64,000 nt of DNA, from the NCBI RefSeq assembly GCF_900636535.1, contig NZ_LR134289.1:4923501-4987500 (forward strand), in the 5' to 3' direction. This document shows, piece by piece, positions 1 to 64,000 of this stretch (its first letter is position 1; every line of letters starts with the position of its first letter). This stretch comes from Chryseobacterium gleum. Lineage in GTDB: Bacteria > Bacteroidota > Bacteroidia > Flavobacteriales > Weeksellaceae. The position numbers and the translations under genes are program-made. The notes under the pieces were generated by a model. That model made no database searches and was not told where the DNA came from. It saw only the letters and a list, made by a program, of their open reading frames with translations.

Positions 1-2595
1 CCTTAAATGCTCAAATAAATGTTGGATATTTAGGTTTTTATGGCGCTGTAAGTCAGTTCGTGACAATAGGGCGTATAAGATCCGAGCGGAATTATAGGCA
101 TGTATTAATAAATTACTAAACAATCTTTCCCTGTCTTTTTCTTCTATATATTCGTCTTTTAGATTAAAAATTGATCGCTCGAATATATATTCATACCAGT
201 CCTGTTTTTCGATTAGTTTAATTAAATCACCGTCGCCCGATTTTCGGGATGCATGGAATAAAAATATTCCGCAGCCTTCGCGAATAGGAGATCCTTCAAT
301 AAACTGGTCATTTAGAAAATTTTCAAATTCTGCGGGTGAATTTTTATAAGTTTTGGAGATCAGATATTTAGACAATAGAAAATCACGAAATTCATCGAAT
401 GTAAAGTTGACAGTTTCCGATGTGTCAAAAATATCATCATTATTTTGTAGGTCACGACGAACCAATATATTTTCATCAAGAAATCTAATGTACAGTTCCT
501 TGTTTTTGCCGTGAATAATATCATCAAGGGGTATATTGGCGTATTCGTTATGTTTTATCATGTATTCAACGATTGCCAAGATAAACTTCTTGATATCGAT
601 TTCTCCACTTATACCAAAATCGTCATTCGATTTAAGACGATCATTTATTTCCTTGGTTTTTACCTCAAAGTATTGTGTAAACAGTTCCTCTTTGTAAATA
701 TTTTCAACCTTATGAACGTCCTTACCTTGGTAGGCATCACAAAAAATCCGCAACAATAAAAAATTATCGACCAGCTGGCCATAGGCTTTATGGCTAAAGG
801 ACTTATACTTGATTTTAAAGTGCTCAAGATATCTGTCAAAAAGCTTTCGGTTTACTTTGTCTTCGTGGTGGTACCTATAATTGTTAAGCGAATCAATTTG
901 TAAAATTTCCTCTTTGAAGCTCGAGTTTTCAAGTTTTGCAAAATTAGCTTTGTAGTATTCTGTTCTACAGGTCAGGATCATACGCACAAAGTCGTAATCA
1001 AGAATTTCTGATATAAATTCATTAAGGGACTTACTCAGTTCAGCTGGATTACCGTTTTCGTTCAGTCCGTCAATAATAATTACAAAACATTTACCGGTTT
1101 TTAGTGCGTAATCTTTTAGTTCAGCCATAAACTCCACAAAGGTTACTTCCTCACCATCAGGAAATACTCTTTTAAGAATTGAGCTTCTGATATCGTTTGC
1201 ATCAATTTCTGTTCCCAGCAGAAAGACGCACGGGATATCTAATTTGAGCAGAAAATTTTGTGAGAAGTCACATACAAAATTTGTTTTCCCCTGACCTGGC
1301 ATTTCTTTGATCAATGCAACCTTGGATTTTAGACTTTCCAGATCAGATAGATTATCTCTCAATTTGTAAGAAAACAAACTACATTCATTTCCAAGATTTA
1401 TTTGTTTGATTCTGTTATCAGTATCTCGGAGATTTTGTAACCAGTTTTGCGCCTGTTCACTGATATTGGTAATGTTCACTTGCTTAGGCTCGAATTTAAA
1501 TAACGAGGGATTAAAACTAAAAGGTGGAAGGGCCAGTTTTTTCAGTCTTTTCTCCAAAGCAGAAAAGTCCAGAACCTCTACTTCTTTAAGACACTTCTCG
1601 GCAAATAAAACAGGATGAGCCATATTTCGAAGTAGATCCTTCTGCCGGCCCATCTCTATAAAGGTGTCGGGAATGTACTTACCTGAATTTATCTGCTTTT
1701 TAATCTGACGGTTCGTCTGAATTTTTAGTGCTTCATGAACTTTTTTTTTTGAGGTTGATAATTTATCAACTATTTTCTTAGGGGCCGTTGTGGTCAAAAT
1801 ATCATCAAAACCATATGGAGAGCTAAAAACATGTTCACAGAGATTAACTGCTGAAGAAATAGCTACTTTTTGGTTATGGGCCTTCTTTTTACTTTTGTTA
1901 CCGTCAGCGTAATCGCAGATTGCTTTTACTAAAATCCAATGATGGACCTGGCCGTCGCAGGCTGCATAAATGCCGGCGCCTTCCATTTCCCCGCCGATTG
2001 CAGTTGGTTCAGCTTTTAAAAGTTCATCCCTAAATTCCTGGTCGTCAATAAGTTTTTCTCCGGATAATATCAAGCCGGAAATTATTTGCGGTGTACGTGT
2101 GCCGATCTTATACTCCCAATCGGTCACTGACTTAAACCTGTTAACGAGTACTGAACTTGCAGGGCCTTCTTTTCCACGGGGTATCACTTTTATGCCAACC
2201 CTTTGAGATTCGTAAGCAACGATCCTTTCTGCTACTAAAACATCGCCTATTTTTTGCTTCTTTTTATCAATACCAAATGCTATACCTACCATGAGTACAG
2301 CTTTGGGTTTCCATAAAGAAATTGCGTGCATTGTTGTTGTAATAGATCCATTTCTGCTTACGGCTCCCATGTCATCGCATGCGACATGAACTGCAGGATA
2401 GGCTCCGAAGGTCCCTAAAAAATAAGTCTGTTTATCTTTTGATACTTTTATAATTTTATCCTCTTCTGGTAAGGGCTTTAAATATTGATGAAGTTCTTTT
2501 TTCTCAGTTTCTGTTGCAGTAACTATGAGTAGATTAAATAATTCATCGTTTGCGGTAATAAATTCGGAACCGACCTCCTTGTACGAAATCTTCAT
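1..2595 (-). CDS. Nucleoside-phosphorylase-like / STAND (NACHT-type) NTPase fusion, 3' end outside window
   Basis: The frame is open from an ATG at 2595-2593 to the left edge, giving 865 residues without a stop, so the C-terminus is missing. Residues about 15-260 resemble the PNP/MTA-SAH nucleosidase fold: MVGIAFGID near residue 105, the motif EMEGAGIYAA at 203-212 and CDYADG with D228 and D231. A second module has a Walker A motif GQGKT with K437, a Walker B strand ending in D509 (IIIDGLNE) and the sensor-like LTCRTEYY around 543. FDEFRDFLLSKYL, near residue 730, is typical of bacterial STAND/NACHT ATPases. Phosphorylase-like domains are known N-terminal effectors of such anti-phage NTPases, where a C-terminal sensor region triggers them. 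The sensor region lies outside the window, so the trigger is unknown. An immune role is inference; the domain assignment is firm. Confidence 0.88.
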   Translation of the reverse strand, partial: MKISYKEVGSEFITANDELFNLLIVTATETEKKELHQYLKPLPEEDKIIKVSKDKQTYFLGTFGAYPAVHVACDDMGAVSRNGSITTTMHAISLWKPKAVLMVGIAFGIDKKKQKIGDVLVAERIVAYESQRVGIKVIPRGKEGPASSVLVNRFKSVTDWEYKIGTRTPQIISGLILSGEKLIDDQEFRDELLKAEPTAIGGEMEGAGIYAACDGQVHHWILVKAICDYADGNKSKKKAHNQKVAISSAVNLCEHVFSSPYGFDDILTTTAPKKIVDKLSTSKKKVHEALKIQTNRQIKKQINSGKYIPDTFIEMGRQKDLLRNMAHPVLFAEKCLKEVEVLDFSALEKRLKKLALPPFSFNPSLFKFEPKQVNITNISEQAQNWLQNLRDTDNRIKQINLGNECSLFSYKLRDNLSDLESLKSKVALIKEMPGQGKTNFVCDFSQNFLLKLDIPCVFLLGTEIDANDIRSSILKRVFPDGEEVTFVEFMAELKDYALKTGKCFVIIIDGLNENGNPAELSKSLNEFISEILDYDFVRMILTCRTEYYKANFAKLENSSFKEEILQIDSLNNYRYHHEDKVNRKLFDRYLEHFKIKYKSFSHKAYGQLVDNFLLLRIFCDAYQGKDVHKVENIYKEELFTQYFEVKTKEINDRLKSNDDFGISGEIDIKKFILAIVEYMIKHNEYANIPLDDIIHGKNKELYIRFLDENILVRRDLQNNDDIFDTSETVNFTFDEFRDFLLSKYLISKTYKNSPAEFENFLNDQFIEGSPIREGCGIFLFHASRKSGDGDLIKLIEKQDWYEYIFERSIFNLKDEYIEEKDRERLFSNLLIHAYNSARILYALLSRTDLQRHKNLNIQHLFEHLR

Positions 2596-2906
2596 TTGTT
2601 AATACTGGCTTAATTTAGTTGTTAATATAGCAATATTTTTTCAGTTTTAGTAATGCAGGCTTAGGATATTTTTTTATAAATTTTATAAATTGATGATTTC
2701 TCAACAGAAGGGAAATGCAACAGTGAGGGGGACTGATATGTTCAATTAATGGGGCTAGGAGTGGCCAGTCCAGTTATAAATTTTATATTTTAAAATAGGA
2801 AAGATTTACTGTTTTCTGTAATGTTCTCGACAGTGAAAGCAAATACGGCTCATAAAGAGATATCATTTTTATTTAAAGTGATGTAAATTGTGCTAAAAAA
2901 CTTATC
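2596..2906. other. Intergenic spacer between divergent genes
   Basis: This 311-base A/T-rich gap separates the minus-strand STAND gene from the plus-strand 161-aa gene, so it should hold both promoters. I see no convincing TTTG / TAnnTTTG pair, no strong hairpin and no further coding frame. Confidence 0.5.
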
Positions 2907-3392
2907 ATGGAAATATTTTATAGTATCAGTATTGATGTAAGCATCAGCGACGTTGAAGCTGGATTATTACATAAATATTTGAAAATGCATCCAAAAGAAA
3001 GACTGTATATAGGTGAAGGGCATTTTGCATTTTACTTTAATGAGTTCGAACAAAACAAGGAGTTTGAATTAACGCTGAACACTGCAATCATTGATTCCTG
3101 CGTGACAGTTTTGGAGGACCAGGATCTGGGTGATCCGCTGGAAAATTTACTAAAGAGAAACCTTCTGGAAAAAATTTATAAGTGGTCAGATATAATTGAT
3201 AATGAACAAAAAGCTATTGATGAGTTGGAAAATGATTTTTATATGAATTGCACTGAAGAATTTTATAAGGCGGATATCGGTTTTAGTTTTGAAAATTATT
3301 TAAAACTCCATAAGCAGGCTAGTCATGTTCAAATTTTAATTAAACAAAAGGCATCTCTGTTAGAGAAGGTTATGCGCTTCTTTAAGCTGTAA
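2907..3392 (+). CDS. Hypothetical protein, 161 aa
   Basis: I do not recognise this protein. It is acidic and has no signal peptide or clear membrane segment. The C-terminal half (residues about 85-161) is rich in Leu, Lys and Glu and looks helical, possibly coiled-coil. It starts with an ATG in a divergent position to the STAND NTPase gene and stands alone, followed by a long non-coding gap. Its place in an accessory region next to a defence-type NTPase is the only context for its role. Functional assignment is not possible from sequence alone. Confidence 0.6.
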   Translation: MEIFYSISIDVSISDVEAGLLHKYLKMHPKERLYIGEGHFAFYFNEFEQNKEFELTLNTAIIDSCVTVLEDQDLGDPLENLLKRNLLEKIYKWSDIIDNEQKAIDELENDFYMNCTEEFYKADIGFSFENYLKLHKQASHVQILIKQKASLLEKVMRFFKL

Positions 3393-3977
3393 ATATTTGT
3401 AGGGTTTCAGCCTAGAACCAAATTCTTAAAAGGCACCCACATTATAGGTTATCTGACTAAATTTCTCAAGGCAGTTCAAAAGTAATTACAGTGTTGAATA
3501 GTGTTATCCTATGCACGGAAATATTAAGTAAAGTTGGAAATTTTTACATATTAGAAGTGAATTATAACCAGTTTGATATGCAATTTTCTAATACTGTACA
3601 ATCCGTAAAAACCCGATAAATAAATAGTGGAATCACTTAATCACTGAATTTCAATATTTTTTATCTTAACTGCCTGAAACAAAATAACCTAACCAAAATG
3701 CAAAACTTTAATTATGCAATTTATCCCCTAAATTGTAATCCTCCTACTTTTAGACATTTCGATTAGCTACCCCTACGGGAAAATTTAAAGCTAACTAAGC
3801 TCGCTTTAATACAGCTAAAAAAATCCATCAAGGTGTTTTAAAAAAAATGCAAGGAAGCTGCAGGTAATTTCGAAGCATCAATTGTGCGCTTGAATGGTAA
3901 ATATATGACCCTATGATAGGGTTACTCCCCACTTACAATAGAAACCTAATTTATTAACAAAATAATATTATGATTTT
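3393..3977. other. 585-base non-coding spacer before the RHS locus
   Basis: There is no coding frame of note on either strand and no RNA gene that I recognise. The sequence is A/T-rich with scattered short homopolymers. It should hold the promoter for the toxin locus, but no TTTG / TAnnTTTG pair with normal spacing is obvious. Confidence 0.5.
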
Positions 3978-4448
3978 ATGAAAAGAAAATTTATCTCCCT
4001 ATTATCCTTATCGATAGGGGTATTCGGATTTTCTCAAACATCCGAAGTTTATTTTAAGTATGATGAAGCCGGGAACCAGCGGTATAGGGGACCGGACATC
4101 AATGGAAAGCAGGCTGCTGAAAGCTCCGACAAAAAGGAGAATAAGGTAGCCTCCGTGGGGCAGACCCAGGTTATGACAGAAGCTGAGTTCTTCAAAGAGA
4201 TCCGTTTGTATCCGGTTCCTGTAAATGATTATTTGACCATTGACTGGACGGACAAGGTTGATGGACTGATTGAATCAGTTTCACTCTACCAGCATAGTAC
4301 TGTGCACTGGAAATTTCAGCAACAGAATTTGCCGAGTTTGAATAAGCAGCTCAAGATCAATATGACGGGGTATGATTGGGGTGTCTATGTCGTAAGATTT
4401 GTACTGAAAGACGGAAGAACACTGAGTAAGAACATCACAAAAAGATAA
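3978..4448 (+). CDS. Small secreted protein with T9SS type A sorting domain, companion of the RHS protein
   Basis: The 156-aa product begins with a signal peptide (MKRKFISLLSLSIGVFGFSQ). The mature N-terminus carries YFKYDEAGNQRYRG, which resembles the start of a YD/RHS repeat. A lysine-rich linker follows. The last 80 or so residues form a type A C-terminal sorting domain: LYPVPVNDYLTIDW near 76-89, then a beta-rich segment ending in Lys/Arg. T9SS cargo in Bacteroidota carry such tails for export and surface anchoring. The stop codon lies 5 bases before the start of the 2221-aa RHS gene, so the two are probably cotranscribed. The protein is too short to carry an enzyme; an adaptor or export role for the RHS protein is inference. 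Confidence 0.8.
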   Translation: MKRKFISLLSLSIGVFGFSQTSEVYFKYDEAGNQRYRGPDINGKQAAESSDKKENKVASVGQTQVMTEAEFFKEIRLYPVPVNDYLTIDWTDKVDGLIESVSLYQHSTVHWKFQQQNLPSLNKQLKINMTGYDWGVYVVRFVLKDGRTLSKNITKR

Positions 4449-4453
4449 ATAAA

Positions 4454-7400
4454 ATGGATATGAAATTTATTAACAAAAAGACATTCTTACTGTCCTTTCT
4501 ACAGATTTTCATTTCGCTGATGACCTTCGGGCAATTTGTAAGCCCTTCGCAGTATTTTCATGATACGCAGGGGAATATAGATGTAAATGAAGGAGGACAG
4601 CTTCAATTTAATATGGCAATCGATTTACCGCCCGGCGTTAAAAATGTATCTCCGCAGGTAGGTCTTGTTTATCTGAGTGGCGCTGGGAACGGTACTGCGG
4701 GGTACGGATGGAATATTTCGGGTATTACATCAATCTCCAGGGTTGGTAAAAATATAGAAAAAGACGGTGAATTTAGGGGCGTACAGCTTGATTATTCCGA
4801 TTACTACAGTTTTAACGGTCAACGTTTAATTTTGAAATCAGGCGAGTATGGTAAAGATGGAGCGGAGTACGTAACGGAAAAATTCTCGAACACAAAAATT
4901 AAGTCTGTAGGTTCGATCACAGGTCAAATCTGGAGTGGGCCGGAATATTGGGAGGTTACTTTAGCAGATGGTTCACTGGCATGGTACGGAGCAACAGCTT
5001 CGGGAAGTAGTAATGCCAGAACTCCTCTGGAATATAATATTGTTAAGTGGAAGGACCCACAGGGAAATTATATCTCGTATGACTATCTGCAGGGCAGCGG
5101 AACGAATGTTTCATTGATCTCGAGTATAAAATGGGGCGGTAATGAAAGTCTGGGAAAAGCTCATTATAACGAGGTTCAGTTCAATTATAATGGGACATAT
5201 ACAAGGCAATTAATCGAACAATCGTACGTCAATGGAATCGCTTTAATACAGGACAAGCTTCTGAACAGCATTGTATCAAAGACTAATAACTCACAGTACC
5301 GCAAATATGAAATCACTTACAAATTAGATGTTTCAAAATATCAGTTTGTCGATAAGATACAGGAGTTCAGTGCTGACAATCAACCAGCAAATCCGATCGA
5401 ATTTCACCGTAATGAAAATCAAAGTGGTGCGACAGGTTCTGTTTCTGATGGTACATGGACACCGTTTCGCGAAATGGCCCTTAGTGGTGATTTTAGGGGG
5501 ATACACAGCACTGATTTTATTGTATATAATAATGCTTGGGGAGGTAATCCCACGGGATATTATTTAAGTACAGGTGGTAATACTTCGCCACTTTATTATT
5601 TAGGAACAGAAAATGTATACAACGGCGCGATTCCGATAACTATTAAAGACAGCAATAATTATACGAGCAGCCGGCAGGGTTTTGTTTCATATACACTGAA
5701 TTCCACAACAAAGGATGTAACGCTGAAATATTATCTTATTGACCTTACAAAACCTATTTCCTATACGGGTTCAGGTTTTCTCTATCCCAATGCGTTGACC
5801 CTTGTTGAGACTAAAGTCATTCCGGGAAGCCAGTGGAGCGAAACAGAGCACACATCGACAACAAATCCTTTAACTTACTATGATAAAACATCGTCTATCA
5901 GAAAACTGCTTCAATATGACATTGATGGCGATGGCATTTCTGAGGTACTGATTGAAAAATCGATCCGCATCACCAATACATGGTGTCCCGGTGGTGGCGG
6001 AGGTGGTACCGTTGATCCTAGTTTAGATCCAAACGGACGGCCGATCAATTGCGAGAGTTCCAGCATAGATGAAACAAAATATTTCGTTGCCAAACAACAG
6101 GACAGCACATTTCCATATGTTGAATTTTACCTAACCAAAAGTGAGGACATTGTCATGGGAGACTTCAATGGTGACGGTCTTGATGATATAGCGCAATCCA
6201 GTCCGAATTGGGGTTCTACGGTAAATGGTGAATTCGTACCTGCTAATTTATTACAGGCATATAATGTCAAAAAAGATGCCCAGGGGAATTACAGTTTGGT
6301 TGAAGTCTACAATGCGGACTATTTGGGCTTATCGGCGAGTGTACAGGTAGCAGATTTCAATGGCGATGGAATTTCAGATCTATTTAGCAGAACGAATGTT
6401 AACAACCATTACTTTGTGAATCTGAACAACGGTAAAAGCTTTGAGAAAACGCCATATTTCAATGATTTTAATGCTACTGACAGTTATACATCATCTCAAA
6501 ATGGTTATTATTCAACTGCAAAGGTTTTGGACATCAATGCCGATGGAAAGTCGGATATCATAGATTTTAGTACAAGCTATAATATCGCCTCACCGACATC
6601 AGCAAGTTCATCTTTTACTATCAAGGTTCGTCCGAGCCAAGGTTACGCGAATGGTAAGATACAATTTGGTTCCGATACCCCGGTAACGAATAATTATAAT
6701 GCACCTCTTATTTACAGGGAACTTTTGGGACTAAGACAGAATGAGTTATATCTGTTCAGACCCAGTAATTCAAATGTGGGGGGCATAAACAATTATTATC
6801 ATTTTTCCAACCTGCAGAGGGCAATGGTGGAAAGAATAAATCAGGCAGGAAGGGGAACCTTAATCAGCTACGATACAGGGATAAGTGGATGTGCAGCGTG
6901 TTATACAGGTGTTAAAAATGAACAATATCCATTGATGGAGCTGGCGAATGTAAATTCACAACTGGTTTCAAGGATTTCTGAATGGGGTAATCAGCCTAAC
7001 AGTGGCAGATTTAAATTGTTCCGCTATCGTGGCCTTATTATGAACCTGCACAATAGAAAGACGATAGGTTTTCGACAAATAGCAAGTTCAGCATGGAATA
7101 CAACTATTTATCCTGCAAACACTTTACTTAGTACGCACGTATGGTCCGGGGTGGAAACCGACCCACTTAACCAGGGTGCAACCATTAAGGAATGGTCGAT
7201 CAGAACCAACGATGAAACTAAAATATTTCCAGCGGATATTTCTGAAAACAATAATCAGCTTTTAAGTTTTAAATCTACGGTCTATCAGACGGACAAACTT
7301 GTTGACGGACAAATAGTGACAACTGTCAACGATGGCAATAAGGCTAAAGTAGTAACGGCAATTTTTCCGAAAATAACCAGAGCAAAGGATTTCCTGACGG

Positions 7401-10400
7401 GTGCGGTTTCCGAAAGTACCGTGACTTATGGCGATTTTTATCTTCCTTCCCAGACCCTATCGAAACTTAATACTTCGTATGCAGTTAAGACTACCAATTA
7501 CCTCTATGCTAATAATCCAGCTGGAACTGGAGCAAATTATTATGTCGGACGTCCGTTATCAAAAAATGAAACTGTACAGGCTTATAGTGATGTACAGTCG
7601 AACAAGGAAGAGTACACCTATGATAATAACAATCTAAAAACGGTAAAAAAATGGAATAGGGACAACTCCGGTTATCTGCTGGATACATTTACCTATGATG
7701 GTTTTGGTAATGTAACGCAAAAGGTTACTAGCAACAGTATTGATTCCAGTACGGAAAGTAATGGTAAAGTATATGATGCAACGGGACGTTTTGTATCCAA
7801 GCAGACTGATAATCTAAACTTAGAGACCAATAGTACTTATAATATCTGGGGGAAATTAGAGACTCAGACAGACCCTTTCGGAATTGTTGTTACCAATACA
7901 TATGATTCATGGGATAAAATGTTAACCTCAGCATCAAATTTAGGTGGAATTACTACCTATCAATATGACAAGGATAACAAATATAATGTAACCATTACTC
8001 AACAGGCTGCGGATGGGAATGTGACCAAAACTTTTACAAATGAATGGGGTCAGGTCTATAAAAAATCCAGCAAGGCATTTGCGCAGGGACAGTTCATTTC
8101 AAAAGATACGAAATATGATATTTTGGGTAGAAAGACTGCTGAAAGCGAGCAGTATTTCGACAGTGGTTCCCCTACATTATGGAACGTAATTACGTATGAC
8201 GATACTGTCTATCCGGTGAAAGTGACCACAACTGGTTTAGCTACCTTAAACGCTTCTGGAGCCATAAGCTCATTTGTAGGAAAGAAAGTGGAAACAGTAA
8301 CTTCCGGAGTAACCGTTACCACAACTGAGCTTAATAATTATAATAAGGTTACCTCAAAAACTAGCGATATACTTGGAAACATCATTTCCTCAACAGACAA
8401 GGGCGGAACGATCCAGTTCAGTTACAATGCTGCAGGACAGCAGATCAAAGCGAAATATGGTGAAAATACAGTCAGTACAAAATATGATGTATGGGGCAGA
8501 AAGTCCGAACATAACGATCCATCCAATGGCGTGTATAAATATGAATTTGATGGATTAGGAAAAGGAAAAAAGACGACCAGCCCTAGGGGAACAAAGGAAT
8601 TTGTCTATAATAATCTTGGGCAATTAATATCCCAGACCGAATTTTCAACAATTGATAGTGGTCAGACCACTAACAAAAGCATTTCTTTCGGATATAACAC
8701 CAAGGGACAGCTTACCTCAAAGTCCGGCACAGTTGCAGGTCAGGCTTTCAGCACCACCTTTACTTTCGATACTTATGGTAGACCATTATCTTCAACAGAG
8801 AACAGCAACGGGAAGAAATACCTTGAAAAGAATATCATTTATGATAGTAAAGGAAGAATATCTTCTTATGAAAAAGAACTGCAGTCTGCTGGAGTTACGA
8901 CCAATGTAAAGATCGAAAATGTTTACAGCTCGTGGAACGGTGAACTTTATCAGTTAAAGGAAAAAAATTCAGGGAAGATCTTGTGGGAACTGCAGACCAG
9001 CAATTCAAAAGGGCAGGCGCTGACAGCCAAATTAGGTGGTACAAATATTCTAAATTCTTATAATGAAGCGACAGGTTTCCTAACTGAGATCAAGCACTCC
9101 TCAGTGGTACAGCAAAGTATTTTAAATATCAAATATACGTTTGATGCTGTTAAAAATGAACTGAAGCTCAGGGAGACATTAGGTGATTTCAATATTTCAG
9201 AATCATTCAATTATGATGAAAACAACCGTCTGATCAACTGGACTGATCCGAGAACAGGACAGCTTTCTCAAAATACCTATGACATTAAGGGTAGAATCCT
9301 TCAAAATGACCAGGTAGGTACGATGAAATATGAAAATCAGTCTAAGATTTACCAGCCGACGGGAATGACATTGAATGCCGCAGGAACACAGAATTACAAC
9401 GGTGATCTTATTCAATCGATACTTTACAACGAGAATAATGATCCTGTACAGATCAATGGCGAAAAAGACCGTATCAGTTTCAAGTACGGGCTAGGTTCGA
9501 TGAGGCAGCGTGTCGATATTATTAAGTTAAAACAGTTCGGCGGTGGAGATCCGGGAGATCCACCCGTGGAGTCATTTTCAACAGGCGAGAACTTACAACC
9601 TCTGCCACCAGTTTGGCAGGTTCAGGAATCTAAATTTTACAATGAAGACGGAAGTTTTGAGATTGTATTCGACCAGACAACAAACCAGGAAAAGCATATT
9701 CTTTACATTGCTGGCACACCTTACGAATCGAACATAGTTTTCTTAAAGAATTTTGGGGAGAGTACTGGATCATTTAAATTTTTGCACAAAGACTATCTGG
9801 GAAGTATCCTGGCGATCACAGATGAAGCCGGCAATAAGTTAGAGCAAAGACATTATGATGCCTGGGGGAACTTTACTCACCTAAAGATAGGTTCCGGAGC
9901 CGTTATTACGGATAAGGCAACGCTGAAAACGGCAAGCTTACTTCTTGATCGTGGATATACCAGCCATGAGCATTTTATGCAGGTAGGTATCGTCCACATG
10001 AACGGAAGGCTGTATGATCCGCTATTAAGAAGATTTTTGAACGCGGATGAAAATATCCAAGATCCTACGAACACGCAGAACTATAATAAATACGGTTATG
10101 TAATGAATAATCCGTTATTATATAATGATCCAAGCGGGGAAATATGGGGTTGGTTAATTGGTATGGTAGTGGGAAGTTACATTAGCGGGGTTCAGGCCAA
10201 TCATGGACAGTTGAACCCTGTAAAATGGGACTGGAAACAGACCTGGACAGCTGTTGTGGGTGGTGCATTTGCCGGAGCAGCCATTGGGCAGAGTATTCAG
10301 AATATCAGTGTCAATGGGACCAAATTCGTACAAAACTCCGTAGTAGGCGCTGTTGGAAGTATCTTTAATGGGTTAGCGACGGGACAGAATATCTTTAAGA

Positions 10401-11119
10401 GTGCGTTGGTAGGATTTACGGGATTAAGCTATTCCTTTAATATTGGTGGGAATAATGTGACCGCTACTGAAGGTATTGCTGATCGATTTAAGTACATCAT
10501 ATCCCCAGATTACAATCAGAGCGGTTCAGATGTTGATGTTTTTGGCGGGTATATGCCTTTAACAAAGGAAATATATGCACAGTACATTTTAGGAAGGGGA
10601 AGAGGACAGCTGAGTGGAACTGACGAAAATTATTTAGGGCATATGTTTGAAAAGGTATTTATAGATTGGGCTCAGTTTAATATTGGACCTAATGTAAAGG
10701 ATAATACGATCGGAAAAAATTACTACGGTACCGTTCCTGATGCGACCTCACCATTGGCAACCGATACCAATTATGTGCCTGACGGCGTATTTTATGAAGT
10801 TAAGAATACTTTTAGAAATATTGGAATAGCAACTGCGCAGGTAAAACGAGAAATGAATGCATTATCAATCAATAATTTGACGCACGGAATTCCGGGCGGC
10901 GTAATGATCATCGCTTCTCCTGCAGGGGTTAATCTAACAGGCCCATTGATGGGATATGCTAGAAATTTAAACATCGATCTTGTTCATTTTTACAGTATGT
11001 ATAGAATGGAAGGGAGTTTGATGAAGGTTCGCTTTATGACGTCCTCAATCATAAACCTATTTAATACAGCGGTAAAATTGGGTGGTACAAGTGTACCTGC
11101 ATATAGAACTCCAAATTAA
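4454..11119 (+). CDS. SpvB/VCBS/RHS-repeat polymorphic toxin with PD-(D/E)xK-like C-terminal domain
   Basis: This 2221-aa protein has a signal peptide (residues 1-27, ending TFGQ) and then an SpvB-like N-terminal domain (about 30-130, with GAGNGTAGYGW). Four FG-GAP/VCBS-type calcium loops follow: DIDGDGISE near 487, DFNGDGLDD near 568, DFNGDGISD near 633 and DINADGKSD near 692. YD/RHS repeats span about 1050-1680, and the conserved RHS core lies at about 1800-1896 (HYDAWGNF to YNDPSGE). The core marks the junction with a variable toxin of about 325 residues. In that tail E2066, P2109-D2110 and E2115-V-K2117 fit the restriction-endonuclease-like PD-(D/E)xK pattern, so a nuclease toxin is likely. 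A glycine stretch interrupts the region near 515. The next gene is placed as immunity. Contact-dependent competition is the usual role for such proteins; the route of delivery is inferred. Confidence 0.9.
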   Translation: MDMKFINKKTFLLSFLQIFISLMTFGQFVSPSQYFHDTQGNIDVNEGGQLQFNMAIDLPPGVKNVSPQVGLVYLSGAGNGTAGYGWNISGITSISRVGKNIEKDGEFRGVQLDYSDYYSFNGQRLILKSGEYGKDGAEYVTEKFSNTKIKSVGSITGQIWSGPEYWEVTLADGSLAWYGATASGSSNARTPLEYNIVKWKDPQGNYISYDYLQGSGTNVSLISSIKWGGNESLGKAHYNEVQFNYNGTYTRQLIEQSYVNGIALIQDKLLNSIVSKTNNSQYRKYEITYKLDVSKYQFVDKIQEFSADNQPANPIEFHRNENQSGATGSVSDGTWTPFREMALSGDFRGIHSTDFIVYNNAWGGNPTGYYLSTGGNTSPLYYLGTENVYNGAIPITIKDSNNYTSSRQGFVSYTLNSTTKDVTLKYYLIDLTKPISYTGSGFLYPNALTLVETKVIPGSQWSETEHTSTTNPLTYYDKTSSIRKLLQYDIDGDGISEVLIEKSIRITNTWCPGGGGGGTVDPSLDPNGRPINCESSSIDETKYFVAKQQDSTFPYVEFYLTKSEDIVMGDFNGDGLDDIAQSSPNWGSTVNGEFVPANLLQAYNVKKDAQGNYSLVEVYNADYLGLSASVQVADFNGDGISDLFSRTNVNNHYFVNLNNGKSFEKTPYFNDFNATDSYTSSQNGYYSTAKVLDINADGKSDIIDFSTSYNIASPTSASSSFTIKVRPSQGYANGKIQFGSDTPVTNNYNAPLIYRELLGLRQNELYLFRPSNSNVGGINNYYHFSNLQRAMVERINQAGRGTLISYDTGISGCAACYTGVKNEQYPLMELANVNSQLVSRISEWGNQPNSGRFKLFRYRGLIMNLHNRKTIGFRQIASSAWNTTIYPANTLLSTHVWSGVETDPLNQGATIKEWSIRTNDETKIFPADISENNNQLLSFKSTVYQTDKLVDGQIVTTVNDGNKAKVVTAIFPKITRAKDFLTGAVSESTVTYGDFYLPSQTLSKLNTSYAVKTTNYLYANNPAGTGANYYVGRPLSKNETVQAYSDVQSNKEEYTYDNNNLKTVKKWNRDNSGYLLDTFTYDGFGNVTQKVTSNSIDSSTESNGKVYDATGRFVSKQTDNLNLETNSTYNIWGKLETQTDPFGIVVTNTYDSWDKMLTSASNLGGITTYQYDKDNKYNVTITQQAADGNVTKTFTNEWGQVYKKSSKAFAQGQFISKDTKYDILGRKTAESEQYFDSGSPTLWNVITYDDTVYPVKVTTTGLATLNASGAISSFVGKKVETVTSGVTVTTTELNNYNKVTSKTSDILGNIISSTDKGGTIQFSYNAAGQQIKAKYGENTVSTKYDVWGRKSEHNDPSNGVYKYEFDGLGKGKKTTSPRGTKEFVYNNLGQLISQTEFSTIDSGQTTNKSISFGYNTKGQLTSKSGTVAGQAFSTTFTFDTYGRPLSSTENSNGKKYLEKNIIYDSKGRISSYEKELQSAGVTTNVKIENVYSSWNGELYQLKEKNSGKILWELQTSNSKGQALTAKLGGTNILNSYNEATGFLTEIKHSSVVQQSILNIKYTFDAVKNELKLRETLGDFNISESFNYDENNRLINWTDPRTGQLSQNTYDIKGRILQNDQVGTMKYENQSKIYQPTGMTLNAAGTQNYNGDLIQSILYNENNDPVQINGEKDRISFKYGLGSMRQRVDIIKLKQFGGGDPGDPPVESFSTGENLQPLPPVWQVQESKFYNEDGSFEIVFDQTTNQEKHILYIAGTPYESNIVFLKNFGESTGSFKFLHKDYLGSILAITDEAGNKLEQRHYDAWGNFTHLKIGSGAVITDKATLKTASLLLDRGYTSHEHFMQVGIVHMNGRLYDPLLRRFLNADENIQDPTNTQNYNKYGYVMNNPLLYNDPSGEIWGWLIGMVVGSYISGVQANHGQLNPVKWDWKQTWTAVVGGAFAGAAIGQSIQNISVNGTKFVQNSVVGAVGSIFNGLATGQNIFKSALVGFTGLSYSFNIGGNNVTATEGIADRFKYIISPDYNQSGSDVDVFGGYMPLTKEIYAQYILGRGRGQLSGTDENYLGHMFEKVFIDWAQFNIGPNVKDNTIGKNYYGTVPDATSPLATDTNYVPDGVFYEVKNTFRNIGIATAQVKREMNALSINNLTHGIPGGVMIIASPAGVNLTGPLMGYARNLNIDLVHFYSMYRMEGSLMKVRFMTSSIINLFNTAVKLGGTSVPAYRTPN

Positions 11120-11124
11120 AAGTC

Positions 11125-11817
11125 ATGAACATAAAAAAAATTACACTAATTTTATTTCCGATAATATACATGAATTTAATGGGACAGCAGAATTTTAAAA
11201 TCGTCGAAACAAATTATAATCTGAATGATTTTGAGGCAATCAGGAAAGAATTGCAGAATTTTGAATTTTTTAAGCAAAACCTTAATACGCATAAGTCCTG
11301 CACCAAGCACAAGGACAAAAACGAATTTAGAGTTATGGCTGATGGTAATAAGAAATTCTTTTTACTGTTTGACAAGGAAGATAATGCTTTGGAGTTTTTG
11401 GATTCTACGGAACGTTACGATTATGGAATTTTGGAAACAGACTTGCAGGAGGAGCTGGAAAAAATCACTGCTGAAAATATCGATGAAAAATCTGCCGAAT
11501 TTCTGGCACGTTTTAACAAAGCATTTAAATTGCAGGTGGATTATGATCCAAATGAATCTGACTTTTCGACAATTAATGAAAAGGTCAGAAAGACGGTGTG
11601 GGACAAGGAAAGTCGTTTTCTGCTCAATTTTTATATGATGGAGGTTACAAAACGTAAATTTAACTTTCCTAATTGGAGTTTTGAGGAGGTTAATACTTTC
11701 AATCCCTTTTACGTTCCTCTGTATGTCGGAAGGGACGGCAAACCGCAAAGTTATTATCGTCTTTTAGAACCAAAGACAAGAAAGCATTTTGATTTCAAAA
11801 TGTATTTAGGACTTTAG
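11125..11817 (+). CDS. Putative immunity protein of the RHS toxin, 230 aa with signal peptide
   Basis: The gene begins 5 bases after the RHS stop and ends before a strong terminator, the classic position of a toxin immunity gene. The product has a hydrophobic N-terminus with a lysine start (MNIKKITLILFPIIYMNLMGQQ), which reads as a signal peptide cleaved near residue 21. No lipobox cysteine is present. The remainder is an acidic, mixed alpha/beta sequence that I cannot assign to a named family. The export signal is odd, because a nuclease toxin would normally be neutralised in the cytoplasm. It may block the toxin in transit, or it may be an accessory secretion factor rather than an antidote. 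Confidence 0.65.
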   Translation: MNIKKITLILFPIIYMNLMGQQNFKIVETNYNLNDFEAIRKELQNFEFFKQNLNTHKSCTKHKDKNEFRVMADGNKKFFLLFDKEDNALEFLDSTERYDYGILETDLQEELEKITAENIDEKSAEFLARFNKAFKLQVDYDPNESDFSTINEKVRKTVWDKESRFLLNFYMMEVTKRKFNFPNWSFEEVNTFNPFYVPLYVGRDGKPQSYYRLLEPKTRKHFDFKMYLGL

Positions 11818-11828
11818 ATATTTAATGA

Positions 11829-11860
11829 CAAAAGCAGGATTTCCTGCTTTTGTTTTTTTT
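11829..11860 (+). terminator. Intrinsic terminator of the RHS operon
   Basis: The inverted repeat AAAAGCAGG / CCTGCTTTT around a four-base loop is followed by a T-rich run. It lies 12 bases past the immunity gene stop. Confidence 0.85.
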
Positions 11861-11870
11861 TATATACTAA

Positions 11871-11913
11871 GGAAGCAAAAGAGCCTTGTAGAACATTTTT
11901 GCTTCCTTTTTTA
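11871..11913 (+). terminator. Second hairpin between convergent genes
   Basis: GGAAGCAAAA pairs with TTTTGCTTCC across a loop of about 20 bases, and TTTTTT follows on the plus strand. It backs up the previous terminator and sits just before the 3' end of the minus-strand SRAP gene. Confidence 0.7.
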
Positions 11914-11917
11914 TTGA

Positions 11918-12745
11918 TTATACTTCGTAAGTTAGTTCAGGCACACCTTCATACACAAAAGCTTTCGTTGGCGTTCCGGTGGTCTTAAATTCCTTCTCGA
12001 TCGTATAAGCTTCCATCTCGTTTGAATTGATCTGATAAGTTGCTAGTTCAGTTATCTGTTCTTCAGTTAGGTCTGACATCATCCATTCCCAAGCGAGTTC
12101 ATCAGGAAGCATTGTAGGCATACGGTTTTTTGAGTTGTGGATCTGCTTCATCAGAGAGTTCGCTTCGGTGGTTACAAGCGCAACTGTGTCAACTGTTTCA
12201 CCTGTATCCTTATCAGTCCAGTTCTGCCAGATCGCAGCAATAAAAAAATATTCTTTATTTATTAATCCGATATGATATGGATATTTATCGGCTGTTTTTA
12301 GGGGCTGGTTTGTTTTCTTGTTCAGACGGTAAATATGTCGCCATTCATAAAATTCGCTGGATAAAATTAGACATCGTCTTTCAAGCGCTGCCTTGCGAAA
12401 CATTTTCTCACGTCCGGTATTTTCATCCTTCAAAAGAAGCTCCTCACCTTTGGCATTTAATGTGGTGTAAGCTTGATGCCATTTTCCTGCGCCGTCCTTA
12501 TAGCCAAAACGCATTTTTTTTACATCGTCTCTATTTTTGATATAAGATGGTATAAATCCCCATTCCATCTGTACGATATCAAAATTGCACTTGTCCTCTG
12601 TGGGTCTAAGTACCGCAATATTTCCGTAATTAAAACCTTCATGTATTTCCTGATCCAGAAAGTCATAGTTCATAACGGCTTTTTCAAGATCCATTAATCT
12701 TATGAATTCCTCCCGTGATACGCGTTGTCCATTATAATAACACAT
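11918..12745 (-). CDS. yedK: SOS response-associated peptidase (SRAP/HMCES family)
   Basis: The 275-aa protein begins MCYYNG, so removal of the initiator Met exposes the catalytic Cys2. Family residues are present: N97 in LNAKGEEL, E134 in EFYEW and H203 in IHNSKNRMP, matching the Asn, Glu and His of YedK/HMCES. These enzymes form a thiazolidine crosslink with abasic sites in single-stranded DNA and protect them during replication. The length is somewhat above the 220-240 residues of many bacterial members. It is followed upstream, on the same strand and 4 bases away, by an 80-aa gene, so the pair is probably cotranscribed. Mobile islands often carry such genes. Assignment is secure. Confidence 0.93.
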   Translation of the reverse strand: MCYYNGQRVSREEFIRLMDLEKAVMNYDFLDQEIHEGFNYGNIAVLRPTEDKCNFDIVQMEWGFIPSYIKNRDDVKKMRFGYKDGAGKWHQAYTTLNAKGEELLLKDENTGREKMFRKAALERRCLILSSEFYEWRHIYRLNKKTNQPLKTADKYPYHIGLINKEYFFIAAIWQNWTDKDTGETVDTVALVTTEANSLMKQIHNSKNRMPTMLPDELAWEWMMSDLTEEQITELATYQINSNEMEAYTIEKEFKTTGTPTKAFVYEGVPELTYEV

Positions 12746-12749
12746 AGCT

Positions 12750-12992
12750 CTATTCTTTTAAGTGTTTACTAATTTCATTACCAAATTTTTCCGCTTCTTG
12801 CTGTCTACCTTGTGGTATACTTGTCCAAATTTCTCCATTCCAAGTCTTTGCTTTAGTAATTACCAAAGGTTTTCTATTATCTGCAAATGCAAGATGAAAA
12901 ACTTTTTGGTCCTGCACTGTATGCTCAATAACAGCAATTTTTAAGCCTTTAATTTCTACAGTAAATTTATGATGTTCAAAAAGATGGGACAT
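12750..12992 (-). CDS. Hypothetical 80-aa protein upstream of yedK
   Basis: This small protein begins MSHLFEHHKF and ends EISKHLKE. It shows beta-rich segments with a Trp-containing stretch (KTWNGEIWTSIPQGRQ). No signal peptide or membrane segment is visible. Its stop is 4 bases before the SRAP start codon on the same strand, so it is likely the first gene of a two-gene operon. I do not recognise a family. A role with SRAP in DNA damage handling is only suggested by position. Confidence 0.7.
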   Translation of the reverse strand: MSHLFEHHKFTVEIKGLKIAVIEHTVQDQKVFHLAFADNRKPLVITKAKTWNGEIWTSIPQGRQQEAEKFGNEISKHLKE

Positions 12993-13105
12993 TTTAGCTT
13001 TATATTGTTCCTATTTATAAATTTAACTAATTTTTTTAAGTATCTAAATCAGTTTTGTTAAGAACGAAAAAATCAATAAATTGCTTAAAAGCTAAATAAC
13101 CTATT

Positions 13106-13480
13106 ATGAATCTAATAATTAATAGTGTCACTGATTATGGCACTCTTGCGTCCGAACGAGTAAATATATCAGTTCTAGAAGATTGCGATCTATGTTATTA
13201 TATTATTGTTGATACAACTTTTGTTGGCGATACTGAGATTTCAAACAAAATGCGGCATATGTATTGGTTTGTCTCGAAGAATGTAAAAAAAGGAGATGAG
13301 GTAATTCTGTACACCAAAAGTGGTACGAACAAAACCGAGGAAATTAACGGCGGTAAAAATAAAAGATATACTTTGTTCTGGAACCTCGGAAACTCTGTAT
13401 GGAATAATACCGGTGATGCAGCTGTTTTATTTGAGGTCAGAACATGGAAAACAACAAAGGTGGTAGAAAATAAAAAATAG
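13106..13480 (+). CDS. Hypothetical 124-aa protein upstream of the OLD-like ATPase, possibly lamin-tail-like
   Basis: The sequence is beta-rich, with no signal peptide. The stretches KKGDEVILYTKSG and GNSVWNNTGDAAVLFE recall the beta strands of lamin-tail-like domains, but this is a visual match only. The stop codon is 14 bases before the start of the 779-aa ATPase gene, so the two form an operon. In such a pair the small protein could be a nucleic-acid-binding or target-recognition partner. This is inference. The gene itself is supported by length, spacing and a sensible start. Confidence 0.7.
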   Translation: MNLIINSVTDYGTLASERVNISVLEDCDLCYYIIVDTTFVGDTEISNKMRHMYWFVSKNVKKGDEVILYTKSGTNKTEEINGGKNKRYTLFWNLGNSVWNNTGDAAVLFEVRTWKTTKVVENKK

Positions 13481-13494
13481 ATCTCTAAAGAAAT

Positions 13495-15834
13495 ATGCAT
13501 CCAATTGATATTGTAGGTTTTAGAAATTTCAGAATATTTAATGATCACGATGGATTTTTCGAGAACTTAACTGCTATTAATCTGCTTACTGGCACCAATA
13601 ATTCAGGTAAAAGCTCTATAATTAAGGGAATGCAGCTGTTGAAGAATAGTGTTAGCGGAGACGTCTTTCCAAATGAATTAGATTTAACGGATCAGGAGCA
13701 TTTGTTGGGAAATCTTGAAAACTTGTTATTTAATAAGGAAAACAAGGAAGTTATGATTTCCTTACCATTCAATTATTTTGGTCAGAGATACACATACATT
13801 AAGCTTACATATTCTGTTTTGGATACAGATTCTTACAAAGGAAAACTTAGGAAAATGGAAGTTTGTGACGGAAAGGACCATGATTTTCTGTTTTATTTTG
13901 AATTTAAGAATGCAACTGAGGAGGATATTGCAGATGACAAGAAGGAGTATGAGAAGCAAACCCAGGAATATGAAAAGCTAATTCAAGATCCAGATATTTC
14001 AAAAAAAGATCTTTGGAAAATTTATGGCATTTTCGCAAGACCATTCGAAGATCCTATGGTTGGTCTCGTGGAATGGAAGTTCAATTCTAGCAAATTGAGC
14101 AGCTACTTGTCTGAAATATACGAATTTTATAATTTTTATGTAGAAGAGGAGCGTAACACTAGGTGGCTTGATTGGGTTGATAATATTGCAGAGAAAGAAG
14201 ATTATTGCTTTATACCTTCCGCTGTCGTCAATGCCTTCAGATCAAAACCGGATATTGGGAAATGGAACGATTTTATTAAGCAGTTAGAAGAAACTGGAGA
14301 TCGAAAGGGAAAACTTAAGATTGGTGATCATGACTTTGAGCCTCCGGAGGTTTTTTATCCACAGCCAGAAGTAGAAGATGTATTTTATGGAAGTATTTTG
14401 GAAATAATTAGAGATAATCTGAAATGGATGGAAACAGAAAGTACGGATGAAACTATTAACAAATATAATGTTCTGGAGGAGACATTCAAAAAAGGTTGGG
14501 AAGTTTTAAAGCACCGTTTACTTTCTATAAATTACCTATCAACGGTTCGCGAACAGCATGTAAGAATTTATAACGCGTCCTTAAATTCTCCTTTCGTAAA
14601 TTTGCTAAAGGCTTATATACCTTTGCAGCATGATCCTAATACATTCGTGAATAAATATTTACAAGCGTTTGAAATTGGGAAAAGATTAGATGTCGAATTA
14701 AGACTTGATTATCAGTTGATTTTCGTTTCGGTCATTGATAATATTGGGAAAAAAAGAGAGCTCGTTGATTATGGTTATGGAATCAAACAGCTTATTTTAT
14801 TATTAATTCAAATAAGTGTATTAGCAGAAAAAAATAAAAGAATTCTACATGACTATGGTGACGATGGTGAATATTATATGGATCAGTTCGACCCGAGTTT
14901 ACTTTTGATCGAAGAGCCAGAAACGAACTTACATCCAAAATGGCAGTCGTTACTTTCGGAAATGTTTTATGAAGCTAATAAAAAATTTAATATCCAATTT
15001 GTTGTTGAAACTCACAGTGAGTATTTGATACGCAATTTTCAAAATTTGGTCGCGAGTAATAATGATTTTTCAGATTCCATAAAAATATTCTATTTAAGGA
15101 ACATACATGCATTAGCCGACGGTAAGAAACAAGTTGAAACAATTGCAATTGCAGAGGATGGAAGCATAAATTATGAAGCATTTGACAGTGGTTTTTTTGA
15201 TGAATCCAACAATTTACAGTTAAGCCTTCTTAATATTAGGCGCGATCGCTTTATCACCGAATTCATAGGCTTAAAAAAGAACCTTGATGAAAATGAAGAG
15301 AAGATTACTCTTTTGGAAGAAAAAATAGATGAATATCATCATAAAACTGATGTACAACGTTATGTGCAAAATATATGTTCTATTTTTAACAGTGCAAAAC
15401 TTGATAATAGAACGATAGATTATTTGGCATCTGGCCAGTATCTTTTAAATATAATCAGTGTAGGCAGTGATTTTTCTCCGGTTGTTCTGCAGTATGGAAG
15501 AGCTATGGAAAATGAGTTAAAGAAATTGTTCGGATCTGTTAATGCTACCAAAAAGTGGAAAATAGGTGTAATGCAGGGATCTCTGGAAAAATTTAAATTT
15601 GGAATGAACAGGATATCTGTTTGTTGCAATGCATCTGAGTTTACCTTATTGAATACCGTTTTAAGTTCTATGTTTGTTGATCCTTTATCGTTGCAGATCG
15701 ATATGATCAATGAACTAAGAGAAACTCGAAATAATGCTGGCCACCCTGGGATTTTAATGGCGAAGCAGGACGCTGAGCAATATATAGAATTAATGACCCA
15801 GTTTCTTTTAACATGGTCAGATAATATTGTGTAA
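13495..15834 (+). CDS. OLD-like AAA ATPase with C-terminal HEPN-like RNxxxH motif
   Basis: The 779-aa protein starts with an ABC-type ATPase half: IVGFRNFRIF at 6-15 and Walker A GTNNSGKSS at 33-41 (K39). The Walker B / signature region is LLLIEEPETNLHP (E473, E474), with a switch-like VVETHSEYLIR near 502-512. The ATPase parts are separated by an insertion of roughly 400 residues. This is the AAA_15/OLD-type arrangement used in many phage-defence ATPases. No Toprim metal motif is evident at the C-terminus. Instead the last 100 residues carry R745-N-N-A-G-H750, the R-x4-H pattern of HEPN ribonucleases. The gene follows a 124-aa gene by 14 bases. An RNase-linked defence role is inference; the ATPase call is firm. 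Confidence 0.85.
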   Translation: MHPIDIVGFRNFRIFNDHDGFFENLTAINLLTGTNNSGKSSIIKGMQLLKNSVSGDVFPNELDLTDQEHLLGNLENLLFNKENKEVMISLPFNYFGQRYTYIKLTYSVLDTDSYKGKLRKMEVCDGKDHDFLFYFEFKNATEEDIADDKKEYEKQTQEYEKLIQDPDISKKDLWKIYGIFARPFEDPMVGLVEWKFNSSKLSSYLSEIYEFYNFYVEEERNTRWLDWVDNIAEKEDYCFIPSAVVNAFRSKPDIGKWNDFIKQLEETGDRKGKLKIGDHDFEPPEVFYPQPEVEDVFYGSILEIIRDNLKWMETESTDETINKYNVLEETFKKGWEVLKHRLLSINYLSTVREQHVRIYNASLNSPFVNLLKAYIPLQHDPNTFVNKYLQAFEIGKRLDVELRLDYQLIFVSVIDNIGKKRELVDYGYGIKQLILLLIQISVLAEKNKRILHDYGDDGEYYMDQFDPSLLLIEEPETNLHPKWQSLLSEMFYEANKKFNIQFVVETHSEYLIRNFQNLVASNNDFSDSIKIFYLRNIHALADGKKQVETIAIAEDGSINYEAFDSGFFDESNNLQLSLLNIRRDRFITEFIGLKKNLDENEEKITLLEEKIDEYHHKTDVQRYVQNICSIFNSAKLDNRTIDYLASGQYLLNIISVGSDFSPVVLQYGRAMENELKKLFGSVNATKKWKIGVMQGSLEKFKFGMNRISVCCNASEFTLLNTVLSSMFVDPLSLQIDMINELRETRNNAGHPGILMAKQDAEQYIELMTQFLLTWSDNIV

Positions 15835-15902
15835 TTTTTAAGAATAGTACATATTCTTTTAAATAGATGTTTAGTGTTTTTTGGAAAAAGGGATTATAAG
15901 AA

Positions 15903-15935
15903 AAAGAGCAATGCTAAGGGCATTGCTCTTATTTT
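15903..15935. terminator. Bidirectional terminator between convergent genes
   Basis: AAGAGCAATGC and GCATTGCTCTT form a long stem with a short loop. ATTTT follows on the plus strand and TTTTTCTT on the minus strand. It serves the ATPase gene and the 487-aa gene that face each other. Confidence 0.85.
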
Positions 15936-15944
15936 AACATTAAA

Positions 15945-17408
15945 TTAAGTAGCGGCTTTTATTATAATCTTAATAATAGTTGTAGTCATGTCCAACATCG
16001 TCTCGCTGTCAGTTTTTCCAACATTATCGTCATGTTTCACATATCTATTATGATATTTTGTTATGTTATCGATATTTGCCCAGATAAGATTGGCTATTTC
16101 GGGCAGAACTTTTCGTGAGGTTAGGAATTTTTTCAGTTCTGCCTGCTGATTCTCAAGGGATTTTTCATTATTTAATATTTCTTTTACAAGTAATTCAAGA
16201 CTTAGGCGTAAATCATCGACAGCATTTCGTTGATAAATATTATTTTTAAATTTTTCGACTGCTGTATTGTATGCGGCCTCGGCCTTTGGAAACATGCTAA
16301 GAATTCCGGAAACCTCCTCGATTTTCTCTGCGCTATCATCAATAGGAGATGTCATTCTTAGGTCTTTGTACTGGGTAATAAGGAGCTGTTTTAGCTGGAT
16401 TGCACCTGGAGTTCCGCTGTATGAATCACAGAGATCATTAATAATTTCAAACTGTTCGTTTGGACTAAAAGCCTTAAGGTTTTCAAAGAACGCTGTTCTT
16501 TTATTTGAAACCTTTTTTCCGTTTTTATCTTCAAGATTGAGGAAATTTTTATCAGCATAAGGTATATCTCTATTAAATTGTACCGCCCTTTCGGTGAAAT
16601 ACTTTGCAATCTGTGTCCATGTCATACCTTTATCTCTTTCTGCAATGACATCTGCAGCGTGGCTTAAAAATGCTTCTTTTATTATCATATTTTGGTTGTG
16701 TAAATAGCATAGGAATTTATAGGCTTCATTCGCGTCAATGTAATTAATTAGTTCAGTTAGTTCCCATATTTTTAGGTTGAAGGGTTCTGGCTTTCCTATA
16801 ATTAAATTATTAAAATACTGTTTGGTTTTACTATTGACTTCACTTTCATATTGTACCAATATTTGTGTTTTGGTTTGCTTTATGACTTCATCTTTGAAAG
16901 GAGATAATAGCAATTGTTTATTTAAATCGTCAACTCGTGAAAAGAGGTCTGTCTTGCAATACTTCTCCTTACCCTTGAAAGAAAAAAGATGATTTTTCCA
17001 AAGATTGTATTGCATCTTATTATAATCCTCGATTTCGCTTGAAGTCTCTGGTAATATTGATAATTCCTGATCTTCATTTATATAAGTTGCGCAATAATTA
17101 ATACCAAACCTGTTTATCCAGATATCGAGTTTTTCCCTATAACTGGATGTTTTTTCAAGTTCTTCTCGAAGTGCTGTAAAGGACTGGTTAAACATTAACA
17201 AATAGAGTTTCTTATTTTTTTTATTTTCAGGAATTTTGTTGCAATTGCTGCAATTACAGTAGATTTTACTGACCTCGTGACCATCGTTATCTTTGGTGAA
17301 AATTCTTCCCCTACTTTGCAAAATATCGTAATGTGCCATCCAGATTGCAAATTTGTCATCTATTTTCTCTTTCGAATTTATAAGTAATGCAATTTCATTA
17401 TTTGTCAT
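15945..17408 (-). CDS. Hypothetical protein with HEPN-like C-terminal domain, 487 aa
   Basis: The protein lacks a signal peptide. Near the N-terminus it has C51-N-C53-S-N-C56, a possible metal-binding cluster, then helical segments with no motif that I can name. The last 90 residues are helical and hold YHNRYVKHDD (R455, H459) preceded by a long helix, as in the C-terminal domains of abortive-infection proteins of the HEPN group. The spacing R-x3-H is shorter than the usual R-x4-6-H, so nuclease activity is uncertain. The gene converges on the OLD-like ATPase across a shared terminator. It could belong to the same defence locus or be a separate cargo gene. Confidence 0.7.
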   Translation of the reverse strand: MTNNEIALLINSKEKIDDKFAIWMAHYDILQSRGRIFTKDNDGHEVSKIYCNCSNCNKIPENKKNKKLYLLMFNQSFTALREELEKTSSYREKLDIWINRFGINYCATYINEDQELSILPETSSEIEDYNKMQYNLWKNHLFSFKGKEKYCKTDLFSRVDDLNKQLLLSPFKDEVIKQTKTQILVQYESEVNSKTKQYFNNLIIGKPEPFNLKIWELTELINYIDANEAYKFLCYLHNQNMIIKEAFLSHAADVIAERDKGMTWTQIAKYFTERAVQFNRDIPYADKNFLNLEDKNGKKVSNKRTAFFENLKAFSPNEQFEIINDLCDSYSGTPGAIQLKQLLITQYKDLRMTSPIDDSAEKIEEVSGILSMFPKAEAAYNTAVEKFKNNIYQRNAVDDLRLSLELLVKEILNNEKSLENQQAELKKFLTSRKVLPEIANLIWANIDNITKYHNRYVKHDDNVGKTDSETMLDMTTTIIKIIIKAAT

Positions 17409-17700
17409 AAATATGGATCAGGTTATAACATTGGTAGTTTAGAATTTTACTTTTTAAGCTTTTACTTTGAGAAATAAATATACTATTAATTGGTTAAAAT
17501 AAATAAAAAGAACCCCTGCAACAGATTTAAATGGTTAAGCTGTTAATCTAAAACACCCAAATTTTATTTTTTATTAATGGAATAGGAATGAGGAGGATTT
17601 TTGAGGAAAACGTAGGGTACTGGTGGATTCACAAATATTTTTACTGCTAAGTTGGCCATATAATTTGGTGGGTAGCCCAACCGATCTAAATGCGGAAATT
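17409..17700. other. Intergenic spacer
   Basis: This gap of just under 300 bases is A/T-rich. An in-frame GTG at 17623 could extend the next gene upstream, but the ATG at 17701 is more natural. I see no RNA gene and no clear hairpin. Confidence 0.4.
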
Positions 17701-17919
17701 ATGGCAAAATCTGTTTCTTCAAAAAATAATAAATCGATTAATGCTGAGATGTTAAAACATTCCTGTTTTATAGAATTGGAGGAAATACCGTTTGAGCAAT
17801 TTATGGAAACCGTAAGAAAAACGGGACGTGATGTTACGGAACAGGAAGCAAAAGAAATGCTTGAGTTTTTATATATGTTGACAAGGATTACAATTAAACA
17901 TTTCTTCTCCCCTGAATAA
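17701..17919 (+). CDS. Small hypothetical protein (72 aa) near the recombinase
   Basis: From the ATG at 17701 the product begins MAKSVSSKNN and ends IKHFFSPE. The body, EQFMETVRKTGRDVTEQEAKEML in two parts around residues 35-58, looks helical and polar, without a signal peptide. A longer version from a GTG at 17623 would add 26 residues of low-complexity hydrophobic sequence that do not look like part of the protein, so I prefer the shorter form. It precedes the serine recombinase on the same strand by about 230 bases. A role in the element (for example a small regulatory protein) is possible but unproven. Confidence 0.6.
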   Translation: MAKSVSSKNNKSINAEMLKHSCFIELEEIPFEQFMETVRKTGRDVTEQEAKEMLEFLYMLTRITIKHFFSPE

Positions 17920-18025
17920 TCAATTTTTTGTAACTTTGTTTAATTGTTTTCGCTGATAAATAATTAGCAATCAGTTAATTGATTCAGCATTTTAACCAAG
18001 TATAATAATTCGTAAATTTTTTCAA

Positions 18026-18151
18026 ATGAAAACTACTATTTTATTTGGGACTGTTGGTTTGAACATCAGAGTTCCAACTTATGATCGTGAAGATGTCCAG
18101 ATCTTCCAGAGACCATTACAAAGAAAGTCAAATGTAATTTTATATCTATGA
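18026..18151 (+). CDS. Possible 41-aa leader/coupled ORF before the recombinase
   Basis: An ATG at 18026 opens a 41-codon frame (MKTTILFGTVG at the start, NVILYL at the end). Its TGA stop overlaps the recombinase ATG as ATGA at 18148-18151. This overlap is typical of translational coupling. The product has no motif that I recognise. The frame could also be a chance ORF; the exact overlap is the main support. Confidence 0.45.
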   Translation: MKTTILFGTVGLNIRVPTYDREDVQIFQRPLQRKSNVILYL

Positions 18152-19911
18152 AAAAGAATTTTAGCAGTAAGATTGCGGATCTTTATATCCGTGTGTCCAC
18201 AGATGAGCAGGCTGACAAAGGGTATTCACAGCGTGACCAGGCGGAGCGACTGCAGGTATACTGTGCTAAATATGGTATTGCCGTTGAGAATGTCATTTTT
18301 GAAGACCATTCAGCAAAAAATTTTGACCGTCCCGAGTGGAGCAAGTATCTTAAGAATCTTAAGAAAAGGAATAGGAGCGATAGGGAACCTAGATTAATCT
18401 TATTTACGAAGTGGGACCGTTTCAGCAGAAATATTGGCGAGGCATATCATATGATCAGCGTTCTGGAAGGTTTAGAGGTAGATCCACAAGCTATAGAGCA
18501 GCCGCTTGATCTTAAAATTCCCGAAAATAAAATAGTTCTGGCAATCTATCTTTCAACCCCTGAAGTAGAAAATGACCGTCGGGCATTAAATGTGTTCTAT
18601 GGTATGAGACGGGCAAGAAAAGAAGGTCGTATAATGGGAATTCCACCCTACGGATATGTTAATAGATGTACAGAAGATGGTACAAAATATATCGGAGTGA
18701 AGCATCCAGAAGCGGAAAATATTGTTTGGGCGTTTGAGGAGATTGCAAAAGGTGAGTTGCCATCTGAACACGTCAGAAAATTAATGAACAAACGAGAAGG
18801 TAAAGACCTTACTAGAAATGCCTTCATGGTTGCTGTTCGAAATCCTGTTTATACAGGAAAGGTATTTATTTCTGAGTTTGAGAACGAGGCTGCACATTAT
18901 GTGAAAGGTAAACACGTACCACTCATTACCGAGGAACTTTTTGATAGGGTGCAGAAAGTTTTGGAAGGAAAGAGTAGAAGGAATAATTCCGAGCAGGGTG
19001 AGAATAGAGTACTACATAATGAAAGCTTCCCATTAAGAGGAGTATTAATTTGTCCACGCTGCGGAAATACGCTGACGGCAAGTACTTCAAAAGGAAATAC
19101 AAAACGTTATAGTTATTATCATTGTAATTCTAAATGTGGTTTTCGCCATAATTCAGATGCCGTAAACGAAAAGTTTATAGAAAATCTACGTGAATTTGAA
19201 ATACTGCCGGAATACCGAGATACCTTAAAGGTTATTCTTTTAAAGAATTATCGAAAGCATTGCAGTAATGTTGATGGGGAAAGACAAGCAATCACCGAAG
19301 AGATTGATAAAATTACTCAGAAACTCAGTAAGGCAAGAGATTTATTTTTGACTGATAGACTGGACGAAGAAGATTATGCACAGGTAAAATTAGAATGCAA
19401 ACACAAGGTGGATGAGCTGGAAGAAACCTTGAAAGGTTTAACGAAAGCAAGCAAAGATCAGGATGTCCCTGGTAAGTTATCTGCAGCCTTGGATTCTATT
19501 TCTAATATTGCTAAGAGATACATTGACGCGTCGGTAAAAGATAGAAGAAATATAGCCAGTTCAATTTACTACCATAAATTAGAATTTGATGGCAGACGTT
19601 TTCGAACTCCAAAATCAAATGCTTTTTTGAATCTTATTAAGCTGAGTAAGAACGATTTAGATAAGCAAAAAAAAAGTCATCAGAATCTAAAAAATCCTGA
19701 TGACCATGAAGTGAGCGCGAAAGGATTCGAACCTTTGACCGTCTGCTTAGAAGGCAGATGCTCTATCCAGCTGAGCTACGCACCCTTAAAAGTTGATTCC
19801 CGCTTAGTTAATAAGCACATTAAAAAGTCGGGGCGGCAGGATTCGAACCTGCGACCTCCTGGTCCCAAACCAGGCGCGATGACCGGACTACGCTACGCCC
19901 CGAATATATAG
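18148..19911 (+). CDS. Large serine recombinase; 3' part of the frame overlaps host tRNA genes
   Basis: The N-terminal resolvase domain has the catalytic serine at S17 (LYIRVSTDEQ) and the conserved LFTKWDRFSRN. A recombinase domain follows at about 150-260, then a zinc ribbon with C302, C305, C326 and C330. A coiled-coil stretch spans about 370-430. This is the build of the integrases of phages and mobile elements. After about residue 500 the frame crosses a terminator and reads antisense through tRNA-Arg and most of tRNA-Pro, giving the well-known spurious strings KGFEPLT and DSNLRPPGP. The natural stop was probably lost on integration, so the last 75 or so residues are host-derived read-through. 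It is likely the integrase of the island to its left. Confidence 0.88.
   Translation: MKKNFSSKIADLYIRVSTDEQADKGYSQRDQAERLQVYCAKYGIAVENVIFEDHSAKNFDRPEWSKYLKNLKKRNRSDREPRLILFTKWDRFSRNIGEAYHMISVLEGLEVDPQAIEQPLDLKIPENKIVLAIYLSTPEVENDRRALNVFYGMRRARKEGRIMGIPPYGYVNRCTEDGTKYIGVKHPEAENIVWAFEEIAKGELPSEHVRKLMNKREGKDLTRNAFMVAVRNPVYTGKVFISEFENEAAHYVKGKHVPLITEELFDRVQKVLEGKSRRNNSEQGENRVLHNESFPLRGVLICPRCGNTLTASTSKGNTKRYSYYHCNSKCGFRHNSDAVNEKFIENLREFEILPEYRDTLKVILLKNYRKHCSNVDGERQAITEEIDKITQKLSKARDLFLTDRLDEEDYAQVKLECKHKVDELEETLKGLTKASKDQDVPGKLSAALDSISNIAKRYIDASVKDRRNIASSIYYHKLEFDGRRFRTPKSNAFLNLIKLSKNDLDKQKKSHQNLKNPDDHEVSAKGFEPLTVCLEGRCSIQLSYAPLKVDSRLVNKHIKKSGRQDSNLRPPGPKPGAMTGLRYAPNI
19667..19704 (-). terminator. 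Terminator of the tRNA operon, inside the recombinase frame
   Basis: On the minus strand an eight-base stem GTCATCAG / CTGATGAC with an A/T loop is followed by nine T residues. It begins 7 bases past the tRNA-Arg 3' end. Confidence 0.85.
19712..19785 (-). tRNA. tRNA-Arg (anticodon UCU)
   Basis: The 74-nt gene folds as a cloverleaf: acceptor GGGTGCG with CGCGCTC, D arm GCTC/GAGC, anticodon stem TCTGC/GCAGA around loop CTTCTAA (anticodon TCT), and T loop TTCGAAT. CCA is not encoded. It is the last gene of the Ser-Pro-Arg operon and the likely integration locus of the island. Confidence 0.95.
19828..19902 (-). tRNA. tRNA-Pro (anticodon UGG)
   Basis: The 75-nt cloverleaf has acceptor CGGGGCG with CGCCCCG, anticodon stem CCTGG/CCAGG around TTTGGGA (anticodon TGG), and T stem GCAGG/CCTGC. 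CCA is not encoded. Confidence 0.95.
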
Positions 19912-19916
19912 AAGAG

Positions 19917-20001
19917 CGGAGGGTAAGGGATTCGAACCCTTGCGACACTTTCGCGTCGACAGTTTAGCAAACTGCTCCGTTAACCACTCCGGCAACCCTC
20001 C
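19917..20001 (-). tRNA. tRNA-Ser (anticodon GCU)
   Basis: The 85-nt gene has a long variable arm, as expected for serine. The acceptor is GGAGGGT with ACCCTCC and the anticodon loop is TTGCTAA (anticodon GCT). It is the first gene of the tRNA operon. Confidence 0.95.
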
Positions 20002-20044
20002 TTTTTGTTTATTTTTAATGATCGTTGTTCCGTTATTGCGAGTG

Positions 20045-20076
20045 CAAATATAGAACAGATTTCTTTATTTACCAAA
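20045..20076 (-). promoter_or_regulatory. Promoter of the tRNA-Ser/Pro/Arg operon
   Basis: On the minus strand TTTG (20076-20073) and TATATTTG (20052-20045) are separated by 20 bases. This fits the Bacteroidota TTTG / TAnnTTTG promoter. The -7 box ends 43 bases before the tRNA-Ser 5' end. Confidence 0.75.
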
Positions 20077-20098
20077 TAAAATTCAAGAAAATTTTGTG

Positions 20099-20106
20099 TA
20101 TTTTTG
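20099..20106 (+). promoter_or_regulatory. -7 box (TATTTTTG) of the amidase gene
   Basis: The box matches TAnnTTTG and lies 29 bases before the ATG at 20136. No upstream TTTG at normal spacing is seen. It argues against the longer frame that opens at 20025. Confidence 0.45.
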
Positions 20107-20135
20107 AAGTAATAAATCATCCAAAAATCAAACTG

Positions 20136-21161
20136 ATGCGTAAGACATTATATATCATCGGATTAAGCACATTTGTTTTTTCATGTACTTCCCAACAAAA
20201 TGTGAAAAAAAATACGTACAAACCGAAAACCCCGGTAACACAGGCGAAACCAACAGTTCAGACAACACCTCCGGTTGCTCCAAAACCAAAAGTGGTATCT
20301 GATCATGGGGTCGACTTTTTTACTACCAATATAGCAGATCCAACAAAAAATGATAACACGGCAAGTTATGGTTCTATTGTATCTGCAAAACCAGCCGGAT
20401 ATAAAGTAGTGAAGACCTATTTTCCGGCCATTGCCCAGAACTTCAGACAGCGTTACTTAATATTACATTATACCGCACTTCCGGACGACAAATCAATTAC
20501 AGTTCTTACCCAGCAGGCAGTGAGTGCGCATTATCTGGTAAATAATACAGGAGATAATGAGATTTACCAGCTGGTAGATGAGAACAAACGCTCTTATCAT
20601 GCAGGGGTAAGTGCTTGGAGAAACGACAAAAACCTTAATGATACTTCTATCGGTATTGAAATTGTAAATACAGGATATACGACAGATGCTACGGGTAAAA
20701 GAACATTTGCTCCTTTTAGTGACGATCAGGTGAAAAAAGTAGCGGCATTGGTTAAAGATATTGTAACAAGATATCAGATTCAGCCTACCAATGTGCTTGG
20801 CCATTCAGATATTGCTCCTACAAGAAAGCAGGATCCGGGGCCTATGTTCCCATGGAAAAAGCTGTATGACGAATACCAGATTGGAATGTGGTATGATGAA
20901 GCAGCTAAGCAAACTTATCTTGAAGCTGCCCAGGCAGACATTACCGCAAAATATAATGAGCCTGGCTTTATCTTCCTTATTCAGACTTCACTGCAGAAAT
21001 TCGGATATGCACTTGATTCCAACGGACAATGGGATGACGCTACCAAGAAAACAATTGAGGCATTCCAGTATCATTTCCGTCCGCAGAATTATGACGGAAT
21101 CATGGATGCCGAAACATGGGCAATACTGCAGGCGTTAAATCAAAAATATCCGGTAAAATAA
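20136..21161 (+). CDS. amiD: Lipoprotein N-acetylmuramoyl-L-alanine amidase, AmiD type
   Basis: From the ATG at 20136 the 341-aa product has a lipoprotein signal ending in FVFSC, followed by a Pro/Lys-rich linker. An Amidase_2 zinc domain carries LILHYTALPDD, SYHAG and LGHSDIAPTRKQDPGP, all typical of AmiD. The C-terminal 80 residues are a peptidoglycan-binding domain (LQKFGYALDSNGQWDDATKKT in two parts). The enzyme cleaves the bond between N-acetylmuramic acid and L-Ala from the periplasmic face. A longer frame from 20025 would start upstream of the apparent promoter and lacks a signal peptide, so I reject it. Confidence 0.9.
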   Translation: MRKTLYIIGLSTFVFSCTSQQNVKKNTYKPKTPVTQAKPTVQTTPPVAPKPKVVSDHGVDFFTTNIADPTKNDNTASYGSIVSAKPAGYKVVKTYFPAIAQNFRQRYLILHYTALPDDKSITVLTQQAVSAHYLVNNTGDNEIYQLVDENKRSYHAGVSAWRNDKNLNDTSIGIEIVNTGYTTDATGKRTFAPFSDDQVKKVAALVKDIVTRYQIQPTNVLGHSDIAPTRKQDPGPMFPWKKLYDEYQIGMWYDEAAKQTYLEAAQADITAKYNEPGFIFLIQTSLQKFGYALDSNGQWDDATKKTIEAFQYHFRPQNYDGIMDAETWAILQALNQKYPVK

Positions 21162-21169
21162 TTCAGATT

Positions 21170-21195
21170 AAAACGCATCGGTTAGATGCGTTTTT
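21170..21195 (+). terminator. Terminator after the amidase gene
   Basis: AAAACGCATC and GATGCGTTTT form a stem with a five-base loop and end in a T run, 9 bases after the stop codon. Confidence 0.88.
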
Positions 21196-21233
21196 GCTAT
21201 CTTTAAACGATCAAAAACAGTAAAATATCTGTA

Positions 21234-22634
21234 ATGGAAAATTTCAGAAAAGAAAGTGATTTATTGGGCGAACTTAATGTGCCTTTAGACGCTTATTATG
21301 GGGTTCAGACACAACGAGCTATCAACAATTTTAAAATTTCAGGGCAGCTTTTGTCTTCGTATCCGGAGTTTATAAGAGGGCTGGCTTTTGTTAAAAAGGC
21401 AGCAGCAAAAACCAACTATGAACTGGGGCTTTTAGACGAAAACCTGTATTTCAAGATAGCAGAAGCGTGTGATGAAATTGTAGAAGGGAAATATCATGAC
21501 CAGTTTCCGGTAGATATGATCCAGGGTGGGGCAGGAACTTCCATCAACATGAATGCCAACGAAGTGATTGCCAATATCGTGTTGGAAAAATTAGGAAAAA
21601 ATAAGGGAGAATATGAATTCTGTTCACCTAATGACCATATCAACCTTTCACAGTCTACCAATGATGCTTATCCTACAGCGATCAAAATGGGATTGCTTCA
21701 GATGAATATCGGACTGGTGGAAAGACTGGAAAAAATTATTGCGGCTTTCCGTGCAAAAGGACAGGAGTTTCATGATGTGATCAAAATGGGACGTACACAG
21801 CTTCAGGACGCTGTTCCTATGACTTTGGGACAAGAATTTGAAGCCTATGCTGCCACTCTCGAAGAAGACATTTCCAAGCTGAATAACAATGCCAGCCTTT
21901 TTGTGGAAGTGAATATGGGAGCAACAGCTATCGGAACGGGATTAAATGCTCCGGTAGGTTATGCCACTCTTTGTGCTAAAAACTTAGCCCAGATTACAGG
22001 ATTCCCGATTGTTTCTGCACCGGATTTGGTAGAAGCTACTCCTGATACAGGATCTTATGTAATCTATTCTTCTGCAACAAAACGTTTAGCTGTTAAACTA
22101 TCTAAAATCTGTAACGATTTAAGATTGCTTTCATCAGGTCCGAGAGCAGGTCTTTTTGAAATTAACCTTCCACCAATGCAGCCGGGATCTTCTATTATGC
22201 CTGGCAAAGTGAATCCTGTGATTCCGGAAGTGGTGAACCAGGTTTGTTTCAAAGTATTCGGAAATGATCTTACCGTAACTTTTGCCGCTGAGGCAGGTCA
22301 ATTGCAGCTGAATGTAATGGAACCTGTACTTTCCCATGCCATTATGGAAAACATCAATTTCCTTTGTAATGCTTTGGATACCCTTCGTGAGAAATGTGTG
22401 GTTGGAATTACAGCCAACAAAGAAGTTTGCCTGAATATGGTAAAACACAGCATCGGAATTGTAACGGCATTGAATCCTTATATCGGGTACAAACAGTCTA
22501 CACAGATTGCAAAAGAAGCATTGGAAACCGGAAAAAGCGTTTACAACCTTGTGTTGGAAAAAGGAATTCTTTCCCAGGAAAAACTGGATGAGATCCTTGA
22601 TCCGAAAAACATGCTGAAACCGCATAACAAATAA
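21234..22634 (+). CDS. aspA: Aspartate ammonia-lyase
   Basis: The 466-aa protein matches the fumarase/aspartase superfamily along its whole length. It begins with RKESDLLGELNVPLDAYYGVQT, split by conserved positions, and holds the signature GSSIMPGKVNP near residue 317 with the catalytic serine in the mobile loop. It converts L-aspartate to fumarate and ammonia in the cytoplasm, feeding carbon into the TCA cycle. The length is that of E. coli AspA. Fumarase C is similar, but the N-terminus and GQEFEAYAATLEEDI region favour aspartase. Confidence 0.93.
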   Translation: MENFRKESDLLGELNVPLDAYYGVQTQRAINNFKISGQLLSSYPEFIRGLAFVKKAAAKTNYELGLLDENLYFKIAEACDEIVEGKYHDQFPVDMIQGGAGTSINMNANEVIANIVLEKLGKNKGEYEFCSPNDHINLSQSTNDAYPTAIKMGLLQMNIGLVERLEKIIAAFRAKGQEFHDVIKMGRTQLQDAVPMTLGQEFEAYAATLEEDISKLNNNASLFVEVNMGATAIGTGLNAPVGYATLCAKNLAQITGFPIVSAPDLVEATPDTGSYVIYSSATKRLAVKLSKICNDLRLLSSGPRAGLFEINLPPMQPGSSIMPGKVNPVIPEVVNQVCFKVFGNDLTVTFAAEAGQLQLNVMEPVLSHAIMENINFLCNALDTLREKCVVGITANKEVCLNMVKHSIGIVTALNPYIGYKQSTQIAKEALETGKSVYNLVLEKGILSQEKLDEILDPKNMLKPHNK

Positions 22635-22730
22635 ATTTATAAACAATTAATGATCAGTGATAATTGATGCTCTTCGTGGATTCTTATCATTGATCATTAC
22701 TCATTCATCATTCATCAATTTATCATTCCC
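22635..22730. repeat. Intergenic cassette rich in TCAT/ATTCATCA words
   Basis: The spacer between aspA and the glycosyltransferase gene consists of near-repeats such as TGATCAGTGATAA, TCATTGATCATTACTCAT and TCATTCATCAATTTATCATT. Similar text recurs at 55075-55152. It has no coding content. Confidence 0.5.
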
Positions 22731-23585
22731 GTGAGGTTTTTAATTATAATTCCTGCTCATAACGAAGAAGACAACCTCTCCTTTACTCTTGATTCTTTAC
22801 AGCAGCAAAGCAGCAAGGATTTTAAAGTGGTGGTCGTGAATGACGGTTCTACAGACAGAACACCTGAAGTCATCAGGAAATATACGGAAGCGGATTCCCG
22901 TTTTGAAACCGTTACCCTTCAGAAATCAGAACATCAGCCGGGCTCAAAAGTTGTTCATGCCTTTAAAAGCGGACTTCAGACTCAGCTCCTGAATGATTTT
23001 GATATCATCTGTAAATTTGATGCCGATATTATTCTTCCGGATAATTATCTGGAAACTGTAGAAGTAGCTTTTGCCAATAACCCAAAATATGGTTTGGTAG
23101 GAGGACTTCTGTATATAGAAAAAGACGGCAAATGGGTATATGAAGGGAATTCCAATAAGCATCATGTAAGAGGCCCTATGAAGGCTTATCGTAAAGATTG
23201 TTTTATGCAGATCGGAGGATTAAGAGAAACACTGGGCTGGGATAATATTGATTCCATATTGCTTGAAAATCTGGGATGGAAGGAAGTTGTTTTACCTGAA
23301 CTCCATGTAAAGCTGATCAAAGTAAAAGGAGCTGATTACACAATACGTTCTGCCGATTATTACGGAAGATATTTTTATTTCCTTGGGCTGAATAGGTTTC
23401 TTGCATATATTGCCTCTTCAAAAGAAGCGATGAAAAGCAAGTCTGTCGGTTTTTTCTTAGACATTGTTAAGTCTTATGAAGGCTGCAGATCAAAGAAACT
23501 GGAATTGAAAATTACAAAAGAAGAACAGAAAGCTGTAAATGATCAACGTTGGAAAATGCTGAAGAAGAAATGGCTGAAGATGTAA
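22731..23585 (+). CDS. Glycosyltransferase family 2
   Basis: The 284-aa protein starts at a GTG (MRFLIIIPAHNEEDN) and has the GT-A nucleotide-binding signature VVVNDGSTDRT near residue 40. The DxD-like motif KFDADIILP lies near 100. No membrane anchor is obvious. The enzyme transfers a sugar from a nucleotide donor in the cytoplasm, probably for surface polysaccharide or LPS, in line with the neighbouring glycosyltransferase and flippase genes. Substrate cannot be told from sequence. Confidence 0.85.
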   Translation: MRFLIIIPAHNEEDNLSFTLDSLQQQSSKDFKVVVVNDGSTDRTPEVIRKYTEADSRFETVTLQKSEHQPGSKVVHAFKSGLQTQLLNDFDIICKFDADIILPDNYLETVEVAFANNPKYGLVGGLLYIEKDGKWVYEGNSNKHHVRGPMKAYRKDCFMQIGGLRETLGWDNIDSILLENLGWKEVVLPELHVKLIKVKGADYTIRSADYYGRYFYFLGLNRFLAYIASSKEAMKSKSVGFFLDIVKSYEGCRSKKLELKITKEEQKAVNDQRWKMLKKKWLKM

Positions 23586-23644
23586 GAAGTGTAAATCCAG
23601 GAATTGTAGAAGGATTCATGAATCATTATTGGAAAAATTCAACA

Positions 23645-23707
23645 GGAATGGGCTTTGGCCCGTTTAATTAAAAAAATAAAAAATCCATCGGCTTTAGCCG
23701 AAACTTA
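23645..23707. repeat. Paired-hairpin intergenic repeat, copy 1
   Basis: Two dyads, GGGCTTTGGCCC (23650-23661) and CGGCTTTAGCCG (23689-23700), are separated by 27 A-rich bases ending in AAATCC. The same two-hairpin design occurs at 47041-47103. Confidence 0.7.
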
Positions 23708-23724
23708 AGAATGTAACTCCCATC

Positions 23725-24765
23725 GTGAAAAAAATAGCTTACATAGAAATAGACACCCACGCAGAAATTGCCAAGGCTTTCATGGATATTATGAAAGACT
23801 CTCTGGAGTTTTCAGTAGACTATTATTTTTCAAAAAGAATTAAAGATCAGATGAATCATAGTGATGAGCCTGTGTATTTATCAGACAGCTCAATGATTCT
23901 GGATCAGTTAAAAGGGAAAGATTATGATCTCGTTGTTATTGGAACGGTTCACCGTTATTTTAACACATTTTTAGCGATAACAAAAAAGTACAATACAGCA
24001 GTTATTTCCCACAATCTTAATTTTATCAAAGCATCGAAATTTGATCTGATAAAAAGCGTTTTCAAAGGAGACGTTGTTTTCAGATTAAAACTATGGCTTA
24101 AAGAAGGGCTATTCTACAAAACAAAGGTATATCAGACTTCCGGCTCTCTTTTGGTATTGGACGAAGCTTTAATCTCAGAAAAGTATAAGTTTCTACCGCT
24201 ATTTTATACGAGGGATTTTGACAAAACAAAAAATGAAAATCTCATTATACTTATTCCCGGCGGAGTATCTCAAAAAAGAAGGGATTATGACTATATTTTT
24301 AAAACTATTCAGAATCTGAAAACTGATAAACCTTGTAAGTTTGTTTTCCTTGGAAAAGCAACCGGGCATGAATTGAAACAACTCGCACAGTTGTCTGAAA
24401 AATTGCCTGGAAATATTGAAATCACTTATTTTTCCGAAAGAGTTTCATCTGAAGATTTTGAAAGATGGATGCAGAAAGCAGATGTTTTATGGTGTCCGAT
24501 TCAGCAGGAGACGGAATTTTTCAGCATGAAAGAAACTTATGGAGTGACTAAAATGACGGGGAACCTGGGAGACGCGGTAGCTTATGGAAAATGGGCTGTT
24601 TTCCCAAGAGATTATCCTTCAAAACTTGATTTTATTATTCCTGAGAAAGAAAATGTTATTGATCAGCTAACTGCACTTTCAGAAACCTCATTTGATTTTT
24701 ACAAAACATATGGCAGGAAAGAAATTCAGAAAAAACTGGAGCAGTTTTTATACAGCTTACTCTGA
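23725..24765 (+). CDS. Glycosyltransferase-like protein (GT-B fold), 346 aa
   Basis: The start is a GTG (MKKIAYIEIDTHAEIAKAF). The C-terminal half reads as a GT-B donor-binding domain: LIILIPGGVSQKRRDYDYIF near 172, CKFVFLGKATGHE near 200 and ADVLWCPIQQETE near 253. No signal peptide or membrane segment is evident. The 139-base gap upstream holds a hairpin repeat, so it may have its own promoter. The role is probably in surface-glycan synthesis with the adjacent GT2 and flippase genes. The exact family is uncertain. Confidence 0.7.
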   Translation: MKKIAYIEIDTHAEIAKAFMDIMKDSLEFSVDYYFSKRIKDQMNHSDEPVYLSDSSMILDQLKGKDYDLVVIGTVHRYFNTFLAITKKYNTAVISHNLNFIKASKFDLIKSVFKGDVVFRLKLWLKEGLFYKTKVYQTSGSLLVLDEALISEKYKFLPLFYTRDFDKTKNENLIILIPGGVSQKRRDYDYIFKTIQNLKTDKPCKFVFLGKATGHELKQLAQLSEKLPGNIEITYFSERVSSEDFERWMQKADVLWCPIQQETEFFSMKETYGVTKMTGNLGDAVAYGKWAVFPRDYPSKLDFIIPEKENVIDQLTALSETSFDFYKTYGRKEIQKKLEQFLYSLL

Positions 24766-24800
24766 ATCTCCGACGCTTCCTCTTTCAAACTGGGAAGTGA

Positions 24801-26298
24801 TTATTTAATCTTAAACACACTCTTAATAAACCTTATATTCAGATAATCTTCAACAGGGAAGATTTTTGTGAAATGATTTCCAATATAAATCAACAGTAAG
24901 ACAACTGCGGGTTTATAGACAAGATTAAGCAGATTGCTGTTAAAGTTTGGAAGAACAATGGCTACTGTAATTGCCAGCGTACATATGATGGAGACAAAAA
25001 TCATTTCAATACTTAAAGGCGAAACCTTAAAGACAATATAATTGAAAACGATTTTCACCACATTGTAGATCGTAAGGGAGATCGCTGTAGATAAAGCAAT
25101 TCCGATCAGTTTGAGATCCGTGTTTTTAATGAAATAATAATTCAGTCCGATCGTTAACCCAGCCAGTAAAAGCATAACCAGAATATTGAATCTGTAATAT
25201 TTTGACAGTGAAATAATATTTCCATTGAAGCCGGTGGCAAGGTCTATTAATACAGCAGAACCCCAGATCCATACCACAGGCTCGTATTCTCTGAGCATGG
25301 TTCCGTTCTTGGGCATGAATTGCGTCAGATAAGGGAAACCTACCATAATACAGGAAAATAAAACCGCACCCAGGAAATACAGTGTTAAGGATGTTTTCTT
25401 ATGGAACCTGTCCAGTTCTACCATATCTCCGTCTGCCAGTGTTTTATTAATGATAGGAGCAGAAATATTGAACAATCCCAGTTGTGGAATAGAAATCAGC
25501 GAAATAAGAGCATATAAAACCGAGTAAATTCCTACTTCTTCCATTCCCATAAATTCCCCGATCATAAAACTGTTTATGGCCAGGTAATTTCCGAAAGTCC
25601 CAAGAAATCCGAAGAAACTGTAATTGAAAAACTCTTTCCAGAAATTATTCTTCTTAAATAATCTGTATTAAAATCCAGCTGAATCTTTTCAAGCTTGTTG
25701 GTGTAATAAATGTAACCCAAAAGCATCAAAAAGAAAATTCCAAAAAAGAAAGCAAACGCAATTTTTTGTGATATTGCCGCATTGATATTCTGGGATAAAG
25801 CAAAGAAAAAAAGACAGAATGCTCCAAGATTGGCTATTTTCGGAAACAGATTATCGAAAATATTGGAAACTACAATTCTCTTATAATTGGAAGTGTATTT
25901 ATTAAAAATAGCACAAAATGAAAGGATTAAGATCAGCGGAAGAATCATTTCTTTGATCTTCCATGCCTCTGAATGCCTGAACTTCGGATAAAAATAAGGA
26001 AGTAAGAAAAATACCACTGTGAAAATAAGAAAATTGATAAAAACAGTAAGCAGTGACAGTGACAGCATATTCTGCTTTTTGCCATCTCTTTCCACGGTGT
26101 GAAAAAACTTTACATTCGAATAGGAGATGCCCAATACAACAAAAGGAACCAGCATTTCTGCGGTAGGAAGAATGTAGCGCAGCTTTCCATAAATTCAAAA
26201 TCATTCGGAAATATGAATATTGCGGAAACGGTGCCCAGCAAAAAACCAATATAACCGATAATGGAATATTTGAAGCCTTGTCTCGCTACTACACTCAT
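24801..26298 (-). pseudogene. Oligosaccharide flippase (MATE/Wzx type), broken by two frameshifts
   Basis: Three frames join into one protein of about 500 residues. The first runs from ATG 26298 (MSVVARQGFKYSIIGYIGF). The second continues near 26190 (MLVPFVVLGISYSNVK), and the third takes over near 25660 (FFNYSFFGFLGTFGNYL, then MIGEFMGMEEVGIYS). Many hydrophobic helices are spread along it, as in polysaccharide transporters that flip lipid-linked glycans. Adding one A (plus strand) at 26191-26193 and one at about 25660 restores the reading frame. The gene follows the FkbM gene by 9 bases on the same strand. Sequencing error or recent decay are both possible. Confidence 0.8.
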
Positions 26299-26307
26299 AA
26301 AGTTGTT

Positions 26308-27102
26308 TTAAATGTTTTTAGGTATAAAAATAATATTGTTGATGTACTGAGTTTTATTTTTTTCGTCGTTTGTATTTTGTGTTATAATATCTTCTGTAAG
26401 ATTTTCCAGCATAAAGCTGTCTCTGTTCAGGTATTTGGCTTCGTATCCCCAGTTCATTACTTCGGATATTTCATTCCAGATAGGGGTGTCGTGGTGTCTT
26501 TGTTCCATTTCAACCATTAAAGTCGGCTGAAATCGTCTGATGGTTTCTCTCGCTCCGGACAATGTTTTTATTTCATTTCCTTCTACGTCTATTTTGATGA
26601 AATCAAGTCTATTGAAATGTTCCAGTGCAGCCCATTCGTCCAGCTTGATGACCTTTACTCTCTCCGTATAGCTTTTCTCTTCCCCTTTTTCTTTATAGGA
26701 AGTGTTTAAAGTACCGCGTGAAGCAATCGTTTTTCCATTGATAACAGGTACTTTGAACTCTGCAATTCTGTTTTCATCAGAAAGTGCCAGAGGAAGGATA
26801 TGCATTGCCGGAAACAGCCTTTTCAGTCTTCGGTAAAGTTTCTTATTGGGCTCAAAACCATAAATGTTTTCATGATCCAGTGCGTTTTCCAGTTGATACA
26901 GGAAGGTTCCCACATTGGCACCAATGTCTAATATCACTGCATTTTTTGAAAGGTATTCTTTAATCCATACCAGTTCCGGTTCTACATTACGCTCCGAAAA
27001 ATTATTTTTACTAAGATTATTTAAAGTTTTAAAATATCTTTTTTTGTAGAAATTCGGACTTATATACTGTAGTTTTTCTGCAATTTTTTGGTATAAAGAC
27101 AT
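26308..27102 (-). CDS. FkbM family methyltransferase
   Basis: The preferred start is the ATG at 27102 (MSLYQKIAEKL, 264 aa); a TTG 24 bases upstream is possible but less likely. The SAM-binding motif is VILDIGANVGTFLY near 73, and the FkbM hallmark FIKIDVEGNE is near 170, followed by LMVEMEQRH. Such enzymes O-methylate sugars or polyketides. In this operon with a flippase it probably methylates a surface glycan. The first 60 residues are basic and helical. Confidence 0.88.
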   Translation of the reverse strand: MSLYQKIAEKLQYISPNFYKKRYFKTLNNLSKNNFSERNVEPELVWIKEYLSKNAVILDIGANVGTFLYQLENALDHENIYGFEPNKKLYRRLKRLFPAMHILPLALSDENRIAEFKVPVINGKTIASRGTLNTSYKEKGEEKSYTERVKVIKLDEWAALEHFNRLDFIKIDVEGNEIKTLSGARETIRRFQPTLMVEMEQRHHDTPIWNEISEVMNWGYEAKYLNRDSFMLENLTEDIITQNTNDEKNKTQYINNIIFIPKNI

Positions 27103-27359
27103 TGTAGGCTTTTTGGCGAACAGCAAAGATACGTAAAAATGTAAAACTTTTCTTAAAAAATGTTAATTATAATACGTTGAATTTCAGTAGAGATTGTAAA
27201 AAAATGTTTTGTAACCGTTTGAATTTTAGTGAGTTTTTAAAGTAACAAAATAGCCGTTTATTTTTGAAACTTTACCAAAAGTACTGCAAAGCAGAATTTG
27301 CTGAATTATGTCGTTTATCCTGGAAGATCTGAGTGATCCGGATTCAAAAAACTCAGGTG

Positions 27360-28025
27360 TTAAAGAAAAGGAGCATTCAGGAAATCATTGAAAGGTTTCA
27401 TCAGTTTGAAAATTTTACTCATATTTTTCACAGCATTTTTATCCAGCACTTCATCATCCTTCACAGAATATATCACAATAAAATTTTTAAGCTTAAGATA
27501 CTCTCCCATGGGATCTTCTTTTTCGAAACCTTGAGGGATTTTTTTCAGTTTATCGTCCTGGTCAAGTTCAGGAAAGTGTTTTTTGAATTCTTTATTGTTG
27601 AGAATTTTAAGGAAATCATCCCCATACAGCGAAATTTCTTTACGAACTTCTTTCAGTACAGAAGATTCGGGCATATAAATTCCTCCTGCCAGAAAAGATT
27701 TTCCGGGTTCCATGTGCAGGTAATAGCCTCCTTTCTGATTTCCTTTACCCATTCCCAGAGAAGCTCCGAAATTGGTTTTGTAAGGTGATTTGTCTTTTGA
27801 GAAACGGGTGTCCCTGTAAATTCTGAATAATGCTTTTTTACTGTCAATCTTGGCAAGCTCTTCATCAAAACCAGACATTTCCTTAATCAGTTCATCTAAA
27901 AATGAAACTACATTCTGCTGAGCTTCCGTGTAGAGGTTTTTATTCTCATTAAACCATTCGCGGTTATTGTTTTTATTTAATTTTTTTAAAAAATCAAACG
28001 TCTTGGAAGAAATGCTTGCGGACAT
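27360..28025 (-). CDS. DUF2461 family protein
   Basis: The 221-aa protein shows the family pattern: FLKKLNKNNNREWFNENK at the N-terminus, then FRIYRDTRFSKDKSPYKTN and LGMGKGNQKGGYYLHMEP. Members of this family (TIGR02453) are soluble proteins of unknown function, widespread in Bacteroidota and plants. It lacks a signal peptide. It stands alone between the FkbM gene and the efflux operon, on the same strand. Confidence 0.88.
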   Translation of the reverse strand: MSASISSKTFDFLKKLNKNNNREWFNENKNLYTEAQQNVVSFLDELIKEMSGFDEELAKIDSKKALFRIYRDTRFSKDKSPYKTNFGASLGMGKGNQKGGYYLHMEPGKSFLAGGIYMPESSVLKEVRKEISLYGDDFLKILNNKEFKKHFPELDQDDKLKKIPQGFEKEDPMGEYLKLKNFIVIYSVKDDEVLDKNAVKNMSKIFKLMKPFNDFLNAPFL

Positions 28026-28109
28026 ATTGTATTAGGTGTTTATTTTGTTGTTGCTAAGCCTCGAATCTAAAATCTGAATCCCAAAGCCTATCATTCAAAT
28101 GTACAAAAA

Positions 28110-29339
28110 CTATTCATATCTTAAAGCCTCAATAGGATCAAGTTTTGAAGCTTTCAAAGCAGGATAATATCCGAAAAAGACTCCCGTCACGGCACAGACG
28201 ATAAAAGAGATTATAATTGATGACTCTGTAATAAATGTTGGCCACGAAAGAAAAAATGTAACGAGTTCCGAAGACAGTATCCCTAAAAGTACGCCAAGAA
28301 TTCCGCCGGTAATACTGATCAATATCGCTTCAATAAGGAATTGATACAGAATATCTTTACCTCTGGCGCCGATAGACATTCTCAGTCCGATCTCTTTGGT
28401 TCTTTCCGTTACCGATACATACATAATATTCATAATTCCGATTCCCCCCACAACAAGAGAAATACCGGCAATCGCTGATAAAAGTACGGTCAGAAGCTGA
28501 CTGGTAGAACTCATAGTGGAGATCAGTTCAGCCTGGGTTCTCACACTGAAATCATCATTGCTTCCGTCGGCAGGCAGTTTGTGCTGTTTTCTAAGGATCT
28601 CAGATACCTGTTCTGTAGCCTGCTGCGATGTGTTTTCATTCGATGACGCTGCATAAATCGTCTGAACATAGGTAATTCCCAAAAATCTTCTCTGAACGGT
28701 ATTGAACGGAGCAATAATCACATCATCCTGATCCTGCCCGAATGCATTAGATCCTTTTGGAGCAAGGATTCCAATGACTTTCATAGGAACTTTGTTAAAC
28801 CTTATAATACTTCCTACAGCATCTTCACCATTGGGAAATAAACTGTTGTAAACAGTTTGCCCTAAAAGACAGACTTTATTGGATGAGGTGACGTCTTTCT
28901 TGGTGAAAAGATTCCCCTCGGAAATGCCCCAGTCCCGGATGTTAAAATATTCTTCATTTACTCCCTGTAATTGAGTTGGCCAGTTATTAGGGCCGTTGAT
29001 CGATTGTCCGTTAGTCTGCACGGCAGGAGAGACATAAGAAACATCTGCTGCTCCTTTTGAAATGGCGTCCGCATCCTGAGGTCTCAGCGTCTGTAATCCT
29101 GAAGCACCGATTCTGGCACCTCCGGAAACATTCACATTACTGGACGGCCGGATAGTGATCATATTGGATCCCATAGAAGAAAGCTGATCACTGATGCTTT
29201 TTTTTGAACCTTCACCAATGGCAGTCATGGCGATTACAGAAGCAACGCCGATAATAATACCAAGCATAGTTAAAAATGCACGAAGCTTATTCCGTAAAAG
29301 AGCTTTCCATGCAATTCTGAAAAGGTTTGAAAAGTTCAT
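28110..29339 (-). CDS. MacB/FtsX-type ABC transporter permease
   Basis: This 409-aa protein has one N-terminal membrane helix (AFLTMLGIIIGVASVIAMTAI), a periplasmic MacB-type core domain of about 230 residues, and three C-terminal helices with MNIMYVSVTERTKEIGLRMSIGARG before the second. This is the four-helix MacB/LolC layout without the fused ATPase. It is the last gene of a minus-strand operon with a TolC-like protein, a MacA-like adaptor and a separate ATPase. The complex likely exports a substrate across both membranes. Confidence 0.92.
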   Translation of the reverse strand: MNFSNLFRIAWKALLRNKLRAFLTMLGIIIGVASVIAMTAIGEGSKKSISDQLSSMGSNMITIRPSSNVNVSGGARIGASGLQTLRPQDADAISKGAADVSYVSPAVQTNGQSINGPNNWPTQLQGVNEEYFNIRDWGISEGNLFTKKDVTSSNKVCLLGQTVYNSLFPNGEDAVGSIIRFNKVPMKVIGILAPKGSNAFGQDQDDVIIAPFNTVQRRFLGITYVQTIYAASSNENTSQQATEQVSEILRKQHKLPADGSNDDFSVRTQAELISTMSSTSQLLTVLLSAIAGISLVVGGIGIMNIMYVSVTERTKEIGLRMSIGARGKDILYQFLIEAILISITGGILGVLLGILSSELVTFFLSWPTFITESSIIISFIVCAVTGVFFGYYPALKASKLDPIEALRYE

Positions 29340-29362
29340 GGTAATAAATTTTCAGTTTGATA

Positions 29363-30112
29363 TTATTGATAATCATCATTTACCGGAAGGTTTTCCAAAG
29401 CCTCTTTGGCAGACTTTATATTGTCATTCTGAATGTCTTTGATCACTTTCCCATCGCGGAGGGTCACTGTTCTGCTGCTAAAGGTGGCAATGTCGGGTTC
29501 ATGTGTTACAAAAACAATTGTTCGCCCCTGCTGATGCAGATCCTGCATTAAAGCCATAATTTCATAGGAGGTTCTGGTATCCAGGTTTCCTGTGGCTTCA
29601 TCTGCCAGAATCATTACAGGTTCGTTTACCAAAGCTCTGGCAATAGCTACCCTTTGTTGTTGTCCTCCGGACATTTGATTAGGGAGATGATCAATCCTGC
29701 TTTCAAGTTTTACAGCAGTTAAGGCATCTATGGCTCTTTTATGGCGCTCTTCTGTAGATATTTTCGAATTGTAGAGGAGAGGCAGCTCTACATTTTCTTT
29801 TGCAGTCGTTCTTGGAAGTAGGTTGTAAGCCTGGAATACAAAACCTATTTTCTGATTTCTGAGAACAGCCAGTTCATCACGGTCAAGGTTCTTAATATTA
29901 ACGCCATCCAGAATATAATCGCCGCCAGATGGCTTGTCAAGACAGCCAATAATATTTAGAAGGGTAGATTTTCCGGATCCGCTGCTTCCCATAATGGTTA
30001 CAAATTCTCCTTTTTCTACGGTAAATGTGACGCCTTTCAGTGCATGAACAACTTCTTCGCCCATCCTGAACTCTCTTTTCAGATCTGTGATCTCCAGAAT
30101 TTTTTCTGCCAT
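29363..30112 (-). CDS. ABC transporter ATP-binding protein (MacB/LolD type)
   Basis: The 249-aa ATPase has Walker [11 protein letters not shown] near 42, the Q-loop VFQAYNLLP, the signature [15 protein letters not shown], Walker [14 protein letters not shown] and the H-loop VFVTHEPD. Its close match to the LolD/MacB/FtsE group fits the next gene, a MacB-type permease, 23 bases downstream. In E. coli MacB the two parts are fused; here they are separate. Confidence 0.94.
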
Positions 30113-30139
30113 GACTTTTTTGTTTTGCTGGTTGCTAGG

Positions 30140-31402
30140 CTATCTTGGTCCGCCGCCGCCGCTGTTTCTGTTATTTCCGCCACCTCTTCTTTGAGGCATG
30201 AATGGGCTTTTAGCCTGTCCGCCGGAAGTTTTTTTTGAAAGAACTTTATAACCGGTGATAATATTGTCATTTTTATTTAATCCTGATATTACCTGTATTT
30301 CGGTATCATTGTCCATTCCTGTTTTTATTTTTTTCCGGGAAATAGTACTGTCTTTAGCAATAATCCAGACGGCTGCTTCACTTTTATTTTCGGTTCCTTT
30401 ATCCTGTTTTTTCCATTGTCCTTTTTCATGCTTTTTACCATTGGTAAACGGAGAATTAACTTTGTATTTTTTGATCACAAGACTGTCTGGCCGGAAGCTG
30501 GTTGCTGCCACAGGAATTTTCATAACATTGTTTAAAACCTGTGTGTAAATCGTAATGTTTGCTGTCATTCCTGGTTTTAGTTTTAAGCTGGAATTATCTG
30601 CATTGATGATGGTGGTATAGTTCACTACATTTGATGAAACGGTGGGATGAAGGCGTACTTCGGACACTTCACCGTCAAAAGTTTCATCCGGAAAAGCGTC
30701 TACGGTAAATGTTGCTTTCTGACCCACTTTTACATTCCCGATATCTGCTTCATCTACTGAGGCCCGTACCCTCATTTTGGTAAGATCCTTGGCAATACTG
30801 AACAGGGTAGGAGTGCTGAAGCTTGAAGCTACGGTCTGTCCCTCACTTACATTTCTGTTGAGAACAGTTCCGTCGATTGGAGAATAGATATTAGTCAATG
30901 ACAGGTTTTTATCAGCGGTAGAAAGCTGTGCGGTTACAGCATTTACCTGTGCTTTTGCTGCATTGTACTGATTTGTGGCATTATCATAATCTGCTTTGCT
31001 GATCGCTCCGACTTTGTACAACTGAGATTGTCTGTTGATATTGATTTCGTTGTAAGCAAGATTACTTTTTGCATTTTGCAGGTTGGCTTTGATCTGTTCT
31101 GACTGGAACTTCAACAGATCAGGATCTAAAGTAGCCAGTAACTGTCCCTTTTTTACAGTAGAATTGAAATCCACATAAATGTTTTTGATAATTCCTGATA
31201 CCTGAGTACCTACCGCAACAGTATCGACAGGCTGAATGGTTCCTGTAGCGGTAATGGAATTGGATATGTCTCCCATTTCAGGTTTTACGGTCTCAAGCTG
31301 GATTTTTATTTCTTTTTCCCGGATGAAGAAAAACCAGACTGCACCTATTGCAATGATGCCGCCCACAACCCAATATAACCATTTTTTATTCTTTGTGTTC
31401 AT
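30140..31402 (-). CDS. MacA-type periplasmic adaptor (membrane fusion protein)
   Basis: The 420-aa protein is anchored by one N-terminal helix (WLYWVVGGIIAIGAVWFFF). It has a lipoyl half near 60-90 (GTQVSGIIKNIYVDFNSTVKKG), an alpha-hairpin of about 80 residues, the second lipoyl half (YSPIDGTVLNRNVSEGQTV) and beta-barrel segments. A Gly/Arg/Asn-rich tail (RRGGGNNRNSGGGG) closes it. It links the inner-membrane MacB-type transporter to the TolC-like channel. The gene starts 3 bases after the TolC stop and precedes the ATPase by 27 bases. Confidence 0.93.
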   Translation of the reverse strand: MNTKNKKWLYWVVGGIIAIGAVWFFFIREKEIKIQLETVKPEMGDISNSITATGTIQPVDTVAVGTQVSGIIKNIYVDFNSTVKKGQLLATLDPDLLKFQSEQIKANLQNAKSNLAYNEININRQSQLYKVGAISKADYDNATNQYNAAKAQVNAVTAQLSTADKNLSLTNIYSPIDGTVLNRNVSEGQTVASSFSTPTLFSIAKDLTKMRVRASVDEADIGNVKVGQKATFTVDAFPDETFDGEVSEVRLHPTVSSNVVNYTTIINADNSSLKLKPGMTANITIYTQVLNNVMKIPVAATSFRPDSLVIKKYKVNSPFTNGKKHEKGQWKKQDKGTENKSEAAVWIIAKDSTISRKKIKTGMDNDTEIQVISGLNKNDNIITGYKVLSKKTSGGQAKSPFMPQRRGGGNNRNSGGGGPR

Positions 31403-31405
31403 AGT

Positions 31406-32716
31406 TTACTTTAGATTTATAGGGTTACCTGCGTAAAATTCATAGATCTGCTTGTTAAGAACTGCAGTATATTTGGCCTGCAGATAATTCTGAACAGACT
31501 GTATATATAGCAATCTCTGCTGTTGAAGCTGCACATAGTCAATACTTCCTATTTTCATTTGAGCGTTAACAATATCATAGCTTTGCTTACTGATGTCCAT
31601 CTGCTTAAAGGCAGAATCATATTGAGACAGCGCATTCTGAAGATTGATATAAGATTGCTCTATCTGTTGGTTAAGAACCGTTCTGGTATTCAGTAAGTCA
31701 AGATTGGCCTGTTCAATGGCAATTTTTGATTTCTCAATCTGTGTCTTATAAATTCTGTTGTTGTAAATCGGAATGCCAAGGCTTAAGCCGACAGGCATGT
31801 AGAAATTGTTTCCCAGCTGATTAAAATAATTTCCGTTTCCGTTAGAGTAATTGGTGGAAATATTTCCTGTCAGACTCAATGTAGGCTGAATGGAGGCTCT
31901 GGCCATTTTCAGATTTGTATTGGAATTTTCTACGTTCAGTTCTCCATATTTTACTTCAGGACGTTGATCTTGTGCGAGGTTTTGTACATCCTGCAGAGGC
32001 TTCAGCTGGTTGTCAACCATAATGCTGTCGGGTTTTACGATCTGAAAATCATAATCTGAAGGAAGCTGCAGGATTTGTTTCAGATTAACAGTATTGGTCC
32101 GAAGATTGTTTTGGGCAGCGGTCAGGTTATACTGATCCTGGGCAACCTGTGATTGTATCTGAAGATAATTTAATTTAGAAAGGCTTCCTGCTTTGTATAG
32201 CTGGTCTCCTTGTTTTAACTGAGTTTGTGTTGTTTTCAGTACATTTTCAAGAGAAATGATGTTTTCCTGATTCATCAGAATATTCAGATAAGCCTGTGCA
32301 ATGGTAAGGGTAATGCTGTTCTGGGCTTCCTGTACTGAAAGGTCAGCCATCTGTACCAGGAGATTTTTTGAAGCTTCGTTGTTTTTGATATAGTTGGCAT
32401 GATAAAGAGTCATAGATGAATTGGCTCCTATACTTTGTGTCTGTGCACCGGTCATATGAAGTCCGTTACTTCCGTTGAGGGCAAAAAGTCCTTGTGAAAT
32501 AATTCCGCTTACGTTGGGATATTTTGCTTCTTTTGCCTGAAGAAGATCCTGTTCAGCCGAATTTTTTGAAAGCCGTAAAGAATTAATGGAAATATTATTT
32601 GCTTTTGCATATTCGATACAGTTTTCCAATGTCCAGGCGGGTGGATAATGAGGTGTCTGAGCAAATATTTCAATGGCTATGCATGAGAATATCAAAAAGA
32701 AAAATTTGCTTTTCAT
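31406..32716 (-). CDS. TolC family outer-membrane efflux protein
   Basis: The 436-aa protein has a signal peptide (MKSKFFFLIFSCIAIEIFAQ) and two long repeats of coiled helices typical of TolC: ENCIEYAKANNISINSLRLS early, and later QANLDLLNTRTVLNQQIEQ with LSQYDSAFKQMDISKQSYD. It is the first gene of a four-gene minus-strand operon encoding a tripartite ABC efflux pump. The start is 227 bases from the divergent DEAD helicase gene. Confidence 0.93.
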   Translation of the reverse strand: MKSKFFFLIFSCIAIEIFAQTPHYPPAWTLENCIEYAKANNISINSLRLSKNSAEQDLLQAKEAKYPNVSGIISQGLFALNGSNGLHMTGAQTQSIGANSSMTLYHANYIKNNEASKNLLVQMADLSVQEAQNSITLTIAQAYLNILMNQENIISLENVLKTTQTQLKQGDQLYKAGSLSKLNYLQIQSQVAQDQYNLTAAQNNLRTNTVNLKQILQLPSDYDFQIVKPDSIMVDNQLKPLQDVQNLAQDQRPEVKYGELNVENSNTNLKMARASIQPTLSLTGNISTNYSNGNGNYFNQLGNNFYMPVGLSLGIPIYNNRIYKTQIEKSKIAIEQANLDLLNTRTVLNQQIEQSYINLQNALSQYDSAFKQMDISKQSYDIVNAQMKIGSIDYVQLQQQRLLYIQSVQNYLQAKYTAVLNKQIYEFYAGNPINLK

Positions 32717-32915
32717 GGCTTTATTTTTGAAAATTCATAAATAACACAGAAAAAATCAATCCAATTTAATAAAAAAAAATAATGTTTAGCAAGTTTTTAA
32801 CTCAAAGCATGTTTTTTTAGGTTTAATTTTCCAAAAATTAAAAATACATTAAAAGATTGTGAATTTAAGTTTGCATATTTAAAAATTTATTCAAAAACAA
32901 ATCAAATATTTATTG

Positions 32916-32923
32916 TATCTTTG
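32916..32923 (+). promoter_or_regulatory. -7 box (TATCTTTG) of the DEAD helicase gene
   Basis: TATCTTTGCAAA matches the Bacteroidota -7 element and lies 20 bases before the ATG at 32944. No TTTG is found at the normal distance upstream. Confidence 0.5.
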
Positions 32924-32943
32924 CAAAAATTTTAAAATAGTTA

Positions 32944-34632
32944 ATGAATTTATTTACGGAAACCAATTTAAGTCCTGATATCCTTAAGGCAATTGGCGAA
33001 CTGGGTTACGAAAGCCCAACAGAAATCCAAAAACAGACTATCCCTTTTATTCTTTCAGATATTCGCGACTTGATCGCACTTGCGCAGACAGGGACAGGCA
33101 AAACAGCAGCGTTTTCGCTTCCGATTTTGGATATGATTGACGATACGAGTCGCAAAATCCAATTATTGGTGCTTTGTCCGACACGGGAATTATGTCTTCA
33201 GATTTCTAAAGACATAAAGAATTACTCTAAGTACATGAAAGACATCAAAACTACTGCGGTTTATGGTGGAAGTAGTATTGTAGAGCAAATGAGATCTTTG
33301 AAGGATAAACCGCAAATCATTGTGGGAACTCCGGGAAGAGTAATTGATCTTATCAACAGAAAGGCATTAGACTTTTCTGCCATTCATTGGTTAGTATTAG
33401 ACGAAGCTGATGAAATGCTTTCAATGGGATTCAAAGATGAATTGGAAACCATTCTAAGCGAAACTCCGGAAACAAAACAGACTTTCTTATTCTCTGCAAC
33501 GATGAATAAAGAAGTGGAAAGAATTTCCAAAAATTACCTTACAAAACCTCACCGTATTTCTGTAGGTTCTATCAATGAAGTGAAGAAGAACATTACGCAT
33601 GAATACTATGTGGTAGGGTACCGCCAGAAAAAAGAAGCATTGAAAAGATTAATCGATGCCAATCCTAACCAGTATTCTATCATCTTCTGCAGAACGAGAA
33701 TGGAAACTCAGGAGGTTGCTGATTTCTTAATGCAGAACGGATATGCAGCGGATGCTCTTCACGGAGACCTTTCTCAGGCGCAGAGAGATACGGTAATGAA
33801 GAAATTCAGATTGAAAAACATTGATATTCTTGTAGCGACAGACGTTGCGGCAAGAGGATTAGATGTAAACTCACTGACTCACGTTATTCACTTCTCTTTA
33901 CCGGATGATCCTGAAGTATTCGTTCACAGAAGCGGAAGAACAGGTAGAGCCGGAAAAGACGGTATTTCTATGGCTCTGATCAAGCCTGAAGAAAGCAGAA
34001 AACTGAAACAGATCAAATCTGCAACAAAAATTGAAATTCATGAAAGAACGATTCCTACAGGTGATGATATTATCAAAGCTCAGGTAGGAGGTGTATTCGA
34101 AAAATTATTGACGGAGCATGAAGATCTTTTTGAATTTGATGACAGTTTAATCCCGGATCTGAGCAACTTTACAAAAGAAGAACTGGTACACCAGCTTCTG
34201 CAGTTCCAGCTGAAAGATCTTGCTTTATACTACAAAGACAAGCATGATCTTGTTGAGCAAAAATTAAGCAGCAGAGATGATGATTACTCAAGAAGAGACC
34301 GACGTGACAGAGACAGAGATCGTGGCCGCGACAGAGACAGAGGAAGAGACAGGGAGCGTGGTGGAAAGCCAAGAAGAAGAGATGAAAACATGGTAAGATT
34401 CTTCTTCAACCTTGGTAAAAAAGACCATTTAAAGAAGCTTGATGTTTTAGATATTATCAATAAAGCTACTGCTGGCGGAAAGAGCAAGAAAAGAGCTGAA
34501 ATCGGTGATATTGAAATCTTAGAGAAATTCTCTTTCTTCGAAGTTGAAAAATCGTTCAAAGACAATGTTTTGAGCAATATTCAATCCATGAAATTTAAAG
34601 GAAAAGATATGAGAGCCGAGGTGGCAAACTAA
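32944..34632 (+). CDS. deaD: DEAD-box RNA helicase with DbpA-type RNA-binding tail
   Basis: The 562-aa protein shows the full helicase set: Q motif (YESPTEIQKQTIP), AQTGTGKTAAF, PTRELC, GTPGR, VLDEADEML, SATM, ARGLDV and HRSGRTGRAGK. After residue 440 there is a low-complexity Arg/Asp/Gly linker (repeats of RDRDRGRD). The final 80 residues, MVRFFFNLGKKDHLKK onward, form a DbpA-like RNA-binding domain. It unwinds structured RNA in ribosome assembly and cold adaptation. The gene symbol follows the DeaD/CsdA build and is not certain. Confidence 0.9.
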   Translation: MNLFTETNLSPDILKAIGELGYESPTEIQKQTIPFILSDIRDLIALAQTGTGKTAAFSLPILDMIDDTSRKIQLLVLCPTRELCLQISKDIKNYSKYMKDIKTTAVYGGSSIVEQMRSLKDKPQIIVGTPGRVIDLINRKALDFSAIHWLVLDEADEMLSMGFKDELETILSETPETKQTFLFSATMNKEVERISKNYLTKPHRISVGSINEVKKNITHEYYVVGYRQKKEALKRLIDANPNQYSIIFCRTRMETQEVADFLMQNGYAADALHGDLSQAQRDTVMKKFRLKNIDILVATDVAARGLDVNSLTHVIHFSLPDDPEVFVHRSGRTGRAGKDGISMALIKPEESRKLKQIKSATKIEIHERTIPTGDDIIKAQVGGVFEKLLTEHEDLFEFDDSLIPDLSNFTKEELVHQLLQFQLKDLALYYKDKHDLVEQKLSSRDDDYSRRDRRDRDRDRGRDRDRGRDRERGGKPRRRDENMVRFFFNLGKKDHLKKLDVLDIINKATAGGKSKKRAEIGDIEILEKFSFFEVEKSFKDNVLSNIQSMKFKGKDMRAEVAN

Positions 34633-34650
34633 TCTCTTTCAAAACCATAT

Positions 34651-34679
34651 AAAACCGGCATTTATGCCGGTTTTTTTGT
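34651..34679 (+). terminator. Terminator after the DEAD helicase gene
   Basis: AAAACCGGCA pairs with TGCCGGTTTT around a short loop, followed by a T run, 19 bases after the stop codon. Confidence 0.9.
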
Positions 34680-34783
34680 TTGATAATCAGTTGTTAAGCG
34701 AATGTTAACAAAACTTAATGTTATATAGTTTCACGTACAATCCTTTTTTAAGAAATTTGCACTCGAATTATAAATACTAAAAA

Positions 34784-35422
34784 ATGGGAATTGGTAATAT
34801 TTTCCACGCTTTTCAACCAAAAGATAAAATCTTCTTTGTACTTTTCGAAAAAGTAACTGAAAATCTAGTTGCAATGTCAGAAGAATTCAACACAGGAATC
34901 AAGGATTTCGATCTTAATGATGATTCAATGTTGAAGAAAATGAGTGACTTCGAACATAAGAATGATGAACTTACACACGAAATTTTCGTAGAATTAGGGA
35001 AAAACTTCATTACACCTTTTGACCGCGAGGATATCCACACGCTGGCAACAGGACTTGATGATATTGCTGATTATATCTACGCATCCACAAAATATATTTT
35101 CCTTTATAAATCACCTGAGATGAAGGCTTATTCAGACTTCTCCTTATTGATCCACAAAGCATGTCTTGAAATTCAGAATGCGATGAAAAACCTTAAAGGG
35201 TTTAAAAATATGGAACAGGTGAAAGAAGCTTGTATTAAGGTGAACTCTATTGAGAATATTGCGGACGACCTGCTTTCCAATTCAATGGTAGAATTATTTG
35301 AAACCAATGATGCCATCAACATTATTAAAGTTTCATCTGTATTGAACTACCTTGAAGTTGTAACGGACAAAGCAGAAGATGTTGCCAATACGATTGAGAA
35401 CATCATGATTAAATACGCCTAA
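34784..35422 (+). CDS. DUF47 family (PhoU-like) phosphate-transport accessory protein
   Basis: This 212-aa all-helical protein (MGIGNIFHAFQPKDKIFFVLFE at the start) matches the DUF47/TIGR00153 group, with EHKNDELTHEIFVELGKNFITPFDREDIH as the most conserved part. Such proteins resemble PhoU and are encoded next to PiT transporters, whose activity they modulate in the cytoplasm. Here the PiT gene starts 13 bases downstream, as expected. No membrane segment or signal peptide is present. Confidence 0.92.
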   Translation: MGIGNIFHAFQPKDKIFFVLFEKVTENLVAMSEEFNTGIKDFDLNDDSMLKKMSDFEHKNDELTHEIFVELGKNFITPFDREDIHTLATGLDDIADYIYASTKYIFLYKSPEMKAYSDFSLLIHKACLEIQNAMKNLKGFKNMEQVKEACIKVNSIENIADDLLSNSMVELFETNDAINIIKVSSVLNYLEVVTDKAEDVANTIENIMIKYA

Positions 35423-35435
35423 TACATAGCAAAAA

Positions 35436-36578
35436 ATGGAATTTCCTATTTTACTGATAGTTATTATTGCGCTGGCTCTTATCTTCGATTATATCAATGG
35501 TTTCCATGATGCTGCCAACTCAATTGCAACTATAGTTTCTACAAAAGTTTTAACTCCATTCCAGGCTGTACTTTGGGCGGCGCTTTGGAACTTTGCAGCG
35601 TTCTTCATTGCTGCTTATATTATTGGAGAATTCAAAATCGGTAATACAATTGCCAAAACAGTTAACGAGAATTTTATCACCCTTGAAGTTATACTTTCCG
35701 GTCTTGTGGCAGCTATTGCCTGGAACCTGCTGACATGGTGGTTCGGAATCCCATCATCATCATCACATACGCTGATCGGAGGTTTCCTTGGAGCTGCTCT
35801 TATGCATGCTTTCATGATGGATTATCATGATGTGGCAGCAGCGCAGCCGGACCTTGGAACATGGGGCACCATTAAAGAAGCTTTCAATCAGGTAACGCAT
35901 CAGAGTGTGGTGAAGTTTGATAAAGTAATTCCTATTTTCCTGTTCATTTTCATGGCTCCGATTATAGGGATGATTATCTCCGTTATCATTACACTGATTA
36001 TTATACACCTTTATAAAAGATCAAACCCGCACAAAGCAGACCAGTCTTTCAAAAGGCTGCAATTGGCTTCTTCAGCTTTATTCAGCTTGGGACACGGTTT
36101 GAATGATGCACAGAAAGTAATGGGGATCATTGGTGCAGCAGTAATTTATTATCATGTTAATATGCTTCAGGATGTTCAGTATCTGAATATTCCTTCTGCA
36201 GAACGTTTTGATTATTTTGCTCAGCATTATATCTGGGTTCCTTTGGTTTCATTCCTTGCCATTGGTTTAGGAACCATGAGCGGTGGTTGGAAAATCATCA
36301 AAACAATGGGAACCAAAATTACTAAAGTAACTTCATTAGAAGGAGTAAGTGCAGAAACTGCAGGTGCTATTACTTTATTCATCACAGACCACTTCGGTAT
36401 TCCTGTATCTACAACCCATACAATTACAGGTTCTATCATCGGGGTAGGCTTGACAAAAAGAGTTTCAGCTGTTAGATGGGGGATTACGGTAAGCCTTCTT
36501 TGGGCTTGGGTATTAACAATTCCAATCTCAGCTATTGTAGCAGGAATTACCTATCTTGTGGTGACTTTCTTATCTTAA
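35436..36578 (+). CDS. PiT-family inorganic phosphate transporter
   Basis: The 380-aa membrane protein has about ten hydrophobic helices and the two PiT signature repeats: FDYINGFHDAANSIATIVSTKVL near 15 and SLGHGLNDAQKVMGIIGAA near 213. It also has GIPSSSSHTLIGG and GIPVSTTHTITGS, the paired SSSH/STTH motifs. It imports inorganic phosphate with a cation gradient. It forms an operon with the DUF47 gene and ends before a terminator. Confidence 0.94.
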   Translation: MEFPILLIVIIALALIFDYINGFHDAANSIATIVSTKVLTPFQAVLWAALWNFAAFFIAAYIIGEFKIGNTIAKTVNENFITLEVILSGLVAAIAWNLLTWWFGIPSSSSHTLIGGFLGAALMHAFMMDYHDVAAAQPDLGTWGTIKEAFNQVTHQSVVKFDKVIPIFLFIFMAPIIGMIISVIITLIIIHLYKRSNPHKADQSFKRLQLASSALFSLGHGLNDAQKVMGIIGAAVIYYHVNMLQDVQYLNIPSAERFDYFAQHYIWVPLVSFLAIGLGTMSGGWKIIKTMGTKITKVTSLEGVSAETAGAITLFITDHFGIPVSTTHTITGSIIGVGLTKRVSAVRWGITVSLLWAWVLTIPISAIVAGITYLVVTFLS

Positions 36579-36600
36579 GATATAACTCATATTATCATAT

Positions 36601-36631
36601 AAACTTTGTCCAAAAGGGCAAAGTTTTTTGT
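36601..36631 (+). terminator. Terminator after the phosphate transporter gene
   Basis: AAACTTTGTCC and GGGCAAAGTTTTTT form a stem closed by AAAA, followed by T residues, about 22 bases after the stop. Confidence 0.8.
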
Positions 36632-36653
36632 TTTATAAAGCCTTGAAAAATCG

Positions 36654-36661
36654 TATTTTTG
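36654..36661 (+). promoter_or_regulatory. -7 box (TATTTTTG) of the polyprenyl synthetase gene
   Basis: The box matches TAnnTTTG and lies 18 bases before the start codon. A TTTG at 36627-36630 lies 23 bases upstream, slightly beyond the usual spacing. Confidence 0.45.
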
Positions 36662-36679
36662 TTCAAATTATAAGATTTT

Positions 36680-37651
36680 ATGGAATTTTTAGACAGATAC
36701 CAGCAGATTGTTGCGGACGCTATTACGAAATATACTTTTAAAGATAAACCTTCGGAACTATATGAGCCGATGAACTATATTATTTCCCATGGTGGAAAAC
36801 GTCTTCGTCCCATTATGGTGCTTATGGCATGTGAGATGTTCGGAGGAGATCTTAAAGAAGCAATTAAGCCTGCACTGGCCATCGAGTTTTTCCATAATTT
36901 CACGCTGATTCATGACGACATTATGGATGAGGCGCCTTTGAGAAGAAATAAGCCAACTATTCATACCCTGCATGGCCTTAATGTTGGAATTCTTTCCGGG
37001 GACGGACTGATGCTTAAAGCGTATAAATTTTTTGAAGATCTTGAACCTGAAATCTTCAAGGCATGTATCAGAATATTTACTCACACAGGCCTTTTATTAT
37101 GTGAAGGACAGCAGTATGATATCAACTTTGAAACTCAGAAGGATGTTACTTTTGACGATTATATCAGAATGATTACATATAAGACCGGTGTTCTGAGTGC
37201 TTCTTCATTTGAGATCGGAGCTTTGATTGCAAAAGCAGACTTCAAAGATGCCAAAGCGATTTTCAATTTCGGAAAACATATTGGAATTGCCTTCCAGATT
37301 ATGGATGATTATCTTGATGTATTCGGAGATCAGGCACAGTTCGGGAAAAAGCATGCCGGAGATATTTATGAAAACAAGAAAACCGTTCTGTATCTGCTGG
37401 CAAGAGAACACGCTACAGATGAAGAAAGAAAAGAGCTGGATTACTGGTATTCCAAAAAAACTGAAAATGTAGATAAGGTATACGGAGTTGAAAAGATTTT
37501 CAGAAGAACAAAAGTAGATGAGAAAGCATTGCGTCTGATCGAAAAACATAATGAAATCGGACAAAGCTATCTTCAGAAAATAGATGTGCCGGAAGAGAAG
37601 AAAAAACCTTTTATCGAACTGGCAAATTATTTGTTGAGAAGAGAAAGTTAA
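36680..37651 (+). CDS. Polyprenyl diphosphate synthase
   Basis: The 323-aa enzyme has GKRLRPIMVLMACEMFGG near 33, the first aspartate-rich motif IHDDIMDEAPLRR near 80 and the second, FQIMDDYLDVFGD, near 211. It condenses isopentenyl diphosphate with allylic diphosphates to make a long isoprenoid chain, needed for menaquinone and similar lipids. Chain length cannot be read from sequence with confidence. Confidence 0.9.
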   Translation: MEFLDRYQQIVADAITKYTFKDKPSELYEPMNYIISHGGKRLRPIMVLMACEMFGGDLKEAIKPALAIEFFHNFTLIHDDIMDEAPLRRNKPTIHTLHGLNVGILSGDGLMLKAYKFFEDLEPEIFKACIRIFTHTGLLLCEGQQYDINFETQKDVTFDDYIRMITYKTGVLSASSFEIGALIAKADFKDAKAIFNFGKHIGIAFQIMDDYLDVFGDQAQFGKKHAGDIYENKKTVLYLLAREHATDEERKELDYWYSKKTENVDKVYGVEKIFRRTKVDEKALRLIEKHNEIGQSYLQKIDVPEEKKKPFIELANYLLRRES

Positions 37652-37724
37652 ATAAGGTTATAGGAATTAGGGCTTAGGAATTAGTTGGCCTGAGTCCTGA
37701 TACCTAAATCCTAATCCCTTATAA

Positions 37725-38675
37725 ATGAAATTCAGGACAGAAGTTGATATCCCCGCATCAGATAAAAAGATTGAGATTGAAGATAAAATATTTTCGATAG
37801 GTTCATGTTTTGCCTCTGAAATGACAGACTTACTGCAGGACGGGCAGCTTCAGACTTTAAATAATCCTTTTGGGACCATTTTCAATCCTTTTTCTATCAA
37901 TAATGCAGTCAACAGATTACATGATTCTGCATTTTATGAAGAAGAGGAACTGATCACTTACAATGATGAATATATTTCTCTGGACCACCACACCAGTTTT
38001 GATACCCGTTATATTCATCAGACCTTGGATAAAATTAACAGCGCCATTGAAGCGGGAAATGCCTTTCTTCAGGAAGCCGACTGGATCATCATTACCTATG
38101 GATCATCATTTATTTATGAGTTTCTGCCGAAAAATAAACTGGTAGCCAACTGTCACAAAATTCCACAGAAGTTTTTTGAAAAGAGACTGCTTTCGCACCA
38201 GGAACTGACTAGTTCGATTTACCAGACCATTCTGGATCTTAAAGACATCTGTAAAGAAGGAGTACAGATCCTGTTTACGGTTTCACCAGTAAGGCATACC
38301 AAGGATGGAATGGTAGAAAACCAGTTAAGTAAATCCAAACTGATTACAGCAATTCACGAATCGATTTCGATGTTCGAAGACTGCCATTATCTGCCCGTTT
38401 ATGAAATTTTAATGGATGATCTGCGGGATTACCGTTTTTATAAAGAAGATATGATTCATCCCAGTACGCAGGCTGTCAATTATATTTTCGAGAAATTTGG
38501 AAATGCTTATTTTTCTGATGAAACCAAGGATTTTATCAAAGAAAATTTTAAAATTATCAAAGCCCTGGAGCATAAGACCAATGATAAGAAAGATCCAAAA
38601 TTTATTGAGTTCAGAGAAAAGCTGGATCAAAGAATAGAAAATCAGCGTAGGAAAGTAAAACATAAAATATTCTAA
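37725..38675 (+). CDS. GSCFA domain protein
   Basis: The 316-aa protein contains the eponymous FSIGSCFASEMTDLL near 27, then NPFGTIFNPFSI. The C-terminal DMIHPSTQAVNYIF near 241 resembles the Asp-His pair of SGNH-type esterases, with the serine in GSCFA. Function is not established for the family; a hydrolase on lipid or glycan is a guess. It has no signal peptide. It abuts the DUF4269 gene with no spacer. Confidence 0.88.
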   Translation: MKFRTEVDIPASDKKIEIEDKIFSIGSCFASEMTDLLQDGQLQTLNNPFGTIFNPFSINNAVNRLHDSAFYEEEELITYNDEYISLDHHTSFDTRYIHQTLDKINSAIEAGNAFLQEADWIIITYGSSFIYEFLPKNKLVANCHKIPQKFFEKRLLSHQELTSSIYQTILDLKDICKEGVQILFTVSPVRHTKDGMVENQLSKSKLITAIHESISMFEDCHYLPVYEILMDDLRDYRFYKEDMIHPSTQAVNYIFEKFGNAYFSDETKDFIKENFKIIKALEHKTNDKKDPKFIEFREKLDQRIENQRRKVKHKIF

Positions 38676-39206
38676 ATGCCTGATTTTACAAAGATTGACT
38701 ATTTGAAAAACGGAAATGAAAGGCAGAGAAAAGCTTATAATATTCTAACAAAGTATCATATTTTTGAAAAATTAAAAGCTTATTCACCTATTTTAGCAGG
38801 AACTGTTCCTATTGAAATAGACATAGAAGGAAGTGATCTGGATCTTATTTTTGAAGTGGATCTTAGATTTGAAGAAGATTTTCTGGATGATTTGATGTTC
38901 AGCAGGTTTATTCCTCACAACGTGGAAACGAAAGTTGAATATCCTATCATCAATGGTGGAAAATGCATTACATTAAATTTCATGCTGGATGAATTTCCTA
39001 TAGAGATTTTTGGACAGAATAAACCGACAACTGAGCAGAATGCATATCTTCATATGATTGCTGAATACAAAATATTACAGGAAAAGGGAGAAGAATTTAA
39101 ACAAAAAATAATAGAACTGAAAAAACAGGGTATAAAAACAGAACCGGCTTTCGGATTATTGCTGGGACTTGAAAATCCTTATGAAGATCTGTTGAAATTT
39201 AAATAA
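38676..39206 (+). CDS. DUF4269 family protein
   Basis: The 176-aa protein starts directly after the GSCFA stop. It contains LAGTVPIEIDIEGSDLDLIFEV near 45-66, the pattern of the family, where the D-x-D in SDLDL recalls nucleotidyltransferase-like folds. No catalytic role is known. It is followed by the TatD gene 1 base after its stop, so GSCFA, DUF4269 and TatD form a tight operon. Confidence 0.85.
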   Translation: MPDFTKIDYLKNGNERQRKAYNILTKYHIFEKLKAYSPILAGTVPIEIDIEGSDLDLIFEVDLRFEEDFLDDLMFSRFIPHNVETKVEYPIINGGKCITLNFMLDEFPIEIFGQNKPTTEQNAYLHMIAEYKILQEKGEEFKQKIIELKKQGIKTEPAFGLLLGLENPYEDLLKFK

Positions 39207-39207
39207 A

Positions 39208-39969
39208 ATGATTGATACACATACACATCTGTACGCAGAAGAATTCGATGAAGACCGAAAAGAAGCTATCCAGAGAGCTTTAGATAAAGGAATTACAGAA
39301 TTTTACCTTCCTGCCATTGACTCTGAATCCCATGAAAAAATGCTGCAGCTGGAAACGGAATATCCGGGACAGATTTTTTCAATGATGGGTCTGCATCCTT
39401 GTTATGTAAAACCGGAATCCTGGGAGAAAGAACTTGAAATTGTGAAAAATTACCTTGATCAGAGACATTTTCCTGCAATAGGAGAAATCGGAATTGATCT
39501 CTATTGGGATAAAACAACTTTGGATATTCAGGTGAAAGCTTTTGAACAGCAGATCGATTGGGCAATAGAAAAAGATCTTCCGATCGTGATTCACACGAGA
39601 GAAAGCTTTGATGAAACTTTTGAGGTACTGGAAAGAAAAAAGCATCCGAAACTGAGAGGAATTTTCCATTGTTTTTCAGGAAATCTTGAACAGGCACAGC
39701 ATGCTATTGATCTTAATTTTATTTTAGGCATCGGTGGAGTAGTGACTTTCAAAAACGGAAAGATAGATCAGTTTCTGCATGAAATTCCATTAGATAAAAT
39801 TGTTTTGGAAACAGATTCTCCATATCTGGCTCCGGTTCCTTACAGGGGAAAAAGAAACGAAAGTTCATATCTTGATCTCGTAGCCGGAAAACTGGTGAAT
39901 ATTTATGGAAAAGACTTTTCTGAAATAGACCGTACTACAACTGAAAATGCAAAGAAACTTTTTAAGTAA
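39208..39969 (+). CDS. TatD family hydrolase (metal-dependent DNase)
   Basis: The 253-aa protein begins MIDTHTHLYAEEFDED, the metal-binding HxH of TatD. It has GEIGIDLYWD near 92, VIHTRESFDE near 128, FHCFSG near 152 and ETDSPYLAPVPYRGKRNE near 204, all family signatures. TatD proteins are cytoplasmic 3'-5' nucleases implicated in DNA repair and decay. The start is one base after the previous stop. Confidence 0.94.
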   Translation: MIDTHTHLYAEEFDEDRKEAIQRALDKGITEFYLPAIDSESHEKMLQLETEYPGQIFSMMGLHPCYVKPESWEKELEIVKNYLDQRHFPAIGEIGIDLYWDKTTLDIQVKAFEQQIDWAIEKDLPIVIHTRESFDETFEVLERKKHPKLRGIFHCFSGNLEQAQHAIDLNFILGIGGVVTFKNGKIDQFLHEIPLDKIVLETDSPYLAPVPYRGKRNESSYLDLVAGKLVNIYGKDFSEIDRTTTENAKKLFK

Positions 39970-39992
39970 TACAATTTAATGACAAGATAAAT

Positions 39993-40021
39993 AAAACCCC
40001 TTCCAATATTGAAAGGGGTTT
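39993..40021. terminator. Bidirectional terminator between tatD-like and rhlE-like genes
   Basis: AAACCCCTT pairs with AAGGGGTTT across a loop of about ten A/T-rich bases, with T-rich flanks on both strands. The genes on either side converge. Confidence 0.85.
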
Positions 40022-40026
40022 GTCTT

Positions 40027-41331
40027 TTATTTCTTTCTGGTGAAATTCTTATTCTTAGGTTTTTTAAATCCTACTGAAGCCGTTGGTGAAGGCTTTTTAC
40101 GGTTTTTACCTGATCTTGAATTATTATTGTTGCTTGCTTTAGGTTTTTCACCCCCGGCAGGAACTGGTTTGTTATTGGAATCTCTCTTCTGTGCAACCAG
40201 ATCATCCGTATGGAAAGGATGGTCTTTAACCACGGGGATTTTCTTCCCAATCAGCTTTTCTGTGTTCTTTAAGTTTAAAAGATCAAGGCCGTCTACAAAA
40301 GAAATAGAGGTGCCTTCAGCTCCGGCTCTTCCTGTTCTTCCGATTCGGTGTACATAGGTTTCAGAAACATCGGAAAGCTCAAAATTGATTACGAATTTCA
40401 GTTCATCAATATCAATTCCTCTGGCTGCAATATCCGTTGCTACCAGAACTCTTGTTTTACCGGATTTAAAGTTATTCAGAGCATTCTGTCTTGCGTTCTG
40501 GGACTTGTTGCCGTGGATAGCTTCTGCAGAAATATTGTCTTTCTGTAATTTTCTGGAAATCTTATCCGCACCGTGCTTCGTTCTGGCAAAAACCAATACA
40601 GAATCTGAAATATCATTTTTCAGAATATGAGAAAGCAGATTCAGTTTATTATCTTTTTCTACAAAATATACAGATTGTTTGATAGTATCTGCTGTAGATG
40701 AAACCGGAGTTACCTCTACTTTTACAGGATTATTCAGAATTGAGTTAGCCAGCTTCTGAATTTCACCCGGCATTGTTGCTGAAAAGAATAAAGTCTGTCT
40801 TCTCTGAGGTAAAAGTTTAATGACTCTTTTTACATCGTGTACAAATCCCATGTCCAGCATTCTGTCTGCTTCATCCAGTACAAAGATTTCAAGATTTTTC
40901 AGGCTGATGATTCCCTGTGCAATGAAGTCTAAGAGTCTTCCCGGTGTTGCTACCAGAATATCAACTCCTTTTTTCAATGCAGCTTCCTGATTTCCTTGTT
41001 TTACTCCTCCGAAAATAACAAGTTGCTTTAACGGAAGATATTTACCATAAGCATTAATATTTTCCTCAATCTGAATGGCCAGTTCTCTGGTGGGAGTAAG
41101 AATTAATGCTTTTATATGTTTATTGGGAATTTTATTTTTGGATAAATTCTGTAGAATAGGAATAGAAAAAGCCGCTGTTTTACCTGTTCCTGTCTGTGCG
41201 CAGCCTAAAAAGTCTCTGCCGTCTAATATATCAGGAATAGATCTTTCCTGGATAGGAGTAGGAGTCGTGTAACCCTGCTCCTGAATTGCTTTTGCAATAG
41301 GTTCTATTAAGTTTAAGTCTGTAAAATTCAA
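40027..41331 (-). CDS. rhlE: DEAD-box RNA helicase, RhlE type
   Basis: The 434-aa protein has the helicase core with AQTGTGKTAAFSIP near 45, TPTRELAIQI, ATPGRLLDF, VLDEADRMLDMGF, FSATMP, ATDIAARGIDI and HRIGRTGRAG. The tail (after about 375) is basic and rich in Ser, Asn and Lys (NNNNSRSGKNRKKPSP), as in RhlE homologues. It takes part in RNA remodelling and ribosome maturation. It has no DbpA-like domain, unlike the helicase at 32.9 kb. Confidence 0.92.
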   Translation of the reverse strand: MNFTDLNLIEPIAKAIQEQGYTTPTPIQERSIPDILDGRDFLGCAQTGTGKTAAFSIPILQNLSKNKIPNKHIKALILTPTRELAIQIEENINAYGKYLPLKQLVIFGGVKQGNQEAALKKGVDILVATPGRLLDFIAQGIISLKNLEIFVLDEADRMLDMGFVHDVKRVIKLLPQRRQTLFFSATMPGEIQKLANSILNNPVKVEVTPVSSTADTIKQSVYFVEKDNKLNLLSHILKNDISDSVLVFARTKHGADKISRKLQKDNISAEAIHGNKSQNARQNALNNFKSGKTRVLVATDIAARGIDIDELKFVINFELSDVSETYVHRIGRTGRAGAEGTSISFVDGLDLLNLKNTEKLIGKKIPVVKDHPFHTDDLVAQKRDSNNKPVPAGGEKPKASNNNNSRSGKNRKKPSPTASVGFKKPKNKNFTRKK

Positions 41332-41388
41332 ATGAATTATTTTAAAATTTAAATAAAAATTCCTTCAGTCTGAAAGAATTACATTCTG

Positions 41389-41396
41389 CAAAGGTA
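41389..41396 (-). promoter_or_regulatory. -7 box (TACCTTTG) of the rhlE-like gene
   Basis: On the minus strand TACCTTTGCA matches TAnnTTTG about 58 bases before the start codon. A normal TTTG upstream is not seen. Confidence 0.45.
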
Positions 41397-41457
41397 GTTT
41401 AAATATTTTTAAGTATCTCATTCCGCTTTTGTAGACTTATTGCCTATTGAAAAACAG

Positions 41458-41491
41458 AAATGGCAGCCCGAATATGAGCCGCCATTTTTTC
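41458..41491 (-). terminator. Terminator after the outer-membrane barrel gene
   Basis: Arms AAATGGC and GCCATTT flank an imperfect stem, with T-rich sequence next to it on the minus strand. It lies 18 bases past the stop of the barrel gene. Confidence 0.6.
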
Positions 41492-41508
41492 TGTTAAATA
41501 CCTGCAGT

Positions 41509-42138
41509 TTATTTAAATCTATATCCTACACCAGCCTGCAGAAATCCTATTTTAATAGGAACCGCATTGTTTTTATTCATTTCTATAAAATTGAAATTGT
41601 ACCTGGCATCCACAAAAAACTTTTCATTAATCTTATATTCTGCGCCTAGAAATGGAAATAAATTCAAGGTTTTTAAAGATTCGTAATTGTGTGTTTCAGT
41701 CTCATCAAAAACAGTATTCATTTTTACTTTGGATGAAATATTAAATCCTAAGTTCATCCCTACAGAAGCAGAAAGCTCTGGGACAATATAATATTTTACT
41801 GAAATGGGAACCTGTATCTGGTTGAATTTATAATTAAAGTGCATGTTACCCATGTTTACCACTTCATTGCCTACCAACTCATACCATGGATAAGCGTCTT
41901 TACCTCCCAGTTGGGTATATAATACTTCGGCCTGCAAACCAAACTTAGAGGACAATGGCTGCTCGGCCAGGATTCCGACGTAGAAATAAGATTTTGAATC
42001 GAGCTGTGTATTAAAGAATTTCATGCTGGATAATGTATATCCTCCTTTTACCCCAAAGCTCATCGATTCGGAAGTTGTTTGTGCATTACTTATTGTTGAT
42101 AAAACAAATGCCAGAGCGAAAAAAATGTTCTTTTTCAT
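41509..42138 (-). CDS. Outer-membrane beta-barrel protein (porin-like)
   Basis: The 209-aa protein has a signal peptide (MKKNIFFALAFVLSTISNAQ). It is followed by alternating polar/hydrophobic strands and short turns: FGVKGGYTLSSMKF, FGLQAEVLYTQLGG, VPISVKYYIVPELSASVGMNLGFNIS. It ends in a strand closing with Phe-Lys, VGYRFK. This matches the OMP_b-brl_2 type common in Bacteroidota. It probably forms a small outer-membrane barrel of unknown cargo. Confidence 0.87.
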   Translation of the reverse strand: MKKNIFFALAFVLSTISNAQTTSESMSFGVKGGYTLSSMKFFNTQLDSKSYFYVGILAEQPLSSKFGLQAEVLYTQLGGKDAYPWYELVGNEVVNMGNMHFNYKFNQIQVPISVKYYIVPELSASVGMNLGFNISSKVKMNTVFDETETHNYESLKTLNLFPFLGAEYKINEKFFVDARYNFNFIEMNKNNAVPIKIGFLQAGVGYRFK

Positions 42139-42170
42139 GTTTTTTTTGAATGGTTAATAGTTCTGTAAAT

Positions 42171-42199
42171 AATAATTCCTCCCAGAAGAAGGAATTATT
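42171..42199. other. Hairpin in the 5' leader of the barrel gene
   Basis: AATAATTCC and GGAATTATT form a nine-base stem with an eleven-base loop, between the -7 box and the start codon of the barrel gene. It could shape the mRNA leader. Confidence 0.5.
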
Positions 42200-42203
42200 A
42201 TGA

Positions 42204-42211
42204 CAAAGATA
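42204..42211 (-). promoter_or_regulatory. -7 box (TATCTTTG) of the barrel gene
   Basis: The minus-strand TATCTTTG fits TAnnTTTG and lies 65 bases before the start codon at 42138. The leader between them holds a hairpin. Confidence 0.5.
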
Positions 42212-42264
42212 GTTTAAATATTTTTATAAGGCTTATTTCACCTTAGTCCATTGCTGGTTTTTTC

Positions 42265-42723
42265 TTAGATTCTCAAAAACTTATAGACTTCCGAAAGCTT
42301 CTCACTTCCGCGTTTTCCATAATCTTCTACATTTTTTGAAGTTCCGTCAGCAAATTTGATTCTTAAATAAGAGGTTGGAAGATCCGTAATATTGTGTTCT
42401 CCGTATTTATCATTTAAACCTTTTACATTAAGCCCATCCAGCAAGCTGATTAATTGATTATAATCTTCTTCTTTGATGGTTCCTTTAAAAGTGCCTTCAC
42501 GTGGCTTGGAAAATTCATCCTTTGAAGGCTTGTCATTAAAATTAAAATGTTCTGCCTCAAAAACAGCAGTTCTGTCCGGATTAATTGTCATTTTAAAAAC
42601 AGGGCAGAATCCAAAACATGGAGTCGCTTCATATTCAATGGTAGAATATTTGGAATTTACTTTCTGAGAAGTGTTACAGGAAAATAAAAAGATCAATGCA
42701 CAAAGGCCTAGTAAATATTTCAT
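42265..42723 (-). CDS. DUF6438 lipoprotein
   Basis: The 152-aa product carries a lipoprotein signal ending FLFSC (Cys16). The mature part holds ATPCFGFCPVFKMTINPDRTA, the hallmark of DUF6438, with two cysteines spaced C-x3-C. Later there is DLPTSYLRIKFADGTSKNVEDYGKRG. Function is unknown. It is likely an envelope lipoprotein and is encoded alone, with a 200-base gap to the next gene. Confidence 0.88.
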   Translation of the reverse strand: MKYLLGLCALIFLFSCNTSQKVNSKYSTIEYEATPCFGFCPVFKMTINPDRTAVFEAEHFNFNDKPSKDEFSKPREGTFKGTIKEEDYNQLISLLDGLNVKGLNDKYGEHNITDLPTSYLRIKFADGTSKNVEDYGKRGSEKLSEVYKFLRI

Positions 42724-42849
42724 AGCTTTTCAATTTCAAAGGGTCACGTCAATAATTGTTCCAAAAGATAAAATGTTTTTTTGTTTTTATGTTAAATATA
42801 AAGGGATAAATCTGTTAAGTTGATTTCAATAAGAGCAATTTTATAAATA

Positions 42850-42884
42850 AAAACAGCCTCAGAGAAATCTGAGGCTGTTTTTTT
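42850..42884 (-). terminator. Terminator after obg
   Basis: A stem of thirteen base pairs, AAACAGCCTCAGA with TCTGAGGCTGTTT, closes over a short loop. T residues follow on the minus strand. Confidence 0.85.
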
Positions 42885-42922
42885 ATGATGCAGTTACTAT
42901 AAAAGTAATTCAATGTACAATT

Positions 42923-43906
42923 TTATCCGTGCAATTGTTTCCAGATGGCATCTTTCAGTTCCATAAGACCTTCACCGGTAACTCCCGAGAAGAACAAAGG
43001 CTGTCTGTTCTCAGGAAATTCTGCTGCAATTTCTTTTTTCAGTTCATCATCCAGAAGATCGGATTTTGAAACAGAAATGATGAAATCTTTGTCCAGTAAT
43101 TCAGGGTTGTATTCTTTTAATTCATTCTCAAGAATTTTAAACTCCTGGAAATGATTTTCGGAATCAGCCGGAATTAAGAACAATAGGATAGAGTTTCTTT
43201 CAATATGTCTCAGGAATCTGTGTCCCAAGCCTTTTCCTTCAGCTGCTCCTTCAATAATCCCCGGAATATCAGCCATTACAAATGATTTGTAATTTCTGTA
43301 ATCTACAATTCCAAGGTTAGGAGTCAATGTGGTAAAAGCGTAGTTGGCAATTTTGGGTTTTGCCGCAGAAACAGATGCCAGAAGTGTAGATTTTCCGGCA
43401 TTCGGAAATCCAACCAGCCCTACGTCAGCCAAAATTTTAAGCTCGAAAACGATATAACCTTCTTCTCCCGGAAGACCTGGCTGTGCATATCTCGGGGTCT
43501 GATTGGTAGAAGATTTGAAGTGCTCATTTCCCAAACCTCCTTTACCACCATGCATCAGAATGATTTCCTGTCCGTCTTCTAAAATTTCACCGATAATTTC
43601 GCCTTCTTCATTTTTGGCAATAGTTCCTACCGGAACTTCAATATAAACATCAGCTCCGAAAGCTCCCGTAAGCTGGTTTTTTCCTCCGTTTTCACCACGT
43701 TCAGCTTTTACGTGACGGGTGTATCGAAGGGGAAGCAAAGTCCATTCGTTGGCATTTCCTTTCATGATGATGTGACCTCCACGACCTCCGTCGCCGCCGT
43801 CAGGACCACCTTTAGGAATATACTTTTCACGGCGAAGGTGGGCAGAACCAGCACCTCCGTGTCCGCTTTTACAATGGATCTTTACGTAATCTACAAAGTT
43901 AGACAT
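42923..43906 (-). CDS. obg: GTPase Obg
   Basis: The 327-aa protein has the glycine-rich Obg fold at the N-terminus ([18 protein letters not shown] near 33). The G domain carries [15 protein letters not shown] near 166, [16 protein letters not shown] near 213 and SKSDLLDDE near 283. Obg is an essential GTPase that acts in 50S ribosome assembly and stress signalling. There is no C-terminal OCT extension, which is common in this group. The gene precedes adk's position on the minus strand, with adk upstream by 55 bases. Confidence 0.95.
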
Positions 43907-43961
43907 ATAGTTTGTGTTGCGGGTTGCGGGACGTTATTTTGTATCCCTTGCTCATTCCCGA

Positions 43962-44540
43962 TTATTTAATTTTCTCTACCTCAGCGAAAAGTTTTTGGGA
44001 AATTTCATCAATTTCTCCAACACCGTTTACCTCTACATATTTACCCTGCTGCTTATAAAGCTCGGCAACTTCTGCTGTTTTGGTATAATATTCTTTAATT
44101 CTGTTTTCGATGATCTCTACATTGCTGTCATCTGATCTTCCGCTGGTTTCACCTCTTTTCAGAAGTCTCTCCACCAAAATTTTATCCTCTACTACCAATG
44201 AAAGACAGATGTCTATCTCGTCATGTAATACTTCTTTAACGATTTTTTCCAAAGCTTCTGTCTGAGCAGTCGTTCTTGGATATCCGTCAAAGATAAAACC
44301 ATTGGTATCAGTAGGTTTTTTGATCTCATCGATCAGCATATCTGTTGTTACCTGATCCGGAACCAATTCACCCTTATCGATGTATGATTTAGCCAGTTTT
44401 CCAAGTTCAGTGTCGTTTTTCATGTTGTATCTGAAAAGATCACCTGTTGAAACCTGTTTTAAATTGAATTTTTCGATCAGATTCTGGGCTTGCGTTCCTT
44501 TTCCACTTCCTGGAGGGCCGAACAGAACAATGTTTATCAT
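43962..44540 (-). CDS. adk: Adenylate kinase
   Basis: The 192-aa enzyme starts with MINIVLFGPPGSGKGTQAQ (Walker A near 8-16). It has DGYPRTTAQTEAL near 84-96 and the arginine-rich LVERLLKRGETSGRSDD. The lid is short, as in the form lacking the zinc-binding insertion. It interconverts ATP, ADP and AMP in the cytoplasm. It lies between hpt and obg, all on the minus strand. Confidence 0.95.
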   Translation of the reverse strand: MINIVLFGPPGSGKGTQAQNLIEKFNLKQVSTGDLFRYNMKNDTELGKLAKSYIDKGELVPDQVTTDMLIDEIKKPTDTNGFIFDGYPRTTAQTEALEKIVKEVLHDEIDICLSLVVEDKILVERLLKRGETSGRSDDSNVEIIENRIKEYYTKTAEVAELYKQQGKYVEVNGVGEIDEISQKLFAEVEKIK

Positions 44541-44657
44541 AATGTTGATTCGCTTCCGGCAATTGGCATTTTGCTTTCAGCTTTTTTAAGTTATTATTAA
44601 ATTTATTTCTTTATATAATTTTAAGCTAAAAGCTACCAGCTAATAGCCAACAGCACT

Positions 44658-45212
44658 TTAATGGTTGATTTGTCCTTCTTCCAGCTGATACAGATTCGGT
44701 AGGTTTCTTCCTAATTCATCATAATCAAGTCCGTATCCAAGTACAAATTTGTTCGGAATTTCTTTCCCGATATAATCCAGTTTGAAATCTTTTTTATAAA
44801 CTTCAGGTTTCAGTAAGAAACTTGCCAGTTTTACAGATTTAGGACGTTGTGTTTCTTTAAAATATTTGAAAAGACTTTCAACCGTATTTCCTGTATCAAC
44901 GATATCTTCTACAAGAATGATGTGACGGTCTTTCACATCTTTAGTCAGTTCCATTTTCTGATAAACAATCCCTGTAGACTCAGTTCCTACATAAGAACTC
45001 ATTTGAATGAAGGCAATTTCGCATTCCCCCGGGTAATATTTTAAAAGATCAGAGAAGAACATAACAACTCCATTTAAAACGCCAATGAAAACAGGAACTT
45101 CATCCTTGTAATCTTCATAAATTCTTAACGCTGTCTCTTTTACAATCTCCTGAATTTCGGCATCCTTTAAATAAGGAACGAAAGTTTTGTCGTGAACTTT
45201 AATGCTTTCCAT
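44658..45212 (-). CDS. hpt: Hypoxanthine phosphoribosyltransferase
   Basis: From ATG 45212 the 184-aa enzyme starts MESIKVHDKTFVPYL. It has IQMSSYVGTES and the PRPP-binding motif IILVEDIVDTGNTVESL near 104, then KFVLGYGLDYDELGRNLP at the end. It salvages hypoxanthine and guanine to IMP and GMP. A longer frame from 45257 would add 15 residues, but the -7 box at 45231-45238 lies inside that extension, so I reject it. Confidence 0.93.
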   Translation of the reverse strand: MESIKVHDKTFVPYLKDAEIQEIVKETALRIYEDYKDEVPVFIGVLNGVVMFFSDLLKYYPGECEIAFIQMSSYVGTESTGIVYQKMELTKDVKDRHIILVEDIVDTGNTVESLFKYFKETQRPKSVKLASFLLKPEVYKKDFKLDYIGKEIPNKFVLGYGLDYDELGRNLPNLYQLEEGQINH

Positions 45213-45230
45213 AAAATTTTTAGTAGGAGG

Positions 45231-45238
45231 CAAAGTTA
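45231..45238 (-). promoter_or_regulatory. -7 box (TAACTTTG) of hpt
   Basis: On the minus strand TAACTTTG matches TAnnTTTG, 18 bases before the preferred hpt start codon. No clear upstream TTTG is present. The position decides the start of hpt. Confidence 0.55.
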
Positions 45239-45266
45239 CGGATTTTAGATTTTTCATTAAAATCTT

Positions 45267-45299
45267 TTTGTGTTTAATCCGGTATTTGTGCTATCTTTG
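45267..45299 (+). promoter_or_regulatory. Promoter of the ABC-F gene
   Basis: TTTG (45267-45270) and TATCTTTG (45292-45299) are separated by 21 bases, a good match to the Bacteroidota promoter. The leader to the start codon at 45408 is about 100 bases long, which leaves room for regulation. Confidence 0.65.
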
Positions 45300-45407
45300 T
45301 TCTTTCAAAACCCAAAAATACAGAGATGTAGGATATAATTTCTTTCCGATTTGATCAAACGATAACCACCATGTTATCGGTGTTTAACCTTTATTAAGAA
45401 AGAAATC

Positions 45408-46997
45408 ATGATTTTACTGCAAAATATATCCTTTGGGTTTCCGGGAGGAAATCTTCTATTTAATCATACCAATTTAACAATACAATCTCATACCAAGTCT
45501 GCTCTAGTGGGAAATAACGGTATGGGAAAATCTACCCTGCTGAAAATTATAGCAGGTGAAATACATCCTTTAAGTGGTAATATCAGCCTTCAGGGGGAGG
45601 TTTTTTATGTACCCCAGATGTTCGGGAATTTCAATCATTTTACGATTGCCGAATGTCTGAAAATAGATAAGAAGCTGCATGCTCTCGAAAAAATTACCAG
45701 CGGGGAGGTAGACGAAATTTATTTTGAAACACTCAATGACGACTGGGATATTGAGGAACGATGCCGGCATGCCCTGGAACTTTGGGGGCTTGGCGATTTT
45801 GAACTTACCCGGAAGCTGGAAGGTTTAAGCGGAGGACAGAAGACCAAAGTTTTTCTTGCCAGAATCCAGATTAATCAGCCTGAGATGATCATATTGGATG
45901 AGCCTACCAATCATCTGGATATGGAGGGGAGAAAGCTGCTGTATGATCTTATTGACAAAACAGATGCAACCGTTGTGATCGTAAGTCATGACCGTACATT
46001 ACTTAATCTTGTTGATACCATTTTCGAGTTAAGCAATCAAGGAATTGCAGCCTATGGAGGAAACTATGATTTTTACGCAGAACAGAAAGAAGTAGAAGAA
46101 GAAGCTTTGCATAATGATATTCATGCTAAAAAACGGGCATTGAAAAAAGCAAAGGAAAAAGAACGGGAAACATTAGAACGAAAGCAAAAGCTTGATGCAA
46201 GAGGGAAGGGGAAACAGGAAAAATCCGGTGTAGCAAGAATTATGATGAATACTCTCAGGAATAATGCTGAGAAAAATTCTTCGAAATTGCAATCGGTTCA
46301 TACAGAGAAAATCAGTGGTATTTCACATGAATTAAGGGACCTTCGTTCATCGGTAAGAAATTCTGATCAGATGAAAGTGAATTTTAATGATTCCAATCTG
46401 CATTCAGGGAAAATCCTGATTACCGCTGAAAATATCAACTTCAGTTATGGAGAACAGAAACTTTGGAAGGAAAATCTTAGTCTTGAGATCCGGAGTGGAG
46501 ACAGGATCTCGATTAAAGGAGGAAATGGTTCCGGAAAAACTACACTGATAAAACTTCTGCTGGGAAAAACAGAGCCTTCGGAAGGACAAATAAACAGGTC
46601 CGGATTCAACAGTATCTATATTGATCAGGAATATTCTCTGATTGATAATGACTCAACGCTGTATGATTTTGTACAGACTTTCAATGACAGCGCCACGCAG
46701 GAATCTGAAATTAAAACATTACTGTCCAGATTTTTATTCGGGAAAGATACCTGGGACAAAAAATGCGGGATGCTGAGCGGAGGAGAGCGCTTACGGTTGC
46801 TTCTCTGCGGACTTTCCATCAGTAATAAAGCTCCTGACATGATCATTCTTGATGAACCTACGAATAACCTTGACCTTCAGAACGTGGAAATCCTTACCCA
46901 TTCTATCAAAGACTATCATGGGACTCTGCTGGTGATTTCCCACGATGAAGTTTTTATGGAAGAAATTGGTATAGACCGGGAATTAGCGCTGGATTAA
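45408..46997 (+). CDS. ABC-F family ATPase
   Basis: The 529-aa protein has two ABC domains and no membrane segment. The first has GNNGMGKSTLLK near 36 and LSGGQKTKVFLARIQ with ILDEPTNHLDM. The linker is charged and helical (KKRALKKAKEKERETLERKQK). The second has GGNGSGKTTLIK and LSGGERLRLLLCGL with ILDEPTNNLDL. ABC-F proteins act on the ribosome in translation or antibiotic protection. The roughly 100-base leader is of the length that often hosts attenuation in resistance members, but none is visible here. Confidence 0.9.
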   Translation: MILLQNISFGFPGGNLLFNHTNLTIQSHTKSALVGNNGMGKSTLLKIIAGEIHPLSGNISLQGEVFYVPQMFGNFNHFTIAECLKIDKKLHALEKITSGEVDEIYFETLNDDWDIEERCRHALELWGLGDFELTRKLEGLSGGQKTKVFLARIQINQPEMIILDEPTNHLDMEGRKLLYDLIDKTDATVVIVSHDRTLLNLVDTIFELSNQGIAAYGGNYDFYAEQKEVEEEALHNDIHAKKRALKKAKEKERETLERKQKLDARGKGKQEKSGVARIMMNTLRNNAEKNSSKLQSVHTEKISGISHELRDLRSSVRNSDQMKVNFNDSNLHSGKILITAENINFSYGEQKLWKENLSLEIRSGDRISIKGGNGSGKTTLIKLLLGKTEPSEGQINRSGFNSIYIDQEYSLIDNDSTLYDFVQTFNDSATQESEIKTLLSRFLFGKDTWDKKCGMLSGGERLRLLLCGLSISNKAPDMIILDEPTNNLDLQNVEILTHSIKDYHGTLLVISHDEVFMEEIGIDRELALD

Positions 46998-47040
46998 TGA
47001 TTGTATTCTGCATTTGTACAGAATCATCAGATATTCAGTA

Positions 47041-47103
47041 GAGGCGGGCTTTAGCCCGTCTATCAATAAGATTAGAAATCCTTTGGCTTTAGCCAAATCT
47101 TAT
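47041..47103. repeat. Paired-hairpin intergenic repeat, copy 2
   Basis: CGGGCTTTAGCCCG (47045-47058) and TTTGGCTTTAGCCAAA (47082-47097) flank a 24-base A-rich spacer with AAATCC at its end. The design matches the repeat at 23645-23707. Confidence 0.7.
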
Positions 47104-47106
47104 CAT

Positions 47107-47142
47107 AAAAATCCCGGCTGACTATAACCGGGATTTTGCTTT
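47107..47142. terminator. Bidirectional terminator between ABC-F and the P-loop gene
   Basis: AAAATCCCGG and CCGGGATTTT pair over an eleven-base loop. T-rich runs follow on both strands. The genes on each side converge. Confidence 0.85.
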
Positions 47143-47694
47143 TTATTTTTCTCCTTTCCTGTTGATTGCATCCAGAACCATATCCATCTTTTGTTGTAGT
47201 TCATAATCCCCTGAAATCTCAATCAAAGGAGTGTTCATCTCAGACAGCCATTCCAGATGAGCCTTTAAAGTTCTGGTGGCAATCCCGGTATTGTAATCAT
47301 AATCTTTAGCCCATTCCATGAATTTCTGATATTTTTGAGCTTTTTCCGGCTGAGTGAAAATTTCATCACCATATCTTTCATATTCCCTTTTTCTCAATCT
47401 TTTCATTCTAAGTTCAGGAGGAAGATAGAGAAATACAATCAGATCGAACATTGGAAATACATTTTCACCCCAATGAATGATGGAACCTCCGAAAATCCAG
47501 TTTTCAGTGGTATGAAGTTTATCCGAAACAATAGTGTTCCTTATTTCAGGATTCTGTTTTTCTGTAAAAGGATTTTCAGTTTTAAGCCAGAAGAAATCAT
47601 CACTGTCGAAGTATTCAATATTGAGTTTTTCAGACAGTGCTTTTCCTAGAGTGGTAACACCGGAGCCTGAAGCTCCGAAAATATGGAGCCTCAT
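47143..47694 (-). CDS. P-loop kinase-like protein (adenylate-kinase fold)
   Basis: The 183-aa protein has an N-terminal P-loop GASGSGVTTLG near 6-16 in which the usual Lys is replaced by Val. It continues with YFDSDDFFW, IVFLYLPPELRMKRLRKREYERYG, typical of the FlaR/adenylate-kinase-like group in which this variant is known. It probably binds a nucleotide or small substrate, with reduced or altered catalysis. The stop of the next gene overlaps its start by 4 bases, so it is translationally coupled to the upstream hydrolase. Confidence 0.75.
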   Translation of the reverse strand: MRLHIFGASGSGVTTLGKALSEKLNIEYFDSDDFFWLKTENPFTEKQNPEIRNTIVSDKLHTTENWIFGGSIIHWGENVFPMFDLIVFLYLPPELRMKRLRKREYERYGDEIFTQPEKAQKYQKFMEWAKDYDYNTGIATRTLKAHLEWLSEMNTPLIEISGDYELQQKMDMVLDAINRKGEK

Positions 47695-48620
47695 GATTCT
47701 GTTATCATCCAGTTATAAATCCCGTTCAGTACCTCTTCCCGTATTTCCTCATTCAGAATCTCATGACGCATTTCAGGATAAATCTTGACGTCTACATTTT
47801 GAAAACCATCAGCTTTTAAGTTGTTGACCGTATGTATTACGCCTTTTCCAAAATCACCGATCGGATCATTCTGCCCGCTTACAAATAAAAATGGAAATGA
47901 TTTCGGAATGGAAGAAGCCCAGTTCCTTGATGTAGCTTTTTTATAGATAGTAAATAAGGTATAAAAAGCATTATGGGTAAACGGAATTCCGCAGAGGTCA
48001 TCCTGTTCAAACTTCTTTCTGTTTTCAGGATTTACACTGAGCCAGCTGGTATCACTGAAATCTTTATCCTTTTTAAAATGTTTGTTATTGACGCTCGTAA
48101 AAACAGAATTCAAAAAAGTACGGTGACGAGGAGCGATAGCTGTGGCTAATGACAAATAACCTCTCAATATATCGATTCCCGGTAAAGGTCCGCCGGTTCC
48201 TGTAATGACAGCTCCTGCAAACTTACTGCTTGCCTTTTGAAGAAGACAGCGGGTGATAAAAGATCCCATAGAATGTCCCAGAATAAAATGGGGAACATCT
48301 GGATATTGTTCTGCAAGGTAATCAGCCATCATTTCCGCGTCTGCAACAAGTCTTCCATCCGGTTTTTCAAGCTGGAAGAAGCCAATGTCTTTTTTCTCCT
48401 TTACCGATTTTCCATGTCCCAAGTGATCATAAGTCAATACAGCAATCCCATGAGCTGCAAAATATTCCGCAATTTCTGCATATCTTCCGCTGTGTTCCTG
48501 CATACCGTGAACAATGAGCAGGGTGGCTTTTGCTGTTTCCGGGGAAAATAGGGTGTAGTACAGCTGAGATTCGTTGTTTATTTTTGATGGGAGACAGGCT
48601 GATTTTTGGGATATTCGCAT
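47691..48620 (-). CDS. Alpha/beta hydrolase, monoacylglycerol lipase type
   Basis: The 309-aa protein shows LLIVHGMQEHSGRYAEIAEYF near 34, VLTYDHLGHGKS near 60 and the nucleophile elbow ILGHSMGSF near 113. A lid region and the acid-His pair (SGQNDPIGD and EMRHEILNE) complete the Hydrolase_4 pattern of monoglyceride lipases. It has no signal peptide. It precedes the P-loop gene with an ATGA overlap. Confidence 0.87.
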   Translation of the reverse strand: MRISQKSACLPSKINNESQLYYTLFSPETAKATLLIVHGMQEHSGRYAEIAEYFAAHGIAVLTYDHLGHGKSVKEKKDIGFFQLEKPDGRLVADAEMMADYLAEQYPDVPHFILGHSMGSFITRCLLQKASSKFAGAVITGTGGPLPGIDILRGYLSLATAIAPRHRTFLNSVFTSVNNKHFKKDKDFSDTSWLSVNPENRKKFEQDDLCGIPFTHNAFYTLFTIYKKATSRNWASSIPKSFPFLFVSGQNDPIGDFGKGVIHTVNNLKADGFQNVDVKIYPEMRHEILNEEIREEVLNGIYNWMITES

Positions 48621-48680
48621 AATAGCTTATTTAGATGCCTATCAAAGATAGGGAATAAAAAAGTTTTGAATTAATAAAGA

Positions 48681-49081
48681 TTATTCCTCTTTTTTAATTG
48701 ATATTGCCCATAATCTTTTATCCAGATTATATTTCTTTTCCAAATTTAAATTTGTAATGGTCCATCCAAAATCAGTCTGGCTTTTGTCGATAAGACTGAG
48801 TGTATAAATCTTATCTTTTTCAAAAAAGTGATCTCCATAAAATTCAGGACATTTTATGATAATAGGGACTTTTTTATCTGTGTAGTTTTTATATTTGAGT
48901 TAATAATTTCGAATTCTATTAATGTAGCATAAGGTATATAACCACAATCTGGAGGTAGAGAAATATCACTTACTATTTTTCCGGTCAGCTTATATTTCTC
49001 GTTTTCCATTCTTTTGGGTGAGAAACTCAAAGAAGTACCCAGAAAAAGTATAGAAAAGAGTAGATAAATAATTTTTTTTAT
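48681..49081 (-). pseudogene. Small secreted hypothetical protein, frameshifted
   Basis: On the minus strand one frame runs from about 49081 with KKIIYLLFSILFLGTSLSFS (a signal peptide), then MENEKYKLTGKIVSDISLPP to LIEFEIINSNIK. It breaks in a T run at 48886-48890 (plus strand). The next frame continues YTDKKVPIIIKCPEFYG to WAISIKKEE with a TAA at 48683-48681. Adding one base in the run joins both into about 134 residues. No ATG is seen in front of the signal peptide, so the start is unresolved (ATA or another lost base). The family is unknown; the export signal and uniform coding are seen directly. Confidence 0.65.
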
Positions 49082-49264
49082 TGGAGTTTTAAATTATATT
49101 AAACTTCTTCGGAAAGTGAAAACTAATGAAATATTTAGTTGAATTGGTTGGCACATTAGTTTTTTGTAAATACAATAATACAGAATAAATCTTATTAATA
49201 TTTCATTTTTAGTATTTCCAACCTCATGATTTTCACCCCAACTTAAAATAAATATCCTCTATAA

Positions 49265-49296
49265 TTTGGCCGTCATTTTTTTTAAAAGTAATTTTG
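49265..49296 (+). promoter_or_regulatory. Promoter of purA
   Basis: TTTG (49265-49268) and TAATTTTG (49289-49296) lie 20 bases apart, a good Bacteroidota promoter, 27 bases before the start codon. Confidence 0.72.
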
Positions 49297-49322
49297 CACG
49301 AATCTAAAAACAAAAGTAAAAT

Positions 49323-50609
49323 ATGTCAACTTATGTAGTTGTAGGTCTTCAGTACGGAGATGAAGGCAAAGGAAAAATCACGGATGTTTTATCAGCAAAA
49401 TCGGATTATGTAGTACGTTTCCAGGGTGGAGACAATGCTGGTCACACGGTTTATGTAGGGGATGAAAAATTCGTTCTACACCTTCTTCCTTCAGGAGTTC
49501 TTCAATGCAAAGGGAAATGTATCATTGCGAACGGAGTAGTGGTAAACCCTAAGTCTTTTATTAAAGAAGTTGGTCAGATCGAGAGCAAAGGCTTGAGAAC
49601 AGATCATATCTTTATCAGCAGAAGAGCGCATGTGATCATGCCTTACCACATCCTTTTGGATACTTACCGTGAAGAGGAGCACGGAGGAACTCAGATCGGA
49701 ACTACCAAAAAAGGAATCGGACCTTGTTATGAAGATAAAATTGCAAGAGTCGGGATCAGAATGGTGGATCTTTTAAATCCAGAAATTTTAAGAGATAAAA
49801 TCGAGAAGAACTTAAAAGTAAAGAATTCTCTTTTTGAAAAATATTACGGAAAACCGGCTTTAGATGTTGAAGAAATCTACAATGAATATTTAGCTATCGG
49901 AAAGCAGCTTCAGGACAGAATCGTTGATACTGAATTAGAACTGAACGAAGCAATCAGAGACGGTAAAAACGTTTTATTCGAAGGAGCACAGGCGTTAATG
50001 CTTGATATCGACTTCGGAACTTATCCATATGTAACTTCATCTTCTCCATCTACAGGAGGAGTTTGTTCAGGAGCAGGTGTTCCGCCAACTTCACTTCAAA
50101 ATCTTATCGGTGTAGCAAAAGCTTACTGTACAAGAGTTGGAAACGGACCTTTCCCTTCTGAACTGGATAACGAGCTGGGTGAAAAAATCAGACAGATCGG
50201 TGGTGAATTCGGAGCAACTACAGGAAGACCAAGAAGAACAGGCTGGTTAGACCTTGTTTCTTTAAAGCATGCCTGTATGATCAACGGTATCAATAACCTT
50301 GTAATTACAAAATTAGACGTTCTTACAGGAATTGAAAACCTTAAAGTGGTAACCCATTACAAAACTGAAGACGGAAAAATCATCGATTATTTCACTTCGT
50401 CAACAGAAAAACTATACAATTACGAACCAATCTATCAGGATTTACCAGGTTGGAGCGAAGATATTACCAAAGCAAGAAGCTATGATGAACTTCCTGACAC
50501 GGCTCAGAAATACATCGAGTTTATTGAAAAATACTTAGGAATCAATGTTTATTTAGTTTCTGTAGGTCCTGAAAGAAGTCAGAACATCATCAGAAAAGAA
50601 TTATTCTAA
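49323..50609 (+). CDS. purA: Adenylosuccinate synthase
   Basis: The 428-aa enzyme starts MSTYVVVGLQYGDEGKGKITD, with the GTP-binding glycine motif near 8-16 and the catalytic Asp and His in GDEGKGK and GDNAGHTV. QIGTTKKGIGPCYEDK and GATTGRPRRTGWLD are further signatures. It joins IMP and aspartate to adenylosuccinate with GTP hydrolysis, the first step to AMP. The length is typical. Confidence 0.96.
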   Translation: MSTYVVVGLQYGDEGKGKITDVLSAKSDYVVRFQGGDNAGHTVYVGDEKFVLHLLPSGVLQCKGKCIIANGVVVNPKSFIKEVGQIESKGLRTDHIFISRRAHVIMPYHILLDTYREEEHGGTQIGTTKKGIGPCYEDKIARVGIRMVDLLNPEILRDKIEKNLKVKNSLFEKYYGKPALDVEEIYNEYLAIGKQLQDRIVDTELELNEAIRDGKNVLFEGAQALMLDIDFGTYPYVTSSSPSTGGVCSGAGVPPTSLQNLIGVAKAYCTRVGNGPFPSELDNELGEKIRQIGGEFGATTGRPRRTGWLDLVSLKHACMINGINNLVITKLDVLTGIENLKVVTHYKTEDGKIIDYFTSSTEKLYNYEPIYQDLPGWSEDITKARSYDELPDTAQKYIEFIEKYLGINVYLVSVGPERSQNIIRKELF

Positions 50610-50631
50610 CATTTCTTACAACATAATAATA

Positions 50632-50665
50632 AAAAAGAGGCTATCATGGTGGTCTCTTTTTTTTG
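50632..50665 (+). terminator. Terminator after purA
   Basis: AAAAAAGAG and CTCTTTTTTT form the core of a hairpin with an imperfect upper stem, followed by further T residues, about 23 bases past the stop. Confidence 0.75.
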
Positions 50666-50899
50666 TTTTTATAAGAGGTCATTAAGTTTGTTCTCCCACT
50701 TACTTTAGAAGAAATAACTCCTATTTCTTGCATAAACTTTCTATTTATAAATGTTAAAATTTAAACTTTATCATAAAATTTTCTAATATTATGTTGTTTT
50801 GATAAAATTTTGGCAGATGTTTTGATATTGAAACAGTACTTATCGATAAGAATAATAAAACTAATAATCAAATTTTTAACAGTTTAAATAGTAGTAGTG

Positions 50900-51748
50900 A
50901 TGAAACAACATAACCAAAACCAGGAATTTCGGTTTAACGAAGTCCTGTTCGAGCACCGCAATAAAGACTATGGTGCCTATGTATTAAGAAACGAATCAGA
51001 TAGAATATTAACCAAAGCGCTCTTTATCGGAGCAAGTTTAATGGCGGCTGTATCTATTACGCCGTTTGTAATTTCTGTATTGAAGCCTGTAGAAACTACA
51101 ACAGGTGAAGAATATGTACTTCCTCCGCCAGTATTAATTCCTGACGATCCGGTTGCACCTCCGGTAAAAATTACTCCGGTAAAACCTGAAACAGCTCCCA
51201 ATACAAAGACTTTTGACAGTACAGTGCCTACACCATCAAGTACAGCCCAGGATAATGTGAAAAAAGATCCTGTTCCTGATGATGCAGTAGTAGGTTTTAA
51301 GGACAATTTTAAAGGAGATCCGGTTATACCTAATACACCTAATGTTCCAACAGTAACAGTAGGAACAGGACCTGTAATTACGACACCTCCACCTGTAATT
51401 GCTGACCCGGTGGATAAAAATAAAATTGCTGAAGCAGGAGAATTGGGAGTAGAAGCCAGCTATCCTGGCGGAATAGACTCCTTCAGAAATAAAGTAATGA
51501 ACAGCTTCGACGGTTCAGGATTTGAATCAGAAGATGTAGTAAAAACGACAGTTACCTTTATTGTAGAAATGGACGGAACCATCTCAGGGGTAAAAGCTAA
51601 CGGAACCAACGCCGATTTTAACAATGAGGCAATGAGAACTATTAAATCAATTTCCAGTAAAGGAAAATGGATTCCAGCCAAAAACAAAAAAGGAGAATAT
51701 GTAAGAAGTTATTTCAAATTTCCGATCTCCATGAAATTTGATAATTAA
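50900..51748 (+). CDS. TonB family energy transducer
   Basis: The 282-aa protein, from ATG 50900 (a GTG one codon earlier is less likely), starts with a cytoplasmic segment (EFRFNEVLFEHRNKDYGAYVL). One membrane helix follows (LFIGASLMAAVSITPFVISVL). A Pro-rich periplasmic linker holds PPPVLIPDDPVAPPVK. The C-terminal TonB domain has SYPGGIDSFRNKV and VTFIVEMDGTISGVK, ending in FPISMKF. It passes proton-motive-force energy to outer-membrane receptors. It stands alone before parA. Confidence 0.9.
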   Translation: MKQHNQNQEFRFNEVLFEHRNKDYGAYVLRNESDRILTKALFIGASLMAAVSITPFVISVLKPVETTTGEEYVLPPPVLIPDDPVAPPVKITPVKPETAPNTKTFDSTVPTPSSTAQDNVKKDPVPDDAVVGFKDNFKGDPVIPNTPNVPTVTVGTGPVITTPPPVIADPVDKNKIAEAGELGVEASYPGGIDSFRNKVMNSFDGSGFESEDVVKTTVTFIVEMDGTISGVKANGTNADFNNEAMRTIKSISSKGKWIPAKNKKGEYVRSYFKFPISMKFDN

Positions 51749-51772
51749 CATGTAAAAGTAAATTTCAAATAG

Positions 51773-51810
51773 TTATCCACAAAGAATTTTTTTTGTGGAT
51801 AATTTTTTTT
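51773..51810 (+). terminator. Hairpin with two perfect inverted DnaA-box sequences
   Basis: TTATCCACA (51773-51781) and its reverse complement TGTGGATAA (51794-51802) form a stem followed by eight T residues, 25 bases after the tonB stop. It works as an intrinsic terminator by form. Both arms also equal the DnaA-box consensus. Confidence 0.75.
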
Positions 51811-51886
51811 ATCGTTAAATTGCTTATTAACAATATTTTAACTCAATTTTGATTTTCCCCGCTTACCGAGAGCAAAGAAAAAAGTG

Positions 51887-51894
51887 TATTTTTG
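51887..51894 (+). promoter_or_regulatory. -7 box (TATTTTTG) of parA
   Basis: The box fits TAnnTTTG, 18 bases before the parA start. No TTTG is seen at normal spacing upstream. Confidence 0.45.
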
Positions 51895-51912
51895 AATCTT
51901 AAAGTTCTAATA

Positions 51913-52685
51913 ATGGCAAAAATCATAGGTATTGCTAATCAAAAAGGAGGTGTTGGTAAAACTACCACCGCTGTAAATTTGGCAGCAGCATTAGGAGTAT
52001 TGGAAAAAGAATATTAATTATTGATGCTGATCCTCAGGCGAATGCAACATCCGGATTAGGTGTTGAGGATGTTCAGTATTCTACATATAATCTGTTGGAG
52101 CATAGTGCAGATACAAGGGTTTGTATCAAAAGGACAGCAACCCCGAACCTGGATATTATTCCATCGCACATTGACCTTGTAGCTGCAGAAATTGAATTGG
52201 TAGACAAGGAAGACCGTGAGTATATGCTGAAAAAAGCATTAGCCAGTGTAAGAGATGATTATGATTATATTATCATCGACTGTGCACCGAGTTTAGGTCT
52301 TATCACGGTAAATGCGCTTACGGCAGCAGATTCTGTAATTATTCCGATCCAGTGCGAATATTTTGCATTAGAAGGGCTTGGAAAACTTTTGAACACCGTT
52401 AAAAACGTTCAGAAGATCCATAATAAAGATCTTGGAATAGAAGGTCTTCTTCTTACCATGTATGATAGCCGTCTGAGATTATCCAATCAGGTAGTGGAAG
52501 AAGTAAATCTGCATTTCCCGGAAATGGTTTTTGAAACCATTATCAGCAGAAACGTAAGATTGAGTGAAGCACCAAGTTTCGGGGAAAGTATCCTGAATTA
52601 TGATGCGGAAAGTAAAGGAGCTGTTCAGTATATTCAGTTAGCTGAAGAAGTTCTTTTGAAGAATGAAAACTTAATAAAGAATTAA
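51913..52685 (+). pseudogene. parA: ParA chromosome-partition ATPase, frameshifted
   Basis: The N-terminal frame from ATG 51913 holds the deviant Walker [23 protein letters not shown]. It stops at TAA 52015 after LEKEY. The rest, from [17 protein letters not shown] on, is in another frame and runs to 52685 with YIIIDCAPSLGLITVNAL. One extra A in the run at 52004-52008 restores a 257-residue ParA. ParA moves ParB-bound origin DNA. The damage is likely a sequencing error, since parA belongs to a conserved operon with parB. Confidence 0.9.
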
Positions 52686-52752
52686 ATTAATAATAAATGG
52701 CCAGAGTGAATGCCTGTCATCACTTTTCAAACATCATTTATCAATTATATCT

Positions 52753-53643
52753 ATGAAGGACAAAAAAAGAGCTATGGGACGCGGCTTGGGCGCCATTTTA
52801 AGTGCAGAATCCAAAGCAACGATCAACTCCGCTACTGATGAAGGAGCAGATAAGTTTGTAGGGAATATTGTAGAAGTTGCGCTTGAAGATATCTATCCGA
52901 ACCCGACGCAGCCGAGAACTTATTTTGATGAAAAAGCATTAAACGAACTTGCACAGTCAATTAAAAACTTAGGCGTGATTCAGCCGATTACCCTGAGAAA
53001 AGATGGTGAAAAGTTTGAAATCATTTCCGGGGAAAGACGTTACAGGGCAACTAAAATTGCCGGTTTAACAACTATTCCTGCCTATATCCGTCTGGTAAAT
53101 GATCAGGAGCTTCTTGAGATGGCTCTTGTTGAAAATATCCAGAGAGAGGATCTTGATGCTATTGAAATTGCTTTGACCTATCATAGGCTTTTGGAAGAGA
53201 TCGGGCTTACTCAGGAAACACTTAGCCAGAGAGTAGGGAAGGACAGAAGTACCATAACCAACTCTATCAGGCTTTTAAGATTAAATCCGGATATCCAGAA
53301 TGCCATCAGAAGCGGTGAAATTTCTGCGGGACACGGAAGAGCTATCATTAGCCTTGAAAGCGAAGAAGATCAGCAGGTGTTGTTTGATCTTATTATCAAA
53401 GAAAAATTAAACGTTCGTCAGGCAGAGCAGGCAGCTGCAGCATTGAAGAATCCAAAGTCTCCTGCTGCTAAAAAAGCAAAAGTGGAGCTTTCCAATAATT
53501 ATAAAAAAGCCCAGAAGACCATCGCTGACATCCTGGATGTAAAAGTGGAAATCAAAGCTTCTGGAAATGGTAAAAAAGGTAAAATTGTTCTGGACTTCAA
53601 AAATGAAGAAGAGCTGGAATATATTTTATCCCATATTAAATAA
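52753..53643 (+). CDS. parB: ParB chromosome-partition protein
   Basis: The 296-aa protein has the N-terminal ParB/Sulfiredoxin-type domain with YPNPTQPRTYFDEKAL near 46, IISGERRYRATKIAG near 93 and LVENIQREDLDAIE near 125. A helix-turn-helix follows (TQETLSQRVGKDRSTITNSI), then SAGHGRAII. It binds parS sites and clamps DNA using CTP. It lies 67 bases downstream of parA and overlaps the DUF5683 start by one base. Confidence 0.95.
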   Translation: MKDKKRAMGRGLGAILSAESKATINSATDEGADKFVGNIVEVALEDIYPNPTQPRTYFDEKALNELAQSIKNLGVIQPITLRKDGEKFEIISGERRYRATKIAGLTTIPAYIRLVNDQELLEMALVENIQREDLDAIEIALTYHRLLEEIGLTQETLSQRVGKDRSTITNSIRLLRLNPDIQNAIRSGEISAGHGRAIISLESEEDQQVLFDLIIKEKLNVRQAEQAAAALKNPKSPAAKKAKVELSNNYKKAQKTIADILDVKVEIKASGNGKKGKIVLDFKNEEELEYILSHIK

Positions 53644-54281
53644 TGAAGAAAATATTTTTCACACTTTTCTTGTGTATTGCTGCACTGGCCTATTCACAAG
53701 TTAAACCTATCGATACCGTTCGGATGGAAACTCCTCCGAAAGAAGAACCCCGTGTGATAAAACCAGGTAAAACAGAAGCAAAGATCATTGAAGATCTTGA
53801 AAAAGCCAATGGTCCCACGGCCAAAACCATAAAACTGAATCCTACGAGGGCAGGATTGTATTCTGCTGTTCTACCGGGATTGGGACAGTTTTATAATAAA
53901 AAGTATTGGAAGATTCCGATTGTCTGGGGAGCTGTAGGGGCTGGAGTAGGTATTGCTGTATGGAATGATAACCAGTATAAAAAATATCGTGAATATTATG
54001 TGGCAAAACTGAACGGAACTCCTAATGAGTTTGTGGACAGTCATCCGTGGTTAGACAAAAGAGCTTTAGGAAATGCACAGGACAGAGCCAAAAGACAAAG
54101 GGATTATGCCATTGCTATTACAGGATTGATCTATATTCTGAATATTGTAGACGCTGTAGTAGATGCACACCTTTATGAAAGCCGTCATGATCCGGATCTC
54201 AGTTTTAAACCATCGGTTATTCAGGATCAGTACGGTTATAGCGCTCCGAAAACAGGATTCAGTTTAAGTTATAGATTTTAA
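53643..54281 (+). CDS. DUF5683 protein
   Basis: The 212-aa product has a signal peptide (MKKIFFTLFLCIAALAYSQ). It has the DUF5683 core with AGLYSAVLPGLGQFYNKKYWKIPIVWGAVGAG, split by a predicted membrane helix near 95. AIAITGLIYILNIVDAVVDAHLY forms a further hydrophobic segment. The family is restricted to Bacteroidota and is of unknown role. It sits in a conserved parB-DUF5683-dapB-lepB arrangement. Confidence 0.9.
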   Translation: MKKIFFTLFLCIAALAYSQVKPIDTVRMETPPKEEPRVIKPGKTEAKIIEDLEKANGPTAKTIKLNPTRAGLYSAVLPGLGQFYNKKYWKIPIVWGAVGAGVGIAVWNDNQYKKYREYYVAKLNGTPNEFVDSHPWLDKRALGNAQDRAKRQRDYAIAITGLIYILNIVDAVVDAHLYESRHDPDLSFKPSVIQDQYGYSAPKTGFSLSYRF

Positions 54282-54340
54282 AAAACAACATCTCTGCAGG
54301 AAAACCATATTGAATGCAGGAAAAAAATAAAAAAGATTAT

Positions 54341-55042
54341 ATGAAAATAGCATTAGTTGGTTACGGTAAAATGGGTAAGATTATTGATGAGATCGCGCAG
54401 AAGAGAGGTCATGAAGTAGTTGCCCGTCTGAAGGAAACCCCAACTTCTGAAAATCTTAATAATCCGGATGTTGTGATCGAATTTTCACTACCGGAAGTAG
54501 CTTTTGAAAACATCAAAGCTTGTCTTGAAAACAAAATACCTGTGATCTGCGGAACTACAGGGTGGCTTGAGAAAAAAGCTGAAATTGAAAAATTAGCTGT
54601 GGATAATGATACAGCTTTCTTATACGGTTCCAATTTTAGTTTGGGAGTCAACCTGTTTTTTGCTCTGAACGAAAAGCTTGCAGATCTGATGAAGAATGTA
54701 GATGAATACTCTTGTCAGTTGGAAGAAATTCACCACATCCATAAAAAAGATGCACCAAGTGGAACTGCAATTTCCATCGCGGAGGGGATTATTCAAAACA
54801 ACCCGAAATTTGATGCCTGGAAGCTGGAAGAAACAGAAGGTAAGCAGCTTGGCATCTTTGCAATACGTGAAGATGAGGTTCCGGGAACCCACAGTGTATA
54901 TTACAGAAGTGAAGTGGATGAAATCGAGATCAAGCATACCGCGTTCAACAGAAACGGTTTTGCATTGGGAGCTGTGGTAGCTGCTGAATGGATTAAAGAT
55001 AAAAAAGGAAACTTCGGAATGAAAGACGTTTTGGGACTTTAA
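54341..55042 (+). CDS. dapB: 4-hydroxy-tetrahydrodipicolinate reductase
   Basis: From ATG 54341 the 233-aa enzyme starts MKIALVGYGKMGKIID, the Rossmann GxGxxG-like NAD(P)H site. A longer frame from 54314 adds a non-conserved basic piece. The signature HHIHKKDAPSGTA near 137 holds the catalytic His and Lys residues. It reduces dihydrodipicolinate precursors in the lysine and diaminopimelate pathway, needed for peptidoglycan. Confidence 0.94.
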   Translation: MKIALVGYGKMGKIIDEIAQKRGHEVVARLKETPTSENLNNPDVVIEFSLPEVAFENIKACLENKIPVICGTTGWLEKKAEIEKLAVDNDTAFLYGSNFSLGVNLFFALNEKLADLMKNVDEYSCQLEEIHHIHKKDAPSGTAISIAEGIIQNNPKFDAWKLEETEGKQLGIFAIREDEVPGTHSVYYRSEVDEIEIKHTAFNRNGFALGAVVAAEWIKDKKGNFGMKDVLGL

Positions 55043-55074
55043 TTTGTAACAAATTCTGTAAATTGCAGACCAAT

Positions 55075-55152
55075 AAGACAGAAAATGATGAGTGAATAGT
55101 AAACAGCGGACTGCTTTTATCATTTATTACTCATCATTTATCATTTATATCA
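55075..55152. repeat. Intergenic cassette rich in TCAT words
   Basis: The spacer before lepB holds TGATGAGTGAATAG and then TCATTTATTACTCATCATT with TATCATTTATATC. It resembles the spacer at 22635-22730, in parts in inverted form. Confidence 0.45.
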
Positions 55153-55174
55153 TAAGAATAGGCACAAAAAATTT

Positions 55175-56821
55175 ATGAATTATTTTTTAACTTATACAGT
55201 ATATGTCCTCATACTATCCGTATTGATGGGGATTTCATCTTGGAAACTGTTCAAGAAAATGGGGTACAGCCCTTTATTTGCTTTTATCCCTTTTTACAAC
55301 TATTTCATTATTCTTAAAGAAACAAAACATCCGAAATGGTGGGCAATCCTGTCCTATCTTCCGATAGTAGGGCCAATCATGATGTCTGTTTTCCACCTTT
55401 ACTTGGTGAAAAAGTTTGGGAAAACACTTTTCAAAGATCAGATTCTTACGGTGATCCTGCCGTTTATTTACATGGCAGTAATCAACTATTCCAAAGATGT
55501 AGAGTTAGAAGATGAAAATGCAAATGACCTGTTCCTTACAGATGAAGAGAAAAATGATAAGAAGAAAGATACATTCATTGGTTCTATTACCTTTGCTGTA
55601 GTTTTTGCTACCATCATCCACGTTTTTGTAACTCAGCCTTTCGGAATTCCAACAGGATCAATGGAAAGAACATTATTGGTAGGTGACTTCCTTTTTGTAA
55701 ACAAATGGAGCTACGGATACAGACTTCCGATGCGCCCGGTAGCAATACCTTTCCTTCAGGGAACCATTATGGATACAGGGCAGAAAGGGAACCCGAAAGA
55801 TGATCCGAAATCTTACGTAGATGCTGTAAAGCTTCCTTATACAAGAATTTTACAATTCAACAAGCCGCAGAAAAATGATGTGGTGGTTTTCAACTATCCT
55901 CAGGATTCTGTACATACAGCGATCGACAGAAAAGATCCTTATGTAAAAAGATGTGTGGCAACAGCAGGAGATACTTTCGAAATGAGAGCCGGAAGACTTT
56001 TCGTTAATGGAAAACCGGAAACCGTTTTGGGAGACCAGGAAGTACAGCACAGATATATTGTAACTACGGATGCACAATTGGATATCCCTACTTTATATAA
56101 AGCTTATGGATTTTTACCGGTTCAGGAAGTACAGCAAAATAATGGAGGTTTCCTTTATGGGTTCCAGGGTTTAACGGATAAAATTGCTAAAGAAATTAAA
56201 GAACTTCCTCACGTTATTGATATGAAGGAAGAAATTTCACCTAAGGGAGAAGCAGCAGTATATTACAGAGACGAAGCGAAAACTAAAATTGATACAACCC
56301 AATCTATCTTCCCGATCAACAAACCTTGGAATCAGGATTGGTATGGCCCGGTTAGAATCCCTAAAAAAGGAGATGTGGTTGCCATCAATCAGGAAACCCT
56401 TCCAATGTATCAGTGGATCATTTCTGAGTACGAGCATAACAGCCTGGAAAAAAAGAACGGAAAAATTTTCATCAACGGAAAAGAAGCCAGTCAATATACC
56501 ATTCAGCAGGATTATTATATGATGATCGGGGACAACAGAGATGCATCACTGGATGCCAGATTCTTTGGTTTCGTTCCTGAAGAAAATATCGTTGGAAAAC
56601 CAATGTTTACTTGGATGAGCCTTCAGGGTGCATTTGCGGACAACAGTTCTACTTATCAGGCACCATTCAAAATCCGTTGGGAAAGAATGTTTAAAGCAAC
56701 CAATACAGGAGAAGCTAATAAAACCTCTTACTGGTGGATTGCAGCTATGATTCTGATTCTGTTCTTCGGATGGGAGTATTTCATGAAATTGTTCAGAAAG
56801 AAAAAAACTGAAGACGATTAA
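55175..56821 (+). CDS. lepB: Signal peptidase I
   Basis: The 548-aa protein is the long Bacteroidota form. The N-terminal region has several membrane segments (residues about 1-105). A further helix follows near 135. The catalytic serine is S162 in PTGSMERTLLVGD and the general-base lysine is K258 in DPYVKRCVATAGD. A large insertion (about 280-400) precedes GDNRDASLDARFFGFVPEENIVG near 454, split over the conserved domain E. A C-terminal helix and basic tail end it. It removes signal peptides on the periplasmic face. Confidence 0.93.
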   Translation: MNYFLTYTVYVLILSVLMGISSWKLFKKMGYSPLFAFIPFYNYFIILKETKHPKWWAILSYLPIVGPIMMSVFHLYLVKKFGKTLFKDQILTVILPFIYMAVINYSKDVELEDENANDLFLTDEEKNDKKKDTFIGSITFAVVFATIIHVFVTQPFGIPTGSMERTLLVGDFLFVNKWSYGYRLPMRPVAIPFLQGTIMDTGQKGNPKDDPKSYVDAVKLPYTRILQFNKPQKNDVVVFNYPQDSVHTAIDRKDPYVKRCVATAGDTFEMRAGRLFVNGKPETVLGDQEVQHRYIVTTDAQLDIPTLYKAYGFLPVQEVQQNNGGFLYGFQGLTDKIAKEIKELPHVIDMKEEISPKGEAAVYYRDEAKTKIDTTQSIFPINKPWNQDWYGPVRIPKKGDVVAINQETLPMYQWIISEYEHNSLEKKNGKIFINGKEASQYTIQQDYYMMIGDNRDASLDARFFGFVPEENIVGKPMFTWMSLQGAFADNSSTYQAPFKIRWERMFKATNTGEANKTSYWWIAAMILILFFGWEYFMKLFRKKKTEDD

Positions 56822-56846
56822 TAGAAAAATTAAACTTAAAATAGAA

Positions 56847-56878
56847 TGAAGTATTTGAAAAAATACTTCATTTTTGCA
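56847..56878 (+). terminator. Terminator after lepB
   Basis: GAAGTATTT pairs with AAATACTTC, followed by ATTTTTG. It is weaker in G/C than others here and ends just before the next start codon. Confidence 0.55.
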
Positions 56879-56880
56879 TT

Positions 56881-57504
56881 ATGAATATGACGAATGTATT
56901 ATTGCCGGCATTTTATATGCCCCCAATCTCATGGTTCTCAGTGTTTTTGAATCCTGAGAATGAAATTGTATTTGAACAGTTTGAAAACTTTCCGAAGCAG
57001 ACTTACAGAAACCGTGCGAATATCTATGGAGCGAACGGAAAATTGTCATTAATAATTCCTATCCATCATAACGGGAAAAGAGAATTTAAAGATATTGAAA
57101 TCTCTTACCGCGAAGACTGGAGAACACTTCACTGGAAATCTATCAAAACAGCGTACCAGAGTTCCCCTTATTTTGAGTACTATGAAGATAAGTTCAGAAA
57201 AATATTTGACCTTAAAGAAAAGTTCCTTCTTGATTTTAACCTTAAAGGTATAGAAGTCATCCAACAGATACTGAAAACGGAAAAGGCACACTCTTTGAAT
57301 GAAGAATATATCAAAAATCCTGAAAGCATCAATTTCAGGGAAAAGTTTTCGGCAAAACTTCCTTCAGAATTTCAGATGGAAGAATATTACCAGACATTTT
57401 CTGATAAATTCGGATTTTTGGAAGACCTGTCGGTTCTTGACCTGATTTGTAATAAAGGCCCGGAATCACTGGTGTATATTAAAAATATAAAACAACAATA
57501 TTAG
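56881..57504 (+). CDS. WbqC family protein
   Basis: The 207-aa protein matches the WbqC-like family: LLPAFYMPPISWFSVFLNPENE near the start, ENFPKQTYRNRANIYGANGKLSLIIPI in two parts, and HWKSIKTAYQSSPYFEYYEDKF. Members occur in O-antigen and surface-glycan clusters, with unknown activity. It has no signal peptide. It lies just after lepB's terminator-like hairpin and ends at 57504. Confidence 0.88.
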   Translation: MNMTNVLLPAFYMPPISWFSVFLNPENEIVFEQFENFPKQTYRNRANIYGANGKLSLIIPIHHNGKREFKDIEISYREDWRTLHWKSIKTAYQSSPYFEYYEDKFRKIFDLKEKFLLDFNLKGIEVIQQILKTEKAHSLNEEYIKNPESINFREKFSAKLPSEFQMEEYYQTFSDKFGFLEDLSVLDLICNKGPESLVYIKNIKQQY

Positions 57505-57589
57505 GTTACAATCGCTGTTGATAAGCTTTCAGGCATAAACAGATGATAATGGCGATTGGCATATCTCTTAAAAAATTAAATATCAACAT

Positions 57590-59272
57590 ATGAAAAAGGT
57601 ATTATTAGCTGCAGTTTTTTTAGCAGGTTTTAGTTTCTCTTTTGCACAGGAATCTAAAGCTAAAAGTATTGATCCCAACGAAGATAAAGATCTGATGACA
57701 TGGTATCATAAAGATTTTGCAACTTCAAAAGTATATGGAATAAATACAGCAAATGCTTATAAATACTTGGAATCTAAAGGGCTGAAGCCTAAAACCGTAG
57801 TGGTGGGAGTACTGGACAGTGGAGTACAGGTAGATCACCCCGGATTGGTAAAAAACCTATGGTCCAACCCTAATGAAGTCCCGGGAAACGATAAAGATGA
57901 CGATGGAAACGGATACATCGATGATGTACACGGATGGAACTTCATAGGAGGTAAAAACGGTGATATTGATATCGATAATATGGAAGTAACAAGGGTTGTT
58001 GCCAAATATAAGCCTATCTTCGAAGGAGATGACTCTGCAAAGAATAAAGCCAACCAGGCCAAGATGAAGGATGAGTTTGATATGTATATGAAGGCCAAAG
58101 ACATGTTTAATAAGAAAAGTGTAGAGGCGCAGCAGAACTTCAGGACTTATTCGATGCTGAACGAATTGATTCCTAATATGGTAAAGTTACTGAACGGTAA
58201 GCCTGTAACCGCTGAAACCATTGCGTCCATCAAAGCACCTACAGATCAAAGAGATGCCATTGCATTGGATTTCTTAGGTCAGATTTCGCAAAGCCCGGAA
58301 TTCAAAGGAAAGTCAGCTGCAGAGTTTGAAAAAAAGATGAAGGAGGAAATGAAGGAAGCTATTGATCATTTTGCTCCTGCTGCAAAACAATATGACCTTT
58401 CATATGATCCGAGAAAGGAAATTGTAGGAGATAACTATGACGACTATTCTGAAAAAAATTATGGTAACAACCATTACGAAGGACCGGATGCGGAACACGG
58501 GACTCACGTTGCAGGAATTATTGCAGGACTTCCGCAGGGAAAAGAAGTCCAGTATGGTGTTGCTTCAAAAGTAGCCAAGATCATGTCTGTAAGAACCGTG
58601 CCGAATGGAGACGAAAGAGATAAAGATGTTGCCAATGCTATCAGATATGCAGTGGATAACGGTGCGAAAGTCTTAAATATGAGCTTTGGTAAGCCTGTTT
58701 CACCAGGTAAAAATGTCGTTTGGGATGCTTTTAAATATGCTGAAGATAGAGGCGTGCTTTTAGTAAAGGCAGCAGGTAATGAAAATGAGGATGTTGCAGA
58801 GCATCTGGCATATCCTACTAATTTTAAAAACGTTACTGATGAAAAACCATTCGTGAGCAACGTCCTTGTAGTAGGAGCAAGCACCAATAAAAATAATGCA
58901 CTGAGAGCTGATTTCTCCAATTACAATAAAAAAATGGTGAATGTTTTCGCTCCCGGGGAAGAAATTTATTCTACCGTTCCTAAGAATGAATACAAATACC
59001 TTCAGGGAACTTCTATGGCTTCTCCTGTAGTCGCCGGAGCAGCAGCTGTTTTATTGGCTTATATGCCGGAGCTGAAGCCGTACCAGATTATTGAGGCACT
59101 TGTGAAAAGCAGCAATCCGAGTACTGCAAACGGATTTGCAGAGCAATCACAGGCTGGCGGAGTTATCGATCTGAAAAAAGCTGCGGAATATGCTTATACT
59201 AATTTCTATAACGGCAAGAAATCAGGCAGTACCAAGCCTTCGAAATCCGTAAAAAAGGCTGTTAAAAAATAA
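57590..59272 (+). CDS. S8 family (subtilisin-like) serine protease
   Basis: The 560-aa protein has a signal peptide (MKKVLLAAVFLAGFSFSFAQ) and the catalytic triad D76 in VLDSGVQVDHPG, H306 in EHGTHVAGI and S475 in GTSMASPVVAGAA. An unusually large insertion of about 200 residues separates Asp and His and is rich in helical, charged sequence. The C-terminus ends in a Lys-rich tail rather than a T9SS sorting domain. It is probably a periplasmic or exported protease. Confidence 0.92.
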   Translation: MKKVLLAAVFLAGFSFSFAQESKAKSIDPNEDKDLMTWYHKDFATSKVYGINTANAYKYLESKGLKPKTVVVGVLDSGVQVDHPGLVKNLWSNPNEVPGNDKDDDGNGYIDDVHGWNFIGGKNGDIDIDNMEVTRVVAKYKPIFEGDDSAKNKANQAKMKDEFDMYMKAKDMFNKKSVEAQQNFRTYSMLNELIPNMVKLLNGKPVTAETIASIKAPTDQRDAIALDFLGQISQSPEFKGKSAAEFEKKMKEEMKEAIDHFAPAAKQYDLSYDPRKEIVGDNYDDYSEKNYGNNHYEGPDAEHGTHVAGIIAGLPQGKEVQYGVASKVAKIMSVRTVPNGDERDKDVANAIRYAVDNGAKVLNMSFGKPVSPGKNVVWDAFKYAEDRGVLLVKAAGNENEDVAEHLAYPTNFKNVTDEKPFVSNVLVVGASTNKNNALRADFSNYNKKMVNVFAPGEEIYSTVPKNEYKYLQGTSMASPVVAGAAAVLLAYMPELKPYQIIEALVKSSNPSTANGFAEQSQAGGVIDLKKAAEYAYTNFYNGKKSGSTKPSKSVKKAVKK

Positions 59273-59302
59273 TTTATCTTCCTGTGTTTAAGGAGAAACC
59301 AT

Positions 59303-59338
59303 AAAGAGTCCGAATTTTTTCGGACTTTTTATTTTTTA
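59303..59338 (+). terminator. Terminator after the S8 protease gene
   Basis: AGTCCGAA and TTCGGACT form a stem with A/T flanks and a T-rich run, 31 bases past the stop. Confidence 0.85.
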
Positions 59339-59396
59339 TTTTAAATTTTGGCACGGTTTTTTGTAACTTTATAGTAACAAAATAATAAACAACAAA

Positions 59397-59888
59397 ATGA
59401 AAAAGTTACTACTTGCAGGGATGTTGGGAACATCACTTTTTGCAGTTTCGTGTTCCTCTGTTAATAAAGCAGCTACATCTCAAAATCAAAGAGCAGATTT
59501 CCTGAAAATGAAAGGAGACTGGCAGATTGTGAGCATAGATTACGATAAAGGGTATAAAATTAAACCTTTTGACGAAGGTGCAGACGCACAGTGCTTCGTA
59601 GGAAGTCACTGGAGATTGATTCCTAATAACTGGACAGGAGCTTATACTTTAAACGGTGGTGGAAATTGCCCGGCAATTACACAGCCTATCAAATTTGAAG
59701 TAAAAGACGGTAACACGTTTATGTTTAAAAAAATTGCTTCAGGTACAAAAGCAAAACAAAATACAGTAGGTTACAGCCTTACTTTGACTAATCAGTCAAC
59801 AGATCAGTTTTCACTTGAGCAAGATGTTCCTTTTGAAGGAAGTAATGTAAAAGTAGTTTACAACTTCCAGAGAACTGGAATGAAATAA
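59397..59888 (+). CDS. Lipocalin-like lipoprotein
   Basis: The 163-aa product has a lipoprotein signal ending FAVSC. It starts with LKMKGDWQIVSIDYDKGYKIKPF, where GDW is the lipocalin N-terminal motif. The rest is a series of strands (FVGSHWRLIPNNWTGAYTL, FEVKDGNTFMFKK, YSLTLTNQST). It is likely a small envelope beta-barrel that binds a ligand. It precedes the OmpA lipoprotein by 26 bases and may be cotranscribed. Confidence 0.85.
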   Translation: MKKLLLAGMLGTSLFAVSCSSVNKAATSQNQRADFLKMKGDWQIVSIDYDKGYKIKPFDEGADAQCFVGSHWRLIPNNWTGAYTLNGGGNCPAITQPIKFEVKDGNTFMFKKIASGTKAKQNTVGYSLTLTNQSTDQFSLEQDVPFEGSNVKVVYNFQRTGMK

Positions 59889-59914
59889 TTTATCAACATA
59901 AAAGATCAGAAAAA

Positions 59915-60604
59915 ATGAAATTTACAAAAACATACGTAGGAGCCCTTTTCTTGTCATCAGCATTATTATTAACGAGCTGTGAAGCGGTTCAGAATTCAAA
60001 TCACCAACAAAGAGGTACCGCAGTAGGTGTTGCATCAGGAGCAGTACTGGGAGGTATCCTTGGTAACAATGTAGGTAAAGGAGGAAACGGAGCCATAGGA
60101 GCAGTATTGGGAGGTATTATCGGTGGTGTTGCAGGTAATGTTATCGGTAACAAAATGGATAAGCAGGCTAGAGATATTAAAGAAACTTTACCAGGTGCTC
60201 AGGTAGAAAGAGTAGGAGACGGTATTAAAGTAACCATGAATGAAAGTATTGTTAACTTTGCTTTCGACTCTTCAAACCTTACTTCTGTTGCACAGACCAA
60301 CCTTGATAAATTAGCTGAAGTATTGGCTAATAACCCGGATACTAATATCAATATCTACGGTCACACAGACAGCAAAGGTTCGGATGATTACAACCTTAAG
60401 CTTTCTCAAAGAAGAGCTGATGCTGTAAAAGCATATTTAACAGGGAAAGGAATTGCATCAAGCAGAATGTTTACAAAAGGTGAAGGTGAAGCAATGCCTG
60501 TAGCAAGCAATGATACAGAAGAAGGAAGAGCTAAAAACAGAAGAGTAGAGTTTGCTATTACAGCTAATGAAAAAATGATTAATGATGCCAAACAAGGGCA
60601 ATAG
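59915..60604 (+). CDS. OmpA family lipoprotein
   Basis: The 229-aa protein has a lipoprotein signal ending LLTSC. A glycine-zipper region with VGVASGAVLGGILGNNVGKGG spans about 35-80. The OmpA C-terminal domain follows, with NFAFDSSNLTSVAQTNLDKL near 110, IYGHTDSKGSDDYN near 147 and LSQRRADAVKAYL, plus EEGRAKNRRVEF near the end. It anchors the outer membrane to peptidoglycan. It shares an operon with the lipocalin gene. Confidence 0.94.
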   Translation: MKFTKTYVGALFLSSALLLTSCEAVQNSNHQQRGTAVGVASGAVLGGILGNNVGKGGNGAIGAVLGGIIGGVAGNVIGNKMDKQARDIKETLPGAQVERVGDGIKVTMNESIVNFAFDSSNLTSVAQTNLDKLAEVLANNPDTNINIYGHTDSKGSDDYNLKLSQRRADAVKAYLTGKGIASSRMFTKGEGEAMPVASNDTEEGRAKNRRVEFAITANEKMINDAKQGQ

Positions 60605-60630
60605 TTAATTTAATATATAAATATTTTCGT

Positions 60631-60658
60631 AAAAGACCGCCCCGGCGGTTTTTTTTGT
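60631..60658 (+). terminator. Terminator after the OmpA gene
   Basis: AAAGACCGCC and GGCGGTTTTT form a stem with a very short loop, followed by T residues, 27 bases past the stop. Confidence 0.85.
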
Positions 60659-60686
60659 ATTTTTATGCTAGCAATTTTGAATTTAT

Positions 60687-60694
60687 TATTTTTG
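60687..60694 (+). promoter_or_regulatory. -7 box (TATTTTTG) of the UbiA operon
   Basis: The box matches TAnnTTTG and lies 17 bases before the start codon of the UbiA gene. A proper upstream TTTG at 19-21 bases is not visible. Confidence 0.45.
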
Positions 60695-60711
60695 TATTTG
60701 AAATAACATAA

Positions 60712-61599
60712 ATGAAGAAATATTTAAAGCTGCTCCGTGTGGAGCAATGGGTGAAAAACCTTTTTGTATTTGTCCCTCTGTTTTTTTCAGGTAATATTAC
60801 CAATATGGATCTGCTTGTTAAGAGCATTTTTGCCTTCTTAATATTTTCCCTTGCGGCCAGTGTTGTATATATCCTGAATGATTATAATGATATTGAAGCA
60901 GACAAAAAGCACCCTGAAAAAAGGAGAAGACCGCTGGCTAGCGGAGCTATTTCAAAATCAAAAGCGATAGGCATTCTTATAGGCCTTATCATTGCTGATA
61001 TCGGTCTTGTATTCTTCACGCAACTTTATTTCCATGAAATACTTTGGAAGTTTGCAACCATCATCGGATTTTATGTGGTAATGAATCTTGCCTATACATT
61101 CAGGCTTAAGCATGTACCTATTATTGATATTTTTATTATTGCCATAGGATTTGTATTACGGGTTCTGGCAGGTGGTTACATTACTGGAATCAGTATTTCG
61201 CAATGGGCGATTCTTTTGACATTTGTATTGGCGTTGGTACTGGCAATCGGGAAAAGAAGAGGTGAACTTATCAATGCTCAGGTTTCAGGAAAAACAAGAA
61301 AGGCATTGGATGGCTATAACGTGCAGTTTGCAGATATTGCCTTATCCATTTCTATTACGCTGGCCATAGTATGCTACCTGATGTTTACCCTGTCTCCGGA
61401 AGTTCAGGAAAGATTTCATGAAAGAGTTTTTTATACAGTAATTTTCGTAGTGTTCGCATTGTTAAGATATCTTCAGCAGACGCTTGTTTACAACAGAACG
61501 GAGTCTCCTACAAAAATTGTTTACAGAGACCGTTATATACAGGTTACTTTATTACTTTGGGTAGTTGCATTTTTAATTCAAATTTATTTTAAGAAATGA
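60712..61599 (+). CDS. UbiA-family polyprenyl-phosphate phosphoribosyltransferase
   Basis: The 295-aa membrane protein begins MKKYLKLLRVEQWVKNLFVF and has about eight helices. The UbiA motif NDYNDIEADKKHPEKRRRP (near 55-73) with its Asp-rich site closely follows that of decaprenyl-phosphate phosphoribosyltransferases. A second conserved segment is YTFRLKHVPIIDIF. These enzymes move phosphoribose from PRPP to polyprenyl phosphate at the inner membrane. The stop overlaps the next start by 4 bases (ATGA). Homogentisate or menaquinone prenyltransferases are less likely in this context. Confidence 0.87.
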   Translation: MKKYLKLLRVEQWVKNLFVFVPLFFSGNITNMDLLVKSIFAFLIFSLAASVVYILNDYNDIEADKKHPEKRRRPLASGAISKSKAIGILIGLIIADIGLVFFTQLYFHEILWKFATIIGFYVVMNLAYTFRLKHVPIIDIFIIAIGFVLRVLAGGYITGISISQWAILLTFVLALVLAIGKRRGELINAQVSGKTRKALDGYNVQFADIALSISITLAIVCYLMFTLSPEVQERFHERVFYTVIFVVFALLRYLQQTLVYNRTESPTKIVYRDRYIQVTLLLWVVAFLIQIYFKK

Positions 61600-62915
61600 A
61601 GCCTAATTTCACACAGAAAGTTACGAACTGGGGAAATTTCCCGGTAGTAGAGAAAGAAATGAGATCTGAGGACAGTTTCAAAAAAATAAAAGAATTTGTA
61701 CTCAGCCACAACGAGATTATTGCAAGAGGAAACGGAAGATGTTATGGTGATGCTTCACTGGGAGAATCCATATTTTCAACGAAGAAATTAAATAAATTCA
61801 TCAGCTTTGACCGTTTAAACGGTGTAATAGAGTGTGAATCCGGAGTGCTTCTTTCAGATGTGCTGGAAATAGCTGTTCCGCAAGGATACTTTCTTTATGT
61901 TACTCCCGGGACAAAATTTGTATCAGTAGGAGGTGCTATTGCTTCAGATGTTCACGGGAAAAATCATCACGCGGAAGGATGCTTTTCAGAATATGTCATT
62001 GAATTTAAACTTATGACCGAGAATGGTGAAATTATTACCTGTTCCCGGGAAGAAAATTCAGACAGATTCTGGTCAACCATTGGTGGGATGGGACTTACGG
62101 GAATTATTCTTACCGCAAAATTTAAACTTAAAAATATAGAATCTGCTTATATCCGTCAGGAAAGCATAAAAGCAGACAACCTGGATGAAATATTCAGACT
62201 GTTTGACGAAAGTGAAAACTGGACCTATACCGTTGCATGGATTGACTGTCTTCAGAAAGGAAAAAATATTGGCAGAAGTATCCTGATGAGAGGAGAGCAT
62301 GCTTTCCAGCATGAACTTCCACAGAACTTTTCAAAAACTCCTTTGAGGCTGAAGAAGAAATTTTCTCCTACAGTTCCGTTTTATTTTCCGGGGTTTGTAT
62401 TGAATGCGCTTACTGTAAAAATTTTCAACTGGCTGTATTATAAAAAGCAATCTAAAAAAGAAGTAAAAAACTTCATCGATTACGAGACATTTTTCTACCC
62501 TTTGGATGCAATCAATGACTGGAATAAAATCTATGGAAAATCCGGTTTTATCCAGTATCAGATGGTAATCCCTAAAGAAACAGGAAAAGAGGGAATGAAA
62601 AGAATCCTTGAAACAATTGCTAAAAGTGGAAACGGATCTTTCTTAGCTGTGTTAAAACTTTTTGGGAAAAATAATCCACAGGCTTACAACTCATTCCCTG
62701 TAGAAGGGTATACATTGGCGCTGGATTTTAAAGTCAATTCAAAGTTGAAAAAGCTGGTAGATCAGCTGGATGCTATTGTTCAGGAGTTCGGAGGAAGGAT
62801 TTACCTTACCAAAGACAGTATGAGCAGATCATCGCTAACAAGTTACCTCAAAAATATTCAAAACCCTAAATTTGTGTCATTACAGCACAAAAGAATCATA
62901 AATAATAACTCATAA
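61596..62915 (+). CDS. FAD-dependent oxidase, DprE1-like
   Basis: The 439-aa protein has the FAD-binding PP-loop IIARGNGRCYGDASLGES near 40 and the cofactor-binding GTKFVSVGGAIASDVHGKNHH near 106, typical of DprE1-like oxidases. GMGLTGIILTAKF follows near 164. In mycobacteria DprE1 oxidises C2 of polyprenyl-phosphoribose and, with DprE2, yields the arabinose form. The gene lies between the UbiA and SDR genes, as in that pathway. It overlaps both neighbours by a few bases. Confidence 0.87.
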   Translation: MKPNFTQKVTNWGNFPVVEKEMRSEDSFKKIKEFVLSHNEIIARGNGRCYGDASLGESIFSTKKLNKFISFDRLNGVIECESGVLLSDVLEIAVPQGYFLYVTPGTKFVSVGGAIASDVHGKNHHAEGCFSEYVIEFKLMTENGEIITCSREENSDRFWSTIGGMGLTGIILTAKFKLKNIESAYIRQESIKADNLDEIFRLFDESENWTYTVAWIDCLQKGKNIGRSILMRGEHAFQHELPQNFSKTPLRLKKKFSPTVPFYFPGFVLNALTVKIFNWLYYKKQSKKEVKNFIDYETFFYPLDAINDWNKIYGKSGFIQYQMVIPKETGKEGMKRILETIAKSGNGSFLAVLKLFGKNNPQAYNSFPVEGYTLALDFKVNSKLKKLVDQLDAIVQEFGGRIYLTKDSMSRSSLTSYLKNIQNPKFVSLQHKRIINNNS

Positions 62916-63640
62916 TGATAGTTCTGGGAAGTACATCCGAAGTGGCACAGGCTTTTGTGGAAAAAGCACTTCAGGAAGGAGAAAAGTTTGAAAAAATTTA
63001 TCTTTTTACCTCAAATAAAGAAACTACAGAGCGTTTTGCAAGACATATTGATGTAAAGTTTCTGCAGCAGGCAGAAGTCATTGATCTGGATCTGACAAAA
63101 GAAATTGATTACAACAGATTCGATCATATCAATTCAAATGTATTATTTTGTGCCGTAGGATATTTAGGGGAAGGAACAGAAGAAGGATTGTATGATAACA
63201 GGAATACAGAACGTATCATTGAAATCAATTATTCAAAACTGATTCCTGTAATGAATTATTTTGCCCATAAATTTGAAAGCAGAAGATCAGGAACAATCAT
63301 TGGCCTTTCATCAGTAGCTGGTGATAGAGGGAGGCAGAGCAACTTTATCTATGGGAGTGCAAAAGCTGCCTTCACCGCTTATCTGAGTGGTTTGAGAAAT
63401 TATCTTTTTGATAAAAAAGTTCATGTGCTTACAATAAAGCCCGGGTTTATGGCAACCAAGATGACAGAAGGTCTGCCTTTGAATCCTAAATTGACAGCGA
63501 CGCCAAAACAGGCAGCTGCCTGTATTTATAAAGCCTTCAAAAAGGAGAAAAATGTGGCATATGTTTTGCCGGTTTGGAGTATTATTATGATGATTATCAG
63601 GAATATCCCTGAGTTTATATTCAAAAAATTAAAGCTTTAA
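62915..63640 (+). CDS. Short-chain dehydrogenase, DprE2-like
   Basis: The 241-aa protein starts MIVLGSTSEVAQAFVEKAL, an SDR nucleotide-binding end. The catalytic serine and YxxxK lie in GLSSVAGDRGRQSNFIYGSAK. A C-terminal hydrophobic stretch (VWSIIMMIIRNIPEFIF) may touch the membrane. It is expected to reduce the keto intermediate made by the DprE1-like enzyme. Start and previous stop share one base (TAATG). Confidence 0.87.
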   Translation: MIVLGSTSEVAQAFVEKALQEGEKFEKIYLFTSNKETTERFARHIDVKFLQQAEVIDLDLTKEIDYNRFDHINSNVLFCAVGYLGEGTEEGLYDNRNTERIIEINYSKLIPVMNYFAHKFESRRSGTIIGLSSVAGDRGRQSNFIYGSAKAAFTAYLSGLRNYLFDKKVHVLTIKPGFMATKMTEGLPLNPKLTATPKQAAACIYKAFKKEKNVAYVLPVWSIIMMIIRNIPEFIFKKLKL

Positions 63641-63642
63641 AA

Positions 63643-64000
63643 ATGAAAAAATTGTATTGTTTTGATTTTGACGGAACCCTGACGTATAAAGATACAATGT
63701 TTATGTACCTTAAATTCTACGATTCTACAAAATACCGTATACAATTTTTGAGACATGTACCGCTCTTTATCCTGCTAAAGCTGAAACTGGCTGAAACTGA
63801 AAAAGTGAAGAAAAGTTTTATCGGCTCTATTTTAAAAGGACAAAGCCAGGAAAAAATTGAACAGAAGTCTAAGCAGTTTTTTGAACAGCATTATCCTAAA
63901 ATCGTAAGGGAGAATGCATTAGACTTTATAAAAAATATCGATAGGAATAATACACAGAGTTTATTGGTAACCGCTTCATTGGATATCTGGGTAAAACCTT
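63643..64000 (+). CDS. HAD-superfamily phosphatase, 5' part only
   Basis: The start codon lies 2 bases after the DprE2-like stop, and the frame runs off the window after about 119 codons. MKKLYCFDFDGTLTYKDT gives the HAD motif I (DxDGT). LLVTASLDIWVKP near 107 resembles motif II, as in HAD-IB phosphatases. In this operon it is a good candidate to remove the 5-phosphate from polyprenyl phosphoribose phosphate. The rest lies outside the window. Confidence 0.8.
   Translation, partial: MKKLYCFDFDGTLTYKDTMFMYLKFYDSTKYRIQFLRHVPLFILLKLKLAETEKVKKSFIGSILKGQSQEKIEQKSKQFFEQHYPKIVRENALDFIKNIDRNNTQSLLVTASLDIWVKP

Follow-up and report, generated by a model that had tools for sequence, protein, structure and literature searches.

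What does a phosphorylase-STAND protein do in a bacterium, and where does its sensor lie? The question was raised by the gene at the edge of the window, a stretch of 64,000 nucleotides of the Chryseobacterium gleum genome. The initial annotation had described a fusion of the kind known as anti-phage sensors, with its C-terminal sensor cut off. An anti-phage function is very plausible, and the gene was found to be the first of a four-gene cassette.

The phosphorylase-STAND gene and its C-terminal end

Of the 976 codons of the gene, the first 865 are in the window (1..2595, minus strand). The complete gene could be retrieved from the source genome at G000:C1:4923165-4926095 (minus strand, 976 aa). 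Its 3' end lies 336 nt to the left of the first base of the window, the remainder occupying 4923165-4923500 of G000:C1 on the same strand. The motifs EMEGAGIYAA, CDYADG, K437, D509, LTCRTEYY and FDEFRDFLL are all present in the 865-codon minus-strand frame, and the proposed fusion of a phosphorylase-like domain to a STAND NTPase is real according to the Pfam, PDB and PADLOC matches.

The phosphorylase-superfamily (nucleosidase-like) effector domain (1861..2529, minus strand) covers residues 23-245, which were matched by Pfam PNP_UDP_1 (PF01048) over the cut-off (1.7e-15). In the sequence comparison, the MTA/SAH nucleosidases of the PDB matched the N-terminal domain with E-values to 3.5e-10, and the PADLOC model 'Effector PN-superfamily' matched the protein with 1.9e-19. 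E205 and D228, presumably the Glu and Asp that act in catalysis in nucleosidase-branch enzymes, align to the EME and SD motifs of the PDB sequences of MTA/SAH nucleosidases. Together with E31, they are invariant in 12 of 12 aligned phosphorylase-type sequences, the query counted (alignment A1). The catalytic motifs are intact, and the N-terminal domain is quite likely a nucleosidase effector.

A conserved module starts at residues 290-345 (1561..1728, minus strand; KYIPxTFIE...KxxLR) and is from there on common to relatives with different N-termini. It includes the STAND NTPase core (316..1428, minus strand; residues about 390-760), with the PADLOC Avs2 match on residues 348-865 (1.2e-27) and the match of the solved Avs2, PDB 9o4e, on residues 424-758 (5.3e-9). 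GQGKTN, including K437, of the Walker A region (1279..1314, minus strand; residues 428-439) was fully conserved in alignments A1 and A2, as were D509, G510, N512 and E513 of the Walker B-like strand VIIIDGLNEN (1054..1083, minus strand; residues 505-514). The protein gave no Pfam NACHT match with an E-value of 1 or lower.

The short conserved C-terminal region comprises residues 761-976, of which residues 761-865 are in the window (1..315, minus strand), and had no Pfam match. The suggestion that a C-terminal sensor had been cut off did not hold, as just 111 residues are missing from the window. The best PADLOC match covers positions 276-780 of the 1504 of the Avs2 profile, and about 700 profile positions after that point, which we take to be the Avs2 sensor, are lacking. 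Due to the small number of missing residues, and with the same end point in 103 of 120 homologs among the matches listed, no long C-terminal sensor was lost. The initial annotation had named the absence of a sensor region from the full-length protein as a finding that would refute its reading. In the recovered protein a large sensor in the chain is excluded, while a short one may be located in the last 220 residues; the defence reading survives, with a sensor probably acting in trans. A hypervariable C-terminal sensor was also considered and rejected, all 58 amino-acid differences from strain ZHDP1 being located within residues 1-793.

The four-gene cassette and its conservation

The gene had been supposed to head a genomic island; instead, its 3' end is followed, outside the window on the left, by three cassette genes and by SSB, DUF932 and PRTRC genes. 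The STAND NTPase gene is followed by ORF130 (4922789-4923181 of G000:C1), ORF137, the tag protein (4922373-4922786), and a radical-SAM/SPASM gene (4921304-4922395), all on the minus strand, co-directional and tightly packed. ORF137 carries the N-terminal tag DFVTNSSSTSF and a C-terminal Trp (ending NGW), and was predicted as a folded 137-residue domain with a pLDDT of 90.7. ORF130 is its paralog without the tag (hhalign probability 97.7 over 106 columns). In the third protein both Pfam Radical_SAM and SPASM were over the cut-off.

To compare relatives, 84 loci retrieved by STAND patterns alone were used. ORF137 and the radical-SAM gene were directly downstream of the STAND gene in 81 of them, with the same gene order in records of many phyla; two of the others stop at a contig edge, and the third, L060, has a truncated STAND gene without the trio. 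The STAND-ORF137 spacing was 335-460 nt in 78 of the 81 loci, and the spacer holds an ORF130-like frame. Outside these, the STAND frame is split in L071, and ORF130 is fused to STAND as its C-terminus in L056 and L068. ORF130 was detected by tblastn in 58 of the 84 loci; elsewhere its assignment relies on location and on visual recognition of a motif. The tag NSS[ST]T was present in 81 of 81 loci and the C-terminal Trp of ORF137 in 78 of 81. The CxxxCxxC of the radical-SAM enzyme was found in 78 of 78 and the SPASM-region cysteines in 77-78 of 78. Because certain loci hardly differ from each other (for example L006/L007, L029/L030 and L080/L086), and L056 and L068 may represent one fusion event, the locus counts are not numbers of independent events. 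For the cassette genes, distances co-varied in the 78 loci (r 0.81-0.91; permutation maxima below 0.1), as is expected for any genes travelling together.

The STAND module, ORF137 and the radical-SAM gene were detected in the same 7 of 72,556 plasmid records. All four genes are found in the four plasmid regions inspected, with the reservation that in L092 ORF130 is unannotated, was not found by tblastn and is represented by its gap. Copies of the cassette lie on plasmids, on phage contigs and in a mobile island. Among 113 flanking proteins of 14 loci, compared with PADLOC models without a random control, AbiE-, Ptu- and AriA-like neighbours were found; the Avs1a/LmuA/RTasMBL matches correspond to the MBL partner gene described below. 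In the source phylum, the ORF137 tag protein was present in 1 of 395 sampled genomes, the source genome alone, and this distribution therefore gives no hint of the trigger. A further sequence, P0004, resembles a STAND-ORF137 fusion. It is missing ORF130, 77 residues at the end of STAND and the initial residues of ORF137, and was left out of the evidence since it may be a deletion or an assembly error.

The N-terminal effectors differ among the relatives, comprising SMEK, trypsin with an upstream MBL gene, phosphorylase and TIR-like domains, while the trio is constant. The MBL gene was just upstream in 22 of 23 trypsin-type members, in which the STAND protein itself includes the trypsin domain; the members with this arrangement are mostly from Firmicutes. 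The trypsin tally included only tblastn hits below E 1e-20; the other effectors were assigned by Pfam counts. The anti-phage action of the MBL/trypsin pair was shown in other systems, according to the accessible part of PMC12799240. The four genes almost certainly form one functional unit, which very likely has an anti-phage role.

The tag in phages, the proposed mechanism and its alternatives

On phage contigs the tag was found on otherwise dissimilar proteins, often close to related radical-SAM genes. Among phage loci found by the tag, 11 of 24 had a related radical-SAM gene, and among those found by the enzyme, 23 of 27 had a tagged ORF, compared with 0 of 38 in the controls in both cases. 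The partner was missing in 13 and 4 loci, respectively. Escherichia phage RB16 carries a related radical-SAM gene and no tagged ORF within the 30 kb fetched. ORF137 itself had no match at E 1e-3 in 50,697 phage records, and no viral contig pattern was matched by the radical-SAM protein of the source genome as a single query. No STAND gene was found in the phage loci where the enzyme adjoins a tagged protein. The radical-SAM enzyme of the cassette likely acts on ORF137.

The best explanation of the whole is an anti-phage cell-shutdown system, with slightly under an even chance for all its parts taken together. The radical-SAM enzyme would modify ORF137, probably at the N-terminal tag [VI][TS]NSS[ST]. 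ORF137 and the tagless ORF130 would work together at the C-terminal side of STAND, standing in for the long sensor carried by Avs2; for such a sensor or lock in trans the chances are evenly balanced. A phage trigger would alter the ORF130/ORF137-STAND complex, the STAND protein would oligomerise with bound ATP, and the phosphorylase-type domain would cut the glycosidic bond of a purine nucleotide, stopping the infected cell. Detocs-type effectors cleave ATP or dATP, which by analogy would be the most likely substrates; this choice is by analogy only, and MTA/SAH is the substrate of the solved structures that come closest. The module of the relatives would likewise drive SMEK, a protease with the MBL gene, or TIR-like effectors.

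More tentatively, and rather unlikely as it stands, the cassette may represent an NLR-like class whose sensor, the modified ORF137 with its tagless twin ORF130, is located outside the STAND chain. ORF137 may in that case be a decoy, since several phage proteins bear this N-terminal tag too and related radical-SAM enzymes are encoded by phages. What the cassette monitors would then be the pathway by which the phage modifies its tag, and its response would be to activate an exchangeable effector, in this case a nucleosidase.

The strongest alternative, though unlikely, is that STAND senses the phage itself via its conserved C-terminal 220 residues, co-terminal in most of the homologs listed as given above, and that the trio makes a separate modified toxic or signalling protein. 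An eLife paper of 2020 (PMC7159879) proposes that peptides processed by radical-SAM enzymes serve as toxins or signals alongside an effector of the AP-ATPase type. However, ORF137 is a predicted folded domain with a tagless paralog rather than a short precursor peptide, and the two loci with ORF130 fused to the C-terminal end of STAND suggest contact, not release.

It is improbable that the target of the radical-SAM enzyme is the STAND protein or, as with viperin, a nucleotide, and that ORF130 and ORF137 are partners of the enzyme. Viperin matches were obtained from PADLOC (4e-13) and NCBIfam (3.4e-10, far under the NCBIfam cut-off), but the best NCBIfam match, also far under the cut-off, was a peptide maturase. 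SPASM, over the Pfam cut-off, and the conserved cysteine set are typical features of enzymes that mature proteins or peptides, and viperin is not known to have them. In addition, the phage enzymes adjoin tagged proteins at loci in which no STAND gene was detected. A stress or housekeeping regulator instead of a defence system is similarly doubtful: no phage assay is known for the cassette family, whereas the interchangeable effectors, the rarity, the location on mobile elements and the defence-like neighbours argue for defence. That an ordinary phosphorylase-STAND defence gene lies by chance beside an unrelated radical-SAM cluster is very improbable. The element in the window does hold other, unrelated genes, but the order is kept in 81 of 84 loci in records of many phyla, and the parts occur in the same seven plasmids.

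In literature searches, which covered few subscription papers, no description of phosphorylase-STAND proteins, the cassette or the tag was among the matches listed. If the proposed shutdown mechanism is true, sensing by this immune switch depends on radical-SAM protein modification, joining STAND/NLR immunity and radical-SAM maturases, and the trigger module is genetically separable from the effector. The NSSST tag is a candidate substrate for a maturase family common to bacteria and phages and unnamed in the profile libraries used. The cassette is an unannotated multi-gene defence candidate, rare but broadly spread in records of many phyla.

Comparison with known systems

Detocs and CBASS effectors of the purine-phosphorylase type, which are ATP nucleosidases, share the phosphorylase-superfamily effector with the cassette; in contrast, here the driver is a STAND module accompanied by the radical-SAM trio. 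According to a review (PMC12881547), ATP is hydrolysed by modules of the PNP_UDP family during immune cell death. The bNACHT proteins have the three-part STAND plan of effector, NTPase and C-terminal region in common with the cassette protein (PMC12169576, accessible part), which differs in its lack of a Pfam NACHT match and its three accessory genes. In bNACHT clades 14 and 6 the C-terminal domain is SNaCT or NCH1, and in the cassette protein the C-terminus had no Pfam match.

AVAST type 1 and the MBL pro-nuclease/trypsin pairs (PMC12799240) resemble those relatives that have a trypsin-STAND protein and an upstream MBL gene. AVAST type 1 consists of MBL (Avs1a), trypsin (Avs1b) and a separate STAND protein (Avs1c), whereas in the cassette relatives the trypsin is fused, and other effectors can take the place of the pair. 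The phosphorylase-STAND protein matched neither MBL nor trypsin models, and the word 'radical' is absent from the main text of PMC12799240.

In the FxSxx/radical-SAM-SPASM/AP-ATPase systems (VMAP ternary conflict systems, PMC7159879), as described in the accessible part, a radical-SAM/SPASM enzyme and a small partner are likewise located beside a STAND-superfamily NTPase. In contrast, ORF137 has an N-terminal NSSST and a C-terminal Trp on a predicted folded domain of 137 residues, with no FxSxx end, and the cassette NTPase is Avs2-like, without annotated TPRs and with exchangeable effectors.

The nearest STAND core is that of Avs2 (AVAST type 2), both by PADLOC and by the solved sequence 9o4e. 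The phosphorylase-STAND protein scored 76.5 bits against an NCBIfam equivalog cut-off of 1000, which was not reached, and the long C-terminal part of Avs2 is missing. In contrast to Avs2, the cassette gene encodes an N-terminal phosphorylase domain and is followed by the radical-SAM trio.

A four-gene cassette headed by the STAND gene

The phosphorylase-STAND gene was found to head a minus-strand cassette of four genes, the other three lying left of the window. Within the window it forms a single open frame of 865 codons (1-2595, minus strand). The source genome is one contig of 5.6 Mb, with the window at G000:C1:4923501-4987500, and after adding the sequence left of the window the whole gene (4923165-4926095) encoded 976 aa. 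Residues 23-245 matched Pfam PNP_UDP_1 (1.7e-15). Solved MTA/SAH nucleosidases matched the same domain with E-values down to 3.5e-10, and E205 and D228 aligned with the EME and SD motifs, presumably with the roles that such residues have in these nucleosidases. E31, E205 and D228 were invariant in all 12 aligned phosphorylase-type proteins, as were K437 and D509 of the STAND part in the alignments. The nearest PADLOC model to the STAND part was Avs2 (1.2e-27) and the nearest solved structure sequence was Avs2 9o4e. The fusion of a phosphorylase-like domain to a STAND NTPase, proposed in the initial annotation, was thus confirmed by the single frame, the Pfam match and the Avs2-like part carrying K437 and D509.

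ORF130 is located directly downstream and overlaps the STAND gene by 17 nt. ORF137 follows after a 2-nt gap. The last gene, overlapping by 23 nt, encodes a radical-SAM/SPASM protein of 363 aa (Pfam PF04055, 6.4e-15; PF13186, 4.7e-6), and all are on the same strand. With STAND-family patterns alone, 84 loci were fetched: the best 80 of 90 in genomes, plus 4 on viral contigs. Some of the 84 are near-identical. ORF137 and the radical-SAM gene were present in 81 of these 84 (tblastn) and ORF130 in 58; in the rest of the 81, the gap held a frame with a similar EYxxYYxxEY-type motif, as judged by eye. Two loci without the downstream trio (L017 and L020) are on contigs ending 379 and 186 nt beyond the STAND match. 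The third, L060, had no trio in 9 kb downstream; its STAND frame has 806 aa, and Walker A is followed by 449 residues, compared with 524-655 in the remaining 82 of the 83 frames having that motif. According to record titles, trio-bearing loci come from Bacteroidota, Firmicutes, Alphaproteobacteria, Desulfobacterota-type, Sulfurimonas-type, Cyanobacteria, Chloroflexi, Planctomycetes, Acidobacteria, Spirochaetia, Verrucomicrobia, Nitrospirae, Omnitrophota and one Micrarchaeota bin, and single phylum assignments may be contamination because many records are metagenome bins.

When 72,556 plasmids were searched with the STAND protein (E 1e-20), eight were hit: seven matched the STAND module, and in the eighth, from Rhizobium etli, the match was confined to the phosphorylase domain. 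ORF137 (E 1e-3) and the radical-SAM protein (E 1e-40) were each detected in seven, the same accessions as the STAND module, five being Agrobacterium. All four plasmid regions opened contained the STAND gene ('SMEK domain-containing protein'), ORF137, the radical-SAM gene and, for ORF130, either a gene or a gap. Pairwise distances over 78 of the 81 loci correlated at 0.91 (STAND core-ORF137), 0.85 (STAND-radical-SAM) and 0.81 (ORF137-radical-SAM), with permutation maxima below 0.1; this shows that the genes travel together, which is not proof of interaction. No published description of the cassette was found in the literature searched.

On R. etli plasmid pA (locus L189, 3694-8977), the phosphorylase domain recurs at 39 percent identity as the C-terminal part of a 516-aa protein. 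The gene for this protein comes first in a series of unnamed genes that may be another system with the same effector.

The STAND module and its exchanged N-termini

Homologs of the STAND protein numbered 257, of which 120 were listed. Among the matches listed, 13 aligned across both parts and 107 only from a later start (residue 97-424, mostly 235-295), while 103 had the same C-terminal end. The partial starts and the common C-terminus indicate a conserved module of about 700 residues (275-976) preceded by an exchanged N-terminus. The supposition that a C-terminal sensor had been cut off by the window edge had to be abandoned as regards a long sensor, since the completed 976-aa protein and its co-terminal homologs place none after the conserved module.

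Pfam was used to scan 76 N-termini for effectors, namely that of the query and those of 75 loci out of the 84; L004, L007, L017, L032, L035, L071 and L085-L087 were left out as near-duplicates or split or cut frames. SMEK was matched in 25, Trypsin in 21, Trypsin_2 in 18 (the trypsin models overlap) and phosphorylase in 2; a TIR-like domain, an alpha/beta hydrolase, NNH5 and a nucleoside deoxyribosyltransferase were matched once each, and the remaining families listed were NTPase or minor matches. Twenty-three loci had an MBL gene upstream of the STAND gene, among them 22 of the 23 with a trypsin-type N-terminus; the exception, L066, begins at a contig end. Pfam MBL was matched in 6 of 7 tested upstream genes, the seventh being REase-ARP. 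The protease/MBL pair is described in excerpts of PMC12799240 as a demonstrated anti-phage effector in Hachiman and AVAST, and this pairing in the relatives is the strongest tie of the cassette to defence.

The REase-ARP gene (L014, 7540-8577), of restriction-endonuclease type, is immediately 5' of the STAND gene and is maybe a separate-chain effector.

The tagged protein and the radical-SAM enzyme

NSS[ST]T was present near the N-terminus of all 81 ORF137 homologs and a C-terminal Trp in 78; the exceptions were L038 and the early-ending frames of L029 and L030. The radical-SAM CxxxCxxC was kept in 78/78 proteins (L029, L030 and L071 excluded), and in the C-terminal SPASM region eight cysteines were kept in 77-78/78. 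The ORF137 profile matched ORF130 in its own genome (7.8e-5), and comparison of the two profiles gave a probability of 97.7 over 106 columns, from which the proteins are probably paralogs. The alignments A4 and A3 of these small proteins hold 56 and 70 sequences, the query's included. No convincing match of either was found in Pfam, NCBIfam, PADLOC or PHROGs (best E 0.0045). Predicted models of ORF137 and ORF130 were confident (pLDDT 90.7 and 90.5). The first ten ORF137 residues, half of the tag, averaged 54 and in the model may be exposed, and the next SSSTSF enters the first confident strand. At two loci, L056 and L068, the STAND frame continues into an ORF130 domain, perhaps through one event; as read from these frames, ORF130 occupies the position where STAND proteins carry the sensor.

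Scanning viral sequences with the ORF137 alignment resulted in 29 loci, five with the cassette (L094-L098, four being the viral contigs fetched by STAND patterns). The other 24 were phage-type contigs, each bearing between one and seven tagged proteins that were otherwise unlike. Among these 24, 11 contigs, several near-identical, had a radical-SAM gene that was related at E 2e-27 or better, versus 0 of 38 controls (339 and 360 kb). A search seeded with one phage enzyme, and so covering its relatives, found a tagged ORF in 23 of 27 loci versus 0 of 38 controls; the test is partly circular, as the tags of L112 (the seed) and its twin L163 were known beforehand, and without both the count is 21 of 25. 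Vibrio phage D479, reached via the enzyme and not the tag, had five tagged ORFs in 26 kb, and Escherichia phage RB16 had none in the 30 kb fetched. In 50,697 phage records, relatives of the phage enzyme occurred in 163 and of the L112 tagged protein in 172 (by similarity, not by tag), both mostly in phages of Klebsiella and Enterobacter; phage phi5 carries the two about 19 kb apart. The strict tag pattern matched nothing besides ORF137 among 7946 ORFs of the 80 genomic loci. The co-occurrence in phages implies that the pairing of tag and enzyme extends beyond the cassette, and the tag likely serves the enzyme as recognition or modification site.

In phage loci L099-L122, L162 and L163-L188, short unlike proteins share the N-terminal tag MK[IKR][KR]xDF[VI][TS]NSS[ST], often with a related radical-SAM gene, as an unnamed, putative protein-modification pair. 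The L112 pair matches PHROG 7293 and 7397, both listed as of unknown function.

Genomic setting, mechanism and known systems

The element carries PRTRC genes on its left side (TIGR03736, 7.1e-64) and extends beyond the window. Left of the window, L002 9659-16344 holds PRTRC-system genes (ThiF-like, B, E) and a phage/plasmid-like TIGR03299 protein. At window 18148-19911, on the right side, lies a serine recombinase frame, weakly Ccr/XisF-like, whose C-terminus translates tRNA-Arg and tRNA-Pro genes of the other strand; this site is probably the island attachment region. Chryseobacterium sp. ZHDP1 shares 19.9 kb at 97.2 percent identity: ORF137 and radical-SAM DNA are identical, ORF130 has one base changed, and 163 codons of the STAND gene differ, 58 non-synonymously. 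The tag protein was detected in 1 of 395 sampled genomes of the phylum, the C. gleum source genome.

Two likely further defence genes lie in the element: one (window 13495-15834) encodes an ATPase whose PADLOC matches are NsnB-, AriA- and OLD-like, and the product of the other (15945-17408) matches PADLOC candidate PDC-S32 (7.2e-57). A 2221-aa protein (4454-11119) has a YD/RHS-repeat look by eye; upstream of it is encoded a small protein with a sorting domain (Por_Secre_tail just under cut-off). In L002 (4506-7678), small genes come after one for a VgrG-like tip protein that scored under the NCBIfam cut-offs, together perhaps a T6SS cargo cluster. A 161-aa protein of no known family, encoded divergently to the STAND gene (window 2907-3392), occurs among the 84 loci only in strain ZHDP1 (L004).

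Beside the observed gene set, linkage, motifs, homology and effector swapping of the cassette, a mechanism can be proposed in which the radical-SAM enzyme would modify ORF137, ORF137 with ORF130 would act as sensor or lock in trans, the STAND protein would oligomerise, and the effector would cleave a purine nucleotide, leading to cell shutdown. Compared with Avs2, the STAND protein scored 76.5 bits against an NCBIfam cut-off of 1000, and its best PADLOC match stops at position 780 of the 1504 in that profile. The nearest published idea found was the association of FxSxx peptides, radical-SAM/SPASM enzymes and AP-ATPases, from which, as far as the relevant part of PMC7159879 describes it, the cassette differs in its partner protein and exchanged effectors.
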